64,000 nt of DNA. Source: SAR324 cluster bacterium. Its GTDB lineage: Bacteria > SAR324 > NAC60-12. Both the position numbers and the translations under genes were made by a program. A model generated the notes under the pieces. The model saw nothing but the letters and a program-made list of their open reading frames with translations. It had not been told where the DNA came from and did not search any database. The number at the start of each line of letters is the position of its first letter. Within the stretch, counting starts at the first letter, position 1. Positions 1-64,000 of the stretch are shown piece after piece. The stretch spans positions 1 to 64,000 of the forward strand of contig JADFZZ010000014.1 in NCBI GenBank assembly GCA_015232315.1. The letters are read 5' to 3'.

Positions 1-1
1 A

Positions 2-247
2 CCGTTTGTGATGAAATACCCCGATATGGGTTACGGCTATCTCATCGAACTCAAATATTTCAAACGGGACGAACTCACCGAGGCCAAACTGAAACAGACG
101 ATCGAGGCGGCGCAGACCCAGTTGCGCCGCTATCTGGCCGACGACCGGCTCAAACACTACCCGCCTCACATCCGTTTCATCGGACTGGTGCTGGTCTATC
201 ACGGTTGGGAACTCGTGTATCGGGGTGCCGTGTCCAACGCCTCGTGA
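2..247 (+). CDS. C-terminal fragment of a PD-(D/E)XK nuclease-like protein (DUF1703 type), cut by the window edge
   Basis: The frame is open from base 2 and no start is needed inside the window, so this is the 3' end of a longer gene. The fragment holds the string YLIELKYFK, the E-x-K part of a PD-(D/E)XK nuclease core, followed by a helix rich in Gln, Arg and Leu and a strand-like stretch ending in GWELVYR. This layout is typical of the C-terminal DUF1703 domain that follows an AAA-ATPase domain in a widespread family of uncertain function, common in accessory DNA. The ATPase part must lie upstream of the window. The fragment is visibly richer in G and C than the genes after it, which may mean recent acquisition. 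The nuclease assignment rests on one motif. Confidence 0.6.
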   Translation, partial: PFVMKYPDMGYGYLIELKYFKRDELTEAKLKQTIEAAQTQLRRYLADDRLKHYPPHIRFIGLVLVYHGWELVYRGAVSNAS

Positions 248-444
248 AAGGACACGCGTTTTCCAAGGAGTTTGCCTTGAAGAGGCTTCATGGGAAAACT
301 GGTTCTGAGAAAATGCTAGACTCTGAATAGTTGCCGCAGTAAATCATTCTTTGCTCAATCAGAATTTAATGATTTGATGCTACACAACACCCTGCTTGTG
401 TAACTCCATGAAAAGATCGGAACATTCCAGCATTACGGCACAAA

Positions 445-3132
445 ATGGCTCATCAACTTGGTTTATTACCCTCTGGCACCCTCCATTGTTTCATTGAAAA
501 TCTCGAGACTCAGACAGAACCGGGTGACCTGGAAACGGTGGCCCGGTTGTTTGCGGAAAACAAAACCAGTGAAGGCCTTTTCACATTGGCGGCCTTGAAA
601 AAGGAGGTCGGTCTTCCGCCAACGTTCCGCTTCTGGCGCAAGTTTTCATCAGAATATATGACACGGCGTTGTCATCGCCCCCTCGAAGAACAACAACGTT
701 CCCTCGACCCACCTAAGGACGGAGAACTTCAACCGTTTATCTACAATCTCCCACCCATGAAAGGAGCGGAGTATATTTCTATCGAAGTCCTCAAAAATAT
801 ATGGGATCAACTGGATCAATGGATTTCGAGTGAAATAGAAACCAATTTTGGGACATTAGCCAGATTTCTGGATAAACGTGCCCCCCATTGGCACCAGGTA
901 GGGCGTGTTTGCTTTCATTTAGCGGAAAATAAAAATGATCCCGATTATCCCTTTGCGTTTATGGCAACCTATTCGCCAGAACTCTCAGAACATGGGACTG
1001 TTCGACACTTGCCCCTGAAACGAGCTCTGGAAGAGTATGCTGGTGCCAAAAACAAAAGACATCTCATCAATCTTTTATCGCCCATACAGTTAGCCTCTGA
1101 ATCCAGTTCTTTGGCCAGAGAACTGGTGGAATCAGGCGATATCTATCATCCTCTCGCCTGGAGACCTCATGAGGCGTATCGTTTTCTCAAGGAATTACCT
1201 GTCTTTGAAACAAGTGGGATCATCAATAAATTGCCGAATTGGTGGAAAAAACGTCCACGCCCTCAAGTCTCAGGGACCATTGGTACAAAATCACCGGGAG
1301 CCGCCCTCAATGCCGCATCCCTGCTGAATTTTCGGGTTGAAGTGACACTGGGCGGAGAAACGCTGACCAGGGAGGAATGGAAAGAAATTCTTGAGTCACA
1401 GGAAGGCTTGGTATTGATTCGGGGGCAATGGGTCGAAGTTGACAAAGAACAACTTCAAGAGGCACTGTCACAATGGGAAAGCATAGAAGCCCAGGCAGAA
1501 AATGAAGGGTTATCCTTCATTGAAGGCATGCGTCTGTTGGCTGGCGCTCCTGTTGATTTGTCTGACAACTCTCGTCGCCCCAGAACCGCCGCATGGGCGT
1601 TTGTTCAAGCAGACGAACAATTACAGCAAATGCTCGCCAAAATGCGGCAACCTGAAACGCTGGATTCCGTATTACCTCAAAAGCAATTGAAGGCCACATT
1701 GCGTCCGTATCAAGAGGTCGGCGTGAAGTGGTTGTGGTACCTGAACCAGCTAGGTTTAGGCGCATGTCTGGCCGACGATATGGGATTGGGCAAAACCATT
1801 CAGGTGATTTCGCTGTTCCTGATTTTAAAACAACAAAAAAAATCGAAACCGTCCCTGCTTGTTCTGCCCACCTCGCTCCTGGGCAACTGGAAAACAGAAC
1901 TGGAACGTTTTGCCCCGTCTCTCAAATGTCTGTTTTTCCATCCCTCACGTGTGAGTAAAGCAGAGATGGATGACCTTGCCCACTCAAAAAAAGTTTCAGA
2001 CTGTGATGTGGTGTTGACCACCTATGGCATGCTGTTACGTCAGGAATGGCTTGAATCCATTTCATGGCGATTGGTGGTGCTGGATGAAGCACAGGCGATC
2101 AAAAATCCGGGAACGAAACAAACTAAAAAAGCCAAGAAACTGAAAGCCGAGTCCAAAATTATTTTAACCGGAACTCCTATTGAAAATCGCCTCTCGGATT
2201 TGTGGTCACTCTATGACTTCATCTGTCCGGGATTGTTAGGTTCCGCAACCCGTTTTAAAGACTATGTCAACCTGCTGGACGCACAGGACAACGCCTCCTA
2301 TGCCCCGTTGAGAAATCTGGTGCAACCCTATATTCTCAGGCGACTCAAAACCGATAAAAGTATTATTTCTGATTTACCTGATAAAACAGAAGTGAATGCC
2401 TATTGTTCTCTGACCAAAGAACAAGCCCGTATTTATCAGCAAACCGTACACGAACTCGCACAGGCACTGCAACAGCAGGATGGCATACAACGACGGGGGA
2501 TAATCCTGGCCTTTCTTTTACGCTTCAAACAAATCTGTAATCATCCCTCTCAACTGTTAGGCGATGGCGTGTATGACCCTCTGAAAAGTGGAAAATTTTC
2601 AAGGTTAGCCGAAATTTCCGAGGAGATCAGTTTGCGTCAGGAAAAGCTGTTGGTGTTTACGCAGTTTCGCGAAATCTGTGATCCACTGGAGTCGTTTTTA
2701 AGCCATTGCTTTGGTCAACCGGGAATAGTTTTGCATGGAGGAACCCCGGCTCAGAAAAGGCAAGCGATGGTGGAATCATTTCAGCAAGAAGAAGGACCGC
2801 CTTTTTTTGTGTTGTCCATCAAAGCCGGAGGGACTGGATTGAATTTGACAGCCGCCTCGCATGTTATCCATTTTGATCGCTGGTGGAATCCCGCTGTAGA
2901 AAATCAAGCCACCGATCGAGCCTTTCGGATTGGCCAAAAAAAGAATGTACTGGTTCATAAATTCATTTGTCCGGGCACCATCGAAGAAAAAATTGATGCC
3001 ATCATTACGGAAAAATCCGCTTTGGCAGATAATTTGCTCGGTGGTGATGGCGCTGAACGGCTATTGACAGAAATGAGCGATCAGGAATTGATTAACATGG
3101 TCACACTCGATCTGGATAAGGCCATGCTGTAG
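445..3132 (+). CDS. SNF2-family helicase/ATPase (HepA/RapA-like) with N-terminal SNF2-associated region
   Basis: This 895-residue protein is a superfamily 2 DNA translocase of the bacterial SNF2 group. The ATP site is clear: Walker A in DMGLGKT at residues 445-451 and the Walker B box DEAQ at 547-550, followed by LTGTPIENR (motif III) and, near the C terminus, HFDRWWNPAVENQATDRAFR, which carries motif VI. The first ~400 residues match in size and position the SNF2-associated domain (DUF3670 type) usual in this family. The SWIM zinc-finger gene starts 21 bp downstream on the same strand; SNF2-SWIM pairs are a recurrent bacterial arrangement and suggest joint action on DNA or transcription complexes. 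The substrate is not known. ATG 445 is the first start in the frame with a family-typical N terminus; no strong Shine-Dalgarno is seen. Confidence 0.93.
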   Translation: MAHQLGLLPSGTLHCFIENLETQTEPGDLETVARLFAENKTSEGLFTLAALKKEVGLPPTFRFWRKFSSEYMTRRCHRPLEEQQRSLDPPKDGELQPFIYNLPPMKGAEYISIEVLKNIWDQLDQWISSEIETNFGTLARFLDKRAPHWHQVGRVCFHLAENKNDPDYPFAFMATYSPELSEHGTVRHLPLKRALEEYAGAKNKRHLINLLSPIQLASESSSLARELVESGDIYHPLAWRPHEAYRFLKELPVFETSGIINKLPNWWKKRPRPQVSGTIGTKSPGAALNAASLLNFRVEVTLGGETLTREEWKEILESQEGLVLIRGQWVEVDKEQLQEALSQWESIEAQAENEGLSFIEGMRLLAGAPVDLSDNSRRPRTAAWAFVQADEQLQQMLAKMRQPETLDSVLPQKQLKATLRPYQEVGVKWLWYLNQLGLGACLADDMGLGKTIQVISLFLILKQQKKSKPSLLVLPTSLLGNWKTELERFAPSLKCLFFHPSRVSKAEMDDLAHSKKVSDCDVVLTTYGMLLRQEWLESISWRLVVLDEAQAIKNPGTKQTKKAKKLKAESKIILTGTPIENRLSDLWSLYDFICPGLLGSATRFKDYVNLLDAQDNASYAPLRNLVQPYILRRLKTDKSIISDLPDKTEVNAYCSLTKEQARIYQQTVHELAQALQQQDGIQRRGIILAFLLRFKQICNHPSQLLGDGVYDPLKSGKFSRLAEISEEISLRQEKLLVFTQFREICDPLESFLSHCFGQPGIVLHGGTPAQKRQAMVESFQQEEGPPFFVLSIKAGGTGLNLTAASHVIHFDRWWNPAVENQATDRAFRIGQKKNVLVHKFICPGTIEEKIDAIITEKSALADNLLGGDGAERLLTEMSDQELINMVTLDLDKAML

Positions 3133-3153
3133 TGTGACACTCGGGAGATTATT

Positions 3154-4161
3154 ATGGGGAATTATTATGGAAGTTGGGGGCGTTATGTCCCTGTTGCGGA
3201 ACGCCGTGCGTCTGCCGCGAAGAAAATGAAACAACTGGAAAAAAAAGGTGAAAAAATTGAGCCTGTCACCATCAACGGACGAAAGATTACGACTACCTTT
3301 TGGGGAAACGCATGGTGTACCCATCTGGAAAAATTCAGTGATTTTGCCAATCGTCTGCCCCGAGGTCGAAGTTATGTAAGGAATGGTTCCGTTTGTCATC
3401 TCTCCATTCAAAAATCCACGATTAACGCAAAAGTCAGCGGCTCCTCATTGTACAACGTCACCATCAAGATCAAACCTCTGCCTCAAAATAAATGGACTGA
3501 CATCAAAAATAAATGCGCGGGTTCCATTGGTTCCATGCTGGAATTGCTACAAGGCAAGTTATCCTCCAATATCATGAAAGTGGTGACCGACAGTGAGAAG
3601 GGATTATTTCCGCTACCCTCGGAAATTGAATTGAAATGTGATTGCCCCGATTGGGCCACGATGTGTAAACATGTCGCCGCGGTTTTATATGGCGTGGGTG
3701 CCAGGCTTGATCAGTCACCGGAACTACTCTTTGTCCTTCGGGAAGTGGATCATGAAGAACTGATTGCTACGGATCTTGGTGTGTCCACTGAACCGTCACG
3801 AAAACGCCAGGTTACCGGAGATCTATCCGCACTCTTCGATGTGGATCTCGAAGACACCCCCTCACCGCAAAAAACAGAAAAAAAGCCTGCAAGGATTACT
3901 AAAACACCCACCAAACCAGCCAAACAGCAACCAGCCTCAACGCTTCCTGCTGATATCACGGCGGCCACCATTCAAAACCTGCGAAGTAAATTTGATATGA
4001 CTCCATCCGAGTTTGCGAAACTCCTCCATGTCTCGCCGCAAACCATTAAAAACTGGGAAAGCAAACCTGGTGTCCTCAATTTACAAATCGCACACCGTTC
4101 AGCACTCAAAGGAGTTTGGAACTGGACTAAAAACAATGCACACCAACAACTCAAAATGTAA
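3154..4161 (+). CDS. SWIM zinc-finger protein with C-terminal XRE-like helix-turn-helix
   Basis: This 335-residue protein has a SWIM zinc finger, CDCPDWATMCKH at residues 162-173, giving the ligand pattern CxCx6CxH (C162, C164, C171, H173). N-terminal to it is the conserved WG..WC.H-type region (TFWGNAWCTHLEKF) seen in SWIM proteins paired with SNF2 ATPases. A Lys/Pro-rich linker at about residues 235-270 leads to a C-terminal helix-turn-helix of the XRE type (MTPSEFAKLLHVSPQTIKNW). Gene order and 21-bp spacing indicate one operon with the SNF2 gene, and a GGGAG ribosome site precedes the ATG. A role as DNA- or partner-binding subunit of the SNF2 translocase is inferred. The HTH at the end is not part of the core SWIM family and looks like a fused DNA-targeting module. 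Confidence 0.85.
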   Translation: MGNYYGSWGRYVPVAERRASAAKKMKQLEKKGEKIEPVTINGRKITTTFWGNAWCTHLEKFSDFANRLPRGRSYVRNGSVCHLSIQKSTINAKVSGSSLYNVTIKIKPLPQNKWTDIKNKCAGSIGSMLELLQGKLSSNIMKVVTDSEKGLFPLPSEIELKCDCPDWATMCKHVAAVLYGVGARLDQSPELLFVLREVDHEELIATDLGVSTEPSRKRQVTGDLSALFDVDLEDTPSPQKTEKKPARITKTPTKPAKQQPASTLPADITAATIQNLRSKFDMTPSEFAKLLHVSPQTIKNWESKPGVLNLQIAHRSALKGVWNWTKNNAHQQLKM

Positions 4162-4166
4162 AAATA

Positions 4167-4189
4167 CTTGTCTGCCGTCCACCGACAAG
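4167..4189. terminator. Possible stem-loop after the SNF2-SWIM operon
   Basis: CTTGTC at 4167-4172 can pair with GACAAG at 4184-4189 around an 11-nt loop, five bases after the SWIM stop codon. No T-run follows directly, so a rho-independent terminator is only a possibility. Confidence 0.25.
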
Positions 4190-4310
4190 ATGCCCCATTT
4201 TACTCTTTAAGTTTATAATCACAGAGTCGCTATTGTGTTGTCGACCACGCCTATGATATATTTTTGATTGAATCACAGAAATTCTTCCATTATCTCTACT
4301 GGCAGGCACT

Positions 4311-7300
4311 ATGAATAAATGGATTGTCTTGTTGATGATTACAGTAAGCTTCATGTTTCAGGGATGCGATGAACCAACGTCAGAGTTTGAACAGGTTCCG
4401 CCCGGTGATGAAGCAAATGAAGATTCTGTCAACGCCGATACTTCTCAGGTCAATGCCAACAGTCCATTTGATGCCATCATACTGATCAACCAGAATGAAG
4501 AAACGACCCGTAAAACAGTGGTCACCCTCCAGTTAAAAGCTAAAGACACTGATAAAATTATCGCTTATCTGGTTTCTGAATCAGAAGATATGGTGTCAAA
4601 CAGTTCCGCTACATGGGAAAAGGTGGATCCAGCTTCCCGGGAACCTGATATTGCTGTTGAATTTACCTTGTCTTCAGCCGCAACCAAAGGCCAGCACTCT
4701 CGCACCGTTTATGCCTGGTTTCAAGACGCGGAAAAAAATATATCACAGACTGTCAGTGATAGCATTGTTCTGGATGTCAATGACATCACACCTCCATCAA
4801 AACCCGCACTACTGATTAACAGCAATGATGAGGAAACCACATCCACACTGGTGAGTGTCTCATTGTCTGCGGAAGATGATGAAGAACTTGTGGGATATTA
4901 TGTGTCTGAATCTTCGACATCGCCAGCAAGCACTGCCAAAGAATGGAGTGTGATTCCCGGTGGAAAAACATGGGCCGCCACCATAAACTTCACTTTGTCC
5001 TCAGTGAATTCTCAGGGAAAGTATAACAAAACGGTTTATGCCTGGTTCAAGGATGCTGCCGGAAATATATCAAGCCATGCCAAAGATTCGATTTCGTTGA
5101 TTGTTAATGAATCCACGCCTCCGTCAAATGCGGCTGTTGCCATTAACAATGGAGCCTCAAGCACAAACAGTACCGATGTAGAATTAAAATTGAGCGCGAC
5201 GGACAATGTGGGGGTTGTGGCCTATTATGCGTCAGAATCAGGCACAACCCCGACCGCCAACGCGCAAGGCTGGATTCAGCTTTCTTCTTTCATCAGCAAC
5301 ACCGCACGGGTCAAATTTTCGCTGTCAACTTCAACAACCCCCGGTAGCTATACCAAAACAGTGTATGTCTGGTATAAAGACGCAGCGGGCAATGTTTCCC
5401 TGACAATCAGTAGCAACATCACACTGGTGGTGAGCGACACAACCGCGCCTGTCAGCAGTTCTTTCATGATCAACAATAATTACGCGGTTGCCAGCACGCC
5501 CAATGTCAGCTTGACGCTGGTCGCTTCAGACAATGTAGGAATCACCGGGTACTATGCCAGTGAATCAGCATCTACCCCCTCTGCTACCGGATCAGGCTGG
5601 ACGGCTTTTGGACCTGATACAAATCTCCAGCTCAATGCGGGATTTTCATTGAATCCCGCAAACAATCCCGGAATACAGACCCGCAGTGTTTATGTGTGGT
5701 ACAAGGACGCGGCCGGAAATGTATCGGCTCCTGCCAGCGATTCCATCTTGTTGGAAACAGCGGATACAACGTCACCGACAAGTCCATCCCTGAGTATCAA
5801 CAACAATGTTTCCAGCACCACAAGTTCCTCAGTCACTTTGTCCCTGTCTGCTGTGGATAATGTGGGTGTCACCCAGTATTATGTTTCCGAATCATCCGTC
5901 ACTCCATCTGTCAATTCCGGAGGATGGTTGACAGCGTCAGGCTCTCCGGCCACTTTTTCTTCGACAGCGGCCTTTTCGCTGTCAACAACCACGGTTGTGG
6001 GAAATTATACCAAAACGGTTTATGCCTGGTACCGTGACTCAGCCGGAAACGTTTCAGCCAGAGCCAGCGACTCCATCACACTGGTTGTCAGTGACACCAC
6101 CGCACCCGACAATCATTCCCTCACAATCAACAGCAATGACGCGTCCACGACATCTACGGCGGTGACACTGAATCTTGCGGCAAAGGACAATGTCGGTGTG
6201 ACCGCCTATTATGCGTCTGAAAGCAGTTCAACGCCTTCAGTTTCAGCCTCAGGTTGGCAAACTGTCAGTTCCTCCACAGATTATTCGGCATCGGTCAGTT
6301 TTACCCTGATTTCACCTGTGATCGCAGGCACATTTACCCGGACAGTGTATGTGTGGTACAAGGATTCTGCCGGCAATATTTCATCCCCTGTCAATGACCA
6401 GATCTCTCTGGTTATTTCTGAAAACACACCGCTGGACGCACTCTATGCCCAGCAATGGCATATCAAAAATACCGGACAGTCCGCCTATGCCAGTGTCAAT
6501 GGAACAAGCGGTGAGGATATCCACATGGCATCAGCCCTCAACAATGGCTATAAAGGCACAGGCGTCAATGTGGCGGTGGTCGATACCGGACTTGAAATCG
6601 CGCATGAAGACCTGACCGCCAATATCATCTCAAGCGGTTCCTGGGATTTTACGGACAATGACACCAACCCGACACCTTCTACAAATGGAGGGGATCATGG
6701 TACCAGTGTTGCCGGATTGATCGGCGCACGGGACAATGCTCTCGGCGGTCGGGGGGTCGCTCCCAGAGTGAATCTGGCAGGCTATAACTATCTGAAATCA
6801 CAATCTACCAGCAACTGGGTTGCTGCACTTGGCGGTACCTCCAGCAATCCAAATTCCGCAACGATGGCCATCTTTAACCAAAGTTATGGCAATTCGACGG
6901 CCTATGATTTCCAGCCGTCGTCTACGATTGAAGCCCAGTACATCAATGGAATCACCAATCTGCGAGGAGGAAAAGGCGCCTTGTATGTCAAGTCCGCGGG
7001 CAATGGATTCAATCAGTTGGGCAGTATGAACTGTAGTTCCGGATTGCCCTGCCAAAATGCCAACATGGACGCTTACAACGCATTGCCTTGGCAGATTGTG
7101 GTGGGCGCTGTGAATGCGGATGGCAAAAAAAGCAGTTATTCGACTCCGGGTTCTGCCCTCTGGGTAAGTGCTCCCGGAGGAGAGTATGGCTATGCGTCTT
7201 CAGGATGTGTTTCAGATGCCTGCAAAGCGGCCATGGTGACCACCGATTTGTCAGGGTGTGACAGCGGTTATGCCACGACGGGTGCATCAGCCAATCCGTT

Positions 7301-8039
7301 TGAGGGAAATACCAATGGACTCAACACCAACTGCAATTACACATCGGTTTTCAATGGAACATCCTCCGCGGCGCCTGTCACTTCGGGAGCTATTGCGTTG
7401 ATTCTGCAGGCAAACACCAACCTGACATGGCGTGATGTGAAACATATCCTTGCGTCCACTTCAGACAAGGTAGATTCAAGCCATGCGGGTAAATTGATCA
7501 CGCTCGGAGAAACCAGCTATCAGGCGGAACTCCCATGGATCACCAATGCCGCAGGATACCACTTTCATAACTGGTATGGCTTTGGACGAGTCAATGTGGA
7601 TGCCGCGATTTCAATGGCAACCAGTTATTCCGTAAACCTGGGAACACGGGTTGCTTGTAACTGGCGAAGCAGTGGAACCCTTGAGCAGGCAATCCCTGAC
7701 GGTAGTGCCACGGGTGCTTCTCACACCATCAATGTCACGGATAATTTGACGATTGAAGCGGTTCAGATCAGAGTGTCTGTCACTCACCCCTACACAGGGG
7801 ATTTGGGGATTGAACTGGTGTCACCTTCTGGAACAAAAAGCATCTTGCTCAATATCCTGAATGGCTTTGCAAATGACACGAATCTCAGTGACATGCTACT
7901 CCTGAGCAACGCTTTTTATGGCGAAGGAAGCTCAGGAAACTGGACAGTCAAAATCATTGATGGTTCTGCGACTGACTCGGGAACATTGACCAACTGGCAG
8001 ATCCATATTCATGGAAGAAACGGTAGTTGTGGAGCCTGA
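4311..8039 (+). CDS. Subtilisin-like (S8) secreted protease, lipoprotein, with six Ig-like repeats and a P domain
   Basis: This 1242-residue protein begins with a signal peptide ending in FQGC (Cys19), a loose lipobox, so it is probably a surface or periplasmic lipoprotein. Residues ~51-707 are six tandem Ig-like repeats of about 109 residues, each ending in a VYVWYKDAAGNVS-type strand. The S8 catalytic domain follows, with Asp758 (VAVVDTGLE), His796 (GGDHGTSVAG) and Ser1018 (FNGTSSAAP), plus the oxyanion Asn in SAGNGF. The last ~120 residues match a proprotein-convertase P domain (QIRVSVTHPYTGDLGIELVS). No prodomain lies between the repeats and the catalytic domain, which starts at once with ALYAQQWHIKNTGQ. 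A prodomain-like protein is encoded 37 bp downstream. The substrate is unknown; adhesion or surface processing is an inference. Confidence 0.93.
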   Translation: MNKWIVLLMITVSFMFQGCDEPTSEFEQVPPGDEANEDSVNADTSQVNANSPFDAIILINQNEETTRKTVVTLQLKAKDTDKIIAYLVSESEDMVSNSSATWEKVDPASREPDIAVEFTLSSAATKGQHSRTVYAWFQDAEKNISQTVSDSIVLDVNDITPPSKPALLINSNDEETTSTLVSVSLSAEDDEELVGYYVSESSTSPASTAKEWSVIPGGKTWAATINFTLSSVNSQGKYNKTVYAWFKDAAGNISSHAKDSISLIVNESTPPSNAAVAINNGASSTNSTDVELKLSATDNVGVVAYYASESGTTPTANAQGWIQLSSFISNTARVKFSLSTSTTPGSYTKTVYVWYKDAAGNVSLTISSNITLVVSDTTAPVSSSFMINNNYAVASTPNVSLTLVASDNVGITGYYASESASTPSATGSGWTAFGPDTNLQLNAGFSLNPANNPGIQTRSVYVWYKDAAGNVSAPASDSILLETADTTSPTSPSLSINNNVSSTTSSSVTLSLSAVDNVGVTQYYVSESSVTPSVNSGGWLTASGSPATFSSTAAFSLSTTTVVGNYTKTVYAWYRDSAGNVSARASDSITLVVSDTTAPDNHSLTINSNDASTTSTAVTLNLAAKDNVGVTAYYASESSSTPSVSASGWQTVSSSTDYSASVSFTLISPVIAGTFTRTVYVWYKDSAGNISSPVNDQISLVISENTPLDALYAQQWHIKNTGQSAYASVNGTSGEDIHMASALNNGYKGTGVNVAVVDTGLEIAHEDLTANIISSGSWDFTDNDTNPTPSTNGGDHGTSVAGLIGARDNALGGRGVAPRVNLAGYNYLKSQSTSNWVAALGGTSSNPNSATMAIFNQSYGNSTAYDFQPSSTIEAQYINGITNLRGGKGALYVKSAGNGFNQLGSMNCSSGLPCQNANMDAYNALPWQIVVGAVNADGKKSSYSTPGSALWVSAPGGEYGYASSGCVSDACKAAMVTTDLSGCDSGYATTGASANPFEGNTNGLNTNCNYTSVFNGTSSAAPVTSGAIALILQANTNLTWRDVKHILASTSDKVDSSHAGKLITLGETSYQAELPWITNAAGYHFHNWYGFGRVNVDAAISMATSYSVNLGTRVACNWRSSGTLEQAIPDGSATGASHTINVTDNLTIEAVQIRVSVTHPYTGDLGIELVSPSGTKSILLNILNGFANDTNLSDMLLLSNAFYGEGSSGNWTVKIIDGSATDSGTLTNWQIHIHGRNGSCGA
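4461..6429 (+). repeat. Six tandem Ig-like repeats (~327 bp each) within the protease gene
   Basis: Repeat units begin near 4461, 4782, 5112, 5440, 5764 and 6097. Each carries a TxPxxxxLxINN start, a central DNVGVTxYYxSES segment, a Trp, then TVYxWYKDAAGNVS and a SDSITLVVSD close. Units 3 to 6 are most alike; units 1 and 2 are diverged and lack the NVG segment. Similar units suggest duplication, and their number may vary between strains. Confidence 0.9.
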
Positions 8040-8076
8040 GTTCATGGGGTCGGATTCAATCAAGAGGGGGATGTTT

Positions 8077-8727
8077 ATGAAATCACAAATCATAATGGTT
8101 TTTGTCGGGTTCATTGCTTTGGCTGGAATTGTATGGGGTGATGAAAACACACCGGATCTGGCTCAAAAAAAAATTGCCAGGGCACCCACTGAGAGGATGC
8201 TGAAGATACAAGCATTGGAGAAGGGACCCGTAGTTGCCGTGGAGCATGAAAATTACTGGATGATGCCTGAATTGAGAGCCACACCTGATAATCCACCGAA
8301 TCTTTTTTTGAAACCAACCACACAATCCCGCACTGAACAGGCGGAATTCAGAAAGTTTCTGGAAAAATCAACATTTGTGGAGCAAAAAGGAAATTTCAAG
8401 GTCTTCTCCCAGATCACCAAGGCGTCACCCATGCGGGTCGAACGGATTTCCGCACGTACCAATTATCCGGTACTTCTCAATCAGCGAACCGGCGTGTTTG
8501 CCATTGTAACCGGCAATGTTCTGGTCAAACTGAAAGAAATGACTCAGGTGGAGCCCCTCGCACAGGAGCATCAACTCAAACTCATCCGCCGGTTTGACGC
8601 GATCCAGACCGCCAGTTATGAGTTTATCGACCAGGACATCCTTCATGCCTTATCCGTTTTGCGGCAGGATGTCCGTGTTGAAGAAGCCAGCCTTGAACTC
8701 ATTGAACATCTACAGATTCCAAATTGA
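8077..8727 (+). CDS. Small exported protein with a subtilase-prodomain-like C-terminal domain
   Basis: The frame is open from 8011, but ATG 8077 is the likely start: it follows AAGAGGGGG at a spacing of 6 and gives a classic signal peptide (MKSQIIMVFVGFIALAGIVW). The mature protein is ~195 residues. Its C-terminal ~75 residues read NVLVKLKEMTQVEPLAQEH, then LKLIRRFDAIQTASYEFI, then ILHALSVLRQDVRVEEASLE. This has the order and spacing of the N-terminal inhibitor/chaperone prodomain of fervidolysin- and Inhibitor_I9-type subtilases (VxVKxK, a Leu-rich helix, L..L..D.RVE.A). The upstream protease lacks such a domain, so this gene may supply it in trans as a folding chaperone or inhibitor. The family match is by eye and has not been searched. 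Confidence 0.6.
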   Translation: MKSQIIMVFVGFIALAGIVWGDENTPDLAQKKIARAPTERMLKIQALEKGPVVAVEHENYWMMPELRATPDNPPNLFLKPTTQSRTEQAEFRKFLEKSTFVEQKGNFKVFSQITKASPMRVERISARTNYPVLLNQRTGVFAIVTGNVLVKLKEMTQVEPLAQEHQLKLIRRFDAIQTASYEFIDQDILHALSVLRQDVRVEEASLELIEHLQIPN

Positions 8728-8786
8728 AACGAGTCACCACCATAGATTAAATTATTTTCTCACACCTGATTTGGGTTTTCCAATTT

Positions 8787-9497
8787 ATGCACCGTCAAAA
8801 AAATTTTAAGCTGGTTGTCTTTGCTGGTGCGTTTTTGAGCATGAATGCGGGATACATCAATGCGATTGCACTGTTGTCCATGTTTCATCTGGCGGTGAGC
8901 CATGTGAGTGGAACTGTTACCAGAATTGGTATGGCTGTTCTGCCCTGGAATGAAAACCATTTTTTCGAAGGCCTGGGGCTTTTGGGGTGTTTCTTTCTGG
9001 GAGCAATGATTTCCGGACTGGTGATTGGCCACCATCAATTTAAATTAGGGCGACGTTATGGTGTTGTGCTAATGATCCAGTCCCTACTGCTTGGAGTGGC
9101 CACCTATTCTCTCAATCATCAACTGATTCAGGCTGTTTACCTGACATCTATGGCCTGCGGACTCCAGAACGCCATGGCCACCAGTTACAGTGGTGCCGTG
9201 ATTCGCAGTACGCACATGACCGGGGTCGTGACCGATCTGGGACTGCTCATTGGCCATTGGCTTCGAGACCGCAAGATGGAACAATGGAAACTGGTTTTGC
9301 TGGGGTTCCTTCTTCTTGGATTCATCACTGGCAGTTTTTTGGGTGATGCCTGTTTTCAGCTCATGCAAAACGATGCCTTGTGGCTGTCATCCATCACTAG
9401 CGGAATCGTTGGTCTCACCTATTTTCTGTATCGCCAACGCCACAAGATTCGCCGTTTTCTGGGCCTGCCAGAACTTCTGAATCCGACAAAAGAATAA
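8787..9497 (+). CDS. DUF1275 (YoaK-type) integral membrane protein
   Basis: This is a 236-residue, very hydrophobic protein with about six or seven membrane segments. The start GYINAIALLSMFHLAVSHVSGTVTRIG matches the conserved N-terminal signature of the DUF1275/YoaK family (GYxDAxxFL....SHxTGNxxRLG). A second family-like stretch is QNAMATSYSGAVIRSTHMTG. The family is widespread in bacteria; its function is unresolved and a transport role is only presumed. It lies 59 bp after the prodomain-like gene on the same strand and may be independent. No good ribosome site is seen before ATG 8787, but later starts would remove the family signature. Confidence 0.8.
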   Translation: MHRQKNFKLVVFAGAFLSMNAGYINAIALLSMFHLAVSHVSGTVTRIGMAVLPWNENHFFEGLGLLGCFFLGAMISGLVIGHHQFKLGRRYGVVLMIQSLLLGVATYSLNHQLIQAVYLTSMACGLQNAMATSYSGAVIRSTHMTGVVTDLGLLIGHWLRDRKMEQWKLVLLGFLLLGFITGSFLGDACFQLMQNDALWLSSITSGIVGLTYFLYRQRHKIRRFLGLPELLNPTKE

Positions 9498-9537
9498 CTT
9501 TGCAAAGCTTTTTAACCAGCCTCCTATGCTCAGATCT

Positions 9538-9563
9538 GTAGAGACGCGCATATAGCACGTCTC
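9538..9563. repeat. GTAG-headed palindrome (REP-like), copy 1
   Basis: GTAG at 9538-9541 leads into GAGACG (9541-9546) paired with CGTCTC (9558-9563). It sits between two convergent genes and could also end transcription from both sides. It shares the GTAG head plus palindrome layout with the elements at 11788, 14558, 17912 and 39580 (reverse). Confidence 0.55.
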
Positions 9564-9585
9564 CTTGACATCCACCTTTTCAATA

Positions 9586-11658
9586 TTACCAGTGAATCCC
9601 ACGTGACAGATAGGCAAACGCGATGGACTCCGCCGAGAGTTTGGGTGTTTCGCCATCACCCGGTTCGCCGTCTGGGAACAGACGAAATCCCAGATTGAGC
9701 AGCACATTGGCGGTTTTGGGCGAGATCGCATGCAGAATTTCCACCGCTGTCCCCATCGGTGTTGCGGCCTTGCGGTCTTTGGTGACCAGTGGATACAAGG
9801 CCAGTTTCGCGGCCTGATCCGGTGTGAGTGTTGGCACGTGGTCATACATCTTGGTTGGTCCAATCATCGGTGTGCGAACCAGCGGCATATACACAGTCGT
9901 CAGCGTGACGTTGTCATGCACTACTTCGGACGCAATGGACCGGCTGAAGGCATCCAGTGCCGACTTGCTGGCGACATAGGCTGAAAATCGCGGCACATTG
10001 GTCTGACAGCCAATGCTGGAAATGTTGATAATGTGACCATATTTACGTTCCCGCATTCCCGGCATGAAACCAAGAATCAGTTTGAGACAGCCAAAATAGT
10101 TCAGATTCATGGTGCGTTGATAATCATGAAAACGGTCATACGATAGATGGATCGGACGGCGGATGGAGCGTCCGGCATTGTTGATCAGAATATCTACACG
10201 GCCATGATCTTTCATAACTTTATTGACCAATTCCCCAATGGCCTCCGGATCGCTCAAATCACAGGAATAGACATAGGCTGTGCCGCCCATCTGTTCCACT
10301 TCCTGTTTGGCGATTTCAAGCTTATCCAGGGTGCGTGCCACCAGAATCACGGTGCCATGCGCCTTGGCCAGGCGGTGAGCCATTGCCAACCCGATCCCGC
10401 TACTGCCACCGGTGATCATGATGATTTTTCCGCTGATCAGACGCTCGAGATTCTCCATTCCACGACTGGTGGCCTGTTCCCATTGATCTTTGAAAAATTC
10501 AGGAATGGAACGTCCGCCGGTAATAACTTCGGGGGTTTGGATGAGGGCATGGGTCATTCCGGGTTTCTTGCGGTTCTGGCTGAGGATTGGTGACATGTGC
10601 GCTTCCCAGAAATACCACAGCACACGCGAATAATCCTTGAGTGGTGGGCAGACAATTTTACTGCCTTTGAGGGCATTTTCCGTATTTTTGTGGTCAAAGT
10701 CCGTTTTCCATTGAAACAGTTCCTTGAAATTTTCAGGAAGTTCCAATTTTTCGAACAACTGTTGCTGAACCAGTGAACCGAATGGAATTTTACTCGCCAG
10801 ATTCCAGGGCAGGGCTGAAATCAAACGTGAACCAGGCGCGGAAAATTGCGGCGCATGAGCTACTTTACAAAACTCATTGATCACATCAATCACCTTGATC
10901 GGTTCATCGACCAGGTGAAATGTCTGGTTGTCCAATCCTTTTTTGTGCGAAATATAGTCGATCGTTCGCCCCACATAATCGACAGGCACCAGATGCCATT
11001 GTCCACCTTCCACACCGAACATTGGTACCCATTGAGGGAATACCTTGCCCAAGGCCTGAATGATTTTGAAAACATAATAAGGTCCATCGGTTTTTTCTGC
11101 TTCTCCCGTGGTGGATGATCCGACCACGATTCCGGGTCGGTAGATGCGGAATGGCACCTTGGCCCGTTCCCGAACAATGATTTCAGCCTGAAGTTTGGTG
11201 GTGGCATAGGGACTTGGTGTGTCTTGTCCTTCCTGTGTCATGTCTTCTGTAAAGGTTCCCGCAAAATCTCCGGCAACATAAATGGTACTGAGATAATGAA
11301 AGGTCGCACCCAGTTGATTGGCAAATTCAACCGCGTTTTCTGTTCCCTTGACATTGATCTGCTGGCAGGATTTTGCATTGGCCTTGAGATCAGACAAAGC
11401 CGCCATATGATAAAAATGCTGAACATTGGCTTTCAGTTCTGTGATGGTGTCAGCATCCAACCCGAGGTTGACTTTTGTGGTATCACCGAAAACCGGTTTG
11501 ATCCTCTGGGTAAATGCGGCCCAGCGGTGTTGCATGACCACTTCATAACGATCACGGTCTGGTTCCCAAACCAGAATATAGATGGTTCCCTTGCGTTTTA
11601 GCAGTTGATCCACCAGATGTTTGCCAATAAAACCATTTCCGCCTGTAACCAGATACAT
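9586..11658 (-). CDS. Alcohol-forming fatty acyl-CoA reductase, two-domain SDR fusion
   Basis: This 690-residue protein has two Rossmann domains. The N-terminal extended SDR begins with LVTGGNGFIGKHLVDQL and includes the active-site type YATTKLQAE and the stretch DGPYYVFKIIQ..PQWVP characteristic of NAD_binding_4 reductases. The C-terminal classical SDR (from ~residue 410) has MITGGSSGIG and YVASKSALDAFSRS, with NNAGRSIRRPIHLSYDRFHD between them. The order and these strings match, from memory, the Marinobacter-type fatty acyl-CoA/aldehyde reductase that makes fatty alcohols from acyl-CoA with NADPH. The product could feed wax esters or alkyl lipids; no wax synthase is in the window. ATG 11658 follows AGGAGATAACA. 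Mycobacterial AcrA1-like proteins share the same layout. Confidence 0.85.
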   Translation of the reverse strand: MYLVTGGNGFIGKHLVDQLLKRKGTIYILVWEPDRDRYEVVMQHRWAAFTQRIKPVFGDTTKVNLGLDADTITELKANVQHFYHMAALSDLKANAKSCQQINVKGTENAVEFANQLGATFHYLSTIYVAGDFAGTFTEDMTQEGQDTPSPYATTKLQAEIIVRERAKVPFRIYRPGIVVGSSTTGEAEKTDGPYYVFKIIQALGKVFPQWVPMFGVEGGQWHLVPVDYVGRTIDYISHKKGLDNQTFHLVDEPIKVIDVINEFCKVAHAPQFSAPGSRLISALPWNLASKIPFGSLVQQQLFEKLELPENFKELFQWKTDFDHKNTENALKGSKIVCPPLKDYSRVLWYFWEAHMSPILSQNRKKPGMTHALIQTPEVITGGRSIPEFFKDQWEQATSRGMENLERLISGKIIMITGGSSGIGLAMAHRLAKAHGTVILVARTLDKLEIAKQEVEQMGGTAYVYSCDLSDPEAIGELVNKVMKDHGRVDILINNAGRSIRRPIHLSYDRFHDYQRTMNLNYFGCLKLILGFMPGMRERKYGHIINISSIGCQTNVPRFSAYVASKSALDAFSRSIASEVVHDNVTLTTVYMPLVRTPMIGPTKMYDHVPTLTPDQAAKLALYPLVTKDRKAATPMGTAVEILHAISPKTANVLLNLGFRLFPDGEPGDGETPKLSAESIAFAYLSRGIHW

Positions 11659-11761
11659 TGTTATCTCCTGTGAATGAGTGAATATTGAATTGAATTTAAT
11701 CCGTATTTTTCGGCTATACTGTCTCTTAACAAAGATGTTGGAGTTTGGCTACACCCTGTTT

Positions 11762-11780
11762 GAATATTTTCGAAAAATTC
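11762..11780. promoter_or_regulatory. AT-rich palindrome upstream of the acyl-CoA reductase gene
   Basis: TTTTCGAAAA is a perfect 10-bp palindrome flanked by GAAT and ATTC with one bulged base. It lies about 105 bp upstream of the reductase start and could be an operator. There is no direct evidence of a regulator. Confidence 0.3.
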
Positions 11781-11787
11781 ATGAAGT

Positions 11788-11832
11788 GTAGGGCGAAGCA
11801 ATAAGCGTTATGTCATCGCTGAGGTTCGCTAC
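11788..11832. repeat. GTAG-headed imperfect palindrome (REP-like), copy 2
   Basis: GTAG (11788-11791) followed by GGCGAA pairs with TTCGCTAC ending at 11832, leaving a 2-nt bulge. An inner AGCG/CGCT stem lies between. It is between the HemW-like gene's 3' end and the acyl-CoA reductase promoter region, both on the minus strand. Confidence 0.4.
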
Positions 11833-11890
11833 TGGCAAAGTCATACAGGAATGTCAAAGCATCCAAGGGGAAGAGGACAAGAGCTTAAAA

Positions 11891-13036
11891 TTATTCTGTG
11901 ATCATCAACCGTTCTGTGATGGCATCTGCCAACAGCAGGCCTTTGGGTGTGAGCGCGAAGGTTGCCCCATCGGGACGATAGGCGAGACCTTCTTCATAAA
12001 AACGTTCCGCCAGTTTTTGCTGGAACAAGGACCATTTCACGCCAAAGCGGGATTCCCAATTACCAACATGGATTCCTGAGGGTTGTCTGAGTGCCAGCAT
12101 GAGAAATTCATTGGCTTTCTGCACCAATCGCAAGGTTTCATGAAACTCCAGAAATTCCTCCCCCTGTTGAATTCGGCGAATATAATCACTGGCTGAACGG
12201 GTGTTGCCCCACCGTTGATGGCCCATGGTGGAATGCGCGCCAGAGCCGATTCCCAAATAATCGGCGCCACTCCAGACCAGCATATTGGATCTGCTTTGTT
12301 TTCCGGGACGGGAAAAATTGGATACTTCATAATGATGGTAACGTGCGGAAGCCAGTGTTTCAATCGCGGCAAGATACATGTGTTCGAACAGCGCTATGTT
12401 TTCCTGTGTCCATGCCAGCACCTCCGGTTGATGTCCAAAGGCTGTTCTGGCATGCACTTCCAGGCAATACAGGGAAATATGAGCCGGTTCATATTGAAGC
12501 AATGTTTGCAGATCCGCAGTAAACATTTCAAAGGACTGTCCGGGAATTCCAAACATGAGATCCACATTGTAGTTGGTGATGCCTCCAAGTTCAATATTGT
12601 GAATGGCCTGATGAAAGTGTTTTGCTGAATGCAAGCGTCCCAATTTGTGCAGTGTGGATGTGTTGAAGCTTTGTCCTCCCAGGCTGACACGGTTGATGCC
12701 AAGCCCTTGAAGTCCGCTGATGTATTCTTGTGAGACATCTTCCGGATTCAATTCCCAGGCAATTTCCATTTCACCGGAAAAAAAGAAATATTTTTTGAGA
12801 GCGTTGATCAGACGTTCTGCTTCTTTGAGATTGAGGCTCGAAGGGGTGCCTCCGCCGACATAAATTGAACGTAGTGCTTTGGACCATGGTCCCCATTGAT
12901 GAACCCGAAGTTCCATTTCCTGAATCAGCGCATCCAGATAATCCTCATGCAGAGAGGGGCGGTTTTTCCTGACCGCAAAAGTACAGAACGGGCAAAGTTT
13001 TCTGCAAAATGGAATGTGGATGTAAAGCGCGCGCAT
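11891..13036 (-). CDS. hemW: HemW-like radical SAM protein (coproporphyrinogen III oxidase-like)
   Basis: The protein (381 residues from ATG 13036) opens with ALYIHIPFCRKLCPFCTF, the radical SAM CxxxCxxC motif in the YIHIPFC setting of the HemN/HemW family. YVGGGTPSSL and the later YEVSNFSRPGKQSRSN are further family strings. The length fits HemW (about 380) rather than HemN (about 450). HemW binds heme and is thought to act in heme delivery; coproporphyrinogen oxidase activity should not be assumed. The frame could also start at TTG 13045, overlapping the stop of the upstream EamA gene; ATG 13036 keeps the family start. Transcription is probably coupled to the EamA gene. Confidence 0.85.
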   Translation of the reverse strand: MRALYIHIPFCRKLCPFCTFAVRKNRPSLHEDYLDALIQEMELRVHQWGPWSKALRSIYVGGGTPSSLNLKEAERLINALKKYFFFSGEMEIAWELNPEDVSQEYISGLQGLGINRVSLGGQSFNTSTLHKLGRLHSAKHFHQAIHNIELGGITNYNVDLMFGIPGQSFEMFTADLQTLLQYEPAHISLYCLEVHARTAFGHQPEVLAWTQENIALFEHMYLAAIETLASARYHHYEVSNFSRPGKQSRSNMLVWSGADYLGIGSGAHSTMGHQRWGNTRSASDYIRRIQQGEEFLEFHETLRLVQKANEFLMLALRQPSGIHVGNWESRFGVKWSLFQQKLAERFYEEGLAYRPDGATFALTPKGLLLADAITERLMITE

Positions 13037-13041
13037 GACGA

Positions 13042-13923
13042 TCAATGGGTTCGTAGGGTAGGACTATCCACTTTTTTCCAGGTCAAATAGCAATTGGCGG
13101 CAAAGATCAGAAACGCTCCGACCCAACCCGTGATTGACAATGGATGGTCTGCGGCGATCCAGGGGCCGAGAAATGCGGCCAGTAGAATTCTGGTGGAGGA
13201 GATGATACCGCTTTCTGTCGCAGAAATAACTTTGAGTCCCAAGGTGAGAAAATATTGCCCTGCGACACCCATAATACCACAGGCCAGCAGATATTTGAGT
13301 TCCAGCAGTGTGGGTTGATGAATGACGGGCCATGCATAGAGCATGGATATCAGCGATCCCAATCCGAACATCATCAGCAGAATAGTTTCAGTGTCATCAT
13401 GTTGTCGGGCCATATTCAGGAAAATGATGGAAATAGCCGCAATAACGCCCGAAGCCAGGCCCCATAAATTATTGGGGTTCCAGTTCAGTTGGTCAGGATT
13501 CAGGATCATGATGATGCCGACAAATGACAATAACACCATGCCATAGACCATGGGTTCATGGCGTTGTTTTAGAAATAACCAGGAAAAGAGCGCGATAAAC
13601 AGGGGATACGTCATATTGAGAATGTTGGCTTCTGCCACAGTAGTCAGGGTGACAGCCTTGAAAAAACAGTAAACCGCAACCACATTGGAGACTGTTCGCC
13701 AGAATAGAAGATCGTAACGTTTGGGACGGAATGGTTTTCGCTTGATCAGCATCACGCCCAAAATCATGAAAAAGCCGAGCAAAAACCGGAAAAACACAAA
13801 AAATGAAGAATCCAGTTCGACATCCCCCCGTGACCAACGGATGCTGGCAGTGGATAAATAAAAACAGAAGGCGGAAACAAAGACCGACAATCCGCCCCAA
13901 ATTTCATGGGAAACGCGTTTCAT
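13042..13923 (-). CDS. EamA/DMT-family transporter
   Basis: This 293-residue protein has about ten hydrophobic segments in two halves, the usual two-EamA-domain layout of the drug/metabolite transporter superfamily. The first half has FRFLLGFFMILGVML, and the helix 3-4 region reads FWRTVSNVVAVYCFFKAVTL, a typical EamA string. The second half ends with GWVGAFLIFAANCYLTWKK. The substrate cannot be told from sequence; export of an amino acid or small metabolite is common in the family. Its stop is 5 bp from the HemW-like ATG, so the two form one transcription unit. No function linking them is evident. Confidence 0.85.
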   Translation of the reverse strand: MKRVSHEIWGGLSVFVSAFCFYLSTASIRWSRGDVELDSSFFVFFRFLLGFFMILGVMLIKRKPFRPKRYDLLFWRTVSNVVAVYCFFKAVTLTTVAEANILNMTYPLFIALFSWLFLKQRHEPMVYGMVLLSFVGIIMILNPDQLNWNPNNLWGLASGVIAAISIIFLNMARQHDDTETILLMMFGLGSLISMLYAWPVIHQPTLLELKYLLACGIMGVAGQYFLTLGLKVISATESGIISSTRILLAAFLGPWIAADHPLSITGWVGAFLIFAANCYLTWKKVDSPTLRTH

Positions 13924-14117
13924 GAATGTCTATGCGGCAAAAGTGGGCAATAAAATTCTAATGAAGGATTGACTGATTGTGAATGGAAACGGGGTCTGAG
14001 AGCAAGCTGATTATTGGGTGTGTGAGAAAAGAGAGGGGGAAGGATTTGAGTGATGAACTCAAATCCGTGTTTTACAGATCAATGTATTTTTTAACATGTA
14101 CGTCCCTGAAAAGTTAA

Positions 14118-14297
14118 TCAAATGGATAATTCGTGAATGTACTCATAGGCTTCGTATTTACCCTGACCGATCACTGTCAGTGAAACCACTTTCTGCTGGG
14201 GCAGTATCGTGATTTTGCCTCCTTTGGCCAGAAAACTATCCATTGCTTGCACAACTTCGTTATGAGTGACGTGACGTCCCTTCATTTTGCGGTTCAT
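14118..14297 (-). CDS. 59-residue hypothetical protein
   Basis: The open frame reaches back to 14420, but the start at ATG 14297 is preferred because GGAGGG lies 4 to 9 bases before it and the upstream part of the frame runs through hairpin DNA. The product begins MNRKMKGRHVTHNEVVQAM and holds the string FLAKGGKITILPQQ, seen in small conserved proteobacterial proteins of unknown role. It is basic at the start and shows no signal peptide or membrane segment. Its leader contains three adjacent stem-loops (14327-14375). No function is proposed. Confidence 0.6.
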   Translation of the reverse strand: MNRKMKGRHVTHNEVVQAMDSFLAKGGKITILPQQKVVSLTVIGQGKYEAYEYIHELSI

Positions 14298-14326
14298 AAA
14301 CCCTCCAGCATAGTAACGTGAATCAA

Positions 14327-14375
14327 GACGAGAACCAGCTCTCGTCAGGTTAGAACCTGTCCTGATTATTTCAGG
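14327..14375 (-). promoter_or_regulatory. Three-hairpin leader of the 59-residue gene
   Basis: GACGAGA (14327-14333) pairs with TCTCGTC (14340-14346). CAGGTT/AACCTG form a tight stem at 14346-14359. CCTGA/TCAGG form a third at 14361-14375. In the minus-strand transcript these come in a row just upstream of the GGAGGG ribosome site. They could be an attenuator, a riboswitch-like leader or a protein-binding site. Confidence 0.45.
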
Positions 14376-14557
14376 TTCAACCACTAGTTTGTCCGTAAAA
14401 TAAAAAAAATGAAATGCCAAGAATTATTTTAAAGAAAATGTAATTTTTCTTCATGTTTTCGGAAAGCAACTAACGTGCCGAATTATCCGTGATTCAGGTA
14501 CAGCGCCTCAAACCAACAGAGCTGTTCATTTCTCCTTATGTTGATCGTAAACCGGAT

Positions 14558-14629
14558 GGTAGGCGGGGATTACAGGCCCCGCAAACGCCATAAATCGTAC
14601 GTTTGACGTGCACGTAGACTCGTCCTACC
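14558..14629. repeat. GTAG-headed multi-stem element (REP-like), copy 3
   Basis: GGTAGG (14558-14563) pairs with CCTACC (14624-14629). Inside are GCGGGG/CCCCGC (14563-14568 with 14577-14582) and CAAACG/CGTTTG (14582-14587 with 14600-14605). It is much more GC-rich than its surroundings, as expected of an inserted REP/MITE-like unit or a structured RNA. Confidence 0.5.
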
Positions 14630-14699
14630 AGAGGAACAGCCTTGATTCTCACAACAGTTCATTCTTCCGATTTTATAAAAATCAAAAAATACTTGTCTG

Positions 14700-14720
14700 T
14701 TAGAATCGGGACTGTTCTAA
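14700..14720. promoter_or_regulatory. Inverted repeat upstream of the TPR operon
   Basis: TTAGAA (14700-14705) and TTCTAA (14715-14720) form a 6-bp inverted repeat with a 9-bp spacer, about 90 bp before the first TPR gene. It has the shape of an operator; no regulator is known. Confidence 0.25.
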
Positions 14721-14811
14721 AATGAGTTCAGAGTAGCACAGTGCTTTTTTGATTCACTGAAACTGAATTTTAACATTCTGATCAATGATTTTACATTTCA
14801 GAGGATATCTC

Positions 14812-15447
14812 ATGAACTTTTCAATTATGAAACAACTGAAATTATGCTTGTTTCTGTGTTGCGTGTTTATGGGCCAGACAGTTCTGGCTGACACCATTCA
14901 GGACATGTACAATCGTTCTTACCAGTATGAACAGGCTCAGGACTATGGCAATGCGATCAAAGCGTTGTCTGAGGTTCAAAAAGAATATCCTGACACCTAC
15001 ACGATCAATTACAGGCTGGGATGGTTGTATTATCTTGGAAAAGATTATACCAGTTCGCTCTTGCATTATGATCGGGCCATTAAAGCACTTCCGACTTCCC
15101 TGGATGCCTTGTCAGGTGCTGCCATTACACTGATAGCTCAACAAAAATGGTCACAAAGTGAAGAACGCCTCAGGACTTTGGTCAAAATGGATCGCTATAA
15201 TTTTACCGGGAACCTGAATCTGGCTTATGTATTGCGGATGCAAAAACAATTTGAGAAGGGCCAAAAAATAATCCTTAAAATGCTGGAGTTGTATCCAACC
15301 AATGTTGTTTTGCTGACGGAATCAGCCATGAACTACGTTGACAGCGGAAATATGTCAGCGGCACTGGCTCTTTTTACGGATATTGGTCTCCTTGATCCAC
15401 AAAATCCGACAGCCAATTACTATCTCATTCAAGCTTCTAAAAAATAA
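14812..15447 (+). CDS. Exported TPR-repeat protein
   Basis: ATG 14812 follows AGAGGATATCTC and starts a signal peptide (MNFSIMKQLKLCLFLCCVFM, cleaved after VLA). The frame is open further upstream to 14785, without a better ribosome site. The mature ~185 residues contain about four TPR-like helix pairs: YEQAQDYGNAIKALSEVQ, YRLGWLYYLGKDYTSSLLHY, an ALSGAAITLIAQQKW region and LNLAYVLRMQKQFEKGQKI. It is clearly paralogous to the N-terminal ~170 residues of the next gene, which adds a beta-barrel. It lies 42 bp before that gene on the same strand. A periplasmic scaffold role for the neighbouring outer-membrane protein is inferred. Confidence 0.8.
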   Translation: MNFSIMKQLKLCLFLCCVFMGQTVLADTIQDMYNRSYQYEQAQDYGNAIKALSEVQKEYPDTYTINYRLGWLYYLGKDYTSSLLHYDRAIKALPTSLDALSGAAITLIAQQKWSQSEERLRTLVKMDRYNFTGNLNLAYVLRMQKQFEKGQKIILKMLELYPTNVVLLTESAMNYVDSGNMSAALALFTDIGLLDPQNPTANYYLIQASKK

Positions 15448-15489
15448 GAAAATTTAAAATCAAACACAGCACTTTCTGCAGGTTTATGT

Positions 15490-16851
15490 ATGAAACGAAT
15501 TCTGTTCTGTCTATTTTTAATTCTGAATACGGCTTTGGCAAGTGCCTACACCATTCAGGATTATTTTCTTAGTTCTTACCAATATGAAACGCAACAAGAC
15601 TATGATAAAGCCATTCAGTACATGCTTGCCGTCAAAAGGGTTCAACCCGAAGGGTACACAGTCAATTTGAGACTGGGCTGGCTCTACTATGTGAAACAGG
15701 ATTATGCGAATTCGTCATTTCATTATCAATTGGCGATGAAGGCTGTTCCGTCTTCTATGGATGCCAAAGTCAGTGCCACATTACCGTTGATGGCACAGCA
15801 GAAATGGGCGGCGGCTGAAAAAATTCTGAAGGAGGCGCTTGCCATCCACCCGAATGAACCATCGGCTAATCTTAAACTCGCCTATGTTCTGCGGATGCAG
15901 CAGAAATATGATGAGGCCGAAAATGTGAACAACAAAATGCTGGCCTTCTATCCTCTGGATGCCGGATTTCTGGCGGAACAGCAATTAACACAGACCGCAA
16001 AGTATCCTGCTTCGGCTTATGCGCCGTTATCCCCCTGGGTAGTCAACGCATCAGTCTATTCTTCGTCAATCACCTATACAGATTCTTCTTTGAAAACAGA
16101 CGCGCAACAAGTTGGCGGAATGCTGTCTGTGGGATATAACGCCCATGTGCTGGAAGTGGCACTGGATTCTGTAACGGTCACCAACAAAACACCTCCGGAA
16201 CTAAAGCAGTACGATTATACGGCGGCCTATACCAACTACAGTTTTGAGTCTCAAAAATTTCGTCTGGGAGGCCATTATATTGAATCAACCAACGACGCGA
16301 CCAATGCAGGAACCGTGATCTTTGTCGGGTATAACTACTATGTGCCTGCCAGTTGGAATGCTGGTTTCAATCTGTATCAATCCTCTTACGCCAAATATGG
16401 AACGTATTCGATTGCCGGACAAATTCAGGGTTTGACCGAGGAGCCCGCATTGACGGTCATGCAGATTAGTCCTCAGGTTGGTTTCAATTTTGGTGAAGGG
16501 CTGTTTTATGCGGAAACCGTGCTGGATGTTATTCTGCCCTCTGATAATCCTGAACTGGCAGAAGATACCTATTTTTCCGGCCAGCAATCACTTTCTGCCT
16601 TTTACAACCAGTGGGCAACCGGCGTTTATGTAGCCGGTGGAACCCAGGTGTTTGGCGTGGGACAAGGTGGTTTTTCAGTGTCTAACTCTGCCGATGAAAA
16701 AACAGGCGGCTATGGCGTTTATCTTCAATACACTACGGCTATGCGGCTTTGGACCATGCTGAGCGCCGATACTGTATTATCCAAAGATCCCGGCACGGAG
16801 GACACTGTTACAACCAGTGTTTATACCGTCAAGTTCGGATATACTTTTTAA
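15490..16851 (+). CDS. TPR plus outer-membrane beta-barrel protein (YaiO/PgaA-like layout)
   Basis: The 453-residue product has a signal peptide (MKRILFCLFLILNTALASA), then ~150 residues of TPR-like helices paralogous to the previous gene (QYETQQDYDKAIQYML, LRLGWLYYVKQDYANSSFHY, LKLAYVLRMQQKYDEAENV). From about residue 180 it is a run of alternating strands with many Tyr, Gly, Ser and Asn, ending in VYTVKFGYTF, where a C-terminal Phe is the usual outer-membrane assembly signal. The arrangement resembles TPR-barrel export proteins of the YaiO or PgaA kind, though it is shorter than PgaA. The cargo is not known. It stands in the middle of a three-gene cluster with a TPR protein and a lipoprotein. 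Confidence 0.75.
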   Translation: MKRILFCLFLILNTALASAYTIQDYFLSSYQYETQQDYDKAIQYMLAVKRVQPEGYTVNLRLGWLYYVKQDYANSSFHYQLAMKAVPSSMDAKVSATLPLMAQQKWAAAEKILKEALAIHPNEPSANLKLAYVLRMQQKYDEAENVNNKMLAFYPLDAGFLAEQQLTQTAKYPASAYAPLSPWVVNASVYSSSITYTDSSLKTDAQQVGGMLSVGYNAHVLEVALDSVTVTNKTPPELKQYDYTAAYTNYSFESQKFRLGGHYIESTNDATNAGTVIFVGYNYYVPASWNAGFNLYQSSYAKYGTYSIAGQIQGLTEEPALTVMQISPQVGFNFGEGLFYAETVLDVILPSDNPELAEDTYFSGQQSLSAFYNQWATGVYVAGGTQVFGVGQGGFSVSNSADEKTGGYGVYLQYTTAMRLWTMLSADTVLSKDPGTEDTVTTSVYTVKFGYTF

Positions 16852-16878
16852 TCCTCGTTTCTGTTGTTTGGGAGAACT

Positions 16879-17844
16879 ATGAAAATTCTTTTGAAAATAA
16901 TGATTGTGGGGCTGATTTCTCTCAGTGTAGTCAGTTGTTTTATTCCCGAAGAGGAAAAGACCGATGATATCAACAGGCTGTTGGGAGATTTGGCGGGAAC
17001 ATGGGTTGCCACATCTGATAACGATACCTTGGTGTATGTGATTGGTGAGGATAACACAGTGACATACTGTAAACTGGAGAATGGATTCAAAGTTGCGGAA
17101 GCTGAAGCGACACTGTCGAACGGCAATGTAATCTGGAGTGAAGGAAAGGTTTCCAGTTTTTATACCGCTAGCGACGCCCTGATTGAAAATTTTAAAGATA
17201 CGACGGGTTCTACGGCTGAATCCAGCATGACCATTTACGAGAAAGATGATTTACCCACGGCCTGTGCCAATGAGATCACCCTGGATGGTTATTGGGTTTA
17301 CAGTTCCGACAGTAAGACGCTGGCTTACGAAATCAAATCAAATAAAACCACAATTTACTACTGTGAACTGGACAGTAAAGGAACTCGCATATCCCAGGCG
17401 AAAGGAAGCATATCCAATAATGCTGTAGCGTGGGCCTCCACTAAAAATTCCGCATTTTCACTTTCAGGAGGAGCTTTGGTAGAAACGTTCACTGATACAT
17501 CGTCAGGAACCGCCAGCGAGCAAATTACGCCTTATACTAAAGCCGTCAAACTTCCCGATGGCTGTAGCACAGATCTGTTTGTCAAGGTATGGACGACAAC
17601 TTCCGGTACAAAAAAATATTATTATAATATCGGCACTTCGGGCATTGTGGGCTATTGTCTCATCGATGGCAACACCCTTTCTGTTTATTCAGCATCCGCA
17701 GGTAATTATTCTGATCATTCGATTACCTGGAATTCATCCACCACCCAAAGCACAGTGAACATCAGCAAAGGGGAAATGTCAGAAGATTTCGGTGGTACTG
17801 TGAGCACCTATTCCAGTACAACTCTGCCAGCTACTTGCAAGTAA
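16879..17844 (+). CDS. Lipoprotein with three internal repeats
   Basis: ATG 16879 follows TTGGGAGAACT. The signal peptide ends in SVVSC, a good lipobox. The mature part has three repeats of ~90 residues, each running W....S(D/G)xxxxxYxI....xxxYCxL, a stretch with W in (V/A/T)W, and an EN/ETF/DF segment, closed by LPxxC (LPTACA, LPDGCS, LPATCK). The paired Cys residues per unit could form disulfides in the periplasm. No known domain was recognised. It follows the beta-barrel gene by 27 bp and is likely part of the same operon; it may be a lid or accessory lipoprotein of that system, which is inference. Confidence 0.7.
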   Translation: MKILLKIMIVGLISLSVVSCFIPEEEKTDDINRLLGDLAGTWVATSDNDTLVYVIGEDNTVTYCKLENGFKVAEAEATLSNGNVIWSEGKVSSFYTASDALIENFKDTTGSTAESSMTIYEKDDLPTACANEITLDGYWVYSSDSKTLAYEIKSNKTTIYYCELDSKGTRISQAKGSISNNAVAWASTKNSAFSLSGGALVETFTDTSSGTASEQITPYTKAVKLPDGCSTDLFVKVWTTTSGTKKYYYNIGTSGIVGYCLIDGNTLSVYSASAGNYSDHSITWNSSTTQSTVNISKGEMSEDFGGTVSTYSSTTLPATCK

Positions 17845-17892
17845 GGAATAATCAAAAAATAACATAGAAAACTTTGATGCGTGATCCTCTCT

Positions 17893-17935
17893 GACGCGAA
17901 GGCAATCGCTGGTAGCGTCGGGTTACGTTCCGACG
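17893..17935. repeat. GTAG-headed palindrome (REP-like), copy 4
   Basis: GTAG at 17912-17915 is followed by CGTCGG (17916-17921) paired with CCGACG (17930-17935). GACGC (17893-17897) can alternatively pair with GCGTC (17915-17919), and GCGA/TCGC forms a small stem before it. It lies between convergent genes, where it may end transcription in both directions. Confidence 0.5.
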
Positions 17936-17966
17936 TTCTCCGCCTTTTACAACTTTTTGCCGTTCC

Positions 17967-19229
17967 TTAGTGAAGTAGCACCAGACTGAACCACGGGATG
18001 AAGGTGACAATCAACACTGCCAGCACCTGAAACACCAGAAACGGGAGTGCGGCATTGTATAATTCCATCACAGGTTTGTTGAATCTGAAACTGGAAATAA
18101 ACAGATTCATGCCCACGGGCGGAGTACAATATCCCAGTTCGAGATTGGCCAGAAAAATCACTCCCAGATGAACCGGATCAATGCCATAGGAATTGGCAAC
18201 CGGAACAATCAACGGAACCACCACCAGAATCGCCGAAAAAATATCCAGGATTGCCCCGACAACCAGCAAAAAGAGCGTCAACGCTCCAAGAAAGATATAT
18301 TTGTTCTGAATATGGTTCTGCAGCATTTCAAACAATTGATCAGGAATTTCTTCATCCACCATGTAATTGGACATGGCTGAGGCCGCACCCATGATCAGAA
18401 AGATTCCTCCCACCAGCACCATGGATTCCCGAACAATCCTGGGAATGCCTTCTTTGATCGTGATGTCCCGATGAACCAGGACTTCAATGATCAGGGTATA
18501 AATGGCCGCCATCACCGCACTTTCCGCGGCCGTCAGAAATCCGCCATAAATTCCGCCAAAAACAATGACTGGCAGCAACAATTCCCATTTGGCATCCCAC
18601 AATGCAGGGCTGATGGCTGAGAGTTCAACAGGTTGCCTCGGAATAGCATTGCGGTGGGCTGTGTAGATGCAGTAAAGCGACAGCAGAGTGATCATGAGCA
18701 TATAAGGCAGCAGAGTCGCCACTTTCATGTCGTCAAAGGAGGTTCCTGAAATGATGCTGTACAAAATCAGGGGAATGCTGGGAAAAATCAACACGCCCGG
18801 ACTTCCGGAAGCAGTGATGTGGCCAAGACTGAATTTTTCACCATAACCATCTTTCACCAGAGCCGGAAACAGCAATCCCCCCAAAGCGATAATAGTGACA
18901 CCACTGGCACCTGTGAACGCAGTAAACACACTGCATGTGAGCAGTCCCACAATGCCGAGTCCACCTGGAAACCAGCCAATGATTGATCGGGAAACCCGGA
19001 TGATACGCTCGGGAGCCTTGCTTTCTGCAAGCAGGTACCCTGCAAAGGTGAACAGGGGGATTGCGACAAACGCCTGTTGTGATGAAACCTTGGAGAGGTT
19101 GATGATCAACAGTGCCGGTTCACTGTCAACCTGATGGAATAAAATCAGTGCGAGTCCACCCAGAACAATAAAGAGAGGGGTGCCTAAAATTGCGGAAAGA
19201 ATGGTAACAAGACCTATCAGCCAACTCAT
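17967..19229 (-). CDS. dctM: TRAP transporter large permease, DctM type
   Basis: The 420-residue protein has about twelve hydrophobic segments and TRAP-M strings such as AGYLLAESKAPERIIR, SGASGVTIIALGGLLFPALV, DIFSAILVVVPLIVPVANSYGIDPVHLGVIF and LELGYCTPPVGMNLFISS. It is the ion-driven translocation subunit of a tripartite ATP-independent periplasmic transporter, here following DctQ with an ATGA overlap of 4 bp. The solute is unknown; the TatT-type context suggests hydrophobic or organic-acid ligands, by comparison with treponemal TatT-TatP systems. It is the last gene of the operon and its end is 32 bp from a GTAG palindrome. Confidence 0.92.
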   Translation of the reverse strand: MSWLIGLVTILSAILGTPLFIVLGGLALILFHQVDSEPALLIINLSKVSSQQAFVAIPLFTFAGYLLAESKAPERIIRVSRSIIGWFPGGLGIVGLLTCSVFTAFTGASGVTIIALGGLLFPALVKDGYGEKFSLGHITASGSPGVLIFPSIPLILYSIISGTSFDDMKVATLLPYMLMITLLSLYCIYTAHRNAIPRQPVELSAISPALWDAKWELLLPVIVFGGIYGGFLTAAESAVMAAIYTLIIEVLVHRDITIKEGIPRIVRESMVLVGGIFLIMGAASAMSNYMVDEEIPDQLFEMLQNHIQNKYIFLGALTLFLLVVGAILDIFSAILVVVPLIVPVANSYGIDPVHLGVIFLANLELGYCTPPVGMNLFISSFRFNKPVMELYNAALPFLVFQVLAVLIVTFIPWFSLVLLH

Positions 19230-19765
19230 AGAACCTGACTTTGATGGGATGCGGAGGATTGTCCCACATCGATATTCAACAGAATCAGCGCATGTTCGAG
19301 AGCTCTCAACACAAAACGCGACATCATCATGTAAAACCCCAGCGGAATGATCATCCGGGAAATCGATTGGGGTATCGGTAAAAAATGAGATTCCACAGCA
19401 TTGGAGCCTTGCATCATCCTCACAAAATCCATTCCGGCTGAAGCCATGAACCAGACCACAAACGCTGACAACAGGCTGGTGACAATCGCAACCCGATGTT
19501 TGTTGGCTGGAGACAGAAATTTATTGGTCAGATCAACACTCATGTGATGCTGGTCCAATGTCGCAATCGAACCGCCAAGCATGGTGATCCAGAGCATGCT
19601 GTATTGCACCAGTGGATCAATCCAGAGAAATCCGGTAGAGAAGGCGTTGCGTAACACCGTCTGAATCGCATACAGCACGATGGTTCCTATCAGAATGATG
19701 GAAAGCAAAACAATTTCCATATAGCCAATTCTGCGATCCAGATCAAAAAGCCAATGCCATTTCAT
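19226..19765 (-). CDS. dctQ: TRAP transporter small permease, DctQ type
   Basis: This 179-residue membrane protein has four hydrophobic segments, as usual for DctQ, and the family features VLRNAFSTGFLWIDPLVQYSM and MLGGSIATLDQHHMSVD (compare FLGAAIAxREGGHIxVD in DctQ). It forms the membrane complex with DctM. Its 3' end overlaps the DctM start by 4 bp, showing translational coupling, and it lies 65 bp downstream of the DctP gene. The start at 19765 gives the normal N-terminal amphipathic stretch followed by the first helix. Confidence 0.88.
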   Translation of the reverse strand: MKWHWLFDLDRRIGYMEIVLLSIILIGTIVLYAIQTVLRNAFSTGFLWIDPLVQYSMLWITMLGGSIATLDQHHMSVDLTNKFLSPANKHRVAIVTSLLSAFVVWFMASAGMDFVRMMQGSNAVESHFLPIPQSISRMIIPLGFYMMMSRFVLRALEHALILLNIDVGQSSASHQSQVL

Positions 19766-19830
19766 CGCTATATCCCCTTATCCGAAAGAGTTGAAAGTAA
19801 ATTATGCCGACGCAGAGGCGTAGAACCATA

Positions 19831-20853
19831 TCATTTTTCAGATTTTTTTCGGCTTCGTACTTCCTGAATGTAGCCTTCAATTTCTTTCAGGAAATCCGCG
19901 GTAAAAAATTGGCCGTCAGCCACAATTTTCTGACGGAGCCATAGATTTTGCTCCTCTGCCAACTTGACGGAATCAGCAGCGTAATGGAGCACCCCGATGC
20001 CATAATCCTGAAGCGTTTTGAAAGATTCCTCGTTTTCTTTGCGCATCTGTGATTTCTGGCTAACAGAAAGTTCCCACAACGATTTTTTGACGATGGTTTG
20101 TTGTTCAGTAGTCAACGAATCCCAAATCTGGCGTGTCAGTAAAACTCCGCCGGTGGAATACAAAATAGGCTGGTCGCCCACATATTTTGCTTTGCGGAAC
20201 CACTGAAATCCAATGGCCCCCATGGGAGTGTTGGCAAAACCATCCAGAGCACCGGCTTCAAGCTGCAACAATACATCCGTGATGGGTACAGTGATCGGTT
20301 TCATTCCGTTTTTTTCCAGAATCATCGGTGTGATCGGCTCTCCGGGCATGGCCCACATCTTGACCCCCTTGAATTCTTCCACATATTGAGCATTGACGTT
20401 GGTGAACACATAAATCGGCCCGACTTCGGCCCACCCCAGAAACACGAATCCTTTTTCCAGAAATTTATCTTCAAAAAACTTAGTAGTTTTTTCGGTGACA
20501 TAATCGAGTTCCTCATAATTCTGAATCAATCCCGGAAGTCCCAGAATCTGGAATTCAGGCACAATCTGGGTCAGTGCGACACTGGTGAACGCGGCACCGT
20601 GGATATGATTGATGCGAATTTTTTGTAATACCTCATTTTCATCGCCCTGTTTTCCTCCGGCATACAGTTTCATATCCAGAGCACCTCCAGTTTGCTCCTC
20701 AATTTTATTGAACGCGACTTTGGTGGAATTGGCCCAACTGGTGCCTTCCGGTGCGAGCAATGCGTATTTGATGCGGGTTTTGCCGGCTTCAGATAAGGAC
20801 GGGAACATCAGGCAGGAGAGAATCATTGCGGTAATAACGAAACGAAAAGACAT
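19831..20853 (-). CDS. dctP: TRAP transporter substrate-binding protein, DctP type
   Basis: The 340-residue product has a signal peptide (MSFRFVITAMILSCLMFPSL) followed by a DctP fold: IKYALLAPEGTSWANSTKVA near the start, YAGGKQGDENEVLQKIR, and the central VKMWAMPGEPITPMI region where the carboxylate-binding Arg of classic DctP proteins (MRVP) is replaced. The later stretch LEAGALDGFANTPMGA is family-typical. It captures a periplasmic ligand and passes it to DctQM. The missing Arg in the MR-x-P signature suggests a ligand without the usual carboxylate contact, or a partner role with TatT. It is 11 bp from the TatT gene. Confidence 0.88.
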   Translation of the reverse strand: MSFRFVITAMILSCLMFPSLSEAGKTRIKYALLAPEGTSWANSTKVAFNKIEEQTGGALDMKLYAGGKQGDENEVLQKIRINHIHGAAFTSVALTQIVPEFQILGLPGLIQNYEELDYVTEKTTKFFEDKFLEKGFVFLGWAEVGPIYVFTNVNAQYVEEFKGVKMWAMPGEPITPMILEKNGMKPITVPITDVLLQLEAGALDGFANTPMGAIGFQWFRKAKYVGDQPILYSTGGVLLTRQIWDSLTTEQQTIVKKSLWELSVSQKSQMRKENEESFKTLQDYGIGVLHYAADSVKLAEEQNLWLRQKIVADGQFFTADFLKEIEGYIQEVRSRKKSEK

Positions 20854-20864
20854 GGCACAACTCC

Positions 20865-21785
20865 TTAAAATAAATTGTCTTTTTGAGAAATCAGGCGTTT
20901 GGCCTGAGTTTTGGCAATCACATTGGGCAGCACATAGTTTGGCAGCACATCATCCGGGGTTTGAAGCACTTCATTCAGCAGGGAAACAAACAGTTCTTCA
21001 TCCAGCATCTGTACCGCATAACGTTCCGCATACATGACCTGAGCCAGCAAAAACTTGCGTTCGCTCAAAACCAGCGCCTCTTCAAAAAACTTTTTACCCT
21101 CATCCGGACGTCCACCCAAGGCTGGAGGAATTGAGGATTCAAAGGCTCCCATGGCGATCAGGGGTAATCCGAAAAAGAATTTGCGGTCCAGTTCCACCGC
21201 TTTCTCAATCATCATTTTGATGCGACCGATGTGGATGGTTTCACGGGGGGAATCCATGCTGTGAGTAATCGCCAGCAACCAGTTCATCCCGCTGTAAACC
21301 AGTCCCGGTACATCTTCGGGTTCCATTTCCACAAGGGCTTGTTCAAACGCGTTGAAATCTCCAAAGACATTGGCCATGTAGGCTTTGTGGTGCACCAAAG
21401 TCTGTAATCCATGCTTCCTGCCACGGAGATAAAACTTTTTGGCTCTTTCCGATAAAATTGACGCATGAACTGGATCCACATCCTTGAGTTGCTGAAAGTC
21501 TTCTTCCACAAAAGCCAGAGCATAAAATAAAAAACTCTGGGAAAGGGCTTCATTGAGTTGTTTATTATCTGGCGAAAGTTTTAGAATGCCTTCCAGCAGT
21601 TTGACGTTGCCGGGGATCGCGTCTTTGATAAATTCCAGATCATTTTCCTGCATGATCGCGGTCACAGCTTCAGGAACGACCGCATCAGCCGCGGAATCCA
21701 CTGCAAAACGGGTGATGGAGCATCCGGTTGTGGTGATCAGCAACCACAATACCAGACTCCAATGAAAGTGAGGAGCGCGTTTCAT
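20865..21785 (-). CDS. TRAP-associated lipoprotein TatT (TPR-like)
   Basis: ATG 21785 follows GAGGTCTTT and gives a lipoprotein signal peptide (MKRAPHFHWSLVLWLLITTT, then GC). The frame is open to 21812 but without a better start. The mature protein is helical, with strings such as AIPGNVKLLEGILKLSPDNK, LSQSFLFYALAFVEED, ARKFYLRGRKHG-like (AKKFYLRGRKHGLQTL) and DVPGLVYSGMNWLLAI that match the TRAP T-component family (TatT). In treponemes TatT is a trimeric TPR lipoprotein that complexes with the P component to hand over hydrophobic ligands. It is the first gene of the TatT-DctP-DctQ-DctM operon. Confidence 0.85.
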   Translation of the reverse strand: MKRAPHFHWSLVLWLLITTTGCSITRFAVDSAADAVVPEAVTAIMQENDLEFIKDAIPGNVKLLEGILKLSPDNKQLNEALSQSFLFYALAFVEEDFQQLKDVDPVHASILSERAKKFYLRGRKHGLQTLVHHKAYMANVFGDFNAFEQALVEMEPEDVPGLVYSGMNWLLAITHSMDSPRETIHIGRIKMMIEKAVELDRKFFFGLPLIAMGAFESSIPPALGGRPDEGKKFFEEALVLSERKFLLAQVMYAERYAVQMLDEELFVSLLNEVLQTPDDVLPNYVLPNVIAKTQAKRLISQKDNLF

Positions 21786-22029
21786 AAAGACCTCATGATT
21801 AAAGAAATTCAATGATTGAGCGGGATTGTTTTATGAGTAGCAATTTTGAAGGGGGAATGTCAAAGAATCCGCATTAAAAAATGAGAACCCATGATTGTCA
21901 GCGTGATATGTTGAATGAACCATCTCTCAAACAAAACCACATGAAATGAGGGCTTGGCATAATTCCTGAAGTGTTTTGAAGCACAACAAACTCCTGAAAA
22001 GCCGCACAAAAAAACATGACAGGTGAAAA

Positions 22030-23205
22030 ATGCGACCACGAATTCATGCGGGCAAAACTGGAATAAAATGGCTGGGCTACGGTCTGATCTGGTTTGGCTG
22101 TTCCGGGCAATCGACCTCTAAATCATTCAATCCCCCAATTGCGGTAGACATATTCAAATTTGATCAGGGGGGCGATGTCGCTATTACACCGGAATTATTA
22201 CTTTTTGCGGGAATCGGGGTTGTTTCACTGATATTATTGTTTGTGCTTCTGAGCCTGCTGGCCCGAAGACGCAAACGGCAACGAATGAGGAAAATATCCG
22301 ACGATAAAGTGAATCGACAATTGATTACAGTCTTACACTCCAAAAAAATTGATGAAAACACCCAGGCTTTTATTCGTATCATGGTCAAAAAAGCATTGGG
22401 ATCAACAGATGCCCAAGATATTCTGTCAATGGTGAAATCGGCCCTTGTTTTTGAAAAGGTAGTGATCAAATTTAAAAAACGGAAACTGACTCAGGCGACG
22501 CTTAAAAAAGTTTTTCAATTGAGAAGGAAGCTGGGATTTGAGTTTTCCCATAAAACGGTACCGTTTGTCGCCAGTCAGATGTTGTCTATCAAAACAACCC
22601 TCGAATGCCTTTTACCCTACAAACCGCATCCCCTGGAGTTTTCCACACAAATTCTGGATATCAGTGAATCCAGGTTCATGGTCAAAACGCCGGTTGTCAA
22701 AGGCCAACCAGCCAATTTCAAAAAACTCAAACAAGTAACGTTCAGGATTCACCGGGAGGATGGCTCTGCCTATGAATTTGCGGCTCCGTTCATTAAACAG
22801 ATTGCTGGCAAGATCAATGTCGTTGTGTTTGGGCATACCGCTCAGATCAGGCAAATAAAAGCACCTGACTATGTTGAACCGGAGTCAGATTCGGATTCAG
22901 AACCGGATTTGATACCCGTGAATGTTCCCGCTACGTTTGATCTGTTTTCTGAATCATCGGTTGATGAGCATGGACAGGCAGAGACTCCTTCACAAAAAAC
23001 TGAATCCCCGGTCAAAAAGAGTGTGCCAGTTTCGACTCCTTCACAAAAAGCGGAAAAGTTGCCGGAACACGACGAAAAAGATAAGAATGCTTCAGCAATT
23101 GAAACACCTGAAGACGAACAGAAAAATACGAAATATAAACCATCTACAACAGACCTGGGACTGGATCCGTTTGATGATGAGCACGTGTTTGATGACGACA
23201 ACTAA
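22030..23205 (+). CDS. Membrane-anchored protein with a possible PilZ/YcgR-N-like region and acidic tail
   Basis: The 391-residue protein has an N-terminal hydrophobic stretch (residues ~12-25), a strong membrane helix at ~55-77 (LLLFAGIGVVSLILLFVLLS) followed by a basic stop-transfer segment (LARRRKRQRMRK). Residues ~100-280 form a cytoplasmic domain with a helical part and a beta-rich part (FSTQILDISESRFMVKTP, VTFRIHREDGSAYEFAAPF) that resembles the first barrel of YcgR/PilZ proteins. I do not see the RxxxR and DxSxxG residues of a c-di-GMP-binding PilZ domain. The last ~110 residues are acidic, Lys/Glu/Pro-rich and probably disordered. AGGTGAAAA precedes ATG 22030. Function unknown. Confidence 0.6.
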   Translation: MRPRIHAGKTGIKWLGYGLIWFGCSGQSTSKSFNPPIAVDIFKFDQGGDVAITPELLLFAGIGVVSLILLFVLLSLLARRRKRQRMRKISDDKVNRQLITVLHSKKIDENTQAFIRIMVKKALGSTDAQDILSMVKSALVFEKVVIKFKKRKLTQATLKKVFQLRRKLGFEFSHKTVPFVASQMLSIKTTLECLLPYKPHPLEFSTQILDISESRFMVKTPVVKGQPANFKKLKQVTFRIHREDGSAYEFAAPFIKQIAGKINVVVFGHTAQIRQIKAPDYVEPESDSDSEPDLIPVNVPATFDLFSESSVDEHGQAETPSQKTESPVKKSVPVSTPSQKAEKLPEHDEKDKNASAIETPEDEQKNTKYKPSTTDLGLDPFDDEHVFDDDN

Positions 23206-23235
23206 AAATCGGTCAGAAGGGCACTTTTTTAAACT

Positions 23236-24027
23236 TCAGTAGATAAATCCAATGGCCAGAAATGCTCCAGAGACGCTGACCTGCGCTTTTTCCACCGGAT
23301 TGAAATAGTCTGCGCATGCTAGATTTTTTCCAGATTCCCCGACGCACTGTCTCGCGTGTAATTGAGCGGTTCCTGCCGAAGTTTTTTCTCCAATCATGAT
23401 CGTAGGAGGGGGGGCTACGGAATGCTGACCACCAATCTGGAAAAACATCCCCTGATACAGAATTTCCCAGACAAATTTGGAAACCGCACCGGTAGAAGTA
23501 AGCAGAATAGGGGCTCGACCCGTAAAATCTTCATCAGGAGCATTAATCCGGCCATTCATTGGCGGCAATTCTTCTTTTTTTGAGTAATAATAGACGCCAC
23601 CTCCGGGGATAAAATTAAACTGGATATTGTTGCTCATCTTGAGATTCATCACAAATCCCAGATTCCACATGGTCAATCCCTGTGCTATTCGATAAGTTCT
23701 TCCGGGTTCCATGCCAATATAGAGTTCCTGCATCAGATAAGGTCCTATATTTCCGCCAAAATACATCCCGGGGCGCATGGCTTCAGTCTGGTATTTACTG
23801 TAGGGAATGTGAACCGCTTCGGATTCTGCGTCTTCGCCCGAGACAGCATAATCATTCAGCCAGGCATCTTGCATTCCGGAAATTGATAAAGAACTGCCTG
23901 CCGCTCCATACCTTAAAGTTGAAGAACATCCAGACAGCATGGATGATAACAATATTCCTATGACAGCAACAGATTTAATCCACATCATTGATGGCTCATG
24001 ATTCAAGTTGTTTCCTTTTCCTGACAT
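23236..24027 (-). CDS. Hypothetical lipoprotein, possibly outer-membrane
   Basis: ATG 24027 follows GGAGAGAACAAA. The first 34 residues contain a hydrophobic core (VAVIGILLSSMLSGC) with a lipobox at LSGC, so this is a lipoprotein of ~229 mature residues. The body has alternating strand-like segments (MYFGGNIGPYLMQELYIGM, NIQFNFIPGGGVYYYSKKEE) and ends in GAFLAIGFIY, suggesting a beta-sandwich or small barrel. Two Cys residues near the end (ARQCVGES, NLACADYF) may form a disulfide. No family was recognised. The gene converges with the preceding membrane protein gene with 30 bp between stops. Confidence 0.65.
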   Translation of the reverse strand: MSGKGNNLNHEPSMMWIKSVAVIGILLSSMLSGCSSTLRYGAAGSSLSISGMQDAWLNDYAVSGEDAESEAVHIPYSKYQTEAMRPGMYFGGNIGPYLMQELYIGMEPGRTYRIAQGLTMWNLGFVMNLKMSNNIQFNFIPGGGVYYYSKKEELPPMNGRINAPDEDFTGRAPILLTSTGAVSKFVWEILYQGMFFQIGGQHSVAPPPTIMIGEKTSAGTAQLHARQCVGESGKNLACADYFNPVEKAQVSVSGAFLAIGFIY

Positions 24028-24240
24028 TTTGTTCTCTCCATTTTATACTTTTCCAAGATTAGCAAACAGAAGTCTTTATGCGCAAGGATAAAATACCTGA
24101 AGTTTTGAACTGTCCATGCAAGTTTTTCCCTGATTCAACTTACTGCTTGCTCTCAATGGTACAAACTGGCATATCTGTTCCATCAAGGTTTATACGCTTA
24201 AATTCCGGTTTTTTTAACAATACCATTATTATGGAGGCAA

Positions 24241-25191
24241 ATGAAGAAATTGTTTCTAATCTTATTATTCACAGGGTTTGTTACCATTTCTCATGCGGAA
24301 ACTTGCTATCTGCTGGTGGAACGTGCCGGAAATTTTGATGGAAAACTGATTCAATCCCTGCTGATCCCCATTGTTAATCAATATCGGGTTCCGGTTGAGC
24401 CTCCACCGTTTTCAGGGGTTCGTCCGTCAGATTGCACCTATACTGTCAGTGTGAGCGAATCCATGCAGGGGTTTTTACTCACGCTTTCAGGACCTCAATT
24501 GAATATAGTGGGAACCTCCAAAACTCCCGGAACGGACGGTGTGATTCATGCGCTGCTTCAAGGCATCTATGGCACACTCACCCAAACAGAAAGAGCGCAG
24601 ATTTGTAGCCAATACAAGCATTTAATGAAAAGTGACTGTCAGCCGGTATCGGCAGTAGTGGCACTGTATGACCAGAACAGTGTGCCTTACAGAGAAGGAC
24701 GGGAAGTCAGGGAAGGGGAAAAATTCAATGTGATGCTTCAGCCGGATGACGATGTGTATGCCTATGTGATCAATCGGGATACGCAGGAAAACTATTTTGT
24801 GATTTTTCCCAACACGGAGGTGTCCCAACATAAAAATCCGTTGAAAAAAGGGCAGAAATATTATTTTCCACCCTTGGACAGTGATGTGGTGTTTGGTTTT
24901 GACCATAATCCGGGACAGGAAACGTTTTATTTTGTGATGTCCACAACCCCCATGAATGATCTGGATGAATTGTTTGTGAAATTACAATCCAGCAAAAACC
25001 CGTCTCAATATCAGGCGACAGGTGCCCAATTGGAAAAAGCGGTCGCATCTCGAGGCATCGCCCTGAAAAAACAATCCAACTCCAAGCCGTCAACAAAGGT
25101 TTCCAATGGTGAACTGGACTCCAAGTTGGGCGAATTGCTACAGGGCAATGGTGCGTTTGTGGAAATGATCCGACTGAGCCATGTACGATAA
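24241..25191 (+). CDS. Exported DUF4384-domain protein
   Basis: The 316-residue product starts with a signal peptide (MKKLFLILLFTGFVTISHA). Residues ~130-230 match the DUF4384 domain: VVALYDQNSVPYREGREVRE, then EGEKFNVMLQPDDDVYAYVI, NYFVIFPN and a YYFPPLD..VVFGFDHNPGQETFY segment. DUF4384 proteins are often paired with metacaspases, TIR or kinase proteins, but no such partner adjoins it here. The N-terminal ~110 residues hold four Cys and could be a separate periplasmic domain. The gene lies 40-odd bp before the FadR-like regulator on the same strand, and GGAGG lies close to the ATG. Function is unknown. Confidence 0.75.
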   Translation: MKKLFLILLFTGFVTISHAETCYLLVERAGNFDGKLIQSLLIPIVNQYRVPVEPPPFSGVRPSDCTYTVSVSESMQGFLLTLSGPQLNIVGTSKTPGTDGVIHALLQGIYGTLTQTERAQICSQYKHLMKSDCQPVSAVVALYDQNSVPYREGREVREGEKFNVMLQPDDDVYAYVINRDTQENYFVIFPNTEVSQHKNPLKKGQKYYFPPLDSDVVFGFDHNPGQETFYFVMSTTPMNDLDELFVKLQSSKNPSQYQATGAQLEKAVASRGIALKKQSNSKPSTKVSNGELDSKLGELLQGNGAFVEMIRLSHVR

Positions 25192-25237
25192 TTTTGCTTT
25201 ATTTGGGTGAGCATCAACATTGTAGCAATGATTGACT

Positions 25238-25945
25238 ATGACGCAGGATCTTCCTCCGGAAAAAAAAATTAAAGCCTCACAGCAGGTTGCGGAAATGCTG
25301 AGAAACTATATTTTGCAAGGAGTGGTTCCTCCAGGAGAAAAGTTACCACCGGAACGAACTCTGGCCACAAGGTTCAAAGTCACAAGAACAACACTCCGTG
25401 AAGCGCTCAAAACCCTGGAACAGCTCAAGTTGATTGTCATTCACCAGGGACAGGGAATCACTGTCAGAGATTTCCGCAATGCCAGCATGGATTTGTTGAC
25501 TCATCTGATGCGGGAAGGCGATGAGATCAACTTTAAAATTGTGGAAAATATTATGGAAACCCGCGTTTTGCTGGGTGGAGAAGTCGCAAGACTGGCAGCG
25601 TTGCGTGCGGCACCAGAAGATTTGGCACACCTGGAAAAAATTCTTCAGCAACTTGAACAAAGCAACACTCCTGAAAATTACATGTTGCTGGATTTTGAGT
25701 TTTTTTATCTGCTGGGATTGTGCAGTAAAAACATGGTCTATATCCTGCTGATGAACACCATCAAATCCTTGTATGAAAAACAGGTTGCCCTGTTCAGACC
25801 TCTTGCCGGAGCCATGAAAACAAAATCGCAACAGGCGATTCTGGAGGCCGTGAAGAAACATGAACCGGCAAACGCGGAACGTCTGGCCCGTGAGTATCTC
25901 ACTCAGGGAATCACTTTGTGGCACCAGACTGACAATAAACGATAA
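25238..25945 (+). CDS. GntR-family transcriptional regulator, FadR subfamily (FCD domain)
   Basis: The protein (235 residues from ATG 25238; a TTG lies two codons earlier) has an N-terminal winged helix with the GntR signature: VAEMLRNYILQGVVPPGEKL, then PPERTLATRFKVTRTTLREA and LKTLEQLKLIVIHQGQGITV. The rest is an all-helical FCD ligand-binding domain, with MRTRVLLGGEVARLAA-like ETRVLLGGEVARLAALRA and the His/Asp positions typical of metal-dependent FCD proteins partly kept. FadR-type members sense acyl-CoA or organic acids. The acyl-CoA dehydrogenase-like gene begins 12 bp later, so it may control, and be controlled with, fatty-acid metabolism genes. The ligand is inferred from context only. 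Confidence 0.88.
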   Translation: MTQDLPPEKKIKASQQVAEMLRNYILQGVVPPGEKLPPERTLATRFKVTRTTLREALKTLEQLKLIVIHQGQGITVRDFRNASMDLLTHLMREGDEINFKIVENIMETRVLLGGEVARLAALRAAPEDLAHLEKILQQLEQSNTPENYMLLDFEFFYLLGLCSKNMVYILLMNTIKSLYEKQVALFRPLAGAMKTKSQQAILEAVKKHEPANAERLAREYLTQGITLWHQTDNKR

Positions 25946-25957
25946 AGGAGACTGATT

Positions 25958-26929
25958 ATGTCACAAGCATTGACTACAGGCTCCAGGCGTTTCACTGATT
26001 TGATCACCTGGATATTCTCGTTGAAATTTCCTGAAATACTGGTCCCTGAAGCACCATTGAAAGAATGGTGGCACCATCACCTGCCGTTGATTTCAGACTG
26101 GGATCTTCCCATAGATCAAGCCCTTGTTGGAGGTGTTGTCGCCCCCTCAATGGGATATGCCTTTGCCGCAGGTTATCAGGCGGCCATCCGCTGTCTGATA
26201 CCGTCAACACCGGTCAACAAGCTGGCGGCCTTTTGTGTGACCGAGCAGGGTGGCGGTCATCCGGGCGCGATTCAAACACAATTGAATCTAGCGCCAGAAT
26301 CAGCAGACGGCACACTTTCAGGAGAGAAAAGCTTTGTGACCATGGGACTCCATGCTGATCTGCTACTGATTGCCGCAAGCACAGGAATCCATGAAAATGG
26401 TCAAAATATAATCAAAATGGTGCAATTGCCTGCCACCACTCATGGGCTTGTGTTCCACAACCTGCCACTGTTGCCATTTGTACCGGAAGTTCCTCACTCC
26501 CGCATTGAATTGAAACATTGCCCTGTCATGCCCCACCAGATTTTATCCGGTGATGGATATCAGGATTACATCAAACCCTTTCGGACAGTGGAAGATATTC
26601 ATTTGCTTTCGGCAATCATCGGATACCTGTTGCAGATTGCCCTGCGTTTTGACTGGCCGGAAGAACTGGTGGAACGATTGCTGAGTTTGTTTGCCGCCTT
26701 CAGAATGCTGGTTTTGTCAGACCTGAATCATGCGGCATCACACCTTGTGCTGGCCGGTGTGTTGGGGCAATTTCATGAAGTCCTGGAAAACCTGGAACCG
26801 TTATGGTCCAGAACCGATGATGTCATTGCCAGCATGTGGGAACGTGATAAAAAATTATTAGCTGTTGCTGAAAAAGCACGGAAGAAACGTTTGAGCAATG
26901 CCCGGGAAAAACTGGGGATGCGGAGTTGA
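25958..26929 (+). CDS. Acyl-CoA dehydrogenase-like protein, short and diverged
   Basis: This 323-residue protein contains the middle-domain signature of acyl-CoA dehydrogenases in altered form: LAAFCVTEQGGGHPGA followed by LSGEKSFVTMGLHADLLLIA (compare CxTExxAGSD...G.K.FITNG..AD). The flanking helical domains are present but shorter than in normal ~380-residue enzymes, and I cannot point to the catalytic Glu. It may bind FAD and acyl-CoA in a reduced form or have lost activity. AAAGGAGACTGATT precedes the ATG. It sits 12 bp behind the FadR-like regulator, in one operon. Confidence 0.7.
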   Translation: MSQALTTGSRRFTDLITWIFSLKFPEILVPEAPLKEWWHHHLPLISDWDLPIDQALVGGVVAPSMGYAFAAGYQAAIRCLIPSTPVNKLAAFCVTEQGGGHPGAIQTQLNLAPESADGTLSGEKSFVTMGLHADLLLIAASTGIHENGQNIIKMVQLPATTHGLVFHNLPLLPFVPEVPHSRIELKHCPVMPHQILSGDGYQDYIKPFRTVEDIHLLSAIIGYLLQIALRFDWPEELVERLLSLFAAFRMLVLSDLNHAASHLVLAGVLGQFHEVLENLEPLWSRTDDVIASMWERDKKLLAVAEKARKKRLSNAREKLGMRS

Positions 26930-27018
26930 ATGGATATTCAGCTTAGGAATCGCACAGAAATAAATTACCCATTTGCCTCCAACCATCCAAAACACAGCTA
27001 TGGAGAGGAATATTTATA

Positions 27019-27273
27019 GTTGGGAATGTTGTTGATGAGCGATTCCTTAAGGAAGTGCCATTAGGTCAAAGGTCAGATCTGAAAAACGACTATGAAGAAG
27101 GTTTACTGGCGTTTTACCAGCAGGATTTTCAAACAGCCCTTGATTTGTTTTCCCAAATTTCCCGGAACTATGAAGATGCCGCGGCAACCTTCATGGTCTT
27201 TCAGGCACAGCGATGTCTGGAGAGTCCACCCTCTGAGCAGTGGAAGGGTGAAATCATTTTGCTGGAAAAATAA
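27019..27273 (+). pseudogene. Remnant of the C-terminal tail of a class III nucleotide cyclase
   Basis: The reading YEEGLLAFYQQDFQTALDLF...QRCLESPPSEQWKGEIILLEK matches the conserved TPR-like tail of adenylate/guanylate cyclases (typically ...GL..Y..GDF..A...F..., then ERC..L..PPP..WDGV..LTEK). Similarity seems to begin before GTG 27055, the first possible start (VGNVVDERFLKEVPLG at 27019 onward). There is no ATG in this part and no cyclase catalytic domain upstream; an in-frame TAG lies at 26944. It is therefore best read as the decayed 3' end of a lost cyclase gene. A small functional TPR peptide cannot be excluded. Confidence 0.6.
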
Positions 27274-27319
27274 GAACCCCCTTGTCGTTTACACTGCCCG
27301 ACACGCTGACAGGCCTGCC

Positions 27320-28285
27320 TTATTCAATCCGGGAGGCGATAAAGGTTCCCTGAAATCTGGGATCTTTCATCATGAGAAGCTTTTGAACCTCGACAGATTC
27401 CTGCCTTGATTCATAGGGTCCCGTATAAACCTTGAAATGCTGAATCCGTTGTTCTGCCGGAGCCGCTTCAAAAAACAACTGTCCGGTATAAATCTGATTC
27501 AAGTGGGCCTTGACCCGGTTTGCGGTGTCCAGATCAGGAAACAATCCCATCGAAACCTTGTATTGATTGCCTGCCTGCTGACGATAAGCCTGTCCTGTGA
27601 GCTGATTTTCCCGATTGATACGATCCACCCAGACAGAGGCATCTTCTTCCCTTAATGTTTTTGTGGAAATCACTTCCGTCATGGGTGTGATGTCAGACAC
27701 TGTTTCCGTCTTTGCGGGATAACCATATTTTTTCAGGAGAAAACGGTAATCATCAACACATTCCTTATACACACAATTTGCGACCTGAAGATAAAACCGG
27801 TTTTTTTTCACCTCAGGCGGTGGCGGCGGAGGTGGTGGCGGTTCATATCGTACCACTGGTGGTGGCAATGGCTGGTAAACGGGTTCCGGTTTGGGCATGG
27901 CGACAGGTACCGGTTCCGGTTCCGGGAATGGTGCGGGCGGTTTGTTCACAAACCATAAGATTGCCACAGTGAGCAAGCCAAGAACAATCCCAATCACACT
28001 GGCGATAATCGCAGGTACCAGAATAGGTTTCTTTTCTTCGGGTTCCTCCAGAGAATCTTCCATGATCGGAGTTTCTTCTGCCATCTCCTGTTCAGGTTCT
28101 TCAGCGGCAGGAGTTTCATCCTGCACTTCCAGATCATCAATGGTGGAAAGATCTTCAAAAAATGAGTCCAGCTCATTATCGCCATCTCCTCCGCCACCGA
28201 GATCGGTTTCCATGAAATCATCAATTCCATCGGAAAACCCGGAATCTCCGCCAAAATCGCCTAAATCATCAAGCTCGTCTGCCAT
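27320..28285 (-). CDS. SPOR-domain membrane protein with proline-rich linker
   Basis: The 321-residue protein has an acidic N-terminal ~85 residues (cytoplasmic, Asp/Glu/Gly-rich), one membrane helix (ILVPAIIASVIGIVLGLLTV) and a Pro/Glu linker with an eight- to nine-proline run. In the periplasm there is a region with two Cys (ANCVYKECVDDY) and a C-terminal SPOR-like domain with QYKVSMGLFPDLDTANRVKA and HFKVYTGPYESRQESVEVQK. SPOR domains bind denuded glycan strands at division sites. It is the last gene of the birA-coaX series, 24 bp after coaX. Topology and linker length fit FtsN/DedD-like or TolA-like proteins; the precise role is inferred. Confidence 0.8.
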   Translation of the reverse strand: MADELDDLGDFGGDSGFSDGIDDFMETDLGGGGDGDNELDSFFEDLSTIDDLEVQDETPAAEEPEQEMAEETPIMEDSLEEPEEKKPILVPAIIASVIGIVLGLLTVAILWFVNKPPAPFPEPEPVPVAMPKPEPVYQPLPPPVVRYEPPPPPPPPPEVKKNRFYLQVANCVYKECVDDYRFLLKKYGYPAKTETVSDITPMTEVISTKTLREEDASVWVDRINRENQLTGQAYRQQAGNQYKVSMGLFPDLDTANRVKAHLNQIYTGQLFFEAAPAEQRIQHFKVYTGPYESRQESVEVQKLLMMKDPRFQGTFIASRIE

Positions 28286-28309
28286 AACACTGTCCTTGTC
28301 CGGAAAAAA

Positions 28310-29077
28310 TCAATTCCGGTTTTTTTGATAGATGTTCAACAATCCTGTCAATAACAAATCGTCAATCCAGTGAGGAATTTCAGGAATATGTGTTTTCAAA
28401 ATTGCCGCGATTCCACCGGTGGCAACCAGTACAGGTGATTCATCCAGCGTGGTTATAATTTGCTGAATCAGCGAACGAATCATTCCGATATATCCAAAAA
28501 AAATTCCGGATTTCAGGCAATCCTCCGTGTTTTTTCCAATCACATGGACTGGAGGCTCCAGCGGTACCTGAAACAGTTGGGAGGTATTTTTTGTGAGCAC
28601 ATTAGAAAGTATGCCCATCCCTGGGCATATGATCCCTCCCTGGAAAATGCCATCCTGTGAAACAAGATCAATGGTGGTGGCTGTCCCCATATCCAGCACA
28701 ATCACACATTCATGAAACATTTCATACGCCGCGACCGCAGTTGCGATCCGGTCTTGCCCCACTTTTTCCGGAAAATCCACATCCAGACGTATCCCGAGAT
28801 TCAAGTCAGGAGACACCTGAATTGCCTTTTTTCCTATCAAGTTTTGGGCCATTTTATGAAAAGCCACCGATAATTCAGGGACGACGCTTGAAAAAATCAC
28901 ATCCTCAATCGTTGATAATGAAATTTTTGAGCTTAACAGAAATTCCGCAATCTGTTGCTGGTAATCTATGGCAGTGCCAGATCGTCTGGATGGAAATTTT
29001 CCCCTGTGGATAATGGAACTGTCCTGAAAAACAGCCGTGGAAACTTTGGTGTTGCCAATATCAAAAGCGAGTAGCAT
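28310..29077 (-). CDS. coaX: Type III pantothenate kinase
   Basis: The 255-residue enzyme phosphorylates pantothenate, the first step of CoA synthesis. It belongs to the ASKHA fold: MLLAFDIGNTKVSTAVF is the phosphate-1 motif, and VLDMGTATTIDLVS is the phosphate-2 motif with the catalytic Asp in the adjoining GQDRIATAVAAYE stretch; GGIICPGMGILSNVL and VATGGIAAIL are further CoaX strings. Length matches the family (about 250-260). It lies 6 bp behind birA; birA-coaX adjacency is common. Type III kinases are not inhibited by CoA and use ATP with a monovalent cation, which is family knowledge. Confidence 0.93.
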   Translation of the reverse strand: MLLAFDIGNTKVSTAVFQDSSIIHRGKFPSRRSGTAIDYQQQIAEFLLSSKISLSTIEDVIFSSVVPELSVAFHKMAQNLIGKKAIQVSPDLNLGIRLDVDFPEKVGQDRIATAVAAYEMFHECVIVLDMGTATTIDLVSQDGIFQGGIICPGMGILSNVLTKNTSQLFQVPLEPPVHVIGKNTEDCLKSGIFFGYIGMIRSLIQQIITTLDESPVLVATGGIAAILKTHIPEIPHWIDDLLLTGLLNIYQKNRN

Positions 29078-29083
29078 GGTCGG

Positions 29084-29860
29084 TCATCCGATATATTGAA
29101 CATCGCCGGAAATATGCGGAATGAGCGTTCCTTCAGGTGTGCGGATCAGCAAATAGCCTTCCGGAGACAATTGCTCAATCACACCCTCACTCCAGCCGTT
29201 CTGGGTCTGATAACGTGCCGGTTGGTTCAACGCGCTGGCCCGGACTAGCCATTCTTCCAGTAAAAATGAAGATCCCTGTTGATCAAACTGATCAAGAACA
29301 GCATTCAGATGCGTCAGGATCTGCTGAAAAACGGATTCCATCTCAATTTTCCGGGTGGATTCCTGAGCCATGGTGGTGACAATGGATTGCAGATCTTCCG
29401 GATAATCCTCCGGTTGTCCCAGACAATTCACACCAATTCCCATGACCAGGACAATCTGATTTTTCAATGAGGTCGATTCCAGCAGAATCCCGCATATTTT
29501 TCTGGTGCCAATGAGAATGTCATTCGGCCATTTCAATCTGGGGGTTTTTTCCAGCAAAGGTTCCAGCGCCCGGGCCACACCAATTCCTGCCAGCAGAGAA
29601 TAAATTCCAATCGATTCCATACTCACCGAAGGATGAATGGCAATGGAAAATGTCAGATTTTTGTCAGCCAAAGAAACAAATCGCCGCCCGAGTCGCCCCT
29701 TGCCTGCGGTTTGTCGAGCTGTGATCACCACAAGACCCGGATGGCTCAAATGCTCCGGATGATTGAGCAGGTAGGTGTTGGTAGAATCTATTTCATCCAA
29801 CCGGATGATCTGTTGACCAATATGATAAGGCATATGTCTTTCTGGTTTCTGAAGGTTCAA
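29084..29860 (-). CDS. birA: Biotin--[acetyl-CoA-carboxylase] ligase without DNA-binding domain
   Basis: The protein (258 residues from TTG 29860, or 249 from ATG 29833) is a group I biotin protein ligase. Motifs: LDEIDSTNTYLL, TARQTAGKGRLGRRF (the GRGRxGR adenylate loop, here GKGRLGR) and LKWPNDILI. A C-terminal SH3-like part ends with PEGTLIPHISGDVQYIG. The N-terminal winged helix of E. coli BirA is absent, so it cannot repress biotin genes directly. The TTG start has AAGGGATAAAAA before it, overlapping the hepT stop. It biotinylates the BCCP subunit of acetyl-CoA carboxylase. Confidence 0.9.
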   Translation of the reverse strand: MNLQKPERHMPYHIGQQIIRLDEIDSTNTYLLNHPEHLSHPGLVVITARQTAGKGRLGRRFVSLADKNLTFSIAIHPSVSMESIGIYSLLAGIGVARALEPLLEKTPRLKWPNDILIGTRKICGILLESTSLKNQIVLVMGIGVNCLGQPEDYPEDLQSIVTTMAQESTRKIEMESVFQQILTHLNAVLDQFDQQGSSFLLEEWLVRASALNQPARYQTQNGWSEGVIEQLSPEGYLLIRTPEGTLIPHISGDVQYIG

Positions 29861-29863
29861 TTT

Positions 29864-30307
29864 TTATCCCTTAAGTTCCGTTGTTTCCCTTTGATATTCA
29901 TACCAGTCCAACACTTCTTTCGCATAGCGTTTAAAGTCCTGAAGATGTTGCGTCAGAATGGCATGAACAATATTCCAGTCTACTGATTCATAAGCATGGA
30001 CGAGAATGTTGCGAAACCCTACACTTTTTTTCATACGCTCCACGATGTAAGGACTGATCACCTTTGCCTGCTCCAAATGCATAAAACTTTCTGACATGTT
30101 CATGGGCGCCGGTAAAGATAGTTCAGCGTTAATGTGAGAAGCTATATCTACACAAATTTGAATCGCTCGCTGAAGATTCAACGTCACGATGTCTTGCAAA
30201 TCCCAATCAGACTGAAGTGTTGCCTGACTGATTGGCATTTTGCTTTGGATCCGATCCAGACAATGGTTCAAGGATTCCATTTTTACCAGTAGAATCATTT
30301 CATCCAT
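29864..30307 (-). CDS. hepT: HepT-like RNase toxin of an MntA/HepT module
   Basis: This ~147-residue helical protein is of the HepT (former DUF86) family. Family strings: DLQDIVTLNLQRAIQICVDI and VGFRNILVHAYESVDW, the latter giving the RX4HXY motif of the HEPN RNase active site (Arg, His, Tyr). ATG 30307 overlaps the end of mntA by 8 bp and has GGAAAG upstream; the frame is also open to ATG 30325. In characterised pairs MntA AMPylates the Tyr of this motif and so inactivates the RNase. Here the Tyr is present, so the neutralisation mode should be the known one. Confidence 0.85.
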   Translation of the reverse strand: MDEMILLVKMESLNHCLDRIQSKMPISQATLQSDWDLQDIVTLNLQRAIQICVDIASHINAELSLPAPMNMSESFMHLEQAKVISPYIVERMKKSVGFRNILVHAYESVDWNIVHAILTQHLQDFKRYAKEVLDWYEYQRETTELKG

Positions 30308-30701
30308 AAGCCAATCTTTCCGCATGTTTTTTTAGAATCATTCTCGTGTAAGGCATCATGTCCGCCTGGTTGTACCACATTTTTCTGAAAAGCGAGGCCA
30401 ATAGCGGCGATGAGATTTTTTTAATCATGTTGCCACACAAGGCTTGTTGCAGAAGCGGGCCATCAACCTGATGCAAATCAATCAGGTCCACTTCACAAGG
30501 CAGACTGGTCGCAAAATCAAGGTATATCTCCTGTTTTTGTTCAAAGGTGAGAGCATGTTCAGCGGCTATAGCAATATCAATATCACTTTCTGGAGTCATC
30601 CGGTTTTTTATCGCTGACCCAAACACTGTCGCAACCAGAATTTCAGGGTGTCTGTCAAGAATTGCTTCAATCTTATGGAAAAGAGAAGCGGTAGAAATCA
30701 T
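30300..30701 (-). CDS. mntA: MntA-like nucleotidyltransferase antitoxin
   Basis: This is a ~133-residue minimal nucleotidyltransferase. The signature GSAIKNRMTPESDIDIAI gives GSx10DxD, with the third carboxylate likely at CEVDLIDL. It matches MntA, the antitoxin that adds AMP to HepT. ATG 30701 follows AGGAG at spacing 6; another ATG two codons earlier overlaps that ribosome site. Its gene overlaps hepT by 8 bp. The pair sits directly upstream of birA and coaX on the same strand. Confidence 0.85.
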   Translation of the reverse strand: MISTASLFHKIEAILDRHPEILVATVFGSAIKNRMTPESDIDIAIAAEHALTFEQKQEIYLDFATSLPCEVDLIDLHQVDGPLLQQALCGNMIKKISSPLLASLFRKMWYNQADMMPYTRMILKKHAERLAYG

Positions 30702-30791
30702 AACCATCTCCTGAATTTTGTTTGAACGCCATCAAAACACTGTCGCAGTTTAATATGTCTAAACAAATGGGCACTTTAGTAACATCTTGAA

Positions 30792-32030
30792 TTAACGCAA
30801 AATAAAATCCGCGATTCGGGTGCTCCCGGGTTTGGCTTTTCCGTTCTTGTCCCGTCCCTGAATTTCCACAATCGCAAGGACTTCCGCCTGGATCCCCAGC
30901 ACTTCCGCAATGAGACGGATTTCATACCAGTTGCTGTACTCAATGAAAAAATCCTTCGATTTACTGTAATATTCCAGTTCCAGTAACTTCAAGGCGTCAT
31001 AGATATCCTTGGAAGAATTAAATTTTCGCTGTCCCTGTTCATCTTTCGCGGTCAGGGTTTCCGCAATGCTTTTGGCTACATCAGGATTGGAATATTCCAG
31101 ACGAACCTTGTCGAGTTCGGTTTCTGAATCGGTGGTACATGGAGTTTCATCATTGAACTGAACCAGAAACTGCTGAATTTCCTCACTGGTCGCCAGATTG
31201 ACATTGATTCGTCGTTCCGCCGCACCAAGATCGCCTTTGATACCCACAGGATATACGGTAAAATTCTTTTTCCACGACTGGTACCAAAAATCCCTGTCAG
31301 GAAATGCCTCAGCCACGCCCTTGATGACCCGGACCTCGCCCAATCTGTCCAGGTGCCGGTTTTTAACAAAAATTTCCGGTTCGATTCCGATGTAATCCAC
31401 ATTTTCAGCACCAAAGTCCGGACTGTAGGGTTCTGTGGAGTTTTTATCCATCCAGTCAAATATTCCGGCATAAATTGACAAAATCTGAATGCTTTCCAAC
31501 GGTTTGGTAACCACCTCCTGCCCTTCGACAGGATGCATGGTGTCAGGAATCTGAATCACGCTCACAGCATTGTAAAACTGATTGCAAAGCAACCAGTCCT
31601 CCTTGCTTTTGGCCCGTCGGGTGAGACTGTCGGACTGGATACGGTTCAGATCAAACAGATGATCAATGGGACGCACGATGGGAGCATAGATGGTGACATC
31701 TTCAAAATCAGGCAGAATGCCTTCCGGCAAGGCGATGGGAGGTGGCGGATTCAGCACAGAAACTTCGCCGGTTCCACCCAACTGGTAAATCTGACGGAGG
31801 CCTATAAAAAATTTGGGTTCCTCCTCACTTTCCAGTCCGACAAGAATGGCTTTGAACATGGATTTGGCGGCACCTCTGGCTTTGAACGCGGATTCAAAAC
31901 TCTGCATGGCCTGCACTTCCAGCGTCGTTTCAAAGGTGAATTCGGTGAGATAGATGGAAATTAGCATCAAAATCACCAGTGTCAGCAGTAGCGCGATTCC
32001 TTTTCTGGATGAAAGCTTTATAAAACGCAT
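30792..32030 (-). CDS. gspK: Type II secretion minor pseudopilin, GspK family
   Basis: The 412-residue product from ATG 32030 starts with a basic stretch and SSRKGIALLLTLVILMLISI, the class III leader and hydrophobic spine of GspK, where the prepilin peptidase would cut after the Gly before IALLL. The spine is followed by FETTLEVQAMQSFESAFKARGAAKS, typical of GspK. Two helix-hairpin-like regions near residues 270-340 (INVNLATSEEIQQFL, FNSSKDIYDALK) match the alpha domain of T2SSK. The frame extends six codons to a TTG immediately after the RDD stop. No other gsp gene lies in the window. Confidence 0.82.
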   Translation of the reverse strand: MRFIKLSSRKGIALLLTLVILMLISIYLTEFTFETTLEVQAMQSFESAFKARGAAKSMFKAILVGLESEEEPKFFIGLRQIYQLGGTGEVSVLNPPPPIALPEGILPDFEDVTIYAPIVRPIDHLFDLNRIQSDSLTRRAKSKEDWLLCNQFYNAVSVIQIPDTMHPVEGQEVVTKPLESIQILSIYAGIFDWMDKNSTEPYSPDFGAENVDYIGIEPEIFVKNRHLDRLGEVRVIKGVAEAFPDRDFWYQSWKKNFTVYPVGIKGDLGAAERRINVNLATSEEIQQFLVQFNDETPCTTDSETELDKVRLEYSNPDVAKSIAETLTAKDEQGQRKFNSSKDIYDALKLLELEYYSKSKDFFIEYSNWYEIRLIAEVLGIQAEVLAIVEIQGRDKNGKAKPGSTRIADFILR

Positions 32031-32048
32031 ACGCTGACACCGCGGCAA

Positions 32049-32609
32049 TCAATAAGAATCGGAATCAATCAGACACACTCTGGTTCCACTGAGCCAGTCA
32101 TGCAATCCACGGCGACGTGATGAAAACAGAATTGACAGAAACATCCATCCACCGGTCATCAGCATCAGCCAGACAGCGATTTCTCTCAAAACCTGATGAA
32201 TGATCCGGACAGGTTTTTCAGTATATTGCCGCAGGAAGATCCCCATGACAGCCTTGCCCGGTGTTTTGCCATGGATTGTGTGGAAAATGATGAAATATCC
32301 CAGGGACAATGTGAGTTCCAGTAGCATGGCATAGCGCATGGCCGCCGTCATCGGGGTGCCACTCGTCAAATGCAGACTCTTGAAAAAGAGACCATGCGTG
32401 AAAAAATTGACCCCCCATCCGCAAATCGCGATAATCGTATAATCCAGCAGACGTGCCAGGATTCTGGCCATCACAGGCGCATTCACATCAGAACCCTGCG
32501 GGTTGACGGACACTGTTTTCAGAGGCATGTGGCAAACCGGACAATAGGGATTGGATTTCCGGGAAACTTTGGTGGTTTGAAAGCAGTGCGGACATGAAAC
32601 AACGTGCAT
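32049..32609 (-). CDS. RDD-family membrane protein with N-terminal zinc ribbon
   Basis: The 186-residue protein opens with two CxxC pairs (SCPHCFQ and YCPVCHMPL), a zinc-ribbon knuckle, and continues with an RDD domain: MARILARLLDYTIIAICGW, TIHGKTPGKAVMGIFL and RRRGLHDWLSGTRVCL, with three membrane helices. RDD proteins are of uncertain function; some have been linked to Na+/H+ exchange. Its ATG directly follows the murA stop codon, so translation is likely coupled. The neighbours are murA and gspK, giving no clear hint of role. Confidence 0.85.
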   Translation of the reverse strand: MHVVSCPHCFQTTKVSRKSNPYCPVCHMPLKTVSVNPQGSDVNAPVMARILARLLDYTIIAICGWGVNFFTHGLFFKSLHLTSGTPMTAAMRYAMLLELTLSLGYFIIFHTIHGKTPGKAVMGIFLRQYTEKPVRIIHQVLREIAVWLMLMTGGWMFLSILFSSRRRGLHDWLSGTRVCLIDSDSY

Positions 32610-33887
32610 TTATTTCCTTTGAATTCTTGCGCCCAGAGACTTGAGGCGAATGTCAATGTTTTCATACCCACGATCTATCTGGTGAATATTCTGAATGACG
32701 CTGACGCCTTGCGCGCCAAGCGCGGCGATCAGCAGAGACATACCGGCCCGGATATCCGGTGAAGACACGGGAATCCCGGTCAGTTGGCACGGTCCTGAAA
32801 TGACAGCCCGATGAGGATCACACAAGATGATATGCGCTCCCATGGCAATGAGTTTATCCACCCAGAAAAGCCGGCTTTCAAACATTTTTTCAAAAATCAG
32901 CACCGTTCCGGTGCATTGCGTTGCCACAACGGTCATGATGCTGGTGAGATCCGCAGGAAAGCCCGGCCATGGAGCGTCATCAATTTTGGGAACACCCTGA
33001 GAAGGAATGGTTTGCACTCTCATTTCCTGCTGTTTGGGCACAAGCAAATCATTGCCCTGTACTTCTGTTGTCACACCAAGCCGTTCAAACATCATTCTGA
33101 TAATGCGCAAATGACGACTGCCCGCCTGCTTGATCAGCAGTTCACTGCGTGTCACCGCGGCCAAACCGATGAAAGATCCCACTTCAATATGATCCGGTTG
33201 CAGGGTGTAATCACAACCATGCAGATGAGCCACTCCGTCAATGGTGAGCATGTTGCTTCCAATACCTGTGATACGGGCTCCCATCGCAATCAGCATATGG
33301 CACAATCCCTGGACATGCGGTTCACATGCGGCATTGTAAATGGTGGTGCCGCCCCAGGCCATCACTGCCGCCATGATCACATTTTCGGTAGCCATCACAC
33401 TGGCTTCATCCAGATAAACCTCAGCTCCCCGGAGTCCTGTTGTTTCCATGTGATATGTCCCTTGTTCCAGCACAATGGACGCGCCCAGATGTTTCAACGC
33501 CTGGAGGTGAGTGCTTACAGGACGTATGCCAATTTTATCGCCACCCGGAGCCGGCAGGTGGATCGACCCATAGCGGTTGAGCATGGGTCCCGCCAGCAGG
33601 AATGAACCTCGAATCCGTGACGCCAGCTCTGAAGAAGGCTGATCGGAAGTGAGGTCTTTGGCCTGGAGTTGATAAACATGATCATCCAGTTTGACGACCT
33701 TCACGCCGATATCCTCAAGCATCGCCAGCATGTCCAGAATATCGGCGATTAGAGGAATGTTCCTCAAAATGACAGGTTCTTCGGTGAGCAAAGCAGCGGC
33801 AAGTACCGGAAGCGCTTCATTTTTGTTGCCTGCCGGGGTGATTTCTCCGGAAAGAGGAATACCTCCTTCCACAATAAATTGTTCCAC
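32610..33887 (-). CDS. murA: UDP-N-acetylglucosamine 1-carboxyvinyltransferase with Asp in place of the catalytic Cys
   Basis: This enzyme transfers enolpyruvate from PEP to UDP-GlcNAc, the first committed step of peptidoglycan synthesis. GTG 33887 (AAAGG before it) is the best start, giving 425 residues and the family N terminus VEQFIVEGGIPLSGEITPAG NKNEALPVLAA. The frame is open to ATG 34025, but that would overlap the nitrilase gene by 125 bp. Family strings include SFLLAGPMLNRYG and ATENVIMAA. In the active-site loop the usual PGGCxIG reads PGGDKIG: Asp117 replaces the Cys that fosfomycin alkylates. Asp at this place is natural in Mycobacterium and Chlamydia and gives fosfomycin resistance while keeping activity. 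Confidence 0.93.
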   Translation of the reverse strand: MEQFIVEGGIPLSGEITPAGNKNEALPVLAAALLTEEPVILRNIPLIADILDMLAMLEDIGVKVVKLDDHVYQLQAKDLTSDQPSSELASRIRGSFLLAGPMLNRYGSIHLPAPGGDKIGIRPVSTHLQALKHLGASIVLEQGTYHMETTGLRGAEVYLDEASVMATENVIMAAVMAWGGTTIYNAACEPHVQGLCHMLIAMGARITGIGSNMLTIDGVAHLHGCDYTLQPDHIEVGSFIGLAAVTRSELLIKQAGSRHLRIIRMMFERLGVTTEVQGNDLLVPKQQEMRVQTIPSQGVPKIDDAPWPGFPADLTSIMTVVATQCTGTVLIFEKMFESRLFWVDKLIAMGAHIILCDPHRAVISGPCQLTGIPVSSPDIRAGMSLLIAALGAQGVSVIQNIHQIDRGYENIDIRLKSLGARIQRK

Positions 33888-33900
33888 AAAAAACCTTTCG

Positions 33901-34758
33901 TCAGGAGGATGAAGGGGCGGGATGTGAATTTCCAGACATCCCGTAACATTCATAGCGCAGGTGCTCAAGCACCGGCATATTTTGTCGGATCCTCCGGAGA
34001 TATTCCAGATCAATGGCCCCATCAATCAGACAGGGATATTCAGGAGCACACGCCAGCACAGTTCCCCACGGATCAATCAAAACGGTATTGCCGTAAGAAA
34101 CCCTGTTTCCGTAGTGATGGCCCCATTGCGCCGGAGCCGCGATATAGACCTGATTTTCAATGGCGCGGGCACGCAGCAAAGGAAACCAGTGGTCTTTGCC
34201 GGTTTGCAGAAAAAACGCTGAGGGCAGAAAAATAATATCAGCGCCTTGAAGCCTCAGATGCTGAAACAAGCCTGGAAAACGCAGATCATAGCAGATCGCC
34301 AGACCAATGTTGCCAATCTCATGGGGAACCACAACCGCCTGACAACCAGGTTTGATGTTTCTGGATTCAATATTTTTCAAATTGGGTGAATCAATATCAC
34401 ACAAGTGTATTTTCCGGTAAACCGCCTTCACATTCCCGGTGGCGTCAATCAGAAATGAGGAATTATAGGATCTTGCTGTTGCATCATCCGGTGAAGGTTC
34501 ATTGACACTGCCCATTAAAATAGAAATGTGATGCCTGGAGGCTTCTTCCTGAAACAGGGGCAGAGTGAATGTTTCAAGACATTGCGCGATCCGGTTTTTT
34601 TCTTCCTGATTTTCTCCGACATACAAAAACATTTCGGGAAACGCCACCAGTGATAGTTTTTCTTCGCTGGCCTGCTGGATCATTTTCCGGGCAAAGGCCA
34701 GATTTGTGTCAAAATCCTCGACAGAATTCATCTGCACGAGTCCAATACGATGAGTCAT
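33901..34758 (-). CDS. Carbon-nitrogen hydrolase (nitrilase superfamily, Nit-like amidase)
   Basis: The 285-residue protein has the Glu-Lys-Cys triad of the nitrilase superfamily: Glu in VAFPEMFLY, Lys in AVYRKIHLCDID and Cys in GLAICYDLRFPGLF. The start (IGLVQMNSVEDFDTNLAFAR) and the R-I-H-L-C-D-I-D region match the Nit1/NitB branch that hydrolyses deaminated glutathione and related omega-amides. A general C-N hydrolase is the safe call. It lies 2 bp after hflX and 13 bp before murA on the same strand, so it belongs to their operon. Confidence 0.88.
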   Translation of the reverse strand: MTHRIGLVQMNSVEDFDTNLAFARKMIQQASEEKLSLVAFPEMFLYVGENQEEKNRIAQCLETFTLPLFQEEASRHHISILMGSVNEPSPDDATARSYNSSFLIDATGNVKAVYRKIHLCDIDSPNLKNIESRNIKPGCQAVVVPHEIGNIGLAICYDLRFPGLFQHLRLQGADIIFLPSAFFLQTGKDHWFPLLRARAIENQVYIAAPAQWGHHYGNRVSYGNTVLIDPWGTVLACAPEYPCLIDGAIDLEYLRRIRQNMPVLEHLRYECYGMSGNSHPAPSSS

Positions 34759-34760
34759 GT

Positions 34761-36038
34761 TCAGGTTCCTTTGATATGGGCGTCCAGATGGTGGCGCAAA
34801 CGGTTGAGATTGGCGGGCAACCCGGTGAGTGTGAGATAAATCGCGTCATCTTTGTAGTCAATTTTATCCACCCGGCTCCATTCATAAATTTCTTTCAGAT
34901 TGCCGGTATCCTGATAATCCAGACACACCGAAATCGTTTCCATTCGTTTTTCAAAAAATTTGAGAATTTTTTGCCGTAATTCATCCAGTTGCTGATGTTC
35001 GGCGGAAACAAGAATGGCCTCCGGATATTTTTTTTGCAGCATTGCCTGTTCCAGGGGCGAAATCAAATCGGTCTTGTTGAAGACCGTCAGGATCGGCACA
35101 GATTTACAGTCGATCTCTGCCAGCACACTCAAGGTAGTCTGAATGTGATCTTCATATTCACCGCTGGCATCCACCACATTCAACAGCAGATCTGCATCAT
35201 TGACCATTTCGAGGGTTGAGCGGAAGGACGCGACCAGTTCATGGGGCAGGTTCCGAATGAAACCCACGGTATCAGACAACAGAATCTGGGGACGGGACTT
35301 GTCTTCCAGCACACGGGTGGTGGATTCCAAAGTCGCGAACAGTTTATCTTCAACAAGCAGATGAGAATCGGTCAAACCATTCATGATGGTGGATTTACCA
35401 GCATTCGTATAGCCCACCAGACTCACATTGAGGCAATTGGAGGCACGCCGTTTTTTCTGTGTTTTGCGTTCTTCTTCCACATGTTTCAATTCTTCACGCA
35501 ACCTGGCGATACGCTGTCGAAGCATCTGCCTGTCTTTTTCAATTTGTGTTTCACCCGTCCCGCGTGAGGCATTGATCCCGCCACGTTCACGATCAAGATG
35601 CTGCCACATGCCAACCAACCGGGGCAACAGATATTCAGCGTGCGCCAATCCAATCTGAAGTTTGGCTTCACGGGTTTGAGCGTGTTTTTCAAAAATTGTC
35701 AGAATGATGAATGTTCTGTCAATCACGGAACATTTGAAATATTTTTCCAGATTTCGATTCTGATTGGGCGAAAGTTGGGCATTCACAATGATCAGTTCCA
35801 GTGCTTCCTGTTCAATCAAGAGCTTGATTTCTTCCAGTTTGCCCTTACCGAAATATGTCGCTGAATCAATATGGCTCCGTGATTGGGTGACTCGACCCTT
35901 CACGTTGAACCCCATCGTTCGGGCCAGCGATTCCAGTTCATCGAGAGAGATGGTTACGTCTTCATGGGTTTGTGTTGGCAGATGCAGGGAAAGCAACAAT
36001 GCGTTCCCTGTGGCGAAGTCCTGTTCAATTTCCTGCAA
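34761..36038 (-). CDS. hflX: GTPase HflX
   Basis: The 425-residue protein is an Obg-HflX-family GTPase acting on stalled or heat-damaged ribosomes. The N-terminal HflX domain holds AMGFNVKGRVTQSRSHIDSA, TYFGKGKLEE and IVNAQLSPNQNRNLEKYF, followed by GGINASRGTGETQIEKDRQ. The G domain has VSLVGYTNAGKST (G1), LLSDTVGFIRNLPHELVASF (G3) and FNKTDLI (G4). Length is typical. It is followed at 2 bp by the nitrilase gene and preceded at 72 bp by the DUF255 gene. Confidence 0.95.
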   Translation of the reverse strand: MQEIEQDFATGNALLLSLHLPTQTHEDVTISLDELESLARTMGFNVKGRVTQSRSHIDSATYFGKGKLEEIKLLIEQEALELIIVNAQLSPNQNRNLEKYFKCSVIDRTFIILTIFEKHAQTREAKLQIGLAHAEYLLPRLVGMWQHLDRERGGINASRGTGETQIEKDRQMLRQRIARLREELKHVEEERKTQKKRRASNCLNVSLVGYTNAGKSTIMNGLTDSHLLVEDKLFATLESTTRVLEDKSRPQILLSDTVGFIRNLPHELVASFRSTLEMVNDADLLLNVVDASGEYEDHIQTTLSVLAEIDCKSVPILTVFNKTDLISPLEQAMLQKKYPEAILVSAEHQQLDELRQKILKFFEKRMETISVCLDYQDTGNLKEIYEWSRVDKIDYKDDAIYLTLTGLPANLNRLRHHLDAHIKGT

Positions 36039-36110
36039 GGGGTCCTCAGATTTTCAAAAGGTGGAAATAGGAATGGTCTGTTTTTCCACTATCAAAATCC
36101 CCTGCTGGAA

Positions 36111-38180
36111 TCAAGTTTCCAATTGGATTTTCAATTCTTCAGCCAAATGAATGGGCAGGCCGCACATCTGATCCCGGCACAACCAGGCACTGCTCTGTTG
36201 TGTTTCAGTCACCCGTTCCTCAAAAACCGGCAACACCAATTTGAGGTCCGGAGCAAACGTGGGATCAAGATACGCGGGAATGATCGCCGGATAAAACCCC
36301 TGCCGGATATGGGACAGCATGGCCTGAATTTCCGGATCATGACGGTTCCCCAGAATAACCACCTGAGTTGGCGGAAACAAATGCCAGTCCAGTGCCCACT
36401 GCATGGCGGCAAAACTGGCACCGCCCTGATGAAGATGCTGTTGAAAACCTTCCAGAATACGCAGGGAATCCTCACGGTACGTCCCTTCAAACCCCAGATA
36501 ATGCAGTTTGAGAAATACCAGCGCGGCCATGCTGTTGCCCGAAGGCTCCACCCCGTCATAACCTTCCATGCTCCGGCATATCACGGTTTCCGCGTCATGC
36601 CCGGTGTCGTAATAAGGACCCTCTTCATTGCGAAACAACGTGTTGACCTGATCCATCAATGCTTTTGCCCGAAACACCCACTGCGACTCATAGGTGGTTT
36701 CATACAGATCCAGACAGGCCATGGCCAGATGGGTGTGATCGCAAAGATAGGCGTGAAACCGGCCTTCACCCTCCCGATGGCGACGCAAAAGACGCCCCTC
36801 CGTGTCAAACATATTGGAAAATATGAACTCCGCGGCTTGTCGGGCAATTTGGGCATAATTTTCGTTTTCAAAAATCCGTGAGGCCCGGGCAAACGCTGAA
36901 ATCATCAATCCGTTCCAGGAAACCAGAATCTTGTCATCCAGCAAAGGACGTGGACGCCTGGACCGGGATTCCAGCAGAACAGCACGAGCTTTGCGCATGT
37001 TTTCACGCAACGTATCCCTCGAAATACTGAATTTTTGAAGCATTGCTTCTTCAGCAACCGGACGGTGCGGAATATTCAACTGATGTTCAAAATTTCCATG
37101 TGAGCTAATACCCCACCACGCTTCGGCCTGCGGTGACAGTTCCGGTCCAAGAAGATTGCGAAATTCCTGTTGGGACCAGACATAAAACTTTCCTTCCACA
37201 CCTTCACTGTCCGCGTCTTCCGCGGAATAAAACGCACCGTCTGGTGAACGCAGGTCACGCTCAATGTAGGTCAGCACATCTTCGGCCCTTTCACGGTAAC
37301 TGTCATGGCGGGTGACCTGCCAGGTTTCGAGCAGACTCCAGACAAACAGGGCGTTGTCATACAGCATTTTCTCAAAATGAGGAACCATCCACTGATAATC
37401 GGTGCTGTAACGACTCAATCCTCCGCCAAGCTGATCATAAATACCTCCGGCCAGCATTTTATGGAGAGTTGTTTCAACCATTTCCAGAGCGCCAGGATGA
37501 TGGGTCCGATGATGATAGCGCAGTAGCGTCATGAGTCCCATGCTCGGGGGAAATTTGTTATTGGCCTGAAATTGAAATCCGCCGTCTTCACGGTCAAAAG
37601 CCTGCACAAAAGTTTTGAATGTTTTTTCCGGAATTTCTTCAGCGTCCTGCAACGGCGTACTTTTCAGTTGAGCGTTCTGCTGTAAAAATGCGGTGATGGA
37701 CTGAGCCGACTGATAGATCTGATCCCTGTCGTTGCTCCAGATCTGATGGATATATTCCAGAACAGACAGAAAACTTTTTCGACCATACGAATCCTTTGGT
37801 GGAAAATATGTTCCCCCGGTGAAGGGTATTCCCTCAGAGGTGGCAAACATATTCAGCGGCCATCCTCCCTGTTGCTGAAAGGCATGGAGCGCGTCCATAT
37901 AGATTTTGTCAACATCCGGACGCTCTTCCCGATCCACCTTGATCGCGACAAAGTGAGCATTCATAAATTGAGCAACCTGCGGATTTTCAAACGATTCGCG
38001 TTCCATCACATGGCACCAATGGCAAGTGGCATACCCAATACTGATCAATAGCGGTTTTTGTTCAAGACGAGCTTTGTCGAAAGCATCCGGTCCCCACGGG
38101 AACCAATCGACAGGATTATGGGAATGCTGAAGCAAATACGGACTTTTCTCATGAATGAGACGATTGGAATAAGAAGTCAT
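36111..38180 (-). CDS. DUF255 thioredoxin-domain protein (YyaL/SSP411 family)
   Basis: The 689-residue protein opens with the highly conserved [21 protein letters not shown] and the thioredoxin-like [20 protein letters not shown] (CxxC as CHWC). [11 protein letters not shown] and [21 protein letters not shown] complete the N-terminal domain. The rest is an (alpha/alpha)6 glycoside-hydrolase-like barrel with [13 protein letters not shown] and [19 protein letters not shown]. The family is widespread but its activity is unknown. Length is standard (about 680-700). It begins the same-strand series that runs down to 27.3 kb. Confidence 0.92.
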
Positions 38181-38225
38181 GTCAGAACCTTTTCAAAAAT
38201 AATCGAGGATCAAAGCCTACGGTTT

Positions 38226-38290
38226 TTACGAATAAACCAGCATTTCATCATTATTTCTGAAAAACAACCCTGAAATTTTTGCGAAGAATG
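38226..38290. repeat. Diverged ~65-bp repeat, copy A
   Basis: The stretch with ATAAACC, TCATCATTATT, GAAAAACAAC and TGAAAT in this order and near-equal spacing recurs at 45200-45262. It lies between divergent genes. Being shared by two otherwise unrelated intergenic regions, it is not coding; a regulatory or mobile origin is possible. Confidence 0.5.
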
Positions 38291-38298
38291 TTTCTTCG
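38282..38298. other. Hairpin CGAAGAA/TTCTTCG
   Basis: CGAAGAA (38282-38288) pairs with TTCTTCG (38292-38298) over a 3-nt loop, at the right edge of repeat copy A and about 140 bp before the fibre-like gene. It could be an operator or an RNA stem; a T-run starts only 14 bases later. Confidence 0.3.
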
Positions 38299-38436
38299 AT
38301 GCGTATTATATTTTTCAATCCGGAGACTGACACACTGAAACTTTTCTAAATTTCCTGTTTCATTTTTAAATAAAAGCCGATACAAAAATCACAGTCAGAT
38401 GACTCAATAAGCAGGAACATTCTATCAGGGGGATCT

Positions 38437-39552
38437 ATGAATGAACAAGAACTGCAAACTAGACTGGAAAAACTGGAATATAAAACGACACAAATGGAAC
38501 AAGATGGGAAAAACAGAAAATGGTTTCACTGGCCATCAACCATCATTGGTATTGTAGTGGGTAGCATGCTGTTGTCAGTCTGGGGATATGCGGATACGCC
38601 GACTAGCATCAGCCGCACAGATTTCTCTTCGGGAACCGTGATCAGTTCTTCAACGATGAACGCACAATTCAACGGTGTGTACAATGCGGTGAATCAACTG
38701 CTTTCCCTGCTTCAGGTCAAGTCCGGCAAGGTGGGCATTAACAACCCGACTCCGGCTCACACACTGGATGTCACGGGGACTGCTCGCTTCACAGGCGCAG
38801 TCAATGCCGCTTATTTCCCGGCCTCCCGAAATGAGAATGTAACTCTTCGCACTGATGCCACCAATCCAACCTATCAGGTAACGTTAAGCGCGGATTATCT
38901 CACCCTCTTCAATACGGACAATGTGGCCTATATAGCCCCTAATGTTTCCGCCACTGTGGACATCACAGCCACGGGTGCTAATGGCTTGGATACCGGATCA
39001 GAAGCTCCCAATATCTGGTATTACATCTGGGCGATTTATAACGGAACCACCACCTCCGGTCTATTATCAGCCAGTTCAACAACACCTACGCTGCCCAGCG
39101 GATACACCTATAAAAAACTGATGGGTGCTGTAAGAAATGATGGCTCCAGCAATTTTGTCCCCTTCAGGCAGGCAGGAAATCATGTGAGTATTCAGGGCGG
39201 ACTCAATTTTATCGCAAACGTTTCAAATACATCCATAACTGGTTTTTCCCTTGCTGAACGTGTACCCTCCATCGCGGATGCTGTAAAATTCACTTACACT
39301 ATTGTTACGGATGGTTCAGCCCAGTCACATATTTATATTTATATTCTGGCCACAGATTCGGCTACTGATTATCTGGGTTCAATAGGACCATCTATTGCGG
39401 GAACTTCATCAGCCTCTTTACGTGTTAGTGGGACAGCTACCATGGCCCTGGATAAAACCAATGGGAGTCATCCTTACGCCTATTACAAAACAGATGCTAC
39501 GACCACTAAATGTTATATTGGAGTGTCCGGATATTCTTTGACATTGTTTTAA
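38437..39552 (+). CDS. Membrane-anchored fibre-like surface protein
   Basis: The 371-residue protein has an N-terminal coiled coil (residues 1-28, LEKLEYKTTQMEQDG), a membrane helix at ~33-52 (STIIGIVVGSMLLSVWGYA) and an exported part. The latter begins with ISRTDFSSGTVISSSTMNAQ FNGVYNAVNQLL, a form often found before phage-tail or collar-like domains, then GKVGINNPTPAHTLDVTGTA, the recurrent head of trimeric fibre proteins, and a region like the YIWAIYNGTTTSGLL....LPSGYTYKKLMGAV module of tail fibres. No phage genes adjoin it. It may be a trimeric cell-surface fibre. GGGGGATCT precedes the ATG. Confidence 0.65.
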   Translation: MNEQELQTRLEKLEYKTTQMEQDGKNRKWFHWPSTIIGIVVGSMLLSVWGYADTPTSISRTDFSSGTVISSSTMNAQFNGVYNAVNQLLSLLQVKSGKVGINNPTPAHTLDVTGTARFTGAVNAAYFPASRNENVTLRTDATNPTYQVTLSADYLTLFNTDNVAYIAPNVSATVDITATGANGLDTGSEAPNIWYYIWAIYNGTTTSGLLSASSTTPTLPSGYTYKKLMGAVRNDGSSNFVPFRQAGNHVSIQGGLNFIANVSNTSITGFSLAERVPSIADAVKFTYTIVTDGSAQSHIYIYILATDSATDYLGSIGPSIAGTSSASLRVSGTATMALDKTNGSHPYAYYKTDATTTKCYIGVSGYSLTLF

Positions 39553-39579
39553 ACGAATACTGTCGAAAAAATTATCACG

Positions 39580-39637
39580 TCGGGGCAGACCTGTGTGTCT
39601 GCCCGGAATCAGGGCGAACACACAGGTTCGTCCCTAC
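39580..39637. repeat. GTAG-headed double palindrome (REP-like), copy 5, reverse orientation
   Basis: GGGGCAGAC (39582-39590) pairs with GTCTGCCC (39597-39604). GGGCGAAC (39612-39619) pairs with GTTCG-TCCC (39626-39634). CTAC at 39634-39637 is GTAG on the minus strand. It lies between convergent genes and may terminate both. The arrangement of two stems in a row is a classic REP doublet. Confidence 0.6.
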
Positions 39638-39660
39638 AATTTCTTTGTCCATTCCTCGCC

Positions 39661-42600
39661 TTAAACCAGTCGTGCCACAATGAAAGTTGTGTCGTCATCC
39701 CAAGCTTGATCTGAATAATGCTGACAGGCTGTTTTCAGAACACGGTCTTTGATTTCTGTGGCAGAGCAACCCATGGTGTTTTTGAGGACATTTTTCAAGC
39801 GACGGATGCCGAACATCTCACCCTGTGAATTATAGTTTTCCAGAAGTCCATCTGTATAAAACAACAGCACATCCCCTTTTCGTAAATTTCTAACCTGACT
39901 GGTGTAACGATTTTGTGCCTTATAGCCTAACGGTACGGAACGGCTATTCAAAGAATGAATTCCCTCTTTGGCCGTAGCAACCGTATTTTTTACAGTGTTG
40001 TCATGCCATATCAACGGAGGATTGTGTCCAGCAGAGGTATAGGTGAGCTGATACTTCCTTAAATCCAGAGACGCATAAAAAAAAGTCATGGCATATTGAC
40101 CTTTTGTGGTGGAATATAACACTTCATTCAGCCACGCCAATGCATTTTCCTGACGCAGAAAAAGGTCATTCTCCACCTGATCATCCATGCAGACATCCAG
40201 TGTTTTATAAAAACTGCCGGCCATGGCAGTGATGAGTGCCGAAGGAACTCCATGTCCAGTCACATCGCCAATCAGAATATCCAGCACTCCATGAGCTTCA
40301 TAGTAACGGTAGCCATACCAATCGCCTCCGCTTTCTGACGCGGATTGATAAAAACTCGCCAGTTCCAGCCCTTCAACTTGCGGATCTGATGCGGGAATCA
40401 GTAACTCCTGCACACTGCGGGCAGTTTCCAGTTCATGCTTCAGACGTTCGGTGGTTTTCAGGTTTTCATAAAGTCGGGCATTGACGATTGAAATAGCGGC
40501 CTGAGAAGCCAGTGCTTTCAAAATAACCAGACGTTCCCTGGTGAAGGCTTCTTCCGCCAGATTGTTTTCCATATACACCATGCCAATGATCTGGTTCTGA
40601 TTCTGGATGGGGGTACAAAGCAGAGATTTAGGCTGATATTGCAGGATGTAGGGATCATTATAAAAATCAGGGGAATTGACAGCATTGCCGAGAACCAGAT
40701 TTTCACGAGTACGCATCACATAATGAATCAGACTGAGAGGCAGTAACGTCGTTCCTTCTGCTGACATTGACTCAAGAGGTTGGGGAGTCTGAGACGTTTG
40801 ATGTTCCTGTTCTGAGTGCCATTGGCCCACGATTTTCCATGTTTCATTTTCCAATAAAATCAGCACGCCTGACTGGGCCCCCGCGTTTTTCAACATGAGG
40901 TTCATCAGTTTGTTGAGAAGGTTTTCCAGCACAATTTCACTGGAAATGGTCTGAGATGCCTGCAAAACCGCGGCAAGATCAATTTGCTGGGAAAAGGTGC
41001 GTGAGGTCTGGTTATGAGCGGTTGTCTGATGCTCGTCAACGCTTCCAGTCCGCAAAACATCCTCCGATAATTTAAGATGTCGCTGATTCAACCTGTGAAC
41101 CAGAGCATGAGCTCCCCAGCGATTATAAGCATAGTGAGCCGCGCGAAAATGTGCGTCTGCTGAAAGATTCTGCTGGAACCCTTCAAAAAAACTTCCAGCA
41201 AGTTCATGCGCAAGCGCTTCATCCTGTGGAAACGCATGCTGTCGTGCCAAATCAATGGCCTGCTGATACAACCCCATGGCCTTGGTGCTGTTTCCGGAAA
41301 CGCGCTGATATTCAGCTTCCATCAAATACAGTTTGTGGGCATAATTATGGACGGAACTGTTTGCCCAGCGACGCATTTGCCGGATATCTTTTTTTGCTTT
41401 CCTGAGCAACGAACTGACTGAAACATCCGTGGTTCCCGCAAGTTTTATCCAGGCCAGTGTCCGGAAAAACAGAAACACTGGAATCATCGGAGAACTGATG
41501 GCAGAATCCCGATATGGCTGAGCCGCGTCAGCATATTCAACGGCCAATTCAATCCTGCCGTGATAATAGCATGAAATCATTTTGCACAAATATATGTTGA
41601 ATAAAAAGGAAGCATCCTGTTTTTCCAGAAAATGAGGCAACCAGTGTTCTTCATTAAAAAGCCTTCTGGGTGCCATGACAGTATGATCTGCTACATCTTG
41701 CAGATCAGCCATCAATTGGGCAAAAAATGACAAATACACACTAAACAGCTCCCGATCCAGGTGCTTCAGAATTTTACTATATTTTTCTATCTCAGTTTGT
41801 ACCAGATCCAACGGCTTCCCGGAAAAAAACGAGATAATGCAATAGTTATTGACCGCATACCCAGCATATTCCAGATCGCCAGATTTGAGACCTTTCTGAT
41901 AATCTTCAAGAAGGAGCGGAACCAATTGCTGAAGAGGTCTCGTCCAGTGATGGATGTAAAAGTGGATGACATTCAACACCCGACATTCCTGATCTGACAC
42001 ACCCAGTTTTTCCAACAGATCCAGTCCCAACCGGGCAAATTCATGGCCACGCTCAATCTGTCCCAAACCACCACACAGGACCACCCCGTAACTGACAAAC
42101 GCAAAGGGAGACCATTGGGTGTTGCCATAAGTCACGGATAATTTCAGTTGAGCAAACATCATGACCGGAATCATTTCCGGTTTATAAAACAATACCATCG
42201 GTGCAATGTTGACAAGAATTTTGATGGCGTTGAATTTGTTGACCTCTGTCATGAGGGGAAGGGTCATGAGTTCTTCAGGAGTTTTACGGTTCAACAGCAG
42301 CCATGTGTTCATTAAACCTGTCAGCAGATGCCATTTTCCCGGATGACGAGGAATGGACACACCCAACTTTTGTAAAATATCAATCGCCAGATCCAGGGCC
42401 TCATGGCCTTTGTTCCGGGGGAGCATGAGCAGGATCTGGGAATTACAGGCATCCAGTTGGTCTTCAAAAGTTCGGGCCTTTTGCTGAATCAGATTCACCA
42501 GTCGCTGGGCTTCGCTCAGATCACCAGACAGATAAGCGGCTTGAGTGTTGTCATTGTGCAGCGCCAAACACAGCGCATAGTGATTTTCCCAGGGAGATGC

Positions 42601-44940
42601 CCCGAGCCAGGCGATGCTGGCCTGAAAATAGCGCATGGCCGGTTCGAACGCGACAGCCTTCATCGCCCGACGGGCGGCCCTGCTGTTCAATTCTGCCATT
42701 TGCGGATTTTCAGTGCCACTGGTTTCTGACAAGCCGAGATTGAGATGATTCACCGCGTCAAACAAAAATTCCTCATGTTCGTCACGCTCCATCATTTTCA
42801 GTAGATATTCTCCGATTTTCCGGTGCAATTGGAATTTCAGGGACGGCTCAATATTTTCATAAACAGCCTGACGGACTCGATCATGCGCAAAACGATACAA
42901 TGTATTGGCCGAGCCAGATTGAAATCCCTCGGCATTCCGCAGTTCATGCTCACTGACAGGCAGAATGAATTCGTCCCACAGGGCATCCCACAGATTGGCG
43001 GAAATCTCCACCCAATCGTTTTCGGATAATGCGGACAAAGTCCGGGTATCAAACCGGTTTCCCAGACAGGCGGCCCATTCCAGCAGTTTCAGGGTGGGTG
43101 GGGTGAGTCGCCGCAGTTGATCAGACATCAAGTGAACCACATTATCGGTGATATTTTGGGATTCAATGCGTCGGAGATCCCATTCCCATTGTCTGGAATA
43201 TCCTGAAAACTGAATCAGCTTTTCCTTATGCAAGGTCTGAAAAAATTGCCGTACAAAAAATGGATTCCCCTGCGTTTTCTGGCAGATCAACTGTGCCAGA
43301 GAATAGAGCTGATCCTCAGGGTTGTGAAGCGTATCACGAAGCAATGCCTGAATATGTTCCACTCGCAAAGGTCTCAAGGGGATATGATGGGTCGAGACAC
43401 CAGCCTGTTCCAGTTCCAGCAATGTCAGAAAAGAGGGATGTCCCTCTGCCATTTCATTGTCCCGATAGGCGGTGATAAACAGAAACCGGTTCAGATCTGG
43501 AGCGGTCATGATGAATTTCAATAATTTCAGGGTTGCCCAATCCGCCCATTGCAGATCATCCAGATACAGCACCAGAAATTTATTATTCCGGGTAAAAACC
43601 CGCAGAAATTTCAGAAAAGTTTGATTGAACCGATTTTGGGCACTGGTTCCGGACAGTTCATAGGATTGGGCCTGTTCACCCGTGATGAGGGACCATTCCG
43701 GAATCAGGTCGCCCAGCACAGACAGGTTTTCTTCCAATTCCTCCGTCAGGCATTTTTTCCAGAAATCCAGAGTTTCTGCAGATTCAGTGAGCAGATGCCT
43801 TACCAGTTGCCGAACCGCTTGTAGTATTGAAAAATAGGGAATGTTGGCCTGAAATTGTTCAAATTTGCCGGAAATAAAATAGCCCTGGTTCTGATTCACC
43901 AACGGAATGAGTTCCCTGATGATTGCGGTTTTTCCAACGCCAGAGTGGCCTTTAACCTGAACCAGCACCGTGTTCCCTGTCAGGGCCTGCTCAAAGGCAT
44001 TCCGCAATTGTTCCAATTCTTCTAACCGTCCATACAAATTGGCGGGAATCTGGAATTTTCCGGATACATCCTGCAGACCAAGTGTGAATAGTGGAATCGT
44101 GTGTTGCTGATTCCAAAAATTCCGACACTGCTCCAGATCGGCTTGAATACCAAATGCGCTCTGATAACGGGAGTCGGGAGTTTTTGCCATCATTCGAGCA
44201 ATGATCTCACACAGCATTTGCGGGAGTTCCGGTCGGAGTTGAGCCAGGGGAGTCGGAGTTCTGGCAATGTGGCAATGAACAAGTTCCATCGTATCCGTTA
44301 CCGGAAAGGGCAGGGCCCCTGACAAAAGTTCATAAAAGCTGATGCCCAGAGAATAGAAATCGACTCGCCAGTCAACCATTCGATTCATACGTCCGGTCTG
44401 TTCTGGTGCGATATAGGCCAGGGTGCCTTCAAACTGTTCTACTCGCAACGACTCAACTTCGCTGGCAATCTGGTCTGCAATGCCAAAATCAATAATAGCC
44501 ACAACACCGGTTTGTGGATTGAAAATGAGATTGGAAGGTTTGATATCCTTGTGAATAATCTGTTGCTGATGAATATTGCCCAGAGCCTGCACCAGCCGAA
44601 TCGCTATTTCCCAAAAGGTTTCCAGCGGCATGGGTCGTTTTGCGGAAGTATACAGGTTATGCAGGGAGTCCCCGCCGATATCGTGCAGAATCAAAACCGG
44701 TCGGTCATCGCTCTCAATCAGGTCCAAGGCCCGGGTGAGACCATCCATAGACCATGAACGGGTCAATTCATATTCATGCCTCAAGGTTTGCGTCTCCTCA
44801 GGTGCTGGATACGCTTTGGCCAACGTTTTCAAAATAACCGATTCCCGGGTTTTCAACGATTTTCCCCGAAACACCAGTGTTCGATCACTCTGATGAATCA
44901 GCGTCAATTCATGATATCCGGCAATATTCATGATTGCCAT
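39661..44940 (-). CDS. Ser/Thr kinase - AAA ATPase - GAF - SpoIIE phosphatase fusion protein
   Basis: The 1759-residue cytoplasmic signalling protein has, in order, a protein kinase domain (residues ~9-270; catalytic IHKDIKPSN with Asp132, DFG Asp151), a STAND-like AAA ATPase (Walker A GHSGVGKT, GKT at 336-338; Walker B-like LVLYLDDLQWAD), a long helical TPR-like region (~560-1300), a GAF domain (~1340-1500) and a PP2C/SpoIIE phosphatase with IGDVTGHGVPSALI (Asp1559 in GDVTGHG) and DTTFIVARLV at the end. Related giant proteins usually end in a histidine kinase; here the output is a phosphatase of the RsbU/SpoIIE kind that acts on STAS proteins. GGAG lies 8 bases before ATG 44940. Confidence 0.93.
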   Translation of the reverse strand: MAIMNIAGYHELTLIHQSDRTLVFRGKSLKTRESVILKTLAKAYPAPEETQTLRHEYELTRSWSMDGLTRALDLIESDDRPVLILHDIGGDSLHNLYTSAKRPMPLETFWEIAIRLVQALGNIHQQQIIHKDIKPSNLIFNPQTGVVAIIDFGIADQIASEVESLRVEQFEGTLAYIAPEQTGRMNRMVDWRVDFYSLGISFYELLSGALPFPVTDTMELVHCHIARTPTPLAQLRPELPQMLCEIIARMMAKTPDSRYQSAFGIQADLEQCRNFWNQQHTIPLFTLGLQDVSGKFQIPANLYGRLEELEQLRNAFEQALTGNTVLVQVKGHSGVGKTAIIRELIPLVNQNQGYFISGKFEQFQANIPYFSILQAVRQLVRHLLTESAETLDFWKKCLTEELEENLSVLGDLIPEWSLITGEQAQSYELSGTSAQNRFNQTFLKFLRVFTRNNKFLVLYLDDLQWADWATLKLLKFIMTAPDLNRFLFITAYRDNEMAEGHPSFLTLLELEQAGVSTHHIPLRPLRVEHIQALLRDTLHNPEDQLYSLAQLICQKTQGNPFFVRQFFQTLHKEKLIQFSGYSRQWEWDLRRIESQNITDNVVHLMSDQLRRLTPPTLKLLEWAACLGNRFDTRTLSALSENDWVEISANLWDALWDEFILPVSEHELRNAEGFQSGSANTLYRFAHDRVRQAVYENIEPSLKFQLHRKIGEYLLKMMERDEHEEFLFDAVNHLNLGLSETSGTENPQMAELNSRAARRAMKAVAFEPAMRYFQASIAWLGASPWENHYALCLALHNDNTQAAYLSGDLSEAQRLVNLIQQKARTFEDQLDACNSQILLMLPRNKGHEALDLAIDILQKLGVSIPRHPGKWHLLTGLMNTWLLLNRKTPEELMTLPLMTEVNKFNAIKILVNIAPMVLFYKPEMIPVMMFAQLKLSVTYGNTQWSPFAFVSYGVVLCGGLGQIERGHEFARLGLDLLEKLGVSDQECRVLNVIHFYIHHWTRPLQQLVPLLLEDYQKGLKSGDLEYAGYAVNNYCIISFFSGKPLDLVQTEIEKYSKILKHLDRELFSVYLSFFAQLMADLQDVADHTVMAPRRLFNEEHWLPHFLEKQDASFLFNIYLCKMISCYYHGRIELAVEYADAAQPYRDSAISSPMIPVFLFFRTLAWIKLAGTTDVSVSSLLRKAKKDIRQMRRWANSSVHNYAHKLYLMEAEYQRVSGNSTKAMGLYQQAIDLARQHAFPQDEALAHELAGSFFEGFQQNLSADAHFRAAHYAYNRWGAHALVHRLNQRHLKLSEDVLRTGSVDEHQTTAHNQTSRTFSQQIDLAAVLQASQTISSEIVLENLLNKLMNLMLKNAGAQSGVLILLENETWKIVGQWHSEQEHQTSQTPQPLESMSAEGTTLLPLSLIHYVMRTRENLVLGNAVNSPDFYNDPYILQYQPKSLLCTPIQNQNQIIGMVYMENNLAEEAFTRERLVILKALASQAAISIVNARLYENLKTTERLKHELETARSVQELLIPASDPQVEGLELASFYQSASESGGDWYGYRYYEAHGVLDILIGDVTGHGVPSALITAMAGSFYKTLDVCMDDQVENDLFLRQENALAWLNEVLYSTTKGQYAMTFFYASLDLRKYQLTYTSAGHNPPLIWHDNTVKNTVATAKEGIHSLNSRSVPLGYKAQNRYTSQVRNLRKGDVLLFYTDGLLENYNSQGEMFGIRRLKNVLKNTMGCSATEIKDRVLKTACQHYSDQAWDDDTTFIVARLV

Positions 44941-45025
44941 TGAAGGAACTCCACAGTTTTCATTATTTGACTGTCAAAGACTCCTAAGAAATTTTGAGAT
45001 GTCTCTTGACAGAAAACAGACTTGA

Positions 45026-45157
45026 TCAGATTCTGATTGGCATTTGACATGGTTGCCCTATGAATTTCAAGGCTTTGATCACAATCAGTTTTATGCATTC
45101 CAGAAAACAGCCAAACAGATTGGCTTTGATTCTATGAAAACAAGGCAATTATCATAA
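45026..45157 (+). pseudogene. Possible fragment of a lost gene
   Basis: Between a TGA at 45023 and a TAA at 45155 this frame reads as a protein-like sequence, including WHLTWLPYEFQGFDHNQF and AKQIGFDSMKT, without a start codon at its head. The amino-acid mix is that of a folded protein, not of AT-rich noise. I do not recognise the family. It could be the tail of a deleted gene. Confidence 0.25.
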
Positions 45158-45199
45158 TATGTTCATGAGATCGCATTATACAGAAGGGCGGGATTTTGA

Positions 45200-45262
45200 G
45201 ATAAACCCGTAAATCATCATTATTCAGGAAAAACAACTTGAAATCGTTGATGAGAATTTGTC
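45200..45262. repeat. Diverged ~65-bp repeat, copy B
   Basis: This stretch shares the ordered blocks ATAAACC, TCATCATTATT, GAAAAACAAC and TGAAAT with copy A at 38226-38290. The block TTGAAATCGTTG contains the first possible (TTG) start of the oxidase-like gene. As copy A is non-coding, this argues for the later ATG 45304. Confidence 0.5.
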
Positions 45263-45303
45263 ATTCTGGGGTTAAGGTTCCTTCATTTTTCCGGGTGAAA
45301 TCC

Positions 45304-47004
45304 ATGTTGTCTGTCTCGCAAAAAACATTATCTGTCGCTTCCTGGCTATGGCGAAAAACACTTTCGGAAGATCACAAACAGATCGCAATGCTTTATGTCG
45401 CCCTGTCTGTGCTGCTTTCAGAGTTCTGGGGACTGCATGCCTTGTTCTGGAGCATGGGCAAATTACTCATTTCCCAGTCAACCGTCAAATTACCACCAAT
45501 GCTGAGTGATGGATTGATTCTCTGGCACCTCGCCTATCCGTTGATGGTTGCGGTGTTATCCTATCTGATTCCTTTAATGATCGGTGCACGGAAAATGGCG
45601 TTCCCCCGATTGCTGGGATTGGGGTTCTGGTGTTTTGTATGGGGATCGTTCGCATTGATTTTCCAGGTATTGTTCGAGGAAAACACTCATTCTTCCAGAT
45701 ATTTAGCCATTGTATTGCTCTCAATGTCCAGTGGTTGCAACGCCATCAGTTATCTGGTCACCATCAAAAACATGCGAACGTCAGGAATGACAATGTCACG
45801 CCTACCATTGCTGATTTGGGCCGGTGCGGGAATGGCCTGTGTCTGGTGTCTCAAATGGCCGCTGGAAACCATGTTTGCGGTGTTGCAGGCTCTGGCAAAC
45901 CAAATGGGGGAATTTGCGATCATTGATAATCCGATATGGCGCATGTTCATGCATGATTACAGAATGTGGAATTTTCATCCGGAAGTGATGGTCCTTGTGT
46001 TGCCGTCTTTCGGGATTATTTTTTCAATTTTCTCCACCTTCAGCAAAAAGCGGACACTGGTATACACCGGACAAATTTTCCTGTTTGGCATGATCATCCT
46101 ACTACTGATTATTGGATGGTGGCGTATCATTCTGCCCATTCCTGAAAATTTTAACGCGGTTTTTCTTGCAACCGTCCTGGTTTCTTTCATGGGCATTCAA
46201 AGTCTGCTGGGAATTTTTTCCTTGTCGATCAATAAGAACATGCTGAATCCCGCCATGATTCTGTCCCTGAATGCTGTCACAGTGCCCTTGATATGTATCC
46301 TGATTGAAGCGGGTGACGCCATGTTCAAGATCGCCTATACGGATATCATACTGATTCTTGCTCCAGTTCATGTGCAACTGATCCTGATCAGCATGATTTT
46401 AACATCCGGCATTGCCGCCATTTATTTCTGGTTTCCCAAGGCAACTGGTCGGCATGTGTATCCGCACTGGTCAATTCTTCATGTGATATTGCATCTTGCC
46501 GGTGTTTACCTGTCTTGCATGCCAGTGATTCAAAGTTCAGAAGGAATTCATGTGTTCACTGAATGGGTTGCCATGTTTTCACATGAAACGCTTGTGTGGG
46601 TGACCATGGGGCTTTTCTGTTGGTGCACAGGCTATGGGGTGGGAATCTTTAACTGGTTTCATAGTTATCATCATGGAGCAGTAGCCTCTCATGATCCCTG
46701 GAATGGACGGACGCTTGAATGGAGTGTGCCCTCGCCGGTGCCCCCCTATAATTTTGCGGTGTCACCCAAAGTGCATACCATGGACGCGTTTTTATATGAA
46801 AAATATGTGCATCCCGATGTTGTCGCGCATCCAGAAATGATTGAGGTTCACGGAGCCCTTCCGGGTAGTTCCATCTGGCCTTTTCTGATCAGCGTTGGTG
46901 GAGTGATCGCATTGATCAGCCTGCTGTCATGGTTCTGGATGGTCATCCCCGGACTCATTTTTATGTTTGCCGGCGTTCTGGGCTGGGCCTTTCATCCTGA
47001 ATAA
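45304..47004 (+). CDS. Heme-copper oxidase subunit I homologue lacking the O2-reduction site
   Basis: The 566-residue membrane protein (about 13-14 helices) aligns with A-type cytochrome oxidase subunit I: SEDHKQIAMLY, PLMIGARKMAFPRL, FHPEVMVLVLPSFGIIFSI and IYFWFPKATGRHV are all in register. Catalytic positions are changed: HPEVY is HPEVM (His225 kept, cross-linked Tyr lost), the CuB pair HH is Arg274-Ile275, the heme a3 His is Pro354, and the K-channel Lys is Gln299. His356, matching the low-spin heme ligand, is kept. A His in WHL may or may not be the other ligand, as it is eight residues off. ATG 45304 follows GGGTGA; TTG 45238 lies in repeat B. It is followed by a subunit III gene; no subunit II is nearby. 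Confidence 0.75.
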   Translation: MLSVSQKTLSVASWLWRKTLSEDHKQIAMLYVALSVLLSEFWGLHALFWSMGKLLISQSTVKLPPMLSDGLILWHLAYPLMVAVLSYLIPLMIGARKMAFPRLLGLGFWCFVWGSFALIFQVLFEENTHSSRYLAIVLLSMSSGCNAISYLVTIKNMRTSGMTMSRLPLLIWAGAGMACVWCLKWPLETMFAVLQALANQMGEFAIIDNPIWRMFMHDYRMWNFHPEVMVLVLPSFGIIFSIFSTFSKKRTLVYTGQIFLFGMIILLLIIGWWRIILPIPENFNAVFLATVLVSFMGIQSLLGIFSLSINKNMLNPAMILSLNAVTVPLICILIEAGDAMFKIAYTDIILILAPVHVQLILISMILTSGIAAIYFWFPKATGRHVYPHWSILHVILHLAGVYLSCMPVIQSSEGIHVFTEWVAMFSHETLVWVTMGLFCWCTGYGVGIFNWFHSYHHGAVASHDPWNGRTLEWSVPSPVPPYNFAVSPKVHTMDAFLYEKYVHPDVVAHPEMIEVHGALPGSSIWPFLISVGGVIALISLLSWFWMVIPGLIFMFAGVLGWAFHPE

Positions 47005-47008
47005 TGCT

Positions 47009-47521
47009 ATGGGAAATCTTCGACTGGGTATTGGCATTTTTATCTTCAGTATTTGCTGGGCCTTTGCGGTTCTCGCCAGACTGGCGGCTTCATTTGATAC
47101 CCCGCAACTCAATCCCTGGAGTGTGCTTCCAGAAACATTTTTATCTGGTGGCGTTCTGTTGGCATTATGCTGTGTGATTCTGACGCTTTCATCCAGAGCG
47201 CTGAATCGGGGACAACGTTGGTATTTCAGATTCTGGTTTTTGCTATTCCTGGGTTTGAGTGTGGGATATATGTTGCTGAAAAACTATGAATTTATCCAGA
47301 TGTACCCACGTATGACTTCCTTCAGGCTGGTTTCAGCCCTGCCGTTGCTCATGAGCATGTTTCACACGTTGCATGTTCTGGCAGGATTTATCTGGGGAAT
47401 CGGTATTGGTGCCGTTTCCTGGCTTGATACCAACTGGAGAAACATGGAAACCCTGCGAGGATGTATTTTATATTGGTATGGAATGTTGGTTTTATGGATT
47501 GAACTCGCACTATTTCTTTAA
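47009..47521 (+). CDS. Cytochrome c oxidase subunit III-like membrane protein
   Basis: The 170-residue protein has five hydrophobic segments as in CoxC/CyoC-type subunits. Family features are LRLGIGIFIFSICWAF (compare KLGMWLFLASE), LKNYEFIQM with the conserved Glu, and SMFHTLHVLAGFIWGIGIGA (compare TGxHGxHVxxG). It ends in ILYWYGMLVLWIELALFL, close to the family YWHFVDxVWxxLF. The usual second-helix Glu/His set is reduced. It begins 4 bp after the oxidase-like gene; ATG 47009 is chosen because the longer frame runs into that gene. It presumably forms a complex with the subunit I homologue. Confidence 0.8.
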   Translation: MGNLRLGIGIFIFSICWAFAVLARLAASFDTPQLNPWSVLPETFLSGGVLLALCCVILTLSSRALNRGQRWYFRFWFLLFLGLSVGYMLLKNYEFIQMYPRMTSFRLVSALPLLMSMFHTLHVLAGFIWGIGIGAVSWLDTNWRNMETLRGCILYWYGMLVLWIELALFL

Positions 47522-47535
47522 CCACCGGGACCTTT

Positions 47536-49725
47536 ATGGACACTGATTCAGACAAGAAAAGCACACCGCCAGCACCTGATCAGAACCAGCAGGATGGAAA
47601 GAAATTCGGAACATTTCATGGCGTATTCCGACCAACCATCCTGACCATCCTGGGTGTCATGATGTACCTTCGGGAAGGTTGGGTCGTGGGCAATGCCGGA
47701 TTACTGGGAGTGATTCTGATTATCCTGATGGCCTATGTGATTACGGGAACCTCCGCTCTCGCGATTTCCTCCATCACCACCAATATCCGACTGGGAGCCG
47801 GAGGTGTCTTTTCTATTGTCAGTCAAAGTCTCGGACTCGAAGTCGGCGGAAGCATAGGATTACCATTTTATCTGGCACAGGGACTTTCAACAGCGATGTA
47901 TATCTATGGCTTTGTGGAAGGCTGGCTATATATTTTTCCCACACATATTCCCATGCTGGTGTCATTCATTGTCTTTGCTGTCATCTTTATCCTCTCGTAT
48001 ATCAGCACAACACTCGCATTCCGGGTACAATTGGTCGTCATGTGCGGTGTGATTCTTGCGCTTACTTCCATTTTATTGGGAGCCAAAGTGAATCCCATCT
48101 ACACGCCGGAATGGTGGGGTGGATTTCAGGATGTGGGTTTTTGGGGATTATTCGCCATTTTCTTCCCAGCGGCTACCGGCATCATGGTCGGTGCGAGTAT
48201 GTCGGGCAATCTGAAAACACCACGAACCAGCATTTACAAGGGAACCCTGATCGCCTGGGCCTTGTCGCTTGTGGTTTATCTGTCGCTGGCTGTCTGGTAT
48301 GCGTGCATTGCGACACCTGAAGAACTCAGAAGCAATCTGACCATTGCGGTAGACCGTGCTTATTGGGGACCAGCCGTCCTGCTTGGAATATTGTCTTCCT
48401 GTTTCACTGCCGCCCTGAGTTCCTTTGTCGCGGCCCCCAGAATTCTTCAGTCGCTGGCAAAACATCAAATTGTGCCACTGTCTGAATTTCTGGGTAAATT
48501 GCATCAGGGAGAGCCCAGAAACGCCATGGCATTCACGGCATTGCTGGTTTTTGTAACACTATTATTGGGTGATTTGAATACCATAGCGCAAGTCTTGACC
48601 ATGTTTTTTCTGCTGACGTATTTCACCATCAACAGTGTACTGCTCATTGAACAGCAGTTGAATCTTATCAGTTTCCGTCCGACTTTCAGCATTTCTCAGG
48701 GAATTCCGCTGATTGGTGCAATGTCCTGTCTTTCAGCCATTGTGATCATTAATCCCTTCTGGGGAATGATCGCGATTTTACTGAGTGTTGGCATCTATTT
48801 TTATCTGGACCGCAGAGGACTCGACTATCCCTGGGAAACAGTACGCAGTGGTTTGTTTGTCGCCATCGCCAACTGGGCTGCCAAAAAAGTGGTGACCAGC
48901 AAAGAACAGGAAAGCTTGAGGTCATGGAAACCGGACCTGCTGATTCCGATTGAACGTAGAACCCAATTTGAAGGAAATTTCCGTCTTTTGAGCGCCTTGG
49001 TCTATCCTCAGGGGTCGATTCAGGTCATTGCCCTGATGAAAGAGAAAGATATTGTGCCACTTCTCGGACTCAAGCAACTGATCAAGGAAATGCAGAGCGA
49101 AGGCATTTTTGCGTCTGCCGCAATTATTGATTCATCCGACTATATCAGCAGTATTAAAGCAACCGTTGCAGTGATGAAAGGATCGTTTTTTCAACCGAAC
49201 ACCTTTTTCACGGCCATTGAAAGCCGAACACAGGAAGAGCTTCAGGGAATCATGGATATGGCAAGGGGAAATCAGATGGGAGTTATCCTGTTCGCCACAC
49301 ATCCAGAGGTTCATTTGGGCCGGGAGAGAACTATCAATCTGTGGATTCGTGATCAGTCACCTGAATGGCAATTGAGCATCCAGTTAGCGAATCTTGATCT
49401 GTCACTTTTGTTGGGCTACAAACTCGTTAAAAACTGGAATGCGCGTTTGCGTGTGATTACTGTGGTTTCAGATGAAAATCATGTTGACATCGCCAGGAAA
49501 TATCTGGGAGATTTAATGGTGACAGCCCGCATTCCAAAAGGCTATGAAATTATTGCCGAGTACACCGATTTCAAAACATTTCTTGAAAAATCGCCAAGGG
49601 CTGATCTGAGTATTTTTGGTCTGGCGGACACTATCAGCAAAAACTTCCTGCAACAAATAATGATCCAAACAAAAAGTTCCTGTTTATTTGTGCAGGATTC
49701 TGGACTGGAAAGTGCGTTGGCCTGA
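47536..49725 (+). CDS. SLC12-type amino acid permease / cation-chloride cotransporter homologue
   Basis: The 729-residue protein opens with FGTFHGVFRPTILTILGVMMYLREGWVVG, the signature of the cation:chloride cotransporter (SLC12) group of APC permeases, and has 12 membrane helices to about residue 440. FFPAATGIMVGASMSGNLK is the conserved helix-6 region. The remaining ~280 residues are a cytoplasmic C-terminal domain like that of SLC12 proteins, with two UspA-like halves (LIPIERR...; TKSSCLFVQDS). The substrate may be K+/Na+/Cl- or amino acids. It starts 14 bp after the subunit III gene, in one operon. Confidence 0.88.
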   Translation: MDTDSDKKSTPPAPDQNQQDGKKFGTFHGVFRPTILTILGVMMYLREGWVVGNAGLLGVILIILMAYVITGTSALAISSITTNIRLGAGGVFSIVSQSLGLEVGGSIGLPFYLAQGLSTAMYIYGFVEGWLYIFPTHIPMLVSFIVFAVIFILSYISTTLAFRVQLVVMCGVILALTSILLGAKVNPIYTPEWWGGFQDVGFWGLFAIFFPAATGIMVGASMSGNLKTPRTSIYKGTLIAWALSLVVYLSLAVWYACIATPEELRSNLTIAVDRAYWGPAVLLGILSSCFTAALSSFVAAPRILQSLAKHQIVPLSEFLGKLHQGEPRNAMAFTALLVFVTLLLGDLNTIAQVLTMFFLLTYFTINSVLLIEQQLNLISFRPTFSISQGIPLIGAMSCLSAIVIINPFWGMIAILLSVGIYFYLDRRGLDYPWETVRSGLFVAIANWAAKKVVTSKEQESLRSWKPDLLIPIERRTQFEGNFRLLSALVYPQGSIQVIALMKEKDIVPLLGLKQLIKEMQSEGIFASAAIIDSSDYISSIKATVAVMKGSFFQPNTFFTAIESRTQEELQGIMDMARGNQMGVILFATHPEVHLGRERTINLWIRDQSPEWQLSIQLANLDLSLLLGYKLVKNWNARLRVITVVSDENHVDIARKYLGDLMVTARIPKGYEIIAEYTDFKTFLEKSPRADLSIFGLADTISKNFLQQIMIQTKSSCLFVQDSGLESALA

Positions 49726-49841
49726 AAAAGGTTTTTTTTAAGGATAAACATATCGCAAAATAGATTTGTATATTTATTGCAAAACGGAGATCAGGAAAAG
49801 GTATCCCTGCTTTGATTAACCCACATCTGAAGTAATTGGTT

Positions 49842-50729
49842 ATGCTAAACCCCTATCTTGTTCTAGGTGTTCCCCCATCCGCCTCATTTGAAGAACTGAA
49901 ACGTGCCTATCGGCGAGCTGTGCTCAGATATCACCCTGATACCGCCAAAGAAACGGGCAACGCAGAGAAATTCAATGCGGTGATTCAGGCTTACAATCAT
50001 CTGAAACTCAAGCATGAGAAAAAACCGGGCATGTCCCGAACCATGCATTTTTATCAACCACCACCTTATGCCGGTCCAGCACAAAGTTCCAGATACACGA
50101 GCCAGACAGGCAATAATGCACGGGAATCACATGTTGATAATCAAACATACCAGATGTCTCTGGAAGAACTCATCAGTTGTCTGGAATTTTCAGACAACCT
50201 CTACGTCAGACGTGTTGCCATTGAGGCGATAGCCCTGAAAAAAACGTCAGAATCTCTGGATTATCTGATTTCCCTGCTCAACAAATCAGACGCTAAAACC
50301 CAGCAAATGATTATTGAGTCACTGGGACAGAAAGAATTGCATCAGGCGAAATCAGCATTATTCCCATTGATTTTTAATTCAAATGTCGATATTGCCATTG
50401 GAGCAATCAAATCTCTGGAAAAGATCCAGCCTGTCAATCGAAGAAAAATCATTCAGGCACTGAAACGGGAAACATTATCTCCATGGAAAAAGGTTTTATT
50501 GCCAGCAAGGCACTACCTGCATAAAAAAAAGCATGTGCCTTCTCTGGATACCTTGGGAGAAATTGTGATGCGTGAATATCATGTGTCAGAAGAACAGTTG
50601 GAATTATCACTGTTGTTGCAAAAGCGTTTTCATCTTTTGCTGGGTCAAATTTTGAGAGAACTGGACTATCTTTCTGTGCCTCAAATCCAGAAAGCGATTG
50701 CCCGACAAAAAATGATGCGCAGTTATTAA
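49842..50729 (+). CDS. J-domain protein with HEAT-like repeats and a MshEN-like C-terminal domain
   Basis: The protein (295 residues from ATG 49842) starts with a J domain: NPYLVLGVPPSASFEELKRA YRRAVLRYHPDTAK, with the HPD tripeptide that stimulates DnaK ATPase. Residues ~108-215 form HEAT-like helix pairs (VRRVAIEAIALKKTSESLDY and IAIGAIKSLEKI). The last ~60 residues (LGEIVMREYHVSEEQLELSL and LLGQILRELDYLSVPQIQKA) match the N-terminal domain of GspE/MshE-type ATPases, a c-di-GMP-binding fold in some. No zinc finger or G/F region is present. It may target DnaK to a pilus or secretion complex. Function unknown. Confidence 0.75.
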   Translation: MLNPYLVLGVPPSASFEELKRAYRRAVLRYHPDTAKETGNAEKFNAVIQAYNHLKLKHEKKPGMSRTMHFYQPPPYAGPAQSSRYTSQTGNNARESHVDNQTYQMSLEELISCLEFSDNLYVRRVAIEAIALKKTSESLDYLISLLNKSDAKTQQMIIESLGQKELHQAKSALFPLIFNSNVDIAIGAIKSLEKIQPVNRRKIIQALKRETLSPWKKVLLPARHYLHKKKHVPSLDTLGEIVMREYHVSEEQLELSLLLQKRFHLLLGQILRELDYLSVPQIQKAIARQKMMRSY

Positions 50730-50756
50730 TAAATTCTTTGAAATCCTTTCTAGAAT

Positions 50757-50785
50757 TTGACATTATAAATTAAGAAGCATATCAA
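50757..50785 (+). promoter_or_regulatory. Candidate sigma70 promoter before the STAS gene
   Basis: TTGACA at 50757-50762 is followed after 17 bp by TATCAA at 50780-50785. The -35 is perfect and the -10 matches four of six. It is 135 bp upstream of the STAS start. Confidence 0.35.
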
Positions 50786-50790
50786 CTACT

Positions 50791-50804
50791 CAAGATTGAT
50801 CTTG
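50791..50804. promoter_or_regulatory. Perfect inverted repeat CAAGAT-TG-ATCTTG
   Basis: This 14-bp palindrome lies just downstream of the candidate promoter, where a repressor could bind near +1. No regulator is known. Confidence 0.3.
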
Positions 50805-50919
50805 CTTCCAATGTTTGGGGTGTTCCCAATCTGTATTTTGAATTTAAAAACAATGGGGTATTTCTTTTCCGGAAATGCTCTGTTTAATCGATCAACCATT
50901 ATTGTAAGGGATTGTTTTT

Positions 50920-51255
50920 ATGGAAACAAAAATCGTTGATGCAGACAAAAAAATTGGTTCTGTCACAGTATTTGGCGACTTGGATGGGAGTACATCTCCT
51001 ACACTTCTAAAAGAAATTGAAGGGTTGATTGAACAGGGAATGGTCAATGTGATTCTTGATTTTTCAGGAATTGAATTTATTTCCAGTTCCGGAATTGGGG
51101 TGATTGCAGTCTCCAGTAAGGATATCTCTCAACGAAACGGGAAACTGATTGTTGTCTGCAACAATAAAAAAGTATTGTCCCTGTTTGATATTACCAACCT
51201 GAGCAAAGTCATTACCATCCACAAAACAATGGATGAAGCGTTATCAGCAATCTGA
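50920..51255 (+). CDS. STAS-domain anti-anti-sigma factor-like protein
   Basis: The 111-residue protein is a single STAS domain: VTVFGDLDGSTSPTLLKEIE and FSGIEFISSSGIGVIAVSSK. Its ISSSGIG corresponds to the MDSSGLG motif of SpoIIAA/RsbV, with the Asp at position 55 replaced by Ser and the phosphorylatable Ser56 kept. Such proteins bind anti-sigma kinases and are reset by PP2C phosphatases such as the one at 39.7-44.9 kb. No RsbW-type kinase is in the window. TAAGGGATTGTTTTT precedes the ATG. The second STAS protein at 56.6 kb aligns without gaps around this site. Confidence 0.88.
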   Translation: METKIVDADKKIGSVTVFGDLDGSTSPTLLKEIEGLIEQGMVNVILDFSGIEFISSSGIGVIAVSSKDISQRNGKLIVVCNNKKVLSLFDITNLSKVITIHKTMDEALSAI

Positions 51256-51362
51256 TTTTGCTTTCTCCTGTCCTATGCCCAAGACAAAGTAATGGTGTTT
51301 CAAAGCGCCATTACTTTGACTTTATGCCCGCCCAAGTTCTTCAAAAAATCTGAGAGGTGCCT

Positions 51363-51689
51363 GTGTTACGATGGTTTGCGGTCTCAATACTGCTGATATT
51401 ATCAGGCTGTGGTGGCGGTTATACGCCTCCGTCGGCAGGATCACAGTTGTTGCACTGGAAAGGCAAAGCAATCACTGAACTTTTTCAGAATCGTTATTGG
51501 GGTTACCCGCCTGACGAACTGATCAAGGAGAGTGAAACCATGATTTATGTTTATAACAAATCTCATGTCGCCTCCGGAAATGTTGGCAGCAATCGTGTTG
51601 TCCAGAATAAACCGTGTATTGCCAGATTTTATGTGGTGGGAGATATGATTGAAAATGTTATCGCGGAAGGTACTTGCCCTGCAAAATAA
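51363..51689 (+). CDS. Small lipoprotein, unknown function
   Basis: GTG 51363 is chosen because AGAGG lies 5 bases before it; the GTG two codons earlier overlaps that site. The signal peptide (VLRWFAVSILLILSGC) ends in a good lipobox. The ~90-residue mature part includes LFQNRYWGYPPDELIK and a Cys pair late in the protein (KPCIARFYVV, EGTCPAK) that may form a disulfide. The small-beta look resembles SmpA/OmlA-like lipoproteins (WG.P), but the match is weak. It converges with a minus-strand gene, 4 bp apart. Confidence 0.6.
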   Translation: MLRWFAVSILLILSGCGGGYTPPSAGSQLLHWKGKAITELFQNRYWGYPPDELIKESETMIYVYNKSHVASGNVGSNRVVQNKPCIARFYVVGDMIENVIAEGTCPAK

Positions 51690-51693
51690 TAAG

Positions 51694-51972
51694 TCATTTG
51701 TTTTTTAGATTTTCATTCACCACGTCTTTCAGGCTATCAATGTTGATGTTGCTTGACTGAATTTGAGTTTTCAGATTTTCAAACAATGGTGGATTGAGCG
51801 CATAGATGACCCCAATCGTGCCTGCAATTGATAACATCAGCCAGATAATGAGAACAAAACTTTGTCCGATAATTTTTTTCCCGCCGATGAATATCATGAT
51901 CAGTGAAACCAACAGAATTGAAAACTGAAGGGCATCCATTTCTGAAAGTCTGCTTAAGAATTGATCCGCCAT
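51694..51972 (-). CDS. Small two-helix membrane protein, unknown function
   Basis: The 92-residue product has two membrane helices at about residues 16-35 (LQFSILLVSLIMIFIGGKKI) and 37-60 (FVLIIWLMLSIAGTIGVIYA) and a polar tail with Lys, Asn and Ser. Its N terminus is probably cytoplasmic. No known family was recognised. It sits alone between convergent and divergent neighbours. AAGGGGAATAT before the ATG supports the start. Confidence 0.55.
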   Translation of the reverse strand: MADQFLSRLSEMDALQFSILLVSLIMIFIGGKKIIGQSFVLIIWLMLSIAGTIGVIYALNPPLFENLKTQIQSSNINIDSLKDVVNENLKNK

Positions 51973-52055
51973 ATTCCCCTTGAAGAATTATAATTGATAG
52001 GATTCAATGTGTGTAGGAAGTTAACTGTTACATTTCATTTTTCATACCATTTCAA

Positions 52056-52733
52056 ATGGATGATGACGGAATCATTCATTTAATGATATTCCAGAATAAT
52101 TTAGAGGAATTCATGGATGCTCTGGAAGCTCTTGATGTGCTCATTCAAAAATTTGGTTCACAAACCAACGTCATCAATCTGTTAGGCTATAAAAAAGGGA
52201 CCCCTCTCAGAAAAGATGGAAAAATCATATCGCCACAGATAGAAGCCGATATTCTTAGAGTATGGGAGAATGAATGTGGAAAATCGATAATCAAGGCCAA
52301 ACCAAAACCCGGGAAATCCGCCAACAAACAAGCCTCAGGCGACCGAACCATAAAATCGACCGGCGTAGAACATTTTATTTCCGCGGTGATTGCACCACCC
52401 AAAATTGTAACACCACCACCTGTGCTCTATCACTCAACGCTGAATCCTGTCTCACAAAAATTAAAACAAATTCTTGACAGAAATCACTTTTCCTATGAGT
52501 TGGTCAGCCTCAAACAGGACTCTGAGGTGGCTGGCACCATAAAAAATCTGTTTGGACGATTGAAAACGCCTGTTTTGCAGCATGGTGAGCATTGGGTGGG
52601 AGATCCCGGCGAGATTCTGGATTATCTCAGGCAAACTTTTCCAGGAAGCTTGGAAATGACGCCCATGGAACAGATGATAGAAAGTGTCCTGTACCCCTCA
52701 AAGCTTCTGAAAAATTTTCGGCTAAAAAAATAA
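52056..52733 (+). CDS. Hypothetical protein with C-terminal glutaredoxin/GST-N-like fold
   Basis: The 225-residue protein has a helical N-terminal ~85 residues, a Lys/Pro-rich linker (~90-130) and a C-terminal region that reads like a thioredoxin-fold domain of the glutaredoxin/GST-N type: KLKQILDRNHFSYELVSLK, RLKTPVLQHGEHWVGDPGEI and DYLRQTFPG. The cis-Pro in TPVL and the GD..EI..YL pattern are typical. The CxxC active-site pair is absent, so it is not a standard redox enzyme. It is soluble, without signal peptide. Function unknown; the two-domain layout was not recognised. Confidence 0.5.
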   Translation: MDDDGIIHLMIFQNNLEEFMDALEALDVLIQKFGSQTNVINLLGYKKGTPLRKDGKIISPQIEADILRVWENECGKSIIKAKPKPGKSANKQASGDRTIKSTGVEHFISAVIAPPKIVTPPPVLYHSTLNPVSQKLKQILDRNHFSYELVSLKQDSEVAGTIKNLFGRLKTPVLQHGEHWVGDPGEILDYLRQTFPGSLEMTPMEQMIESVLYPSKLLKNFRLKK

Positions 52734-52738
52734 TATCC

Positions 52739-55612
52739 TCAGCGTTTTTCAAATTTTGCGGGAAAGATGAGGGTGAATACTGAGCCTTCATTCAAAATAC
52801 TTTTTACCTTAATATCCCCGCCAAGCAACTGAATCATGCTTTTCACCAGGGCTAAGCCAAGTCCTGTGCCTTCATGATGTCGTGTGGAGGAACCATCCAC
52901 TTGCCTGAAGGCTTCAAAGATTGATGAAAGTTGATCTGCGGGAATTCCACAGCCGCTGTCCTCCACTGAAATGGAAAAACGGTTCTCCTGCCGTTCCAGA
53001 ATTACAACAATTCTCCCCCCTTTTTCTGTAAACTTGATGGCATTCCCCAGTAGATTGATCAAAATCTGCCTGAGTTTATCGGGATCAGAATAACATTCAA
53101 TCTGATCGGTTTGGGAGGTGAACTGCAAATCCATGGATTTACTGGCAATGAGTGATTCAAGCAGCATCAGCACACTCTGGATCAGTTCCCTGAGATTGAA
53201 GTTTGATGGAGCAACATCCATGCGACCCGCTTCTATTTTTGACAAATCAAGCAATGAATTGATAAGATTCAGCAAGTTCTTTCCACTGCTGTGGATTCGG
53301 GTTAAACGATCGCGTTGAAACGAGGTGATCGGATTTTCTTCATCATCATCCAGTAATGTTTCAGTAAAATTATTAATTGCGTTGAGTGGCGTCCTCAATT
53401 CATGAGACATATTCGCCAGAAATTCGCTTTTTGTTCGTGTAGCCGCTTCCAGTTCCATATTGGCTGTTTCCAGAATATGCTGCTGCGTCTGCACCGTCTG
53501 AAACGTGAGCGCATTCTGAATGGCCACAGCCAAATGAGATGCGGAGTTTTCAATGAAAGGCACCAGTTCTTCCCGAAATTCAGAAACACTGGCTAACAAT
53601 AAAACCCCCAAGCATTCCTTCTGAAACATTAAGGGATATCCCAGAATTTCTTTGGGTTTACTGGTCATGATTCCCAAATGGAAGGCTTTACCATCTGAAA
53701 CAGGATCTGTCACTTTAATAGGTTTCTGTGTACGGAAAATCTGTTCCGGAAGTCCTTTTTCCTGATAAATGTCACTGTCCATCACACTTTCATCCACTGT
53801 ATAATAATGTTTCAGTATCAGTTGCGTGTTTGAGTTTCCGGATTCCAGTAAATAAATCACCCCCAACTGTGAATTTGTCGTTTGCGCAAGAGTATCGAGC
53901 GCGGCCTGCAGGATTGATTCAACATCCAGCGAGTTGATCGCCTGAGCGATCGTAGCCTGAGCTTTATCCAGCGCCAACTGGCCTTCGAGACGTTTATTTT
54001 GTTTTTCAAGTTTTTCAACAGCGACTTGACGTTTGGAACTTTGCTCTTCCAGTTCTTTCATCAAATGCCGTTCACCAGTCACATTTCGCCAGTGTAGTAC
54101 CGCGGCGCCATGATAGTGCTGTTCCGCATCCATCAAGGGACTGAAGGTGACTTCAATGACTTGTGTCCCGATTTTGATATCGATCTTGGGCGTCATAGGC
54201 AGGGTGTTTTGAAACTGATGATAATCAATAGAAGATTGCCCCAGAAGAAAATCTATATTTTTACCAATCATCTGGTCTGGTGGAATTGGCAAATCGCTGG
54301 AAAGTGCTCGAAGCTGATGTTCTGCGGCTGGATTCAAATACACCAGCTTCCGGTCCTGATTGACCAACATCATGGGAAATGGGGAATTCTGCAAAATTTG
54401 CCTGCTCCGGTTGGCATCCAATGTTCGTTCATTGATCGCATCCAGTAGATCCTGAAATTCATGAGCCAGTTCTCCGACCTCATCATTGGGCATGATCAGA
54501 ATGTTGCCGGTAAAATCTGAATCTCTGATGTTGCGAACATTCGCCCGCAATTCCCGGAGTGACGTTGAAATCACATTGCTCAAAAGAGGACCAAAGATAA
54601 AATAGCCGGAAACAGATACAAACAAGGTAATCCAGAGAGTGAGAAGCTGAAGATTGCCTGATTGGTTACTGATATTGTTTTTGTATTTCTGATGCAGGTC
54701 CAGATGTTTTTGAATATTGTTATTGATGAGTTGCAAAGTTTTTTGAGTCAGTGGAATAATTTCCTGTTCCAGTTTGTAGAGCGCAATATTTTTATCTTTA
54801 GGATTCAGTAGTTTATTCAACTGATTCAGTTGATCTTTCACTCTTGGCGCAACATCGAGCAGTTGTCGCCAATAAGGATATTCCTGTTCATTGAAAATAG
54901 TTGACGAAACGCTCAGATAAAATCGTTCATATTCAATCCACATTTTCCGGAAATTAGCCAACATTTCCGGATCACCTCTTAAAACATATTCTTGCAGCAA
55001 GTGCCTCATCTGCCATAACTGATCCTGAAAATCCGCGAATTTCCGCCAATCTTCCGGGGGCATTTTTCCCTTTGCCCACGTCGATTTCAAAATCACCCGC
55101 AAATTACTGAGCATCAATTCCAACGCAGGGTCAATATCCGCAAAAAACAATGCTTCTCTAGGACGATGTTGCTGAGTCATGACCAGTTGAGTGATCTGGG
55201 ACTGATAATTCTGAAGAGTCTTTAAATCAGCTCTGACATCAAAAAACTCCCGGATTTCTTCCATGGAACCAGTTTCTTCCAGAAAACCGCTACCTTGATC
55301 TTGCGATTCATAAAGCTTTTTAATGTTTTCCAGAAGAGGCTGGATCTGATTGTCCCAGATTTCCTGCTGTTGTTGCAAAAATGAGTCTTCATTGAACAAC
55401 AACCAGCGATTCTGAACTTCGATCACATGATGGATTGCACTCTGAAGATTGAGCCAGCCTTCAGAGATGGGATGCAAGGTTTCCAGCACCATCAGGGTTT
55501 GCTGTTCCTGTTGTCTGAGCTGGTAATACAAGGTAAGAAATCCTGCGACAGAAATAGTAGAACTGATCCAGAACACCACCAGAATTTTGGTTCGAATGCG
55601 TTTAGGGATCAT
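52739..55612 (-). CDS. Membrane sensor histidine kinase with HAMP, PAS and GAF domains
   Basis: The 957-residue protein has an N-terminal membrane helix (ILVVFWISSTISVAGFLTLY), a ~300-residue helical sensor, a second helix (LWITLFVSVSGYFIFGPLLS) and a HAMP domain (NDEVGELAHEFQDLLDAINE). A PAS domain (~405-520; PFPMMLVNQDRKLVYLNPAA), a coiled coil, a GAF domain (~560-710) and a kinase core follow: H-box NMSHELRTPLNAINNF with His737, N-box LRQILINLLGNAIKFTEKGG, G1 VEDSGCGIPADQL and G2 GTGLGLALVKSMI. It ends without a receiver, so a separate response regulator is needed; none is nearby. It is the last gene of the operon with the recombinase, 18 bp after it. Confidence 0.92.
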   Translation of the reverse strand: MIPKRIRTKILVVFWISSTISVAGFLTLYYQLRQQEQQTLMVLETLHPISEGWLNLQSAIHHVIEVQNRWLLFNEDSFLQQQQEIWDNQIQPLLENIKKLYESQDQGSGFLEETGSMEEIREFFDVRADLKTLQNYQSQITQLVMTQQHRPREALFFADIDPALELMLSNLRVILKSTWAKGKMPPEDWRKFADFQDQLWQMRHLLQEYVLRGDPEMLANFRKMWIEYERFYLSVSSTIFNEQEYPYWRQLLDVAPRVKDQLNQLNKLLNPKDKNIALYKLEQEIIPLTQKTLQLINNNIQKHLDLHQKYKNNISNQSGNLQLLTLWITLFVSVSGYFIFGPLLSNVISTSLRELRANVRNIRDSDFTGNILIMPNDEVGELAHEFQDLLDAINERTLDANRSRQILQNSPFPMMLVNQDRKLVYLNPAAEHQLRALSSDLPIPPDQMIGKNIDFLLGQSSIDYHQFQNTLPMTPKIDIKIGTQVIEVTFSPLMDAEQHYHGAAVLHWRNVTGERHLMKELEEQSSKRQVAVEKLEKQNKRLEGQLALDKAQATIAQAINSLDVESILQAALDTLAQTTNSQLGVIYLLESGNSNTQLILKHYYTVDESVMDSDIYQEKGLPEQIFRTQKPIKVTDPVSDGKAFHLGIMTSKPKEILGYPLMFQKECLGVLLLASVSEFREELVPFIENSASHLAVAIQNALTFQTVQTQQHILETANMELEAATRTKSEFLANMSHELRTPLNAINNFTETLLDDDEENPITSFQRDRLTRIHSSGKNLLNLINSLLDLSKIEAGRMDVAPSNFNLRELIQSVLMLLESLIASKSMDLQFTSQTDQIECYSDPDKLRQILINLLGNAIKFTEKGGRIVVILERQENRFSISVEDSGCGIPADQLSSIFEAFRQVDGSSTRHHEGTGLGLALVKSMIQLLGGDIKVKSILNEGSVFTLIFPAKFEKR

Positions 55613-55630
55613 GAGAAAGCGCAGTGGAGG

Positions 55631-56593
55631 TTAGATCATGGGCAAGCGATCGGTAGGGTTCTTTTTTAGTAAATCCTGATCGTGGTAATAGCGTATCGTT
55701 GTATTAGCTGAAACATGCCGGGCATAGCTTTGTACTTTTTGTAAGGGTTCTCCCAGTTCCAGCGCCAGCGTGATCGCAGTGTGTCTCAAATAATGAGCGG
55801 AAATATCCAGACCAACGATTTTCCCCAGACGCTGGATGACATCGTTGATCCCCTTCCCTGTCATTTTCTTCCCGAAGGTTCTAAAACTGAACGACGGAAA
55901 AATCCACGGACTTTCGATATGATGCTCTTCCAGCAGTTGTTTCCAGTCCTGGAGTTCGTTGTATAATTCCTGTCTCAATTTCAAAGGTTGGGGTACCCTG
56001 CTTTTGGTCTCTTCCAGAATCGCTACAAAGTATGGGCCATCCTGACGGATATTCACCCATTGGAGATTGGCGGCTTCACTGCGCCTTGCGGCGGTCAGAT
56101 ATAAAAACTTGAGAATCAGTCCATTTCGGACCCGCACAATTTCGGAAACACGCTCATCATAGACCTCTGACTGATTTGCTTCCATCATGGCACTGAGTTG
56201 CGCCACTCTCAGAGCACCTTTGTTGCTGATGCCTGAAGTTTTTTCATTACGGATGATGGATGACTTAAAGGGATTGGCCGAGATATAGCCAAATTCAGAC
56301 AAAAATTTACAGATTTTTTTCAGACCACTCATCGTCTGATTGATACTGGATGCAGCTTTCCCCTGACTTTTGAGAAATGTTTTATATTCCAGCATTTTCA
56401 TGCTGTTCAATTTGGCAAGATCTTCGACCTTCTCGATGCAGGCCCAAACCTGGAAATCCTTGAAAACCCGGGAGTATGCCCTCCGTGTATTGGGAGCATA
56501 TTCCTTGAACACCAATTCCAGTGCCTCTTGGGGGGTTGTAGGTAATTCTGTTTTTTTTGCAACCGACAGTTCAGGTTGAGTGATGAGTTCCAT
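55631..56593 (-). CDS. Tyrosine recombinase (phage-integrase family) within a signalling operon
   Basis: The 320-residue protein has a SAM-like N-terminal core-binding domain (APNTRRAYSRVFKDFQVWAC; SSINQTMSGLKKICKFL) and a catalytic domain with the expected residues: Arg in TAARRSEAANL, Lys in EETKSRVPQP, HxxR in HYLRHTAITLALELG, and the nucleophile Tyr302 in TTIRYYHD. All parts look intact. It is 10 bp after a STAS gene and 18 bp before a histidine kinase gene, all on the minus strand. No attachment site, tRNA or phage gene adjoins it. It may be a resident recombinase acting on a target elsewhere; XerC/D function is unlikely given the context. Confidence 0.88.
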   Translation of the reverse strand: MELITQPELSVAKKTELPTTPQEALELVFKEYAPNTRRAYSRVFKDFQVWACIEKVEDLAKLNSMKMLEYKTFLKSQGKAASSINQTMSGLKKICKFLSEFGYISANPFKSSIIRNEKTSGISNKGALRVAQLSAMMEANQSEVYDERVSEIVRVRNGLILKFLYLTAARRSEAANLQWVNIRQDGPYFVAILEETKSRVPQPLKLRQELYNELQDWKQLLEEHHIESPWIFPSFSFRTFGKKMTGKGINDVIQRLGKIVGLDISAHYLRHTAITLALELGEPLQKVQSYARHVSANTTIRYYHDQDLLKKNPTDRLPMI

Positions 56594-56603
56594 GAGCTAA
56601 TTG

Positions 56604-56954
56604 TCAGGTCTGGTCAGTTTGGATTGCCTTCAAGGCGTCAGCTTCTGTTTCGTAAATAGTGAAGATGCTGTCCAGACAGGTGGTTTTCATGATTTCCATC
56701 AAGTTGCCACCTAATCCGCATAAAATAAAAGTCCGTTGGTTTTCCTTCATGATATTGTAAAAGGAAACCAACACCCCAAGCCCGGAGGAATCCATGAAGG
56801 GGACATCCTCAAAATTGATAATAATTGTTTTAACCTCCAGATCATCGACAAAAGGACTGATCATGTCTTTTGCAATCTTTGAGTCCGTTTGAGCCAATAT
56901 TCCGCGGATACTGAATATTTTGGCACCATGTTTTTCGCTTTGGTCAACACGCAT
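56604..56954 (-). CDS. STAS-domain anti-anti-sigma factor-like protein
   Basis: The 116-residue STAS protein has the canonical phospho-site MDSSGLG at residues 54-60, with Asp55 and Ser56 in the positions of SpoIIAA. FSIRGILAQTDSKIAKDMIS and IIINFEDVPFMDSSGLGVLV give the fold. It should be phosphorylated by an RsbW/SpoIIAB-type kinase and dephosphorylated by a SpoIIE-type phosphatase. It starts 12 bp after the cNMP-binding MBL gene and ends 10 bp before the recombinase gene. It is the better conserved of the two STAS proteins in the window. Confidence 0.88.
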   Translation of the reverse strand: MRVDQSEKHGAKIFSIRGILAQTDSKIAKDMISPFVDDLEVKTIIINFEDVPFMDSSGLGVLVSFYNIMKENQRTFILCGLGGNLMEIMKTTCLDSIFTIYETEADALKAIQTDQT

Positions 56955-56966
56955 ACGTTTCTAACA

Positions 56967-59201
56967 CTAAAAGGTTGTTAAAGAATAATCTTTATCTAAT
57001 AAATGATCGACCAGAATTCCCATACGTTTCTCAAATGTTTCCAGCAATTTCCAGTGAATAATCGGAATTTGATAAAGAACATTTTCAGGAATGAAAAAAA
57101 TCTTGGAAGTTCGAGTGGCTTTTGCCTGAAAACAACTCGGGATTTGCAGAATGACCGTGTCTTCTCCACAAAAATCACCAGGGCCCAGCATCTCAATCAC
57201 ATGATTTTCAGAATATACCTGCAAGGAGCCTTCTTCCACAAGAAAGAGCCCAAAGCTATCCGACACCGGAATGGGACTGCCTTCATGGTAAGTGAAAGGC
57301 TCCATTCCCCGGATAATTCTATTCTGTACAGGATGAGAGACATTGGTTCCAAACAGCCATGTTTTCTGAAGAAAAGAACGTGAACGACTCATATATTCAA
57401 TCGAATCCGATAACGCGTTTCTTTGGACAAACATGGCATACAAACTCGCTGGAATCTGAAGCACGTGAATATAACTGGTAGCCCGATATGTTTCTGTAAC
57501 TGGAATTTTCTTAAGCGCGGACAACTCACCAATCATACTTCCCGTTGACAGGGAATGCTGAATTTCAAAGCTCCCGTCAATAAATTCTACAGATCCTGTA
57601 AGTACCAGATAGACATGATCTGTGGTTTTATCTTTTTTCAGCAGAATGCTACCCGCATTGAAGGACACAACCACACAATTGGTCAGGATATGCAATTCCG
57701 ACTTATTCACATTAGGAAAATAAGTTCTCAGATAATTCATCGCATATTGTCTGAGATAATCCTGATGGGCCGGTATCATGATATCAATCATGCCAAACGG
57801 CGCCTCTGAGCCAATTTCTTTCTGACGTTGCGTCAGCATCATGGAGGTATGGGATAGAATAATTTTTTCTGTGGTATCGTCTTTAAAATCTTCTGCGTCG
57901 CCATGGATCAGAGCACCACCAATATCAATCTTTTTCAGATGAACAGGTGTCATGTAGTCTGCTTTAACGCGCTCATACATTTCTTTGGAAATTCCAGGCT
58001 GTTTGCCATCCACCGAAATCATTTCCCGCAGGACTTTCATGGATGCGATATCCGCAAAGTGGGCATAAGTTTTATAGCCATCTTCCCAAAATGCCCTGAA
58101 AATAAAAATATTTGTTTCAACCGGATGCGGTGAAAAAATAGGCATCACATCCAGCCCATTGATATCATTCCACTGATTGAAGTCCAGATCATGAACATCA
58201 AAGTAATCATCAAATCTGGACTCTTCCATGTTCATCAATGCCGCCAGTTTTTTCGAAACGGAATGACGCACCAGAGAAGTTGCATAATATTTCAACCGGT
58301 GATCGGATCGCATCAGTGTTGGCAAACCCGCAAAATGGTCATCATGCGCATGCGTATGAAAAATTCCCTCCACTTCACTGATATCAATTCCCAGGGCTCT
58401 CAGACTGTAATCAATATTAGGTCCTGCATCCAAAAGATATATTTTTCCCTGAAACATGATCACACTGGCCATGCATGGACGATTGATATCCCAACCATCG
58501 CCTTCACCGGAATGCACAATCGCAAAAAATTCAGGACGCAACTGATGAAAACCCAGAGAAAATGGCGATTCATAAACCTGATTCGGTTTCAGATTCATGT
58601 CCACAGGCATAGTTTCATTTTTATAGGAAATTTCGTATTTATTGAATCCCGTTTTACGGATAAATACTTCATTGCGTATTTCAACAGGCTGATCATCGAC
58701 AATACACGTATTGATCAATTCTTCTGTCTGGCGAATTTTACCAAAAGAAAACTTGAGCTTCATCTGCATCATTTCATGGGCTTGTTCGCCGGTCATACCG
58801 GCTGCCATCAACTCTTCCTCTGAAATGAGTCCGTAATTTCCACGGTAGATGTACTTCAATTGTGCTTCCACCTGAGGCCTGTTGCCCATGATGATGGGTT
58901 TGATGCCTGTATTGTTAGGGTGTCCGGGAATGATCGTTCCCTGACGATAGAGCATTTGAAGCACAGGAAATTCAGCCAGATTGGCAAACCGGCCATTTTG
59001 CACCGCGACATCAGAAAGCAGAATGGCATTGGGCCCGATTTCACAAGTCACATTATTCACTTCGACTGACCGGATCAGCCCCATTTTACGCAGATGTTTG
59101 ACAACGTCTGCCGGACATCCGCATAAAATATACACATCGGCTTCCTGAATCCCTACCCAGAATACACCTGAAGTGACTGAAACTTTTTTAATGTGGGACA
59201 T
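56967..59201 (-). CDS. Metallo-beta-lactamase-fold protein with two C-terminal cNMP-binding domains
   Basis: The 744-residue protein has an N-terminal domain (~1-200) containing ILCGCPADVVKHLRKMGLIR, an MBL domain with the metal-binding box HTHAHDDH at 282-289 and a later His/Asp set (FADIA; HGDAEDF; LSHTSMM), and two cyclic-nucleotide-binding domains (about 525-625 and 635-735; first TGSVEFIDGSFEI...STGSMIGELSAL, second VEEGSLQVYSENHVIEMLGP then GDFCGEDT). In the first the GEL...R motif is weak (GELSALKKIPVTETYRA), keeping a possible Arg. It heads a four-gene operon. The cyclic nucleotide may control the hydrolase or the STAS partner downstream. Confidence 0.85.
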   Translation of the reverse strand: MSHIKKVSVTSGVFWVGIQEADVYILCGCPADVVKHLRKMGLIRSVEVNNVTCEIGPNAILLSDVAVQNGRFANLAEFPVLQMLYRQGTIIPGHPNNTGIKPIIMGNRPQVEAQLKYIYRGNYGLISEEELMAAGMTGEQAHEMMQMKLKFSFGKIRQTEELINTCIVDDQPVEIRNEVFIRKTGFNKYEISYKNETMPVDMNLKPNQVYESPFSLGFHQLRPEFFAIVHSGEGDGWDINRPCMASVIMFQGKIYLLDAGPNIDYSLRALGIDISEVEGIFHTHAHDDHFAGLPTLMRSDHRLKYYATSLVRHSVSKKLAALMNMEESRFDDYFDVHDLDFNQWNDINGLDVMPIFSPHPVETNIFIFRAFWEDGYKTYAHFADIASMKVLREMISVDGKQPGISKEMYERVKADYMTPVHLKKIDIGGALIHGDAEDFKDDTTEKIILSHTSMMLTQRQKEIGSEAPFGMIDIMIPAHQDYLRQYAMNYLRTYFPNVNKSELHILTNCVVVSFNAGSILLKKDKTTDHVYLVLTGSVEFIDGSFEIQHSLSTGSMIGELSALKKIPVTETYRATSYIHVLQIPASLYAMFVQRNALSDSIEYMSRSRSFLQKTWLFGTNVSHPVQNRIIRGMEPFTYHEGSPIPVSDSFGLFLVEEGSLQVYSENHVIEMLGPGDFCGEDTVILQIPSCFQAKATRTSKIFFIPENVLYQIPIIHWKLLETFEKRMGILVDHLLDKDYSLTTF

Positions 59202-59296
59202 AGGTTTCCATTGAATGAACCAAGAAATCTGACCTCAATCTTAAGGGTAGCCTTAGCAAGGATTGGGCTATTTTGCAACACAAGTATTAATATTTT

Positions 59297-61540
59297 CTAT
59301 TTTTGCGAAGTATCGGGTGGAATCAGTTGATTCAACACGATTCCAAGCTTCGTTGCCTGTATCACATGCTGGAAAAAACGGCTCTGTGATTTATTCTCGC
59401 TGACAACCTCATGAGCCATACTGGAAAGCGAACTTTCATAAGGCAAAGGCCGATCATAGACGAGAAGATTTTCCGGTTTCCTTTTCAGATCCTTCAGCGT
59501 CGTGAGCAACCAATCCTGATACTGCTCCGGAAACAGGCCTCGCCATGTTTCTTCATGAGACATGGAATCAAACGCGGTAGGCGGAAATAAGAAGTCCTGT
59601 GCCCCTTGAGCCTTGAAACAAAACAGGTCCAGATCCTCTGTCAACGCATAACAACCCCGATTCCGGGTTTTGTAGAATAACTTGTCACCCATCAGATAAA
59701 TCCATGGAGACCCCTCCCCCGCAAACATATTTTTTCCCAGCCATCCTGTGAAACCGGAAAGACCTGTGATCGCGGCAAGGGTTGGAGCCACATCAATCTG
59801 GTGGACAGGATACTGAATCCGTTTTGGATTTTTTATATTTTTTGAAATAATCGCAATGGGAATCCTGAAACGCATTTCGGTCTGTTGCAATGGAAACAAT
59901 TCTTCATGGGGCATCACGCCTATGCTGTGATCAGCCTGCAAGACAACAATCGTGTCCTCTGCCAGCGTACTGGAAAAAAACGCGTCAAAAAAATGAGCCA
60001 ATGCGCCATCCAGATATTTCAGTCGAGATAAATATGCCTGATATTCAGGAAATCCGGCTGTGTCATGAACCAGATCAGGAGGTAGAGGGCCTTCCGGAAT
60101 CATCTTGAAATAAGGATGATGGGTGCTGATGGTTAGCAGATTGGCAAACACAGGACGGTTGTTCTTTTTCAATACTTCCAGGGCTTTCAAGGACTCCAGT
60201 AAAAAGGGCTCATCTGCCAGTCCCCAATTGCCGATTTTTTGATGGATGCCTTTGCTCTCATAATATTCCCTGTCATAAAACAGTCCTGTACCATGCAGGG
60301 ATTCAAACAAATCTGAGTTATGAAATGTGCGGTCCAGGGTATTCATCCAGGTCGTTTGATAACCGGCTTCCTGAAATAACTTCTGGATGCAACGAATGTT
60401 CAGATTGGGATACGCCAGAAAAGTGGCAGGACCTTTGATGTTGGGAAGCATGGAACACAAGGTGCTGAATTGCCCTCTGACAGTTTGCCCTGCGGTAAAA
60501 CTTGAACTGTAGGCCTGCGTGAACAACATGCTGTTATTCCATAAAATTGATCTCAAGCGGGGATAAACGCGTGGTCCAATGTCAGGATGCAACAATTCGA
60601 AGGCCCGCATGCTTTCCACAAAAATGACAATCACATTGACTGGTTTATCTTCAGAAAGTCCAAATTGCTGTCTCAAATCATGCATTTGAACTGGATTTCG
60701 GTCCATGTGACGCCAGAGTGGCCATTGGGTGTCTGAAACCGGGGGTTCCTTGAACTGGTGTCCTGATTCCTCAAAATCGGCATCATCATAATCCCGGAAA
60801 GACGCCAGCATTTTCCCCGCGGGTGAGAGCCAGACAGGGTCCAGGCTGGCTGGATCTTCAGGGTCGGCACGTTCCAGCACCCGATCATCTCCAACCATTT
60901 CTTCAACCCATGATTTGATCACATGATCACTCAGCATATTGCTTCGGGCAACATTGATCCATAGGGGAAATCGTCCAATCAGATAGATTAGGACAATATT
61001 CAACAGCAACATTTTCCAGGAGACCGGATACCGCTTTTGCTTTTTGTGAATCCGTTTGATGAGCAGACAACTCAGGATGGCCGCCAGACATAATACAATA
61101 CTGAGTATCATTGGCGGTGTCATGGCCAGTGACGCTGTAGAATCACTGACCGCTAGCAGATCTTGCCAGTGGAGTTGCACGACCCACCATTCCAGCCTGG
61201 TTTTAAAAAAGCGGAAATGAATGACATTCGAAAATGTCGCAAGCCAGACAAATATAGCTCCCGGAACCCAGAACCATACGGCATTCATTCTTGAGAGGAC
61301 CTGCAACCCATAACTGAAGACTGTCACGGCCAACACAATAGCAATGTCATACAGCCAGCCAATATAGATATTAAAACTCCACGCCTGCGCATAACCCAGA
61401 TTCATATCCACCACAATCTGGTGTCTTAAACTCACCATAGCCCCCCAGAGTAATACCCCGGGAATCAGAAAATACAGTGAATGGGAGTTTTTCACACTTT
61501 GGTGCTTATGGTGATTTCTTAAACGATTCTGGTTCATCAT
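59297..61540 (-). CDS. LTA-synthase-like sulfatase-fold membrane enzyme (phosphoglycerol transferase type)
   Basis: The 747-residue protein has five N-terminal membrane helices and a large periplasmic alkaline-phosphatase-superfamily domain. VNVIVIFVESMRAFEL holds the metal-site Glu; the nucleophile is Thr353 in SSFTAGQTVRGQFST, as in LtaS (T in the TxRGEF motif). Later VFANLLTISTHHPYFKMIPE and DTIVVLQADHSIG give further metal ligands. In Gram-negative bacteria such enzymes (OpgB-like) put phosphoglycerol on glucans or other envelope glycans. It follows the GT39 gene by 36 bp, suggesting joint envelope glycan modification. Confidence 0.85.
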   Translation of the reverse strand: MMNQNRLRNHHKHQSVKNSHSLYFLIPGVLLWGAMVSLRHQIVVDMNLGYAQAWSFNIYIGWLYDIAIVLAVTVFSYGLQVLSRMNAVWFWVPGAIFVWLATFSNVIHFRFFKTRLEWWVVQLHWQDLLAVSDSTASLAMTPPMILSIVLCLAAILSCLLIKRIHKKQKRYPVSWKMLLLNIVLIYLIGRFPLWINVARSNMLSDHVIKSWVEEMVGDDRVLERADPEDPASLDPVWLSPAGKMLASFRDYDDADFEESGHQFKEPPVSDTQWPLWRHMDRNPVQMHDLRQQFGLSEDKPVNVIVIFVESMRAFELLHPDIGPRVYPRLRSILWNNSMLFTQAYSSSFTAGQTVRGQFSTLCSMLPNIKGPATFLAYPNLNIRCIQKLFQEAGYQTTWMNTLDRTFHNSDLFESLHGTGLFYDREYYESKGIHQKIGNWGLADEPFLLESLKALEVLKKNNRPVFANLLTISTHHPYFKMIPEGPLPPDLVHDTAGFPEYQAYLSRLKYLDGALAHFFDAFFSSTLAEDTIVVLQADHSIGVMPHEELFPLQQTEMRFRIPIAIISKNIKNPKRIQYPVHQIDVAPTLAAITGLSGFTGWLGKNMFAGEGSPWIYLMGDKLFYKTRNRGCYALTEDLDLFCFKAQGAQDFLFPPTAFDSMSHEETWRGLFPEQYQDWLLTTLKDLKRKPENLLVYDRPLPYESSLSSMAHEVVSENKSQSRFFQHVIQATKLGIVLNQLIPPDTSQK

Positions 61541-61576
61541 TTTTCATTCTTCAGAATATGGCCTGTGAACATCTCC

Positions 61577-63253
61577 TCAAAAGCCAGATTCACGCTGAAT
61601 TGAATCTTGGCCCACAGAATAAACTTCAAGAGTTCTGACAACCCGATGATTGCTTTCTGTGACCACATCGCCGAGATACTGTAATGGTGCTGTGAATTTT
61701 TGGGCAAAATGTTCACGAGCACGCTCACATTTTGGCAAATCACAGACGAATATTGAATTGTTGTTGAGAACATCTTCATCGAGACTCCATTGATTCCGTT
61801 CAGGTTTTTCCAGACTGTGAGGCCATGGAAAATCCGGGAGATAAAACGAAAGAGCCCCGCCAAGTTGATATTCCTTGCTGATCACATAACGTGGCATTGG
61901 CAATTGATTTTTTTTCAGTAACTCAACAATCGCATTTGCAGTTTCAGGCCAACCCAGCATTGGAGCGACCGGATCACTTAAGGTTCGCATGGCGGCACGT
62001 TGGATCAATGGCGAATACCGCTGAAAGTCTTCGTCTGACAAGCGCGATTGAAGCTCTTTGAAAAATGGTTCTGCGCCATAATAACGCGCTTTCATCGTTT
62101 TGAGTTCCTGCTGAACATTTTCGGGAACCCCTTTCCGTTGCAACCATGTATAGTTTTCCAGTTTGTACTGCATCACATCACCCAGCGGATGAAACACATG
62201 CAGGATCGCGACACCAATAAGCAACAGGTTGAACACAATCCCAAGCGCCAGCATCCAGCGTGTTTTAGCAGTCGCTACGGATTCCGCCAGAATTTTTCCG
62301 GCAAGAATCATGAACCCCAGATAGCTGACATTGACCCAATGCGGATCAGCAATATCGCCCCGAAAACTCATCATTGTAAAAAAAATCAACGGAAAGGATG
62401 AAACAACGATAATGACCGATTCCGGCGAACTCCCGTTGGCAAACATGGATCTTTTCTTCCATAAATTTTGAAAACACCACCAGGACCAGACCGGGGAAAA
62501 CAACATTAAATGCCCCAATGTGAAAAATATCGCGTTTTGTCCCAACGGGGCTCCCGACAATCCTCGTTTGAACTGAAATAAAAACGACACCCAGTGATTT
62601 TGATAATTCCACCACAGCACAGGTGTAAAAATGATCAACGAGACCAGACCGGCCACATAGAGCCACGGATTGAGCCATTGTCGGCGAAGGGGTTTATAAA
62701 GCAGGAAATGAATTCCCATCCCCATATAAAACAGCAGTGTGATGTATTTGGATAGCGCTCCCAACCCAGCGATAACACCAATCCCCATGAGCCATCGAAT
62801 TTTTTGGGTCTGATGGTAACGAACCAGAAAATACAAATTGATGAGCCAGAAAATCAGATAGGCCTGGTCAATGTGTAGAAAAATACTGCCCAAGGTGAAA
62901 TAAAGTGTGGAACAGAGCAACAGGAGCGTCATCAGTCCAGCGGTTGTTCCAAAAAGGCGGACACTGATTCCATAAGCCAAAACACAGATCAGTAGATTGT
63001 AGATCTGGGATCCGACCTCAAGGCTCATTTCATGGTTTCCGCCTAACAATGTGATTGTGCGGAAAACCCAGGCGACCATCGGGGGATGTTCATAGTAGGA
63101 CCAGGCAAGGAAACGGGACCAAACCCAATGGTCCAGCATATCCGGGTGGGGGTGAATGAACAGATTCAGAATAAAAAAGAACAAAAAATGAAATCCCAGC
63201 ACGGCAACAGCGATTTTGGGAGAGCGACCTGGTGACATAAAAAAAGTATTCAT
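61577..63253 (-). CDS. ArnT-like glycosyltransferase (GT39/GT83 type)
   Basis: The 558-residue protein has about twelve membrane helices in its first 400 residues and a C-terminal periplasmic domain. DMLDHWVWSRFLAWSYYEHP PMVAW has the Asp and Glu-His-Pro-Pro sequence typical of ArnT-like polyprenyl-phosphate-sugar transferases (D...E..H...P.). The first periplasmic loop follows directly. It would transfer a sugar from undecaprenyl-phosphate to lipid A or another envelope glycan. The acceptor is not known. CAGGATGTGA precedes ATG 63253. The LTA-synthase-like gene follows. Confidence 0.8.
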   Translation of the reverse strand: MNTFFMSPGRSPKIAVAVLGFHFLFFFILNLFIHPHPDMLDHWVWSRFLAWSYYEHPPMVAWVFRTITLLGGNHEMSLEVGSQIYNLLICVLAYGISVRLFGTTAGLMTLLLLCSTLYFTLGSIFLHIDQAYLIFWLINLYFLVRYHQTQKIRWLMGIGVIAGLGALSKYITLLFYMGMGIHFLLYKPLRRQWLNPWLYVAGLVSLIIFTPVLWWNYQNHWVSFLFQFKRGLSGAPLGQNAIFFTLGHLMLFSPVWSWWCFQNLWKKRSMFANGSSPESVIIVVSSFPLIFFTMMSFRGDIADPHWVNVSYLGFMILAGKILAESVATAKTRWMLALGIVFNLLLIGVAILHVFHPLGDVMQYKLENYTWLQRKGVPENVQQELKTMKARYYGAEPFFKELQSRLSDEDFQRYSPLIQRAAMRTLSDPVAPMLGWPETANAIVELLKKNQLPMPRYVISKEYQLGGALSFYLPDFPWPHSLEKPERNQWSLDEDVLNNNSIFVCDLPKCERAREHFAQKFTAPLQYLGDVVTESNHRVVRTLEVYSVGQDSIQRESGF

Positions 63254-63286
63254 TCACATCCTGAAAAAAATTAAAAACAAGCGGAC

Positions 63287-63961
63287 TTAACCTTCCATGC
63301 TCTCAGTGATGGAATATATGAGTCGGCTTTGCAAGCGAACCAGATTTGGATCAATCACCACGGCATCATCAATCGCTTCTTTCCCCTGTCTCAACAGATC
63401 CAGCACCCCTTCTCTGGTAATTTTGAACAGATCCCTGTGAACATAACCATAATGCGTCGCATTGGCGAATTCGCTCAAAACGGGAAGATCGGCTTTGGTG
63501 ACTGTGGTTTTTGAGGTCAGGCTCAGGGCTTTTTTGTAGCATGCAATGACTTTTTTATAAGTTGGAAAAAGTTTTTCCATCATACTGTAATCCCCGGCTT
63601 CAATACGCATCAGATAGTACTGAAGAGCCTGCATGTGAATCCGTCCTTCCAGCACATGAGCGTAATTTAGTTTGTCATCAATTTCTTTCATTTTATCCAC
63701 CAGTTTCAAGCCAATGGAATGCAGAACTGGTATTTGTTTAAGGATATCGATGATGATCATTAATTTTTTTAACAGAAACTGTTTTCGTTTGGAATCATCC
63801 GTTTCCGGTGTTTCAGTGGAAAAAAAGCCACTCAACGCCCGTTCCTGGTTACTGAGTTGATTCAATTCGTCCATATTGAAAGACACGGTCATCCGGGTAG
63901 ACAGAACTTTCATCAGTTCCGCCGACCTGTCCAGAAGTTCCTGGGCAATCTTCAACTCCAT
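63287..63961 (-). CDS. Helical protein of unknown function, start uncertain
   Basis: From ATG 63961 the product has 224 residues, nearly all helical, with no Cys, no signal peptide and no membrane segment. It contains long amphipathic stretches (LKIAQELLDRSAELMKVLST, FLLKKLMIIIDILKQI) and a region with TYKKVIACYKKALSLTSK. The reading frame has no stop up to the window edge at 64000 (preceding codons read LGPENVVERTYI), and no ribosome site is seen before ATG 63961 or GTG 63982. The true start may lie outside the window. No family was recognised. It lies 33 bp upstream of the glycosyltransferase gene. Confidence 0.55.
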   Translation of the reverse strand: MELKIAQELLDRSAELMKVLSTRMTVSFNMDELNQLSNQERALSGFFSTETPETDDSKRKQFLLKKLMIIIDILKQIPVLHSIGLKLVDKMKEIDDKLNYAHVLEGRIHMQALQYYLMRIEAGDYSMMEKLFPTYKKVIACYKKALSLTSKTTVTKADLPVLSEFANATHYGYVHRDLFKITREGVLDLLRQGKEAIDDAVVIDPNLVRLQSRLIYSITESMEG

Positions 63962-64000
63962 GATATAGGTGCGTTCTACCACATTTTCAGGTCCGAGTCT

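Follow-up and report, generated by a model that had tools for sequence, protein, structure and literature searches.

Heme-copper oxidases are usually treated as enzymes, and a subunit I that is kept by selection without its metal sites asks what role the protein shell has alone. Ligand-less COX1-like proteins are already on record in Acetobacter, where one lacks all metal-binding residues (Matsutani 2014, cited in PMC10715153). According to the citing paper, its gene clusters with ctaB and its proposed role is to stabilise CtaB; the description given there mentions no COX3-like or transporter partner (PMC10715153). We analysed a window of 64,000 nucleotides from a SAR324 cluster bacterium (the first 64,000 positions of contig JADFZZ010000014.1), in which a COX1-like and a COX3-like gene stand side by side. 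The SAR324 and Acetobacter proteins are alike by description only, each being COX1-like, without metal ligands, and retained in its genome.

Counterparts in a further bacterial class were found in Acidimicrobiia. At one GTDB locus (L103), a second COX1 (L103:1636-3312) has lost all six His ligands. It has ctaB on one side and ctaC-ctaD on the other, and a COX3-like protein of 198 aa (PF00510) is encoded after it. A class-level search returned 17 ligand-poor COX1 sequences. The first CuB His is kept in none of the 17, so no Acidimicrobiia ligand-poor COX1 has a full CuB set; a few retain some heme His. The operons (L103:492-8909, L168, L170-L172, and L174-L176) hold ctaB, the ligand-poor COX1, canonical ctaC/D/E/F, a COX3-like gene (called in L103, L168, and L174-L176), and a ~262-aa gene matching no Pfam family. 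Where gene calling worked, the cta genes were on one strand with the ligand-poor COX1; three high-GC loci were left out. A brief literature search found no paper on these operons. We also observed an intermediate in Acidimicrobiia (L129, G197:C59:46449-48038), in which all three CuB His are gone but neither the low-spin pair nor the a3 His has been lost, so that stages of ligand loss may be visible.

The SAR324 gene resembles these paralogues in having lost CuB and most heme ligands and in having a COX3-like gene next to it. However, it does not lie in a cta operon, whereas they sit inside ctaB-ctaC-ctaD-ctaE operons. Its protein also keeps the first CuB His that all of them have lost, and it carries C-terminal helices that the L103 protein lacks. 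The genes concerned, in window positions, are as follows.

39661-44940, minus strand: signalling protein of 1759 aa (Ser/Thr kinase, AAA, GAF, SpoIIE phosphatase), divergent from the COX1-like gene
45304..47004, plus strand: COX1-like protein of 566 aa, candidate pseudo-oxidase subunit I, read from an ATG (a TTG at 45238 is less likely)
47009..47521, plus strand: COX3-like protein, 170 aa, beginning 4 bases past the COX1-like stop
47536..49725, plus strand: prokaryotic cation-chloride cotransporter (SLC12-like), 729 aa, 14 bases past the COX3-like gene; functional link doubtful
49836..50729, plus strand: DnaJ-HEAT protein, paired with the transporter also in relative G005 without COX genes

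The frame of the COX1-like gene is intact, and COX1 (PF00115) was the only Pfam family that its product matched (88.6 bits, where the family cut-off is 34.8). Its best NCBIfam scores were to CyoB, CtaD, and QoxB, all far under the equivalog cut-offs (145.6 against 1020 for CyoB). An AlphaFold2 model built from 101 sequences (pLDDT 85.2, pTM 0.90) had E. coli bo3 (TMq ≤0.87), caa3, and aa3-600 subunit I as its best Foldseek matches, and the modelled fold is that of COX1, in the variant that carries additional helices at the C terminus. It shares fold and TM order with A-type subunit I (bo3, aa3-600, and 14-helix CtaD; PF00115, TIGR02843, TIGR02882, TIGR02891) and keeps that family's HPEV, WFPK..GR, and DPW..RTLEW..PSP.PPYNF motifs along with the extra C-terminal helices. 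By contrast, of the seven residues that bind a metal or form the cross-link it lacks five, and it has neither proton channel. The first-pass annotation had called it a COX1 homologue without the catalytic binuclear centre, and the Pfam match and the replaced CuB His pair and Tyr bear this out. A promoter scan at the locus gave a result at chance level. We rejected as causes a frameshift introduced by sequencing and a join made during assembly, given a single open frame on a 103-kb contig and losses scattered across many codons. We likewise rejected the idea that the gene recently arose by duplication from the aa3 subunit I of this genome, as identity is 24% and that subunit lacks the C-terminal extension.

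Individual sites were read from a 101-row MAFFT alignment of the protein with 100 homologues that have full ligand sets. They are named in R. sphaeroides numbering, with functions that we take from family knowledge.

45505..45507, plus strand: Ser68 where TM2 normally has a low-spin heme His (H102; H in 100/100 canonical rows)
45592..45594, plus strand: Lys97 where the D channel has its entry Asp (D132; D in 100/100 canonical rows)
45976..45978, plus strand: His225, the first CuB His (H284), kept within HPEV by alignment
45988..45990, plus strand: Met229 in place of the His-cross-linked Tyr288, by alignment
46123..46128, plus strand: Arg274-Ile275 in place of the CuB His pair (H333-H334), by alignment
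46198..46200, plus strand: Gln299 in place of the K-channel Lys362 (K in 85/100)
46369..46371, plus strand: His356 at the heme a3 proximal His (H419), not the low-spin one, by gapless helix alignment
46375..46377, plus strand: Gln358 in place of the TM10 low-spin heme His (H421), by alignment

The D channel is further altered (N121 to Ser86, N139 to Leu104), as is T359 (Met296), while E286 and T352 are kept. The propionate Arg pair R481-R482 has become Glu420-Trp421, and the TM9 Gly pair Cys331-Ile332. The only metal ligands left are His225 for CuB and His356 for heme a3. For His225, the CuB pair, the Tyr, and the K-channel Lys, this alignment agrees with the earlier reading. In TM10 it does not, because Pro354 had been assigned to heme a3 and His356 to a surviving low-spin heme. 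Read back from WFPK to His356, the helix aligns without a gap, and a 2-residue insertion lies before TM10, at or beside Pro354-Val355, in both MAFFT alignments (101 rows, and 5 rows with a longer insertion) as well as in the phmmer match to 6koc. His356 thus takes the a3 position and Gln358 the low-spin position. The earlier register, which would require a 2-residue deletion within the helix, is off by two, and both assignments fall with it.

In the TM2 column, some smaller MAFFT sets placed Leu or His75; Ser68 is favoured by the alignment of 101 rows and by the model, in which the helix begins at residue 69. His75 lies 7 residues beyond Ser68 and has little support as a substitute ligand. With Ser68 and Gln358 in these positions, the low-spin heme would be without any ligand. 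The annotators' own counter-case, in which shifted His residues supply the ligands, thus holds in part: His356 would do so for heme a3, and CuB and the low-spin heme are left unliganded. As CuB has only one of its three ligands left and the low-spin heme neither of its two, the protein should still be incapable of reducing O2 in the known way, as had been concluded.

The 170-aa companion had been described as a subunit III homologue, and we agree. Pfam gave no match for this protein alone, and its COX3 profile score was 28.3 bits, when the best among 1000 shuffles was 10.9. It shares the FHxLHVxxG motif (here FHTLHVLAG) and its adjacency to COX1 with COX3/CtaE (PF00510; NF050119). Unlike that family, it lacks the C-terminal WH.VD-type motif, with a degenerate end (YWYGML for YWHFVD), and scores 20.8 bits against a cut-off of 190. 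Judged on these features, it is a true but degenerate COX3 homologue. The sole COX3-like match within the phylum was weak (2e-4) and adjoins one of the best COX1 matches (G032:C99), an arrangement in keeping with a single operon of the 14-helix type as the source of both genes. The reported absence of subunit II also held, with no such gene near the pair and the genome's COX2 matches located on other contigs (C42 and C48).

Our preferred explanation, to which we give somewhat less than an even chance, is that the two genes encode a selected-for pseudo-oxidase I/III heterodimer that serves as a scaffold, assembly partner, or regulator. The ancestor would have been the subunit I/subunit III pair of a 13-14-helix A-type oxidase (CtaD/QoxB/CyoB-like). 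Compared with such a pair, the low-spin heme and CuB sites, the propionate anchors, and both proton channels are gone, and the helical bundle and I-III gene arrangement persist. The two products presumably form a membrane heterodimer without redox cofactors, which may have been kept because it shares a binding partner with oxidase cores, most likely one of the respiratory complexes active in the cell or the factors that assemble them. A role for a cofactor-free I/III module is suggested by analogy with the Acidimicrobiia and Acetobacter precedents. Such a module could act on the aa3 oxidase of this genome, whose operon is complete, or on its cbb3 oxidase. Against this account, no oxidase, ctaB, or other assembly gene adjoins the COX1-like gene, unlike in both precedents; its neighbours encode the kinase, the COX3-like protein, the transporter, and the DnaJ/HEAT protein.

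Since the two remaining ligands are His225 and His356, and no Acidimicrobiia paralogue keeps the first CuB His, the protein could instead be a single-heme membrane sensor. It would hold a five-coordinate heme on His356 in the old a3 site, with neither CuB nor a low-spin heme, sense O2 or NO, and signal via the COX3-like protein or other partners. The large signalling protein encoded divergently next door, with its kinase, AAA, GAF, and SpoIIE domains, would suit this idea. However, heme binding at His356 is predicted only from alignment, and the replacement of the propionate Arg pair by Glu-Trp and of TM9 Gly-Gly by Cys-Ile argues against a normal heme pocket. Model confidence drops near residues 343-352 and 271-290, and no signalling domain is fused to the COX1-like protein. 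The heme-based sensor proposed in the first-pass annotation is thus conceivable through this lone heme, but the pocket losses disfavour it, and we regard it as unlikely.

A pseudo-oxidase heterodimer also has to be weighed against a second use of the same bundle, as accessory subunits that partner or couple the SLC12-like transporter. The COX1-like, COX3-like, and transporter genes share a strand, are spaced by 4 and 14 bases, and are probably on one transcript. Yet in G005, a relative from the same family, the DnaJ/HEAT gene comes after a transporter that is 69% identical to this one (the two at L160:4390-7601, on G005:C3), with no COX genes upstream. Two additional G005 transporter copies likewise lack the COX pair, and none of the phylum's other transporter-bearing genomes has a COX1-like orthologue. 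From this comparison, the COX pair appears to have been gained or lost next to a transporter-DnaJ/HEAT pair, which makes adjacency weak evidence for joint function. The SLC12-type neighbour is probably incidental, the suggested ion coupling with it is weakened, and we consider an accessory role quite unlikely. The DnaJ/HEAT protein, for its part, might be linked to the transporter.

No COX1-like orthologue was found in 52 genomes of the phylum, nor in ~840 further genomes covered by three phylum scans. The first and third of these scans gave no match at strict thresholds and were run without a positive control; the second gave two matches, both ligand-complete. A GTDB scan with the single protein found nothing, and a GTDB alignment scan contained no orthologue among the best 80 of 593 candidates, whose matches to the query are canonical. 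Close matches from the phylum genomes, the scans, and these best 80 were 22-31% identical, with full ligands where the region is complete. In tblastn against plasmids (750 records), the top rows were 25-28% identical and were ordinary oxidases where annotated. On the first-pass question of whether the same ligand losses recur in homologues, the close matches are ligand-complete, and ligand-poor COX1 occurs in Acidimicrobiia.

Lack of orthologues in relatives and a very long branch are what a relict under relaxed selection, with stops not yet acquired, would leave. However, the COX1-like protein has an end branch of 2.3-3.3 changes at each site. In simulations, 0.5 neutral changes per base introduced a mean of 18 stops (minimum 11), while the actual frame is open, so the divergence is far beyond what a neutral frame survives. 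All 566 codons, and the 170 of its companion, are open, and the fold and many structural near-invariant residues are kept. The protein retains 47 of 84 near-invariant residues (73-84 in each of the 100 homologues), and losses fall unevenly, with 4/15 functional residues kept against 43/69 others (p = 0.02). Because ~18 stops would be expected neutrally and structural residues have outlasted functional ones, maintenance of the frame by selection is supported at the sequence level, as the first-pass annotation supposed in proposing another role for the protein. We find a relict likewise quite unlikely. A different redox enzyme, with its cofactor on unrecognised residues (His75 with another His, Cys, or Met, or a quinone site), is very unlikely. 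Two small alignments do move His75, which stands 7 residues further on, to the position of the lost TM2 His, but this requires a 7-residue deletion within TM2, and with Gln358 in TM10 the low-spin heme would even then have a single ligand.

In our trees (FastTree and a quick tree), the Acidimicrobiia ligand-poor COX1 group apart from canonical COX1 (SH-aLRT 96-99, quick tree). Placement of the SAR324 protein within the 14-helix canonical set was not rejected (p-AU 0.56), with a very long end branch, and a position beside the Acidimicrobiia ligand-poor group is possible on these sequences. A broader idea, which we hold to be possible but doubtful, is a recurrent class in which COX1-COX3 pairs of several bacterial lineages independently lost their redox cofactors and now serve without them in the membrane, whether as assembly platforms, as regulators, or as partners in transport, with the SAR324 pair having departed oxidase operons altogether. 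Together, the SAR324 pair and the Acidimicrobiia operons form a comparative set with which structural and catalytic constraints on COX1 could be told apart and a pseudoenzyme role in oxidase assembly could be put to the test.

The genome encodes five PF00115 proteins including the COX1-like protein. The others are an aa3 subunit (C42), a cbb3 fusion (C37), a further heme-copper oxidase beside a cytochrome b (C18), and an orphan (C34), with the C18, C37, and C42 types assigned from sequence and neighbours. PF00115 matches alone would thus overcount terminal oxidases, as two of the five seem to lack the CuB His pair. The orphan (L167:5934-7325, on G000:C34) is a 463-aa protein with no NCBIfam match and no adjoining oxidase genes seen. 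Its TM2 His, GGGHLLQ, and AHYH are present, and its CuB His pair seems absent by eye, with ALPGPFFYF in the region. The C18 locus (L166:7087-11711, on G000:C18) encodes a 517-aa heme-copper oxidase subunit I with a full His set by eye and, downstream, a 726-aa cytochrome b-like protein.
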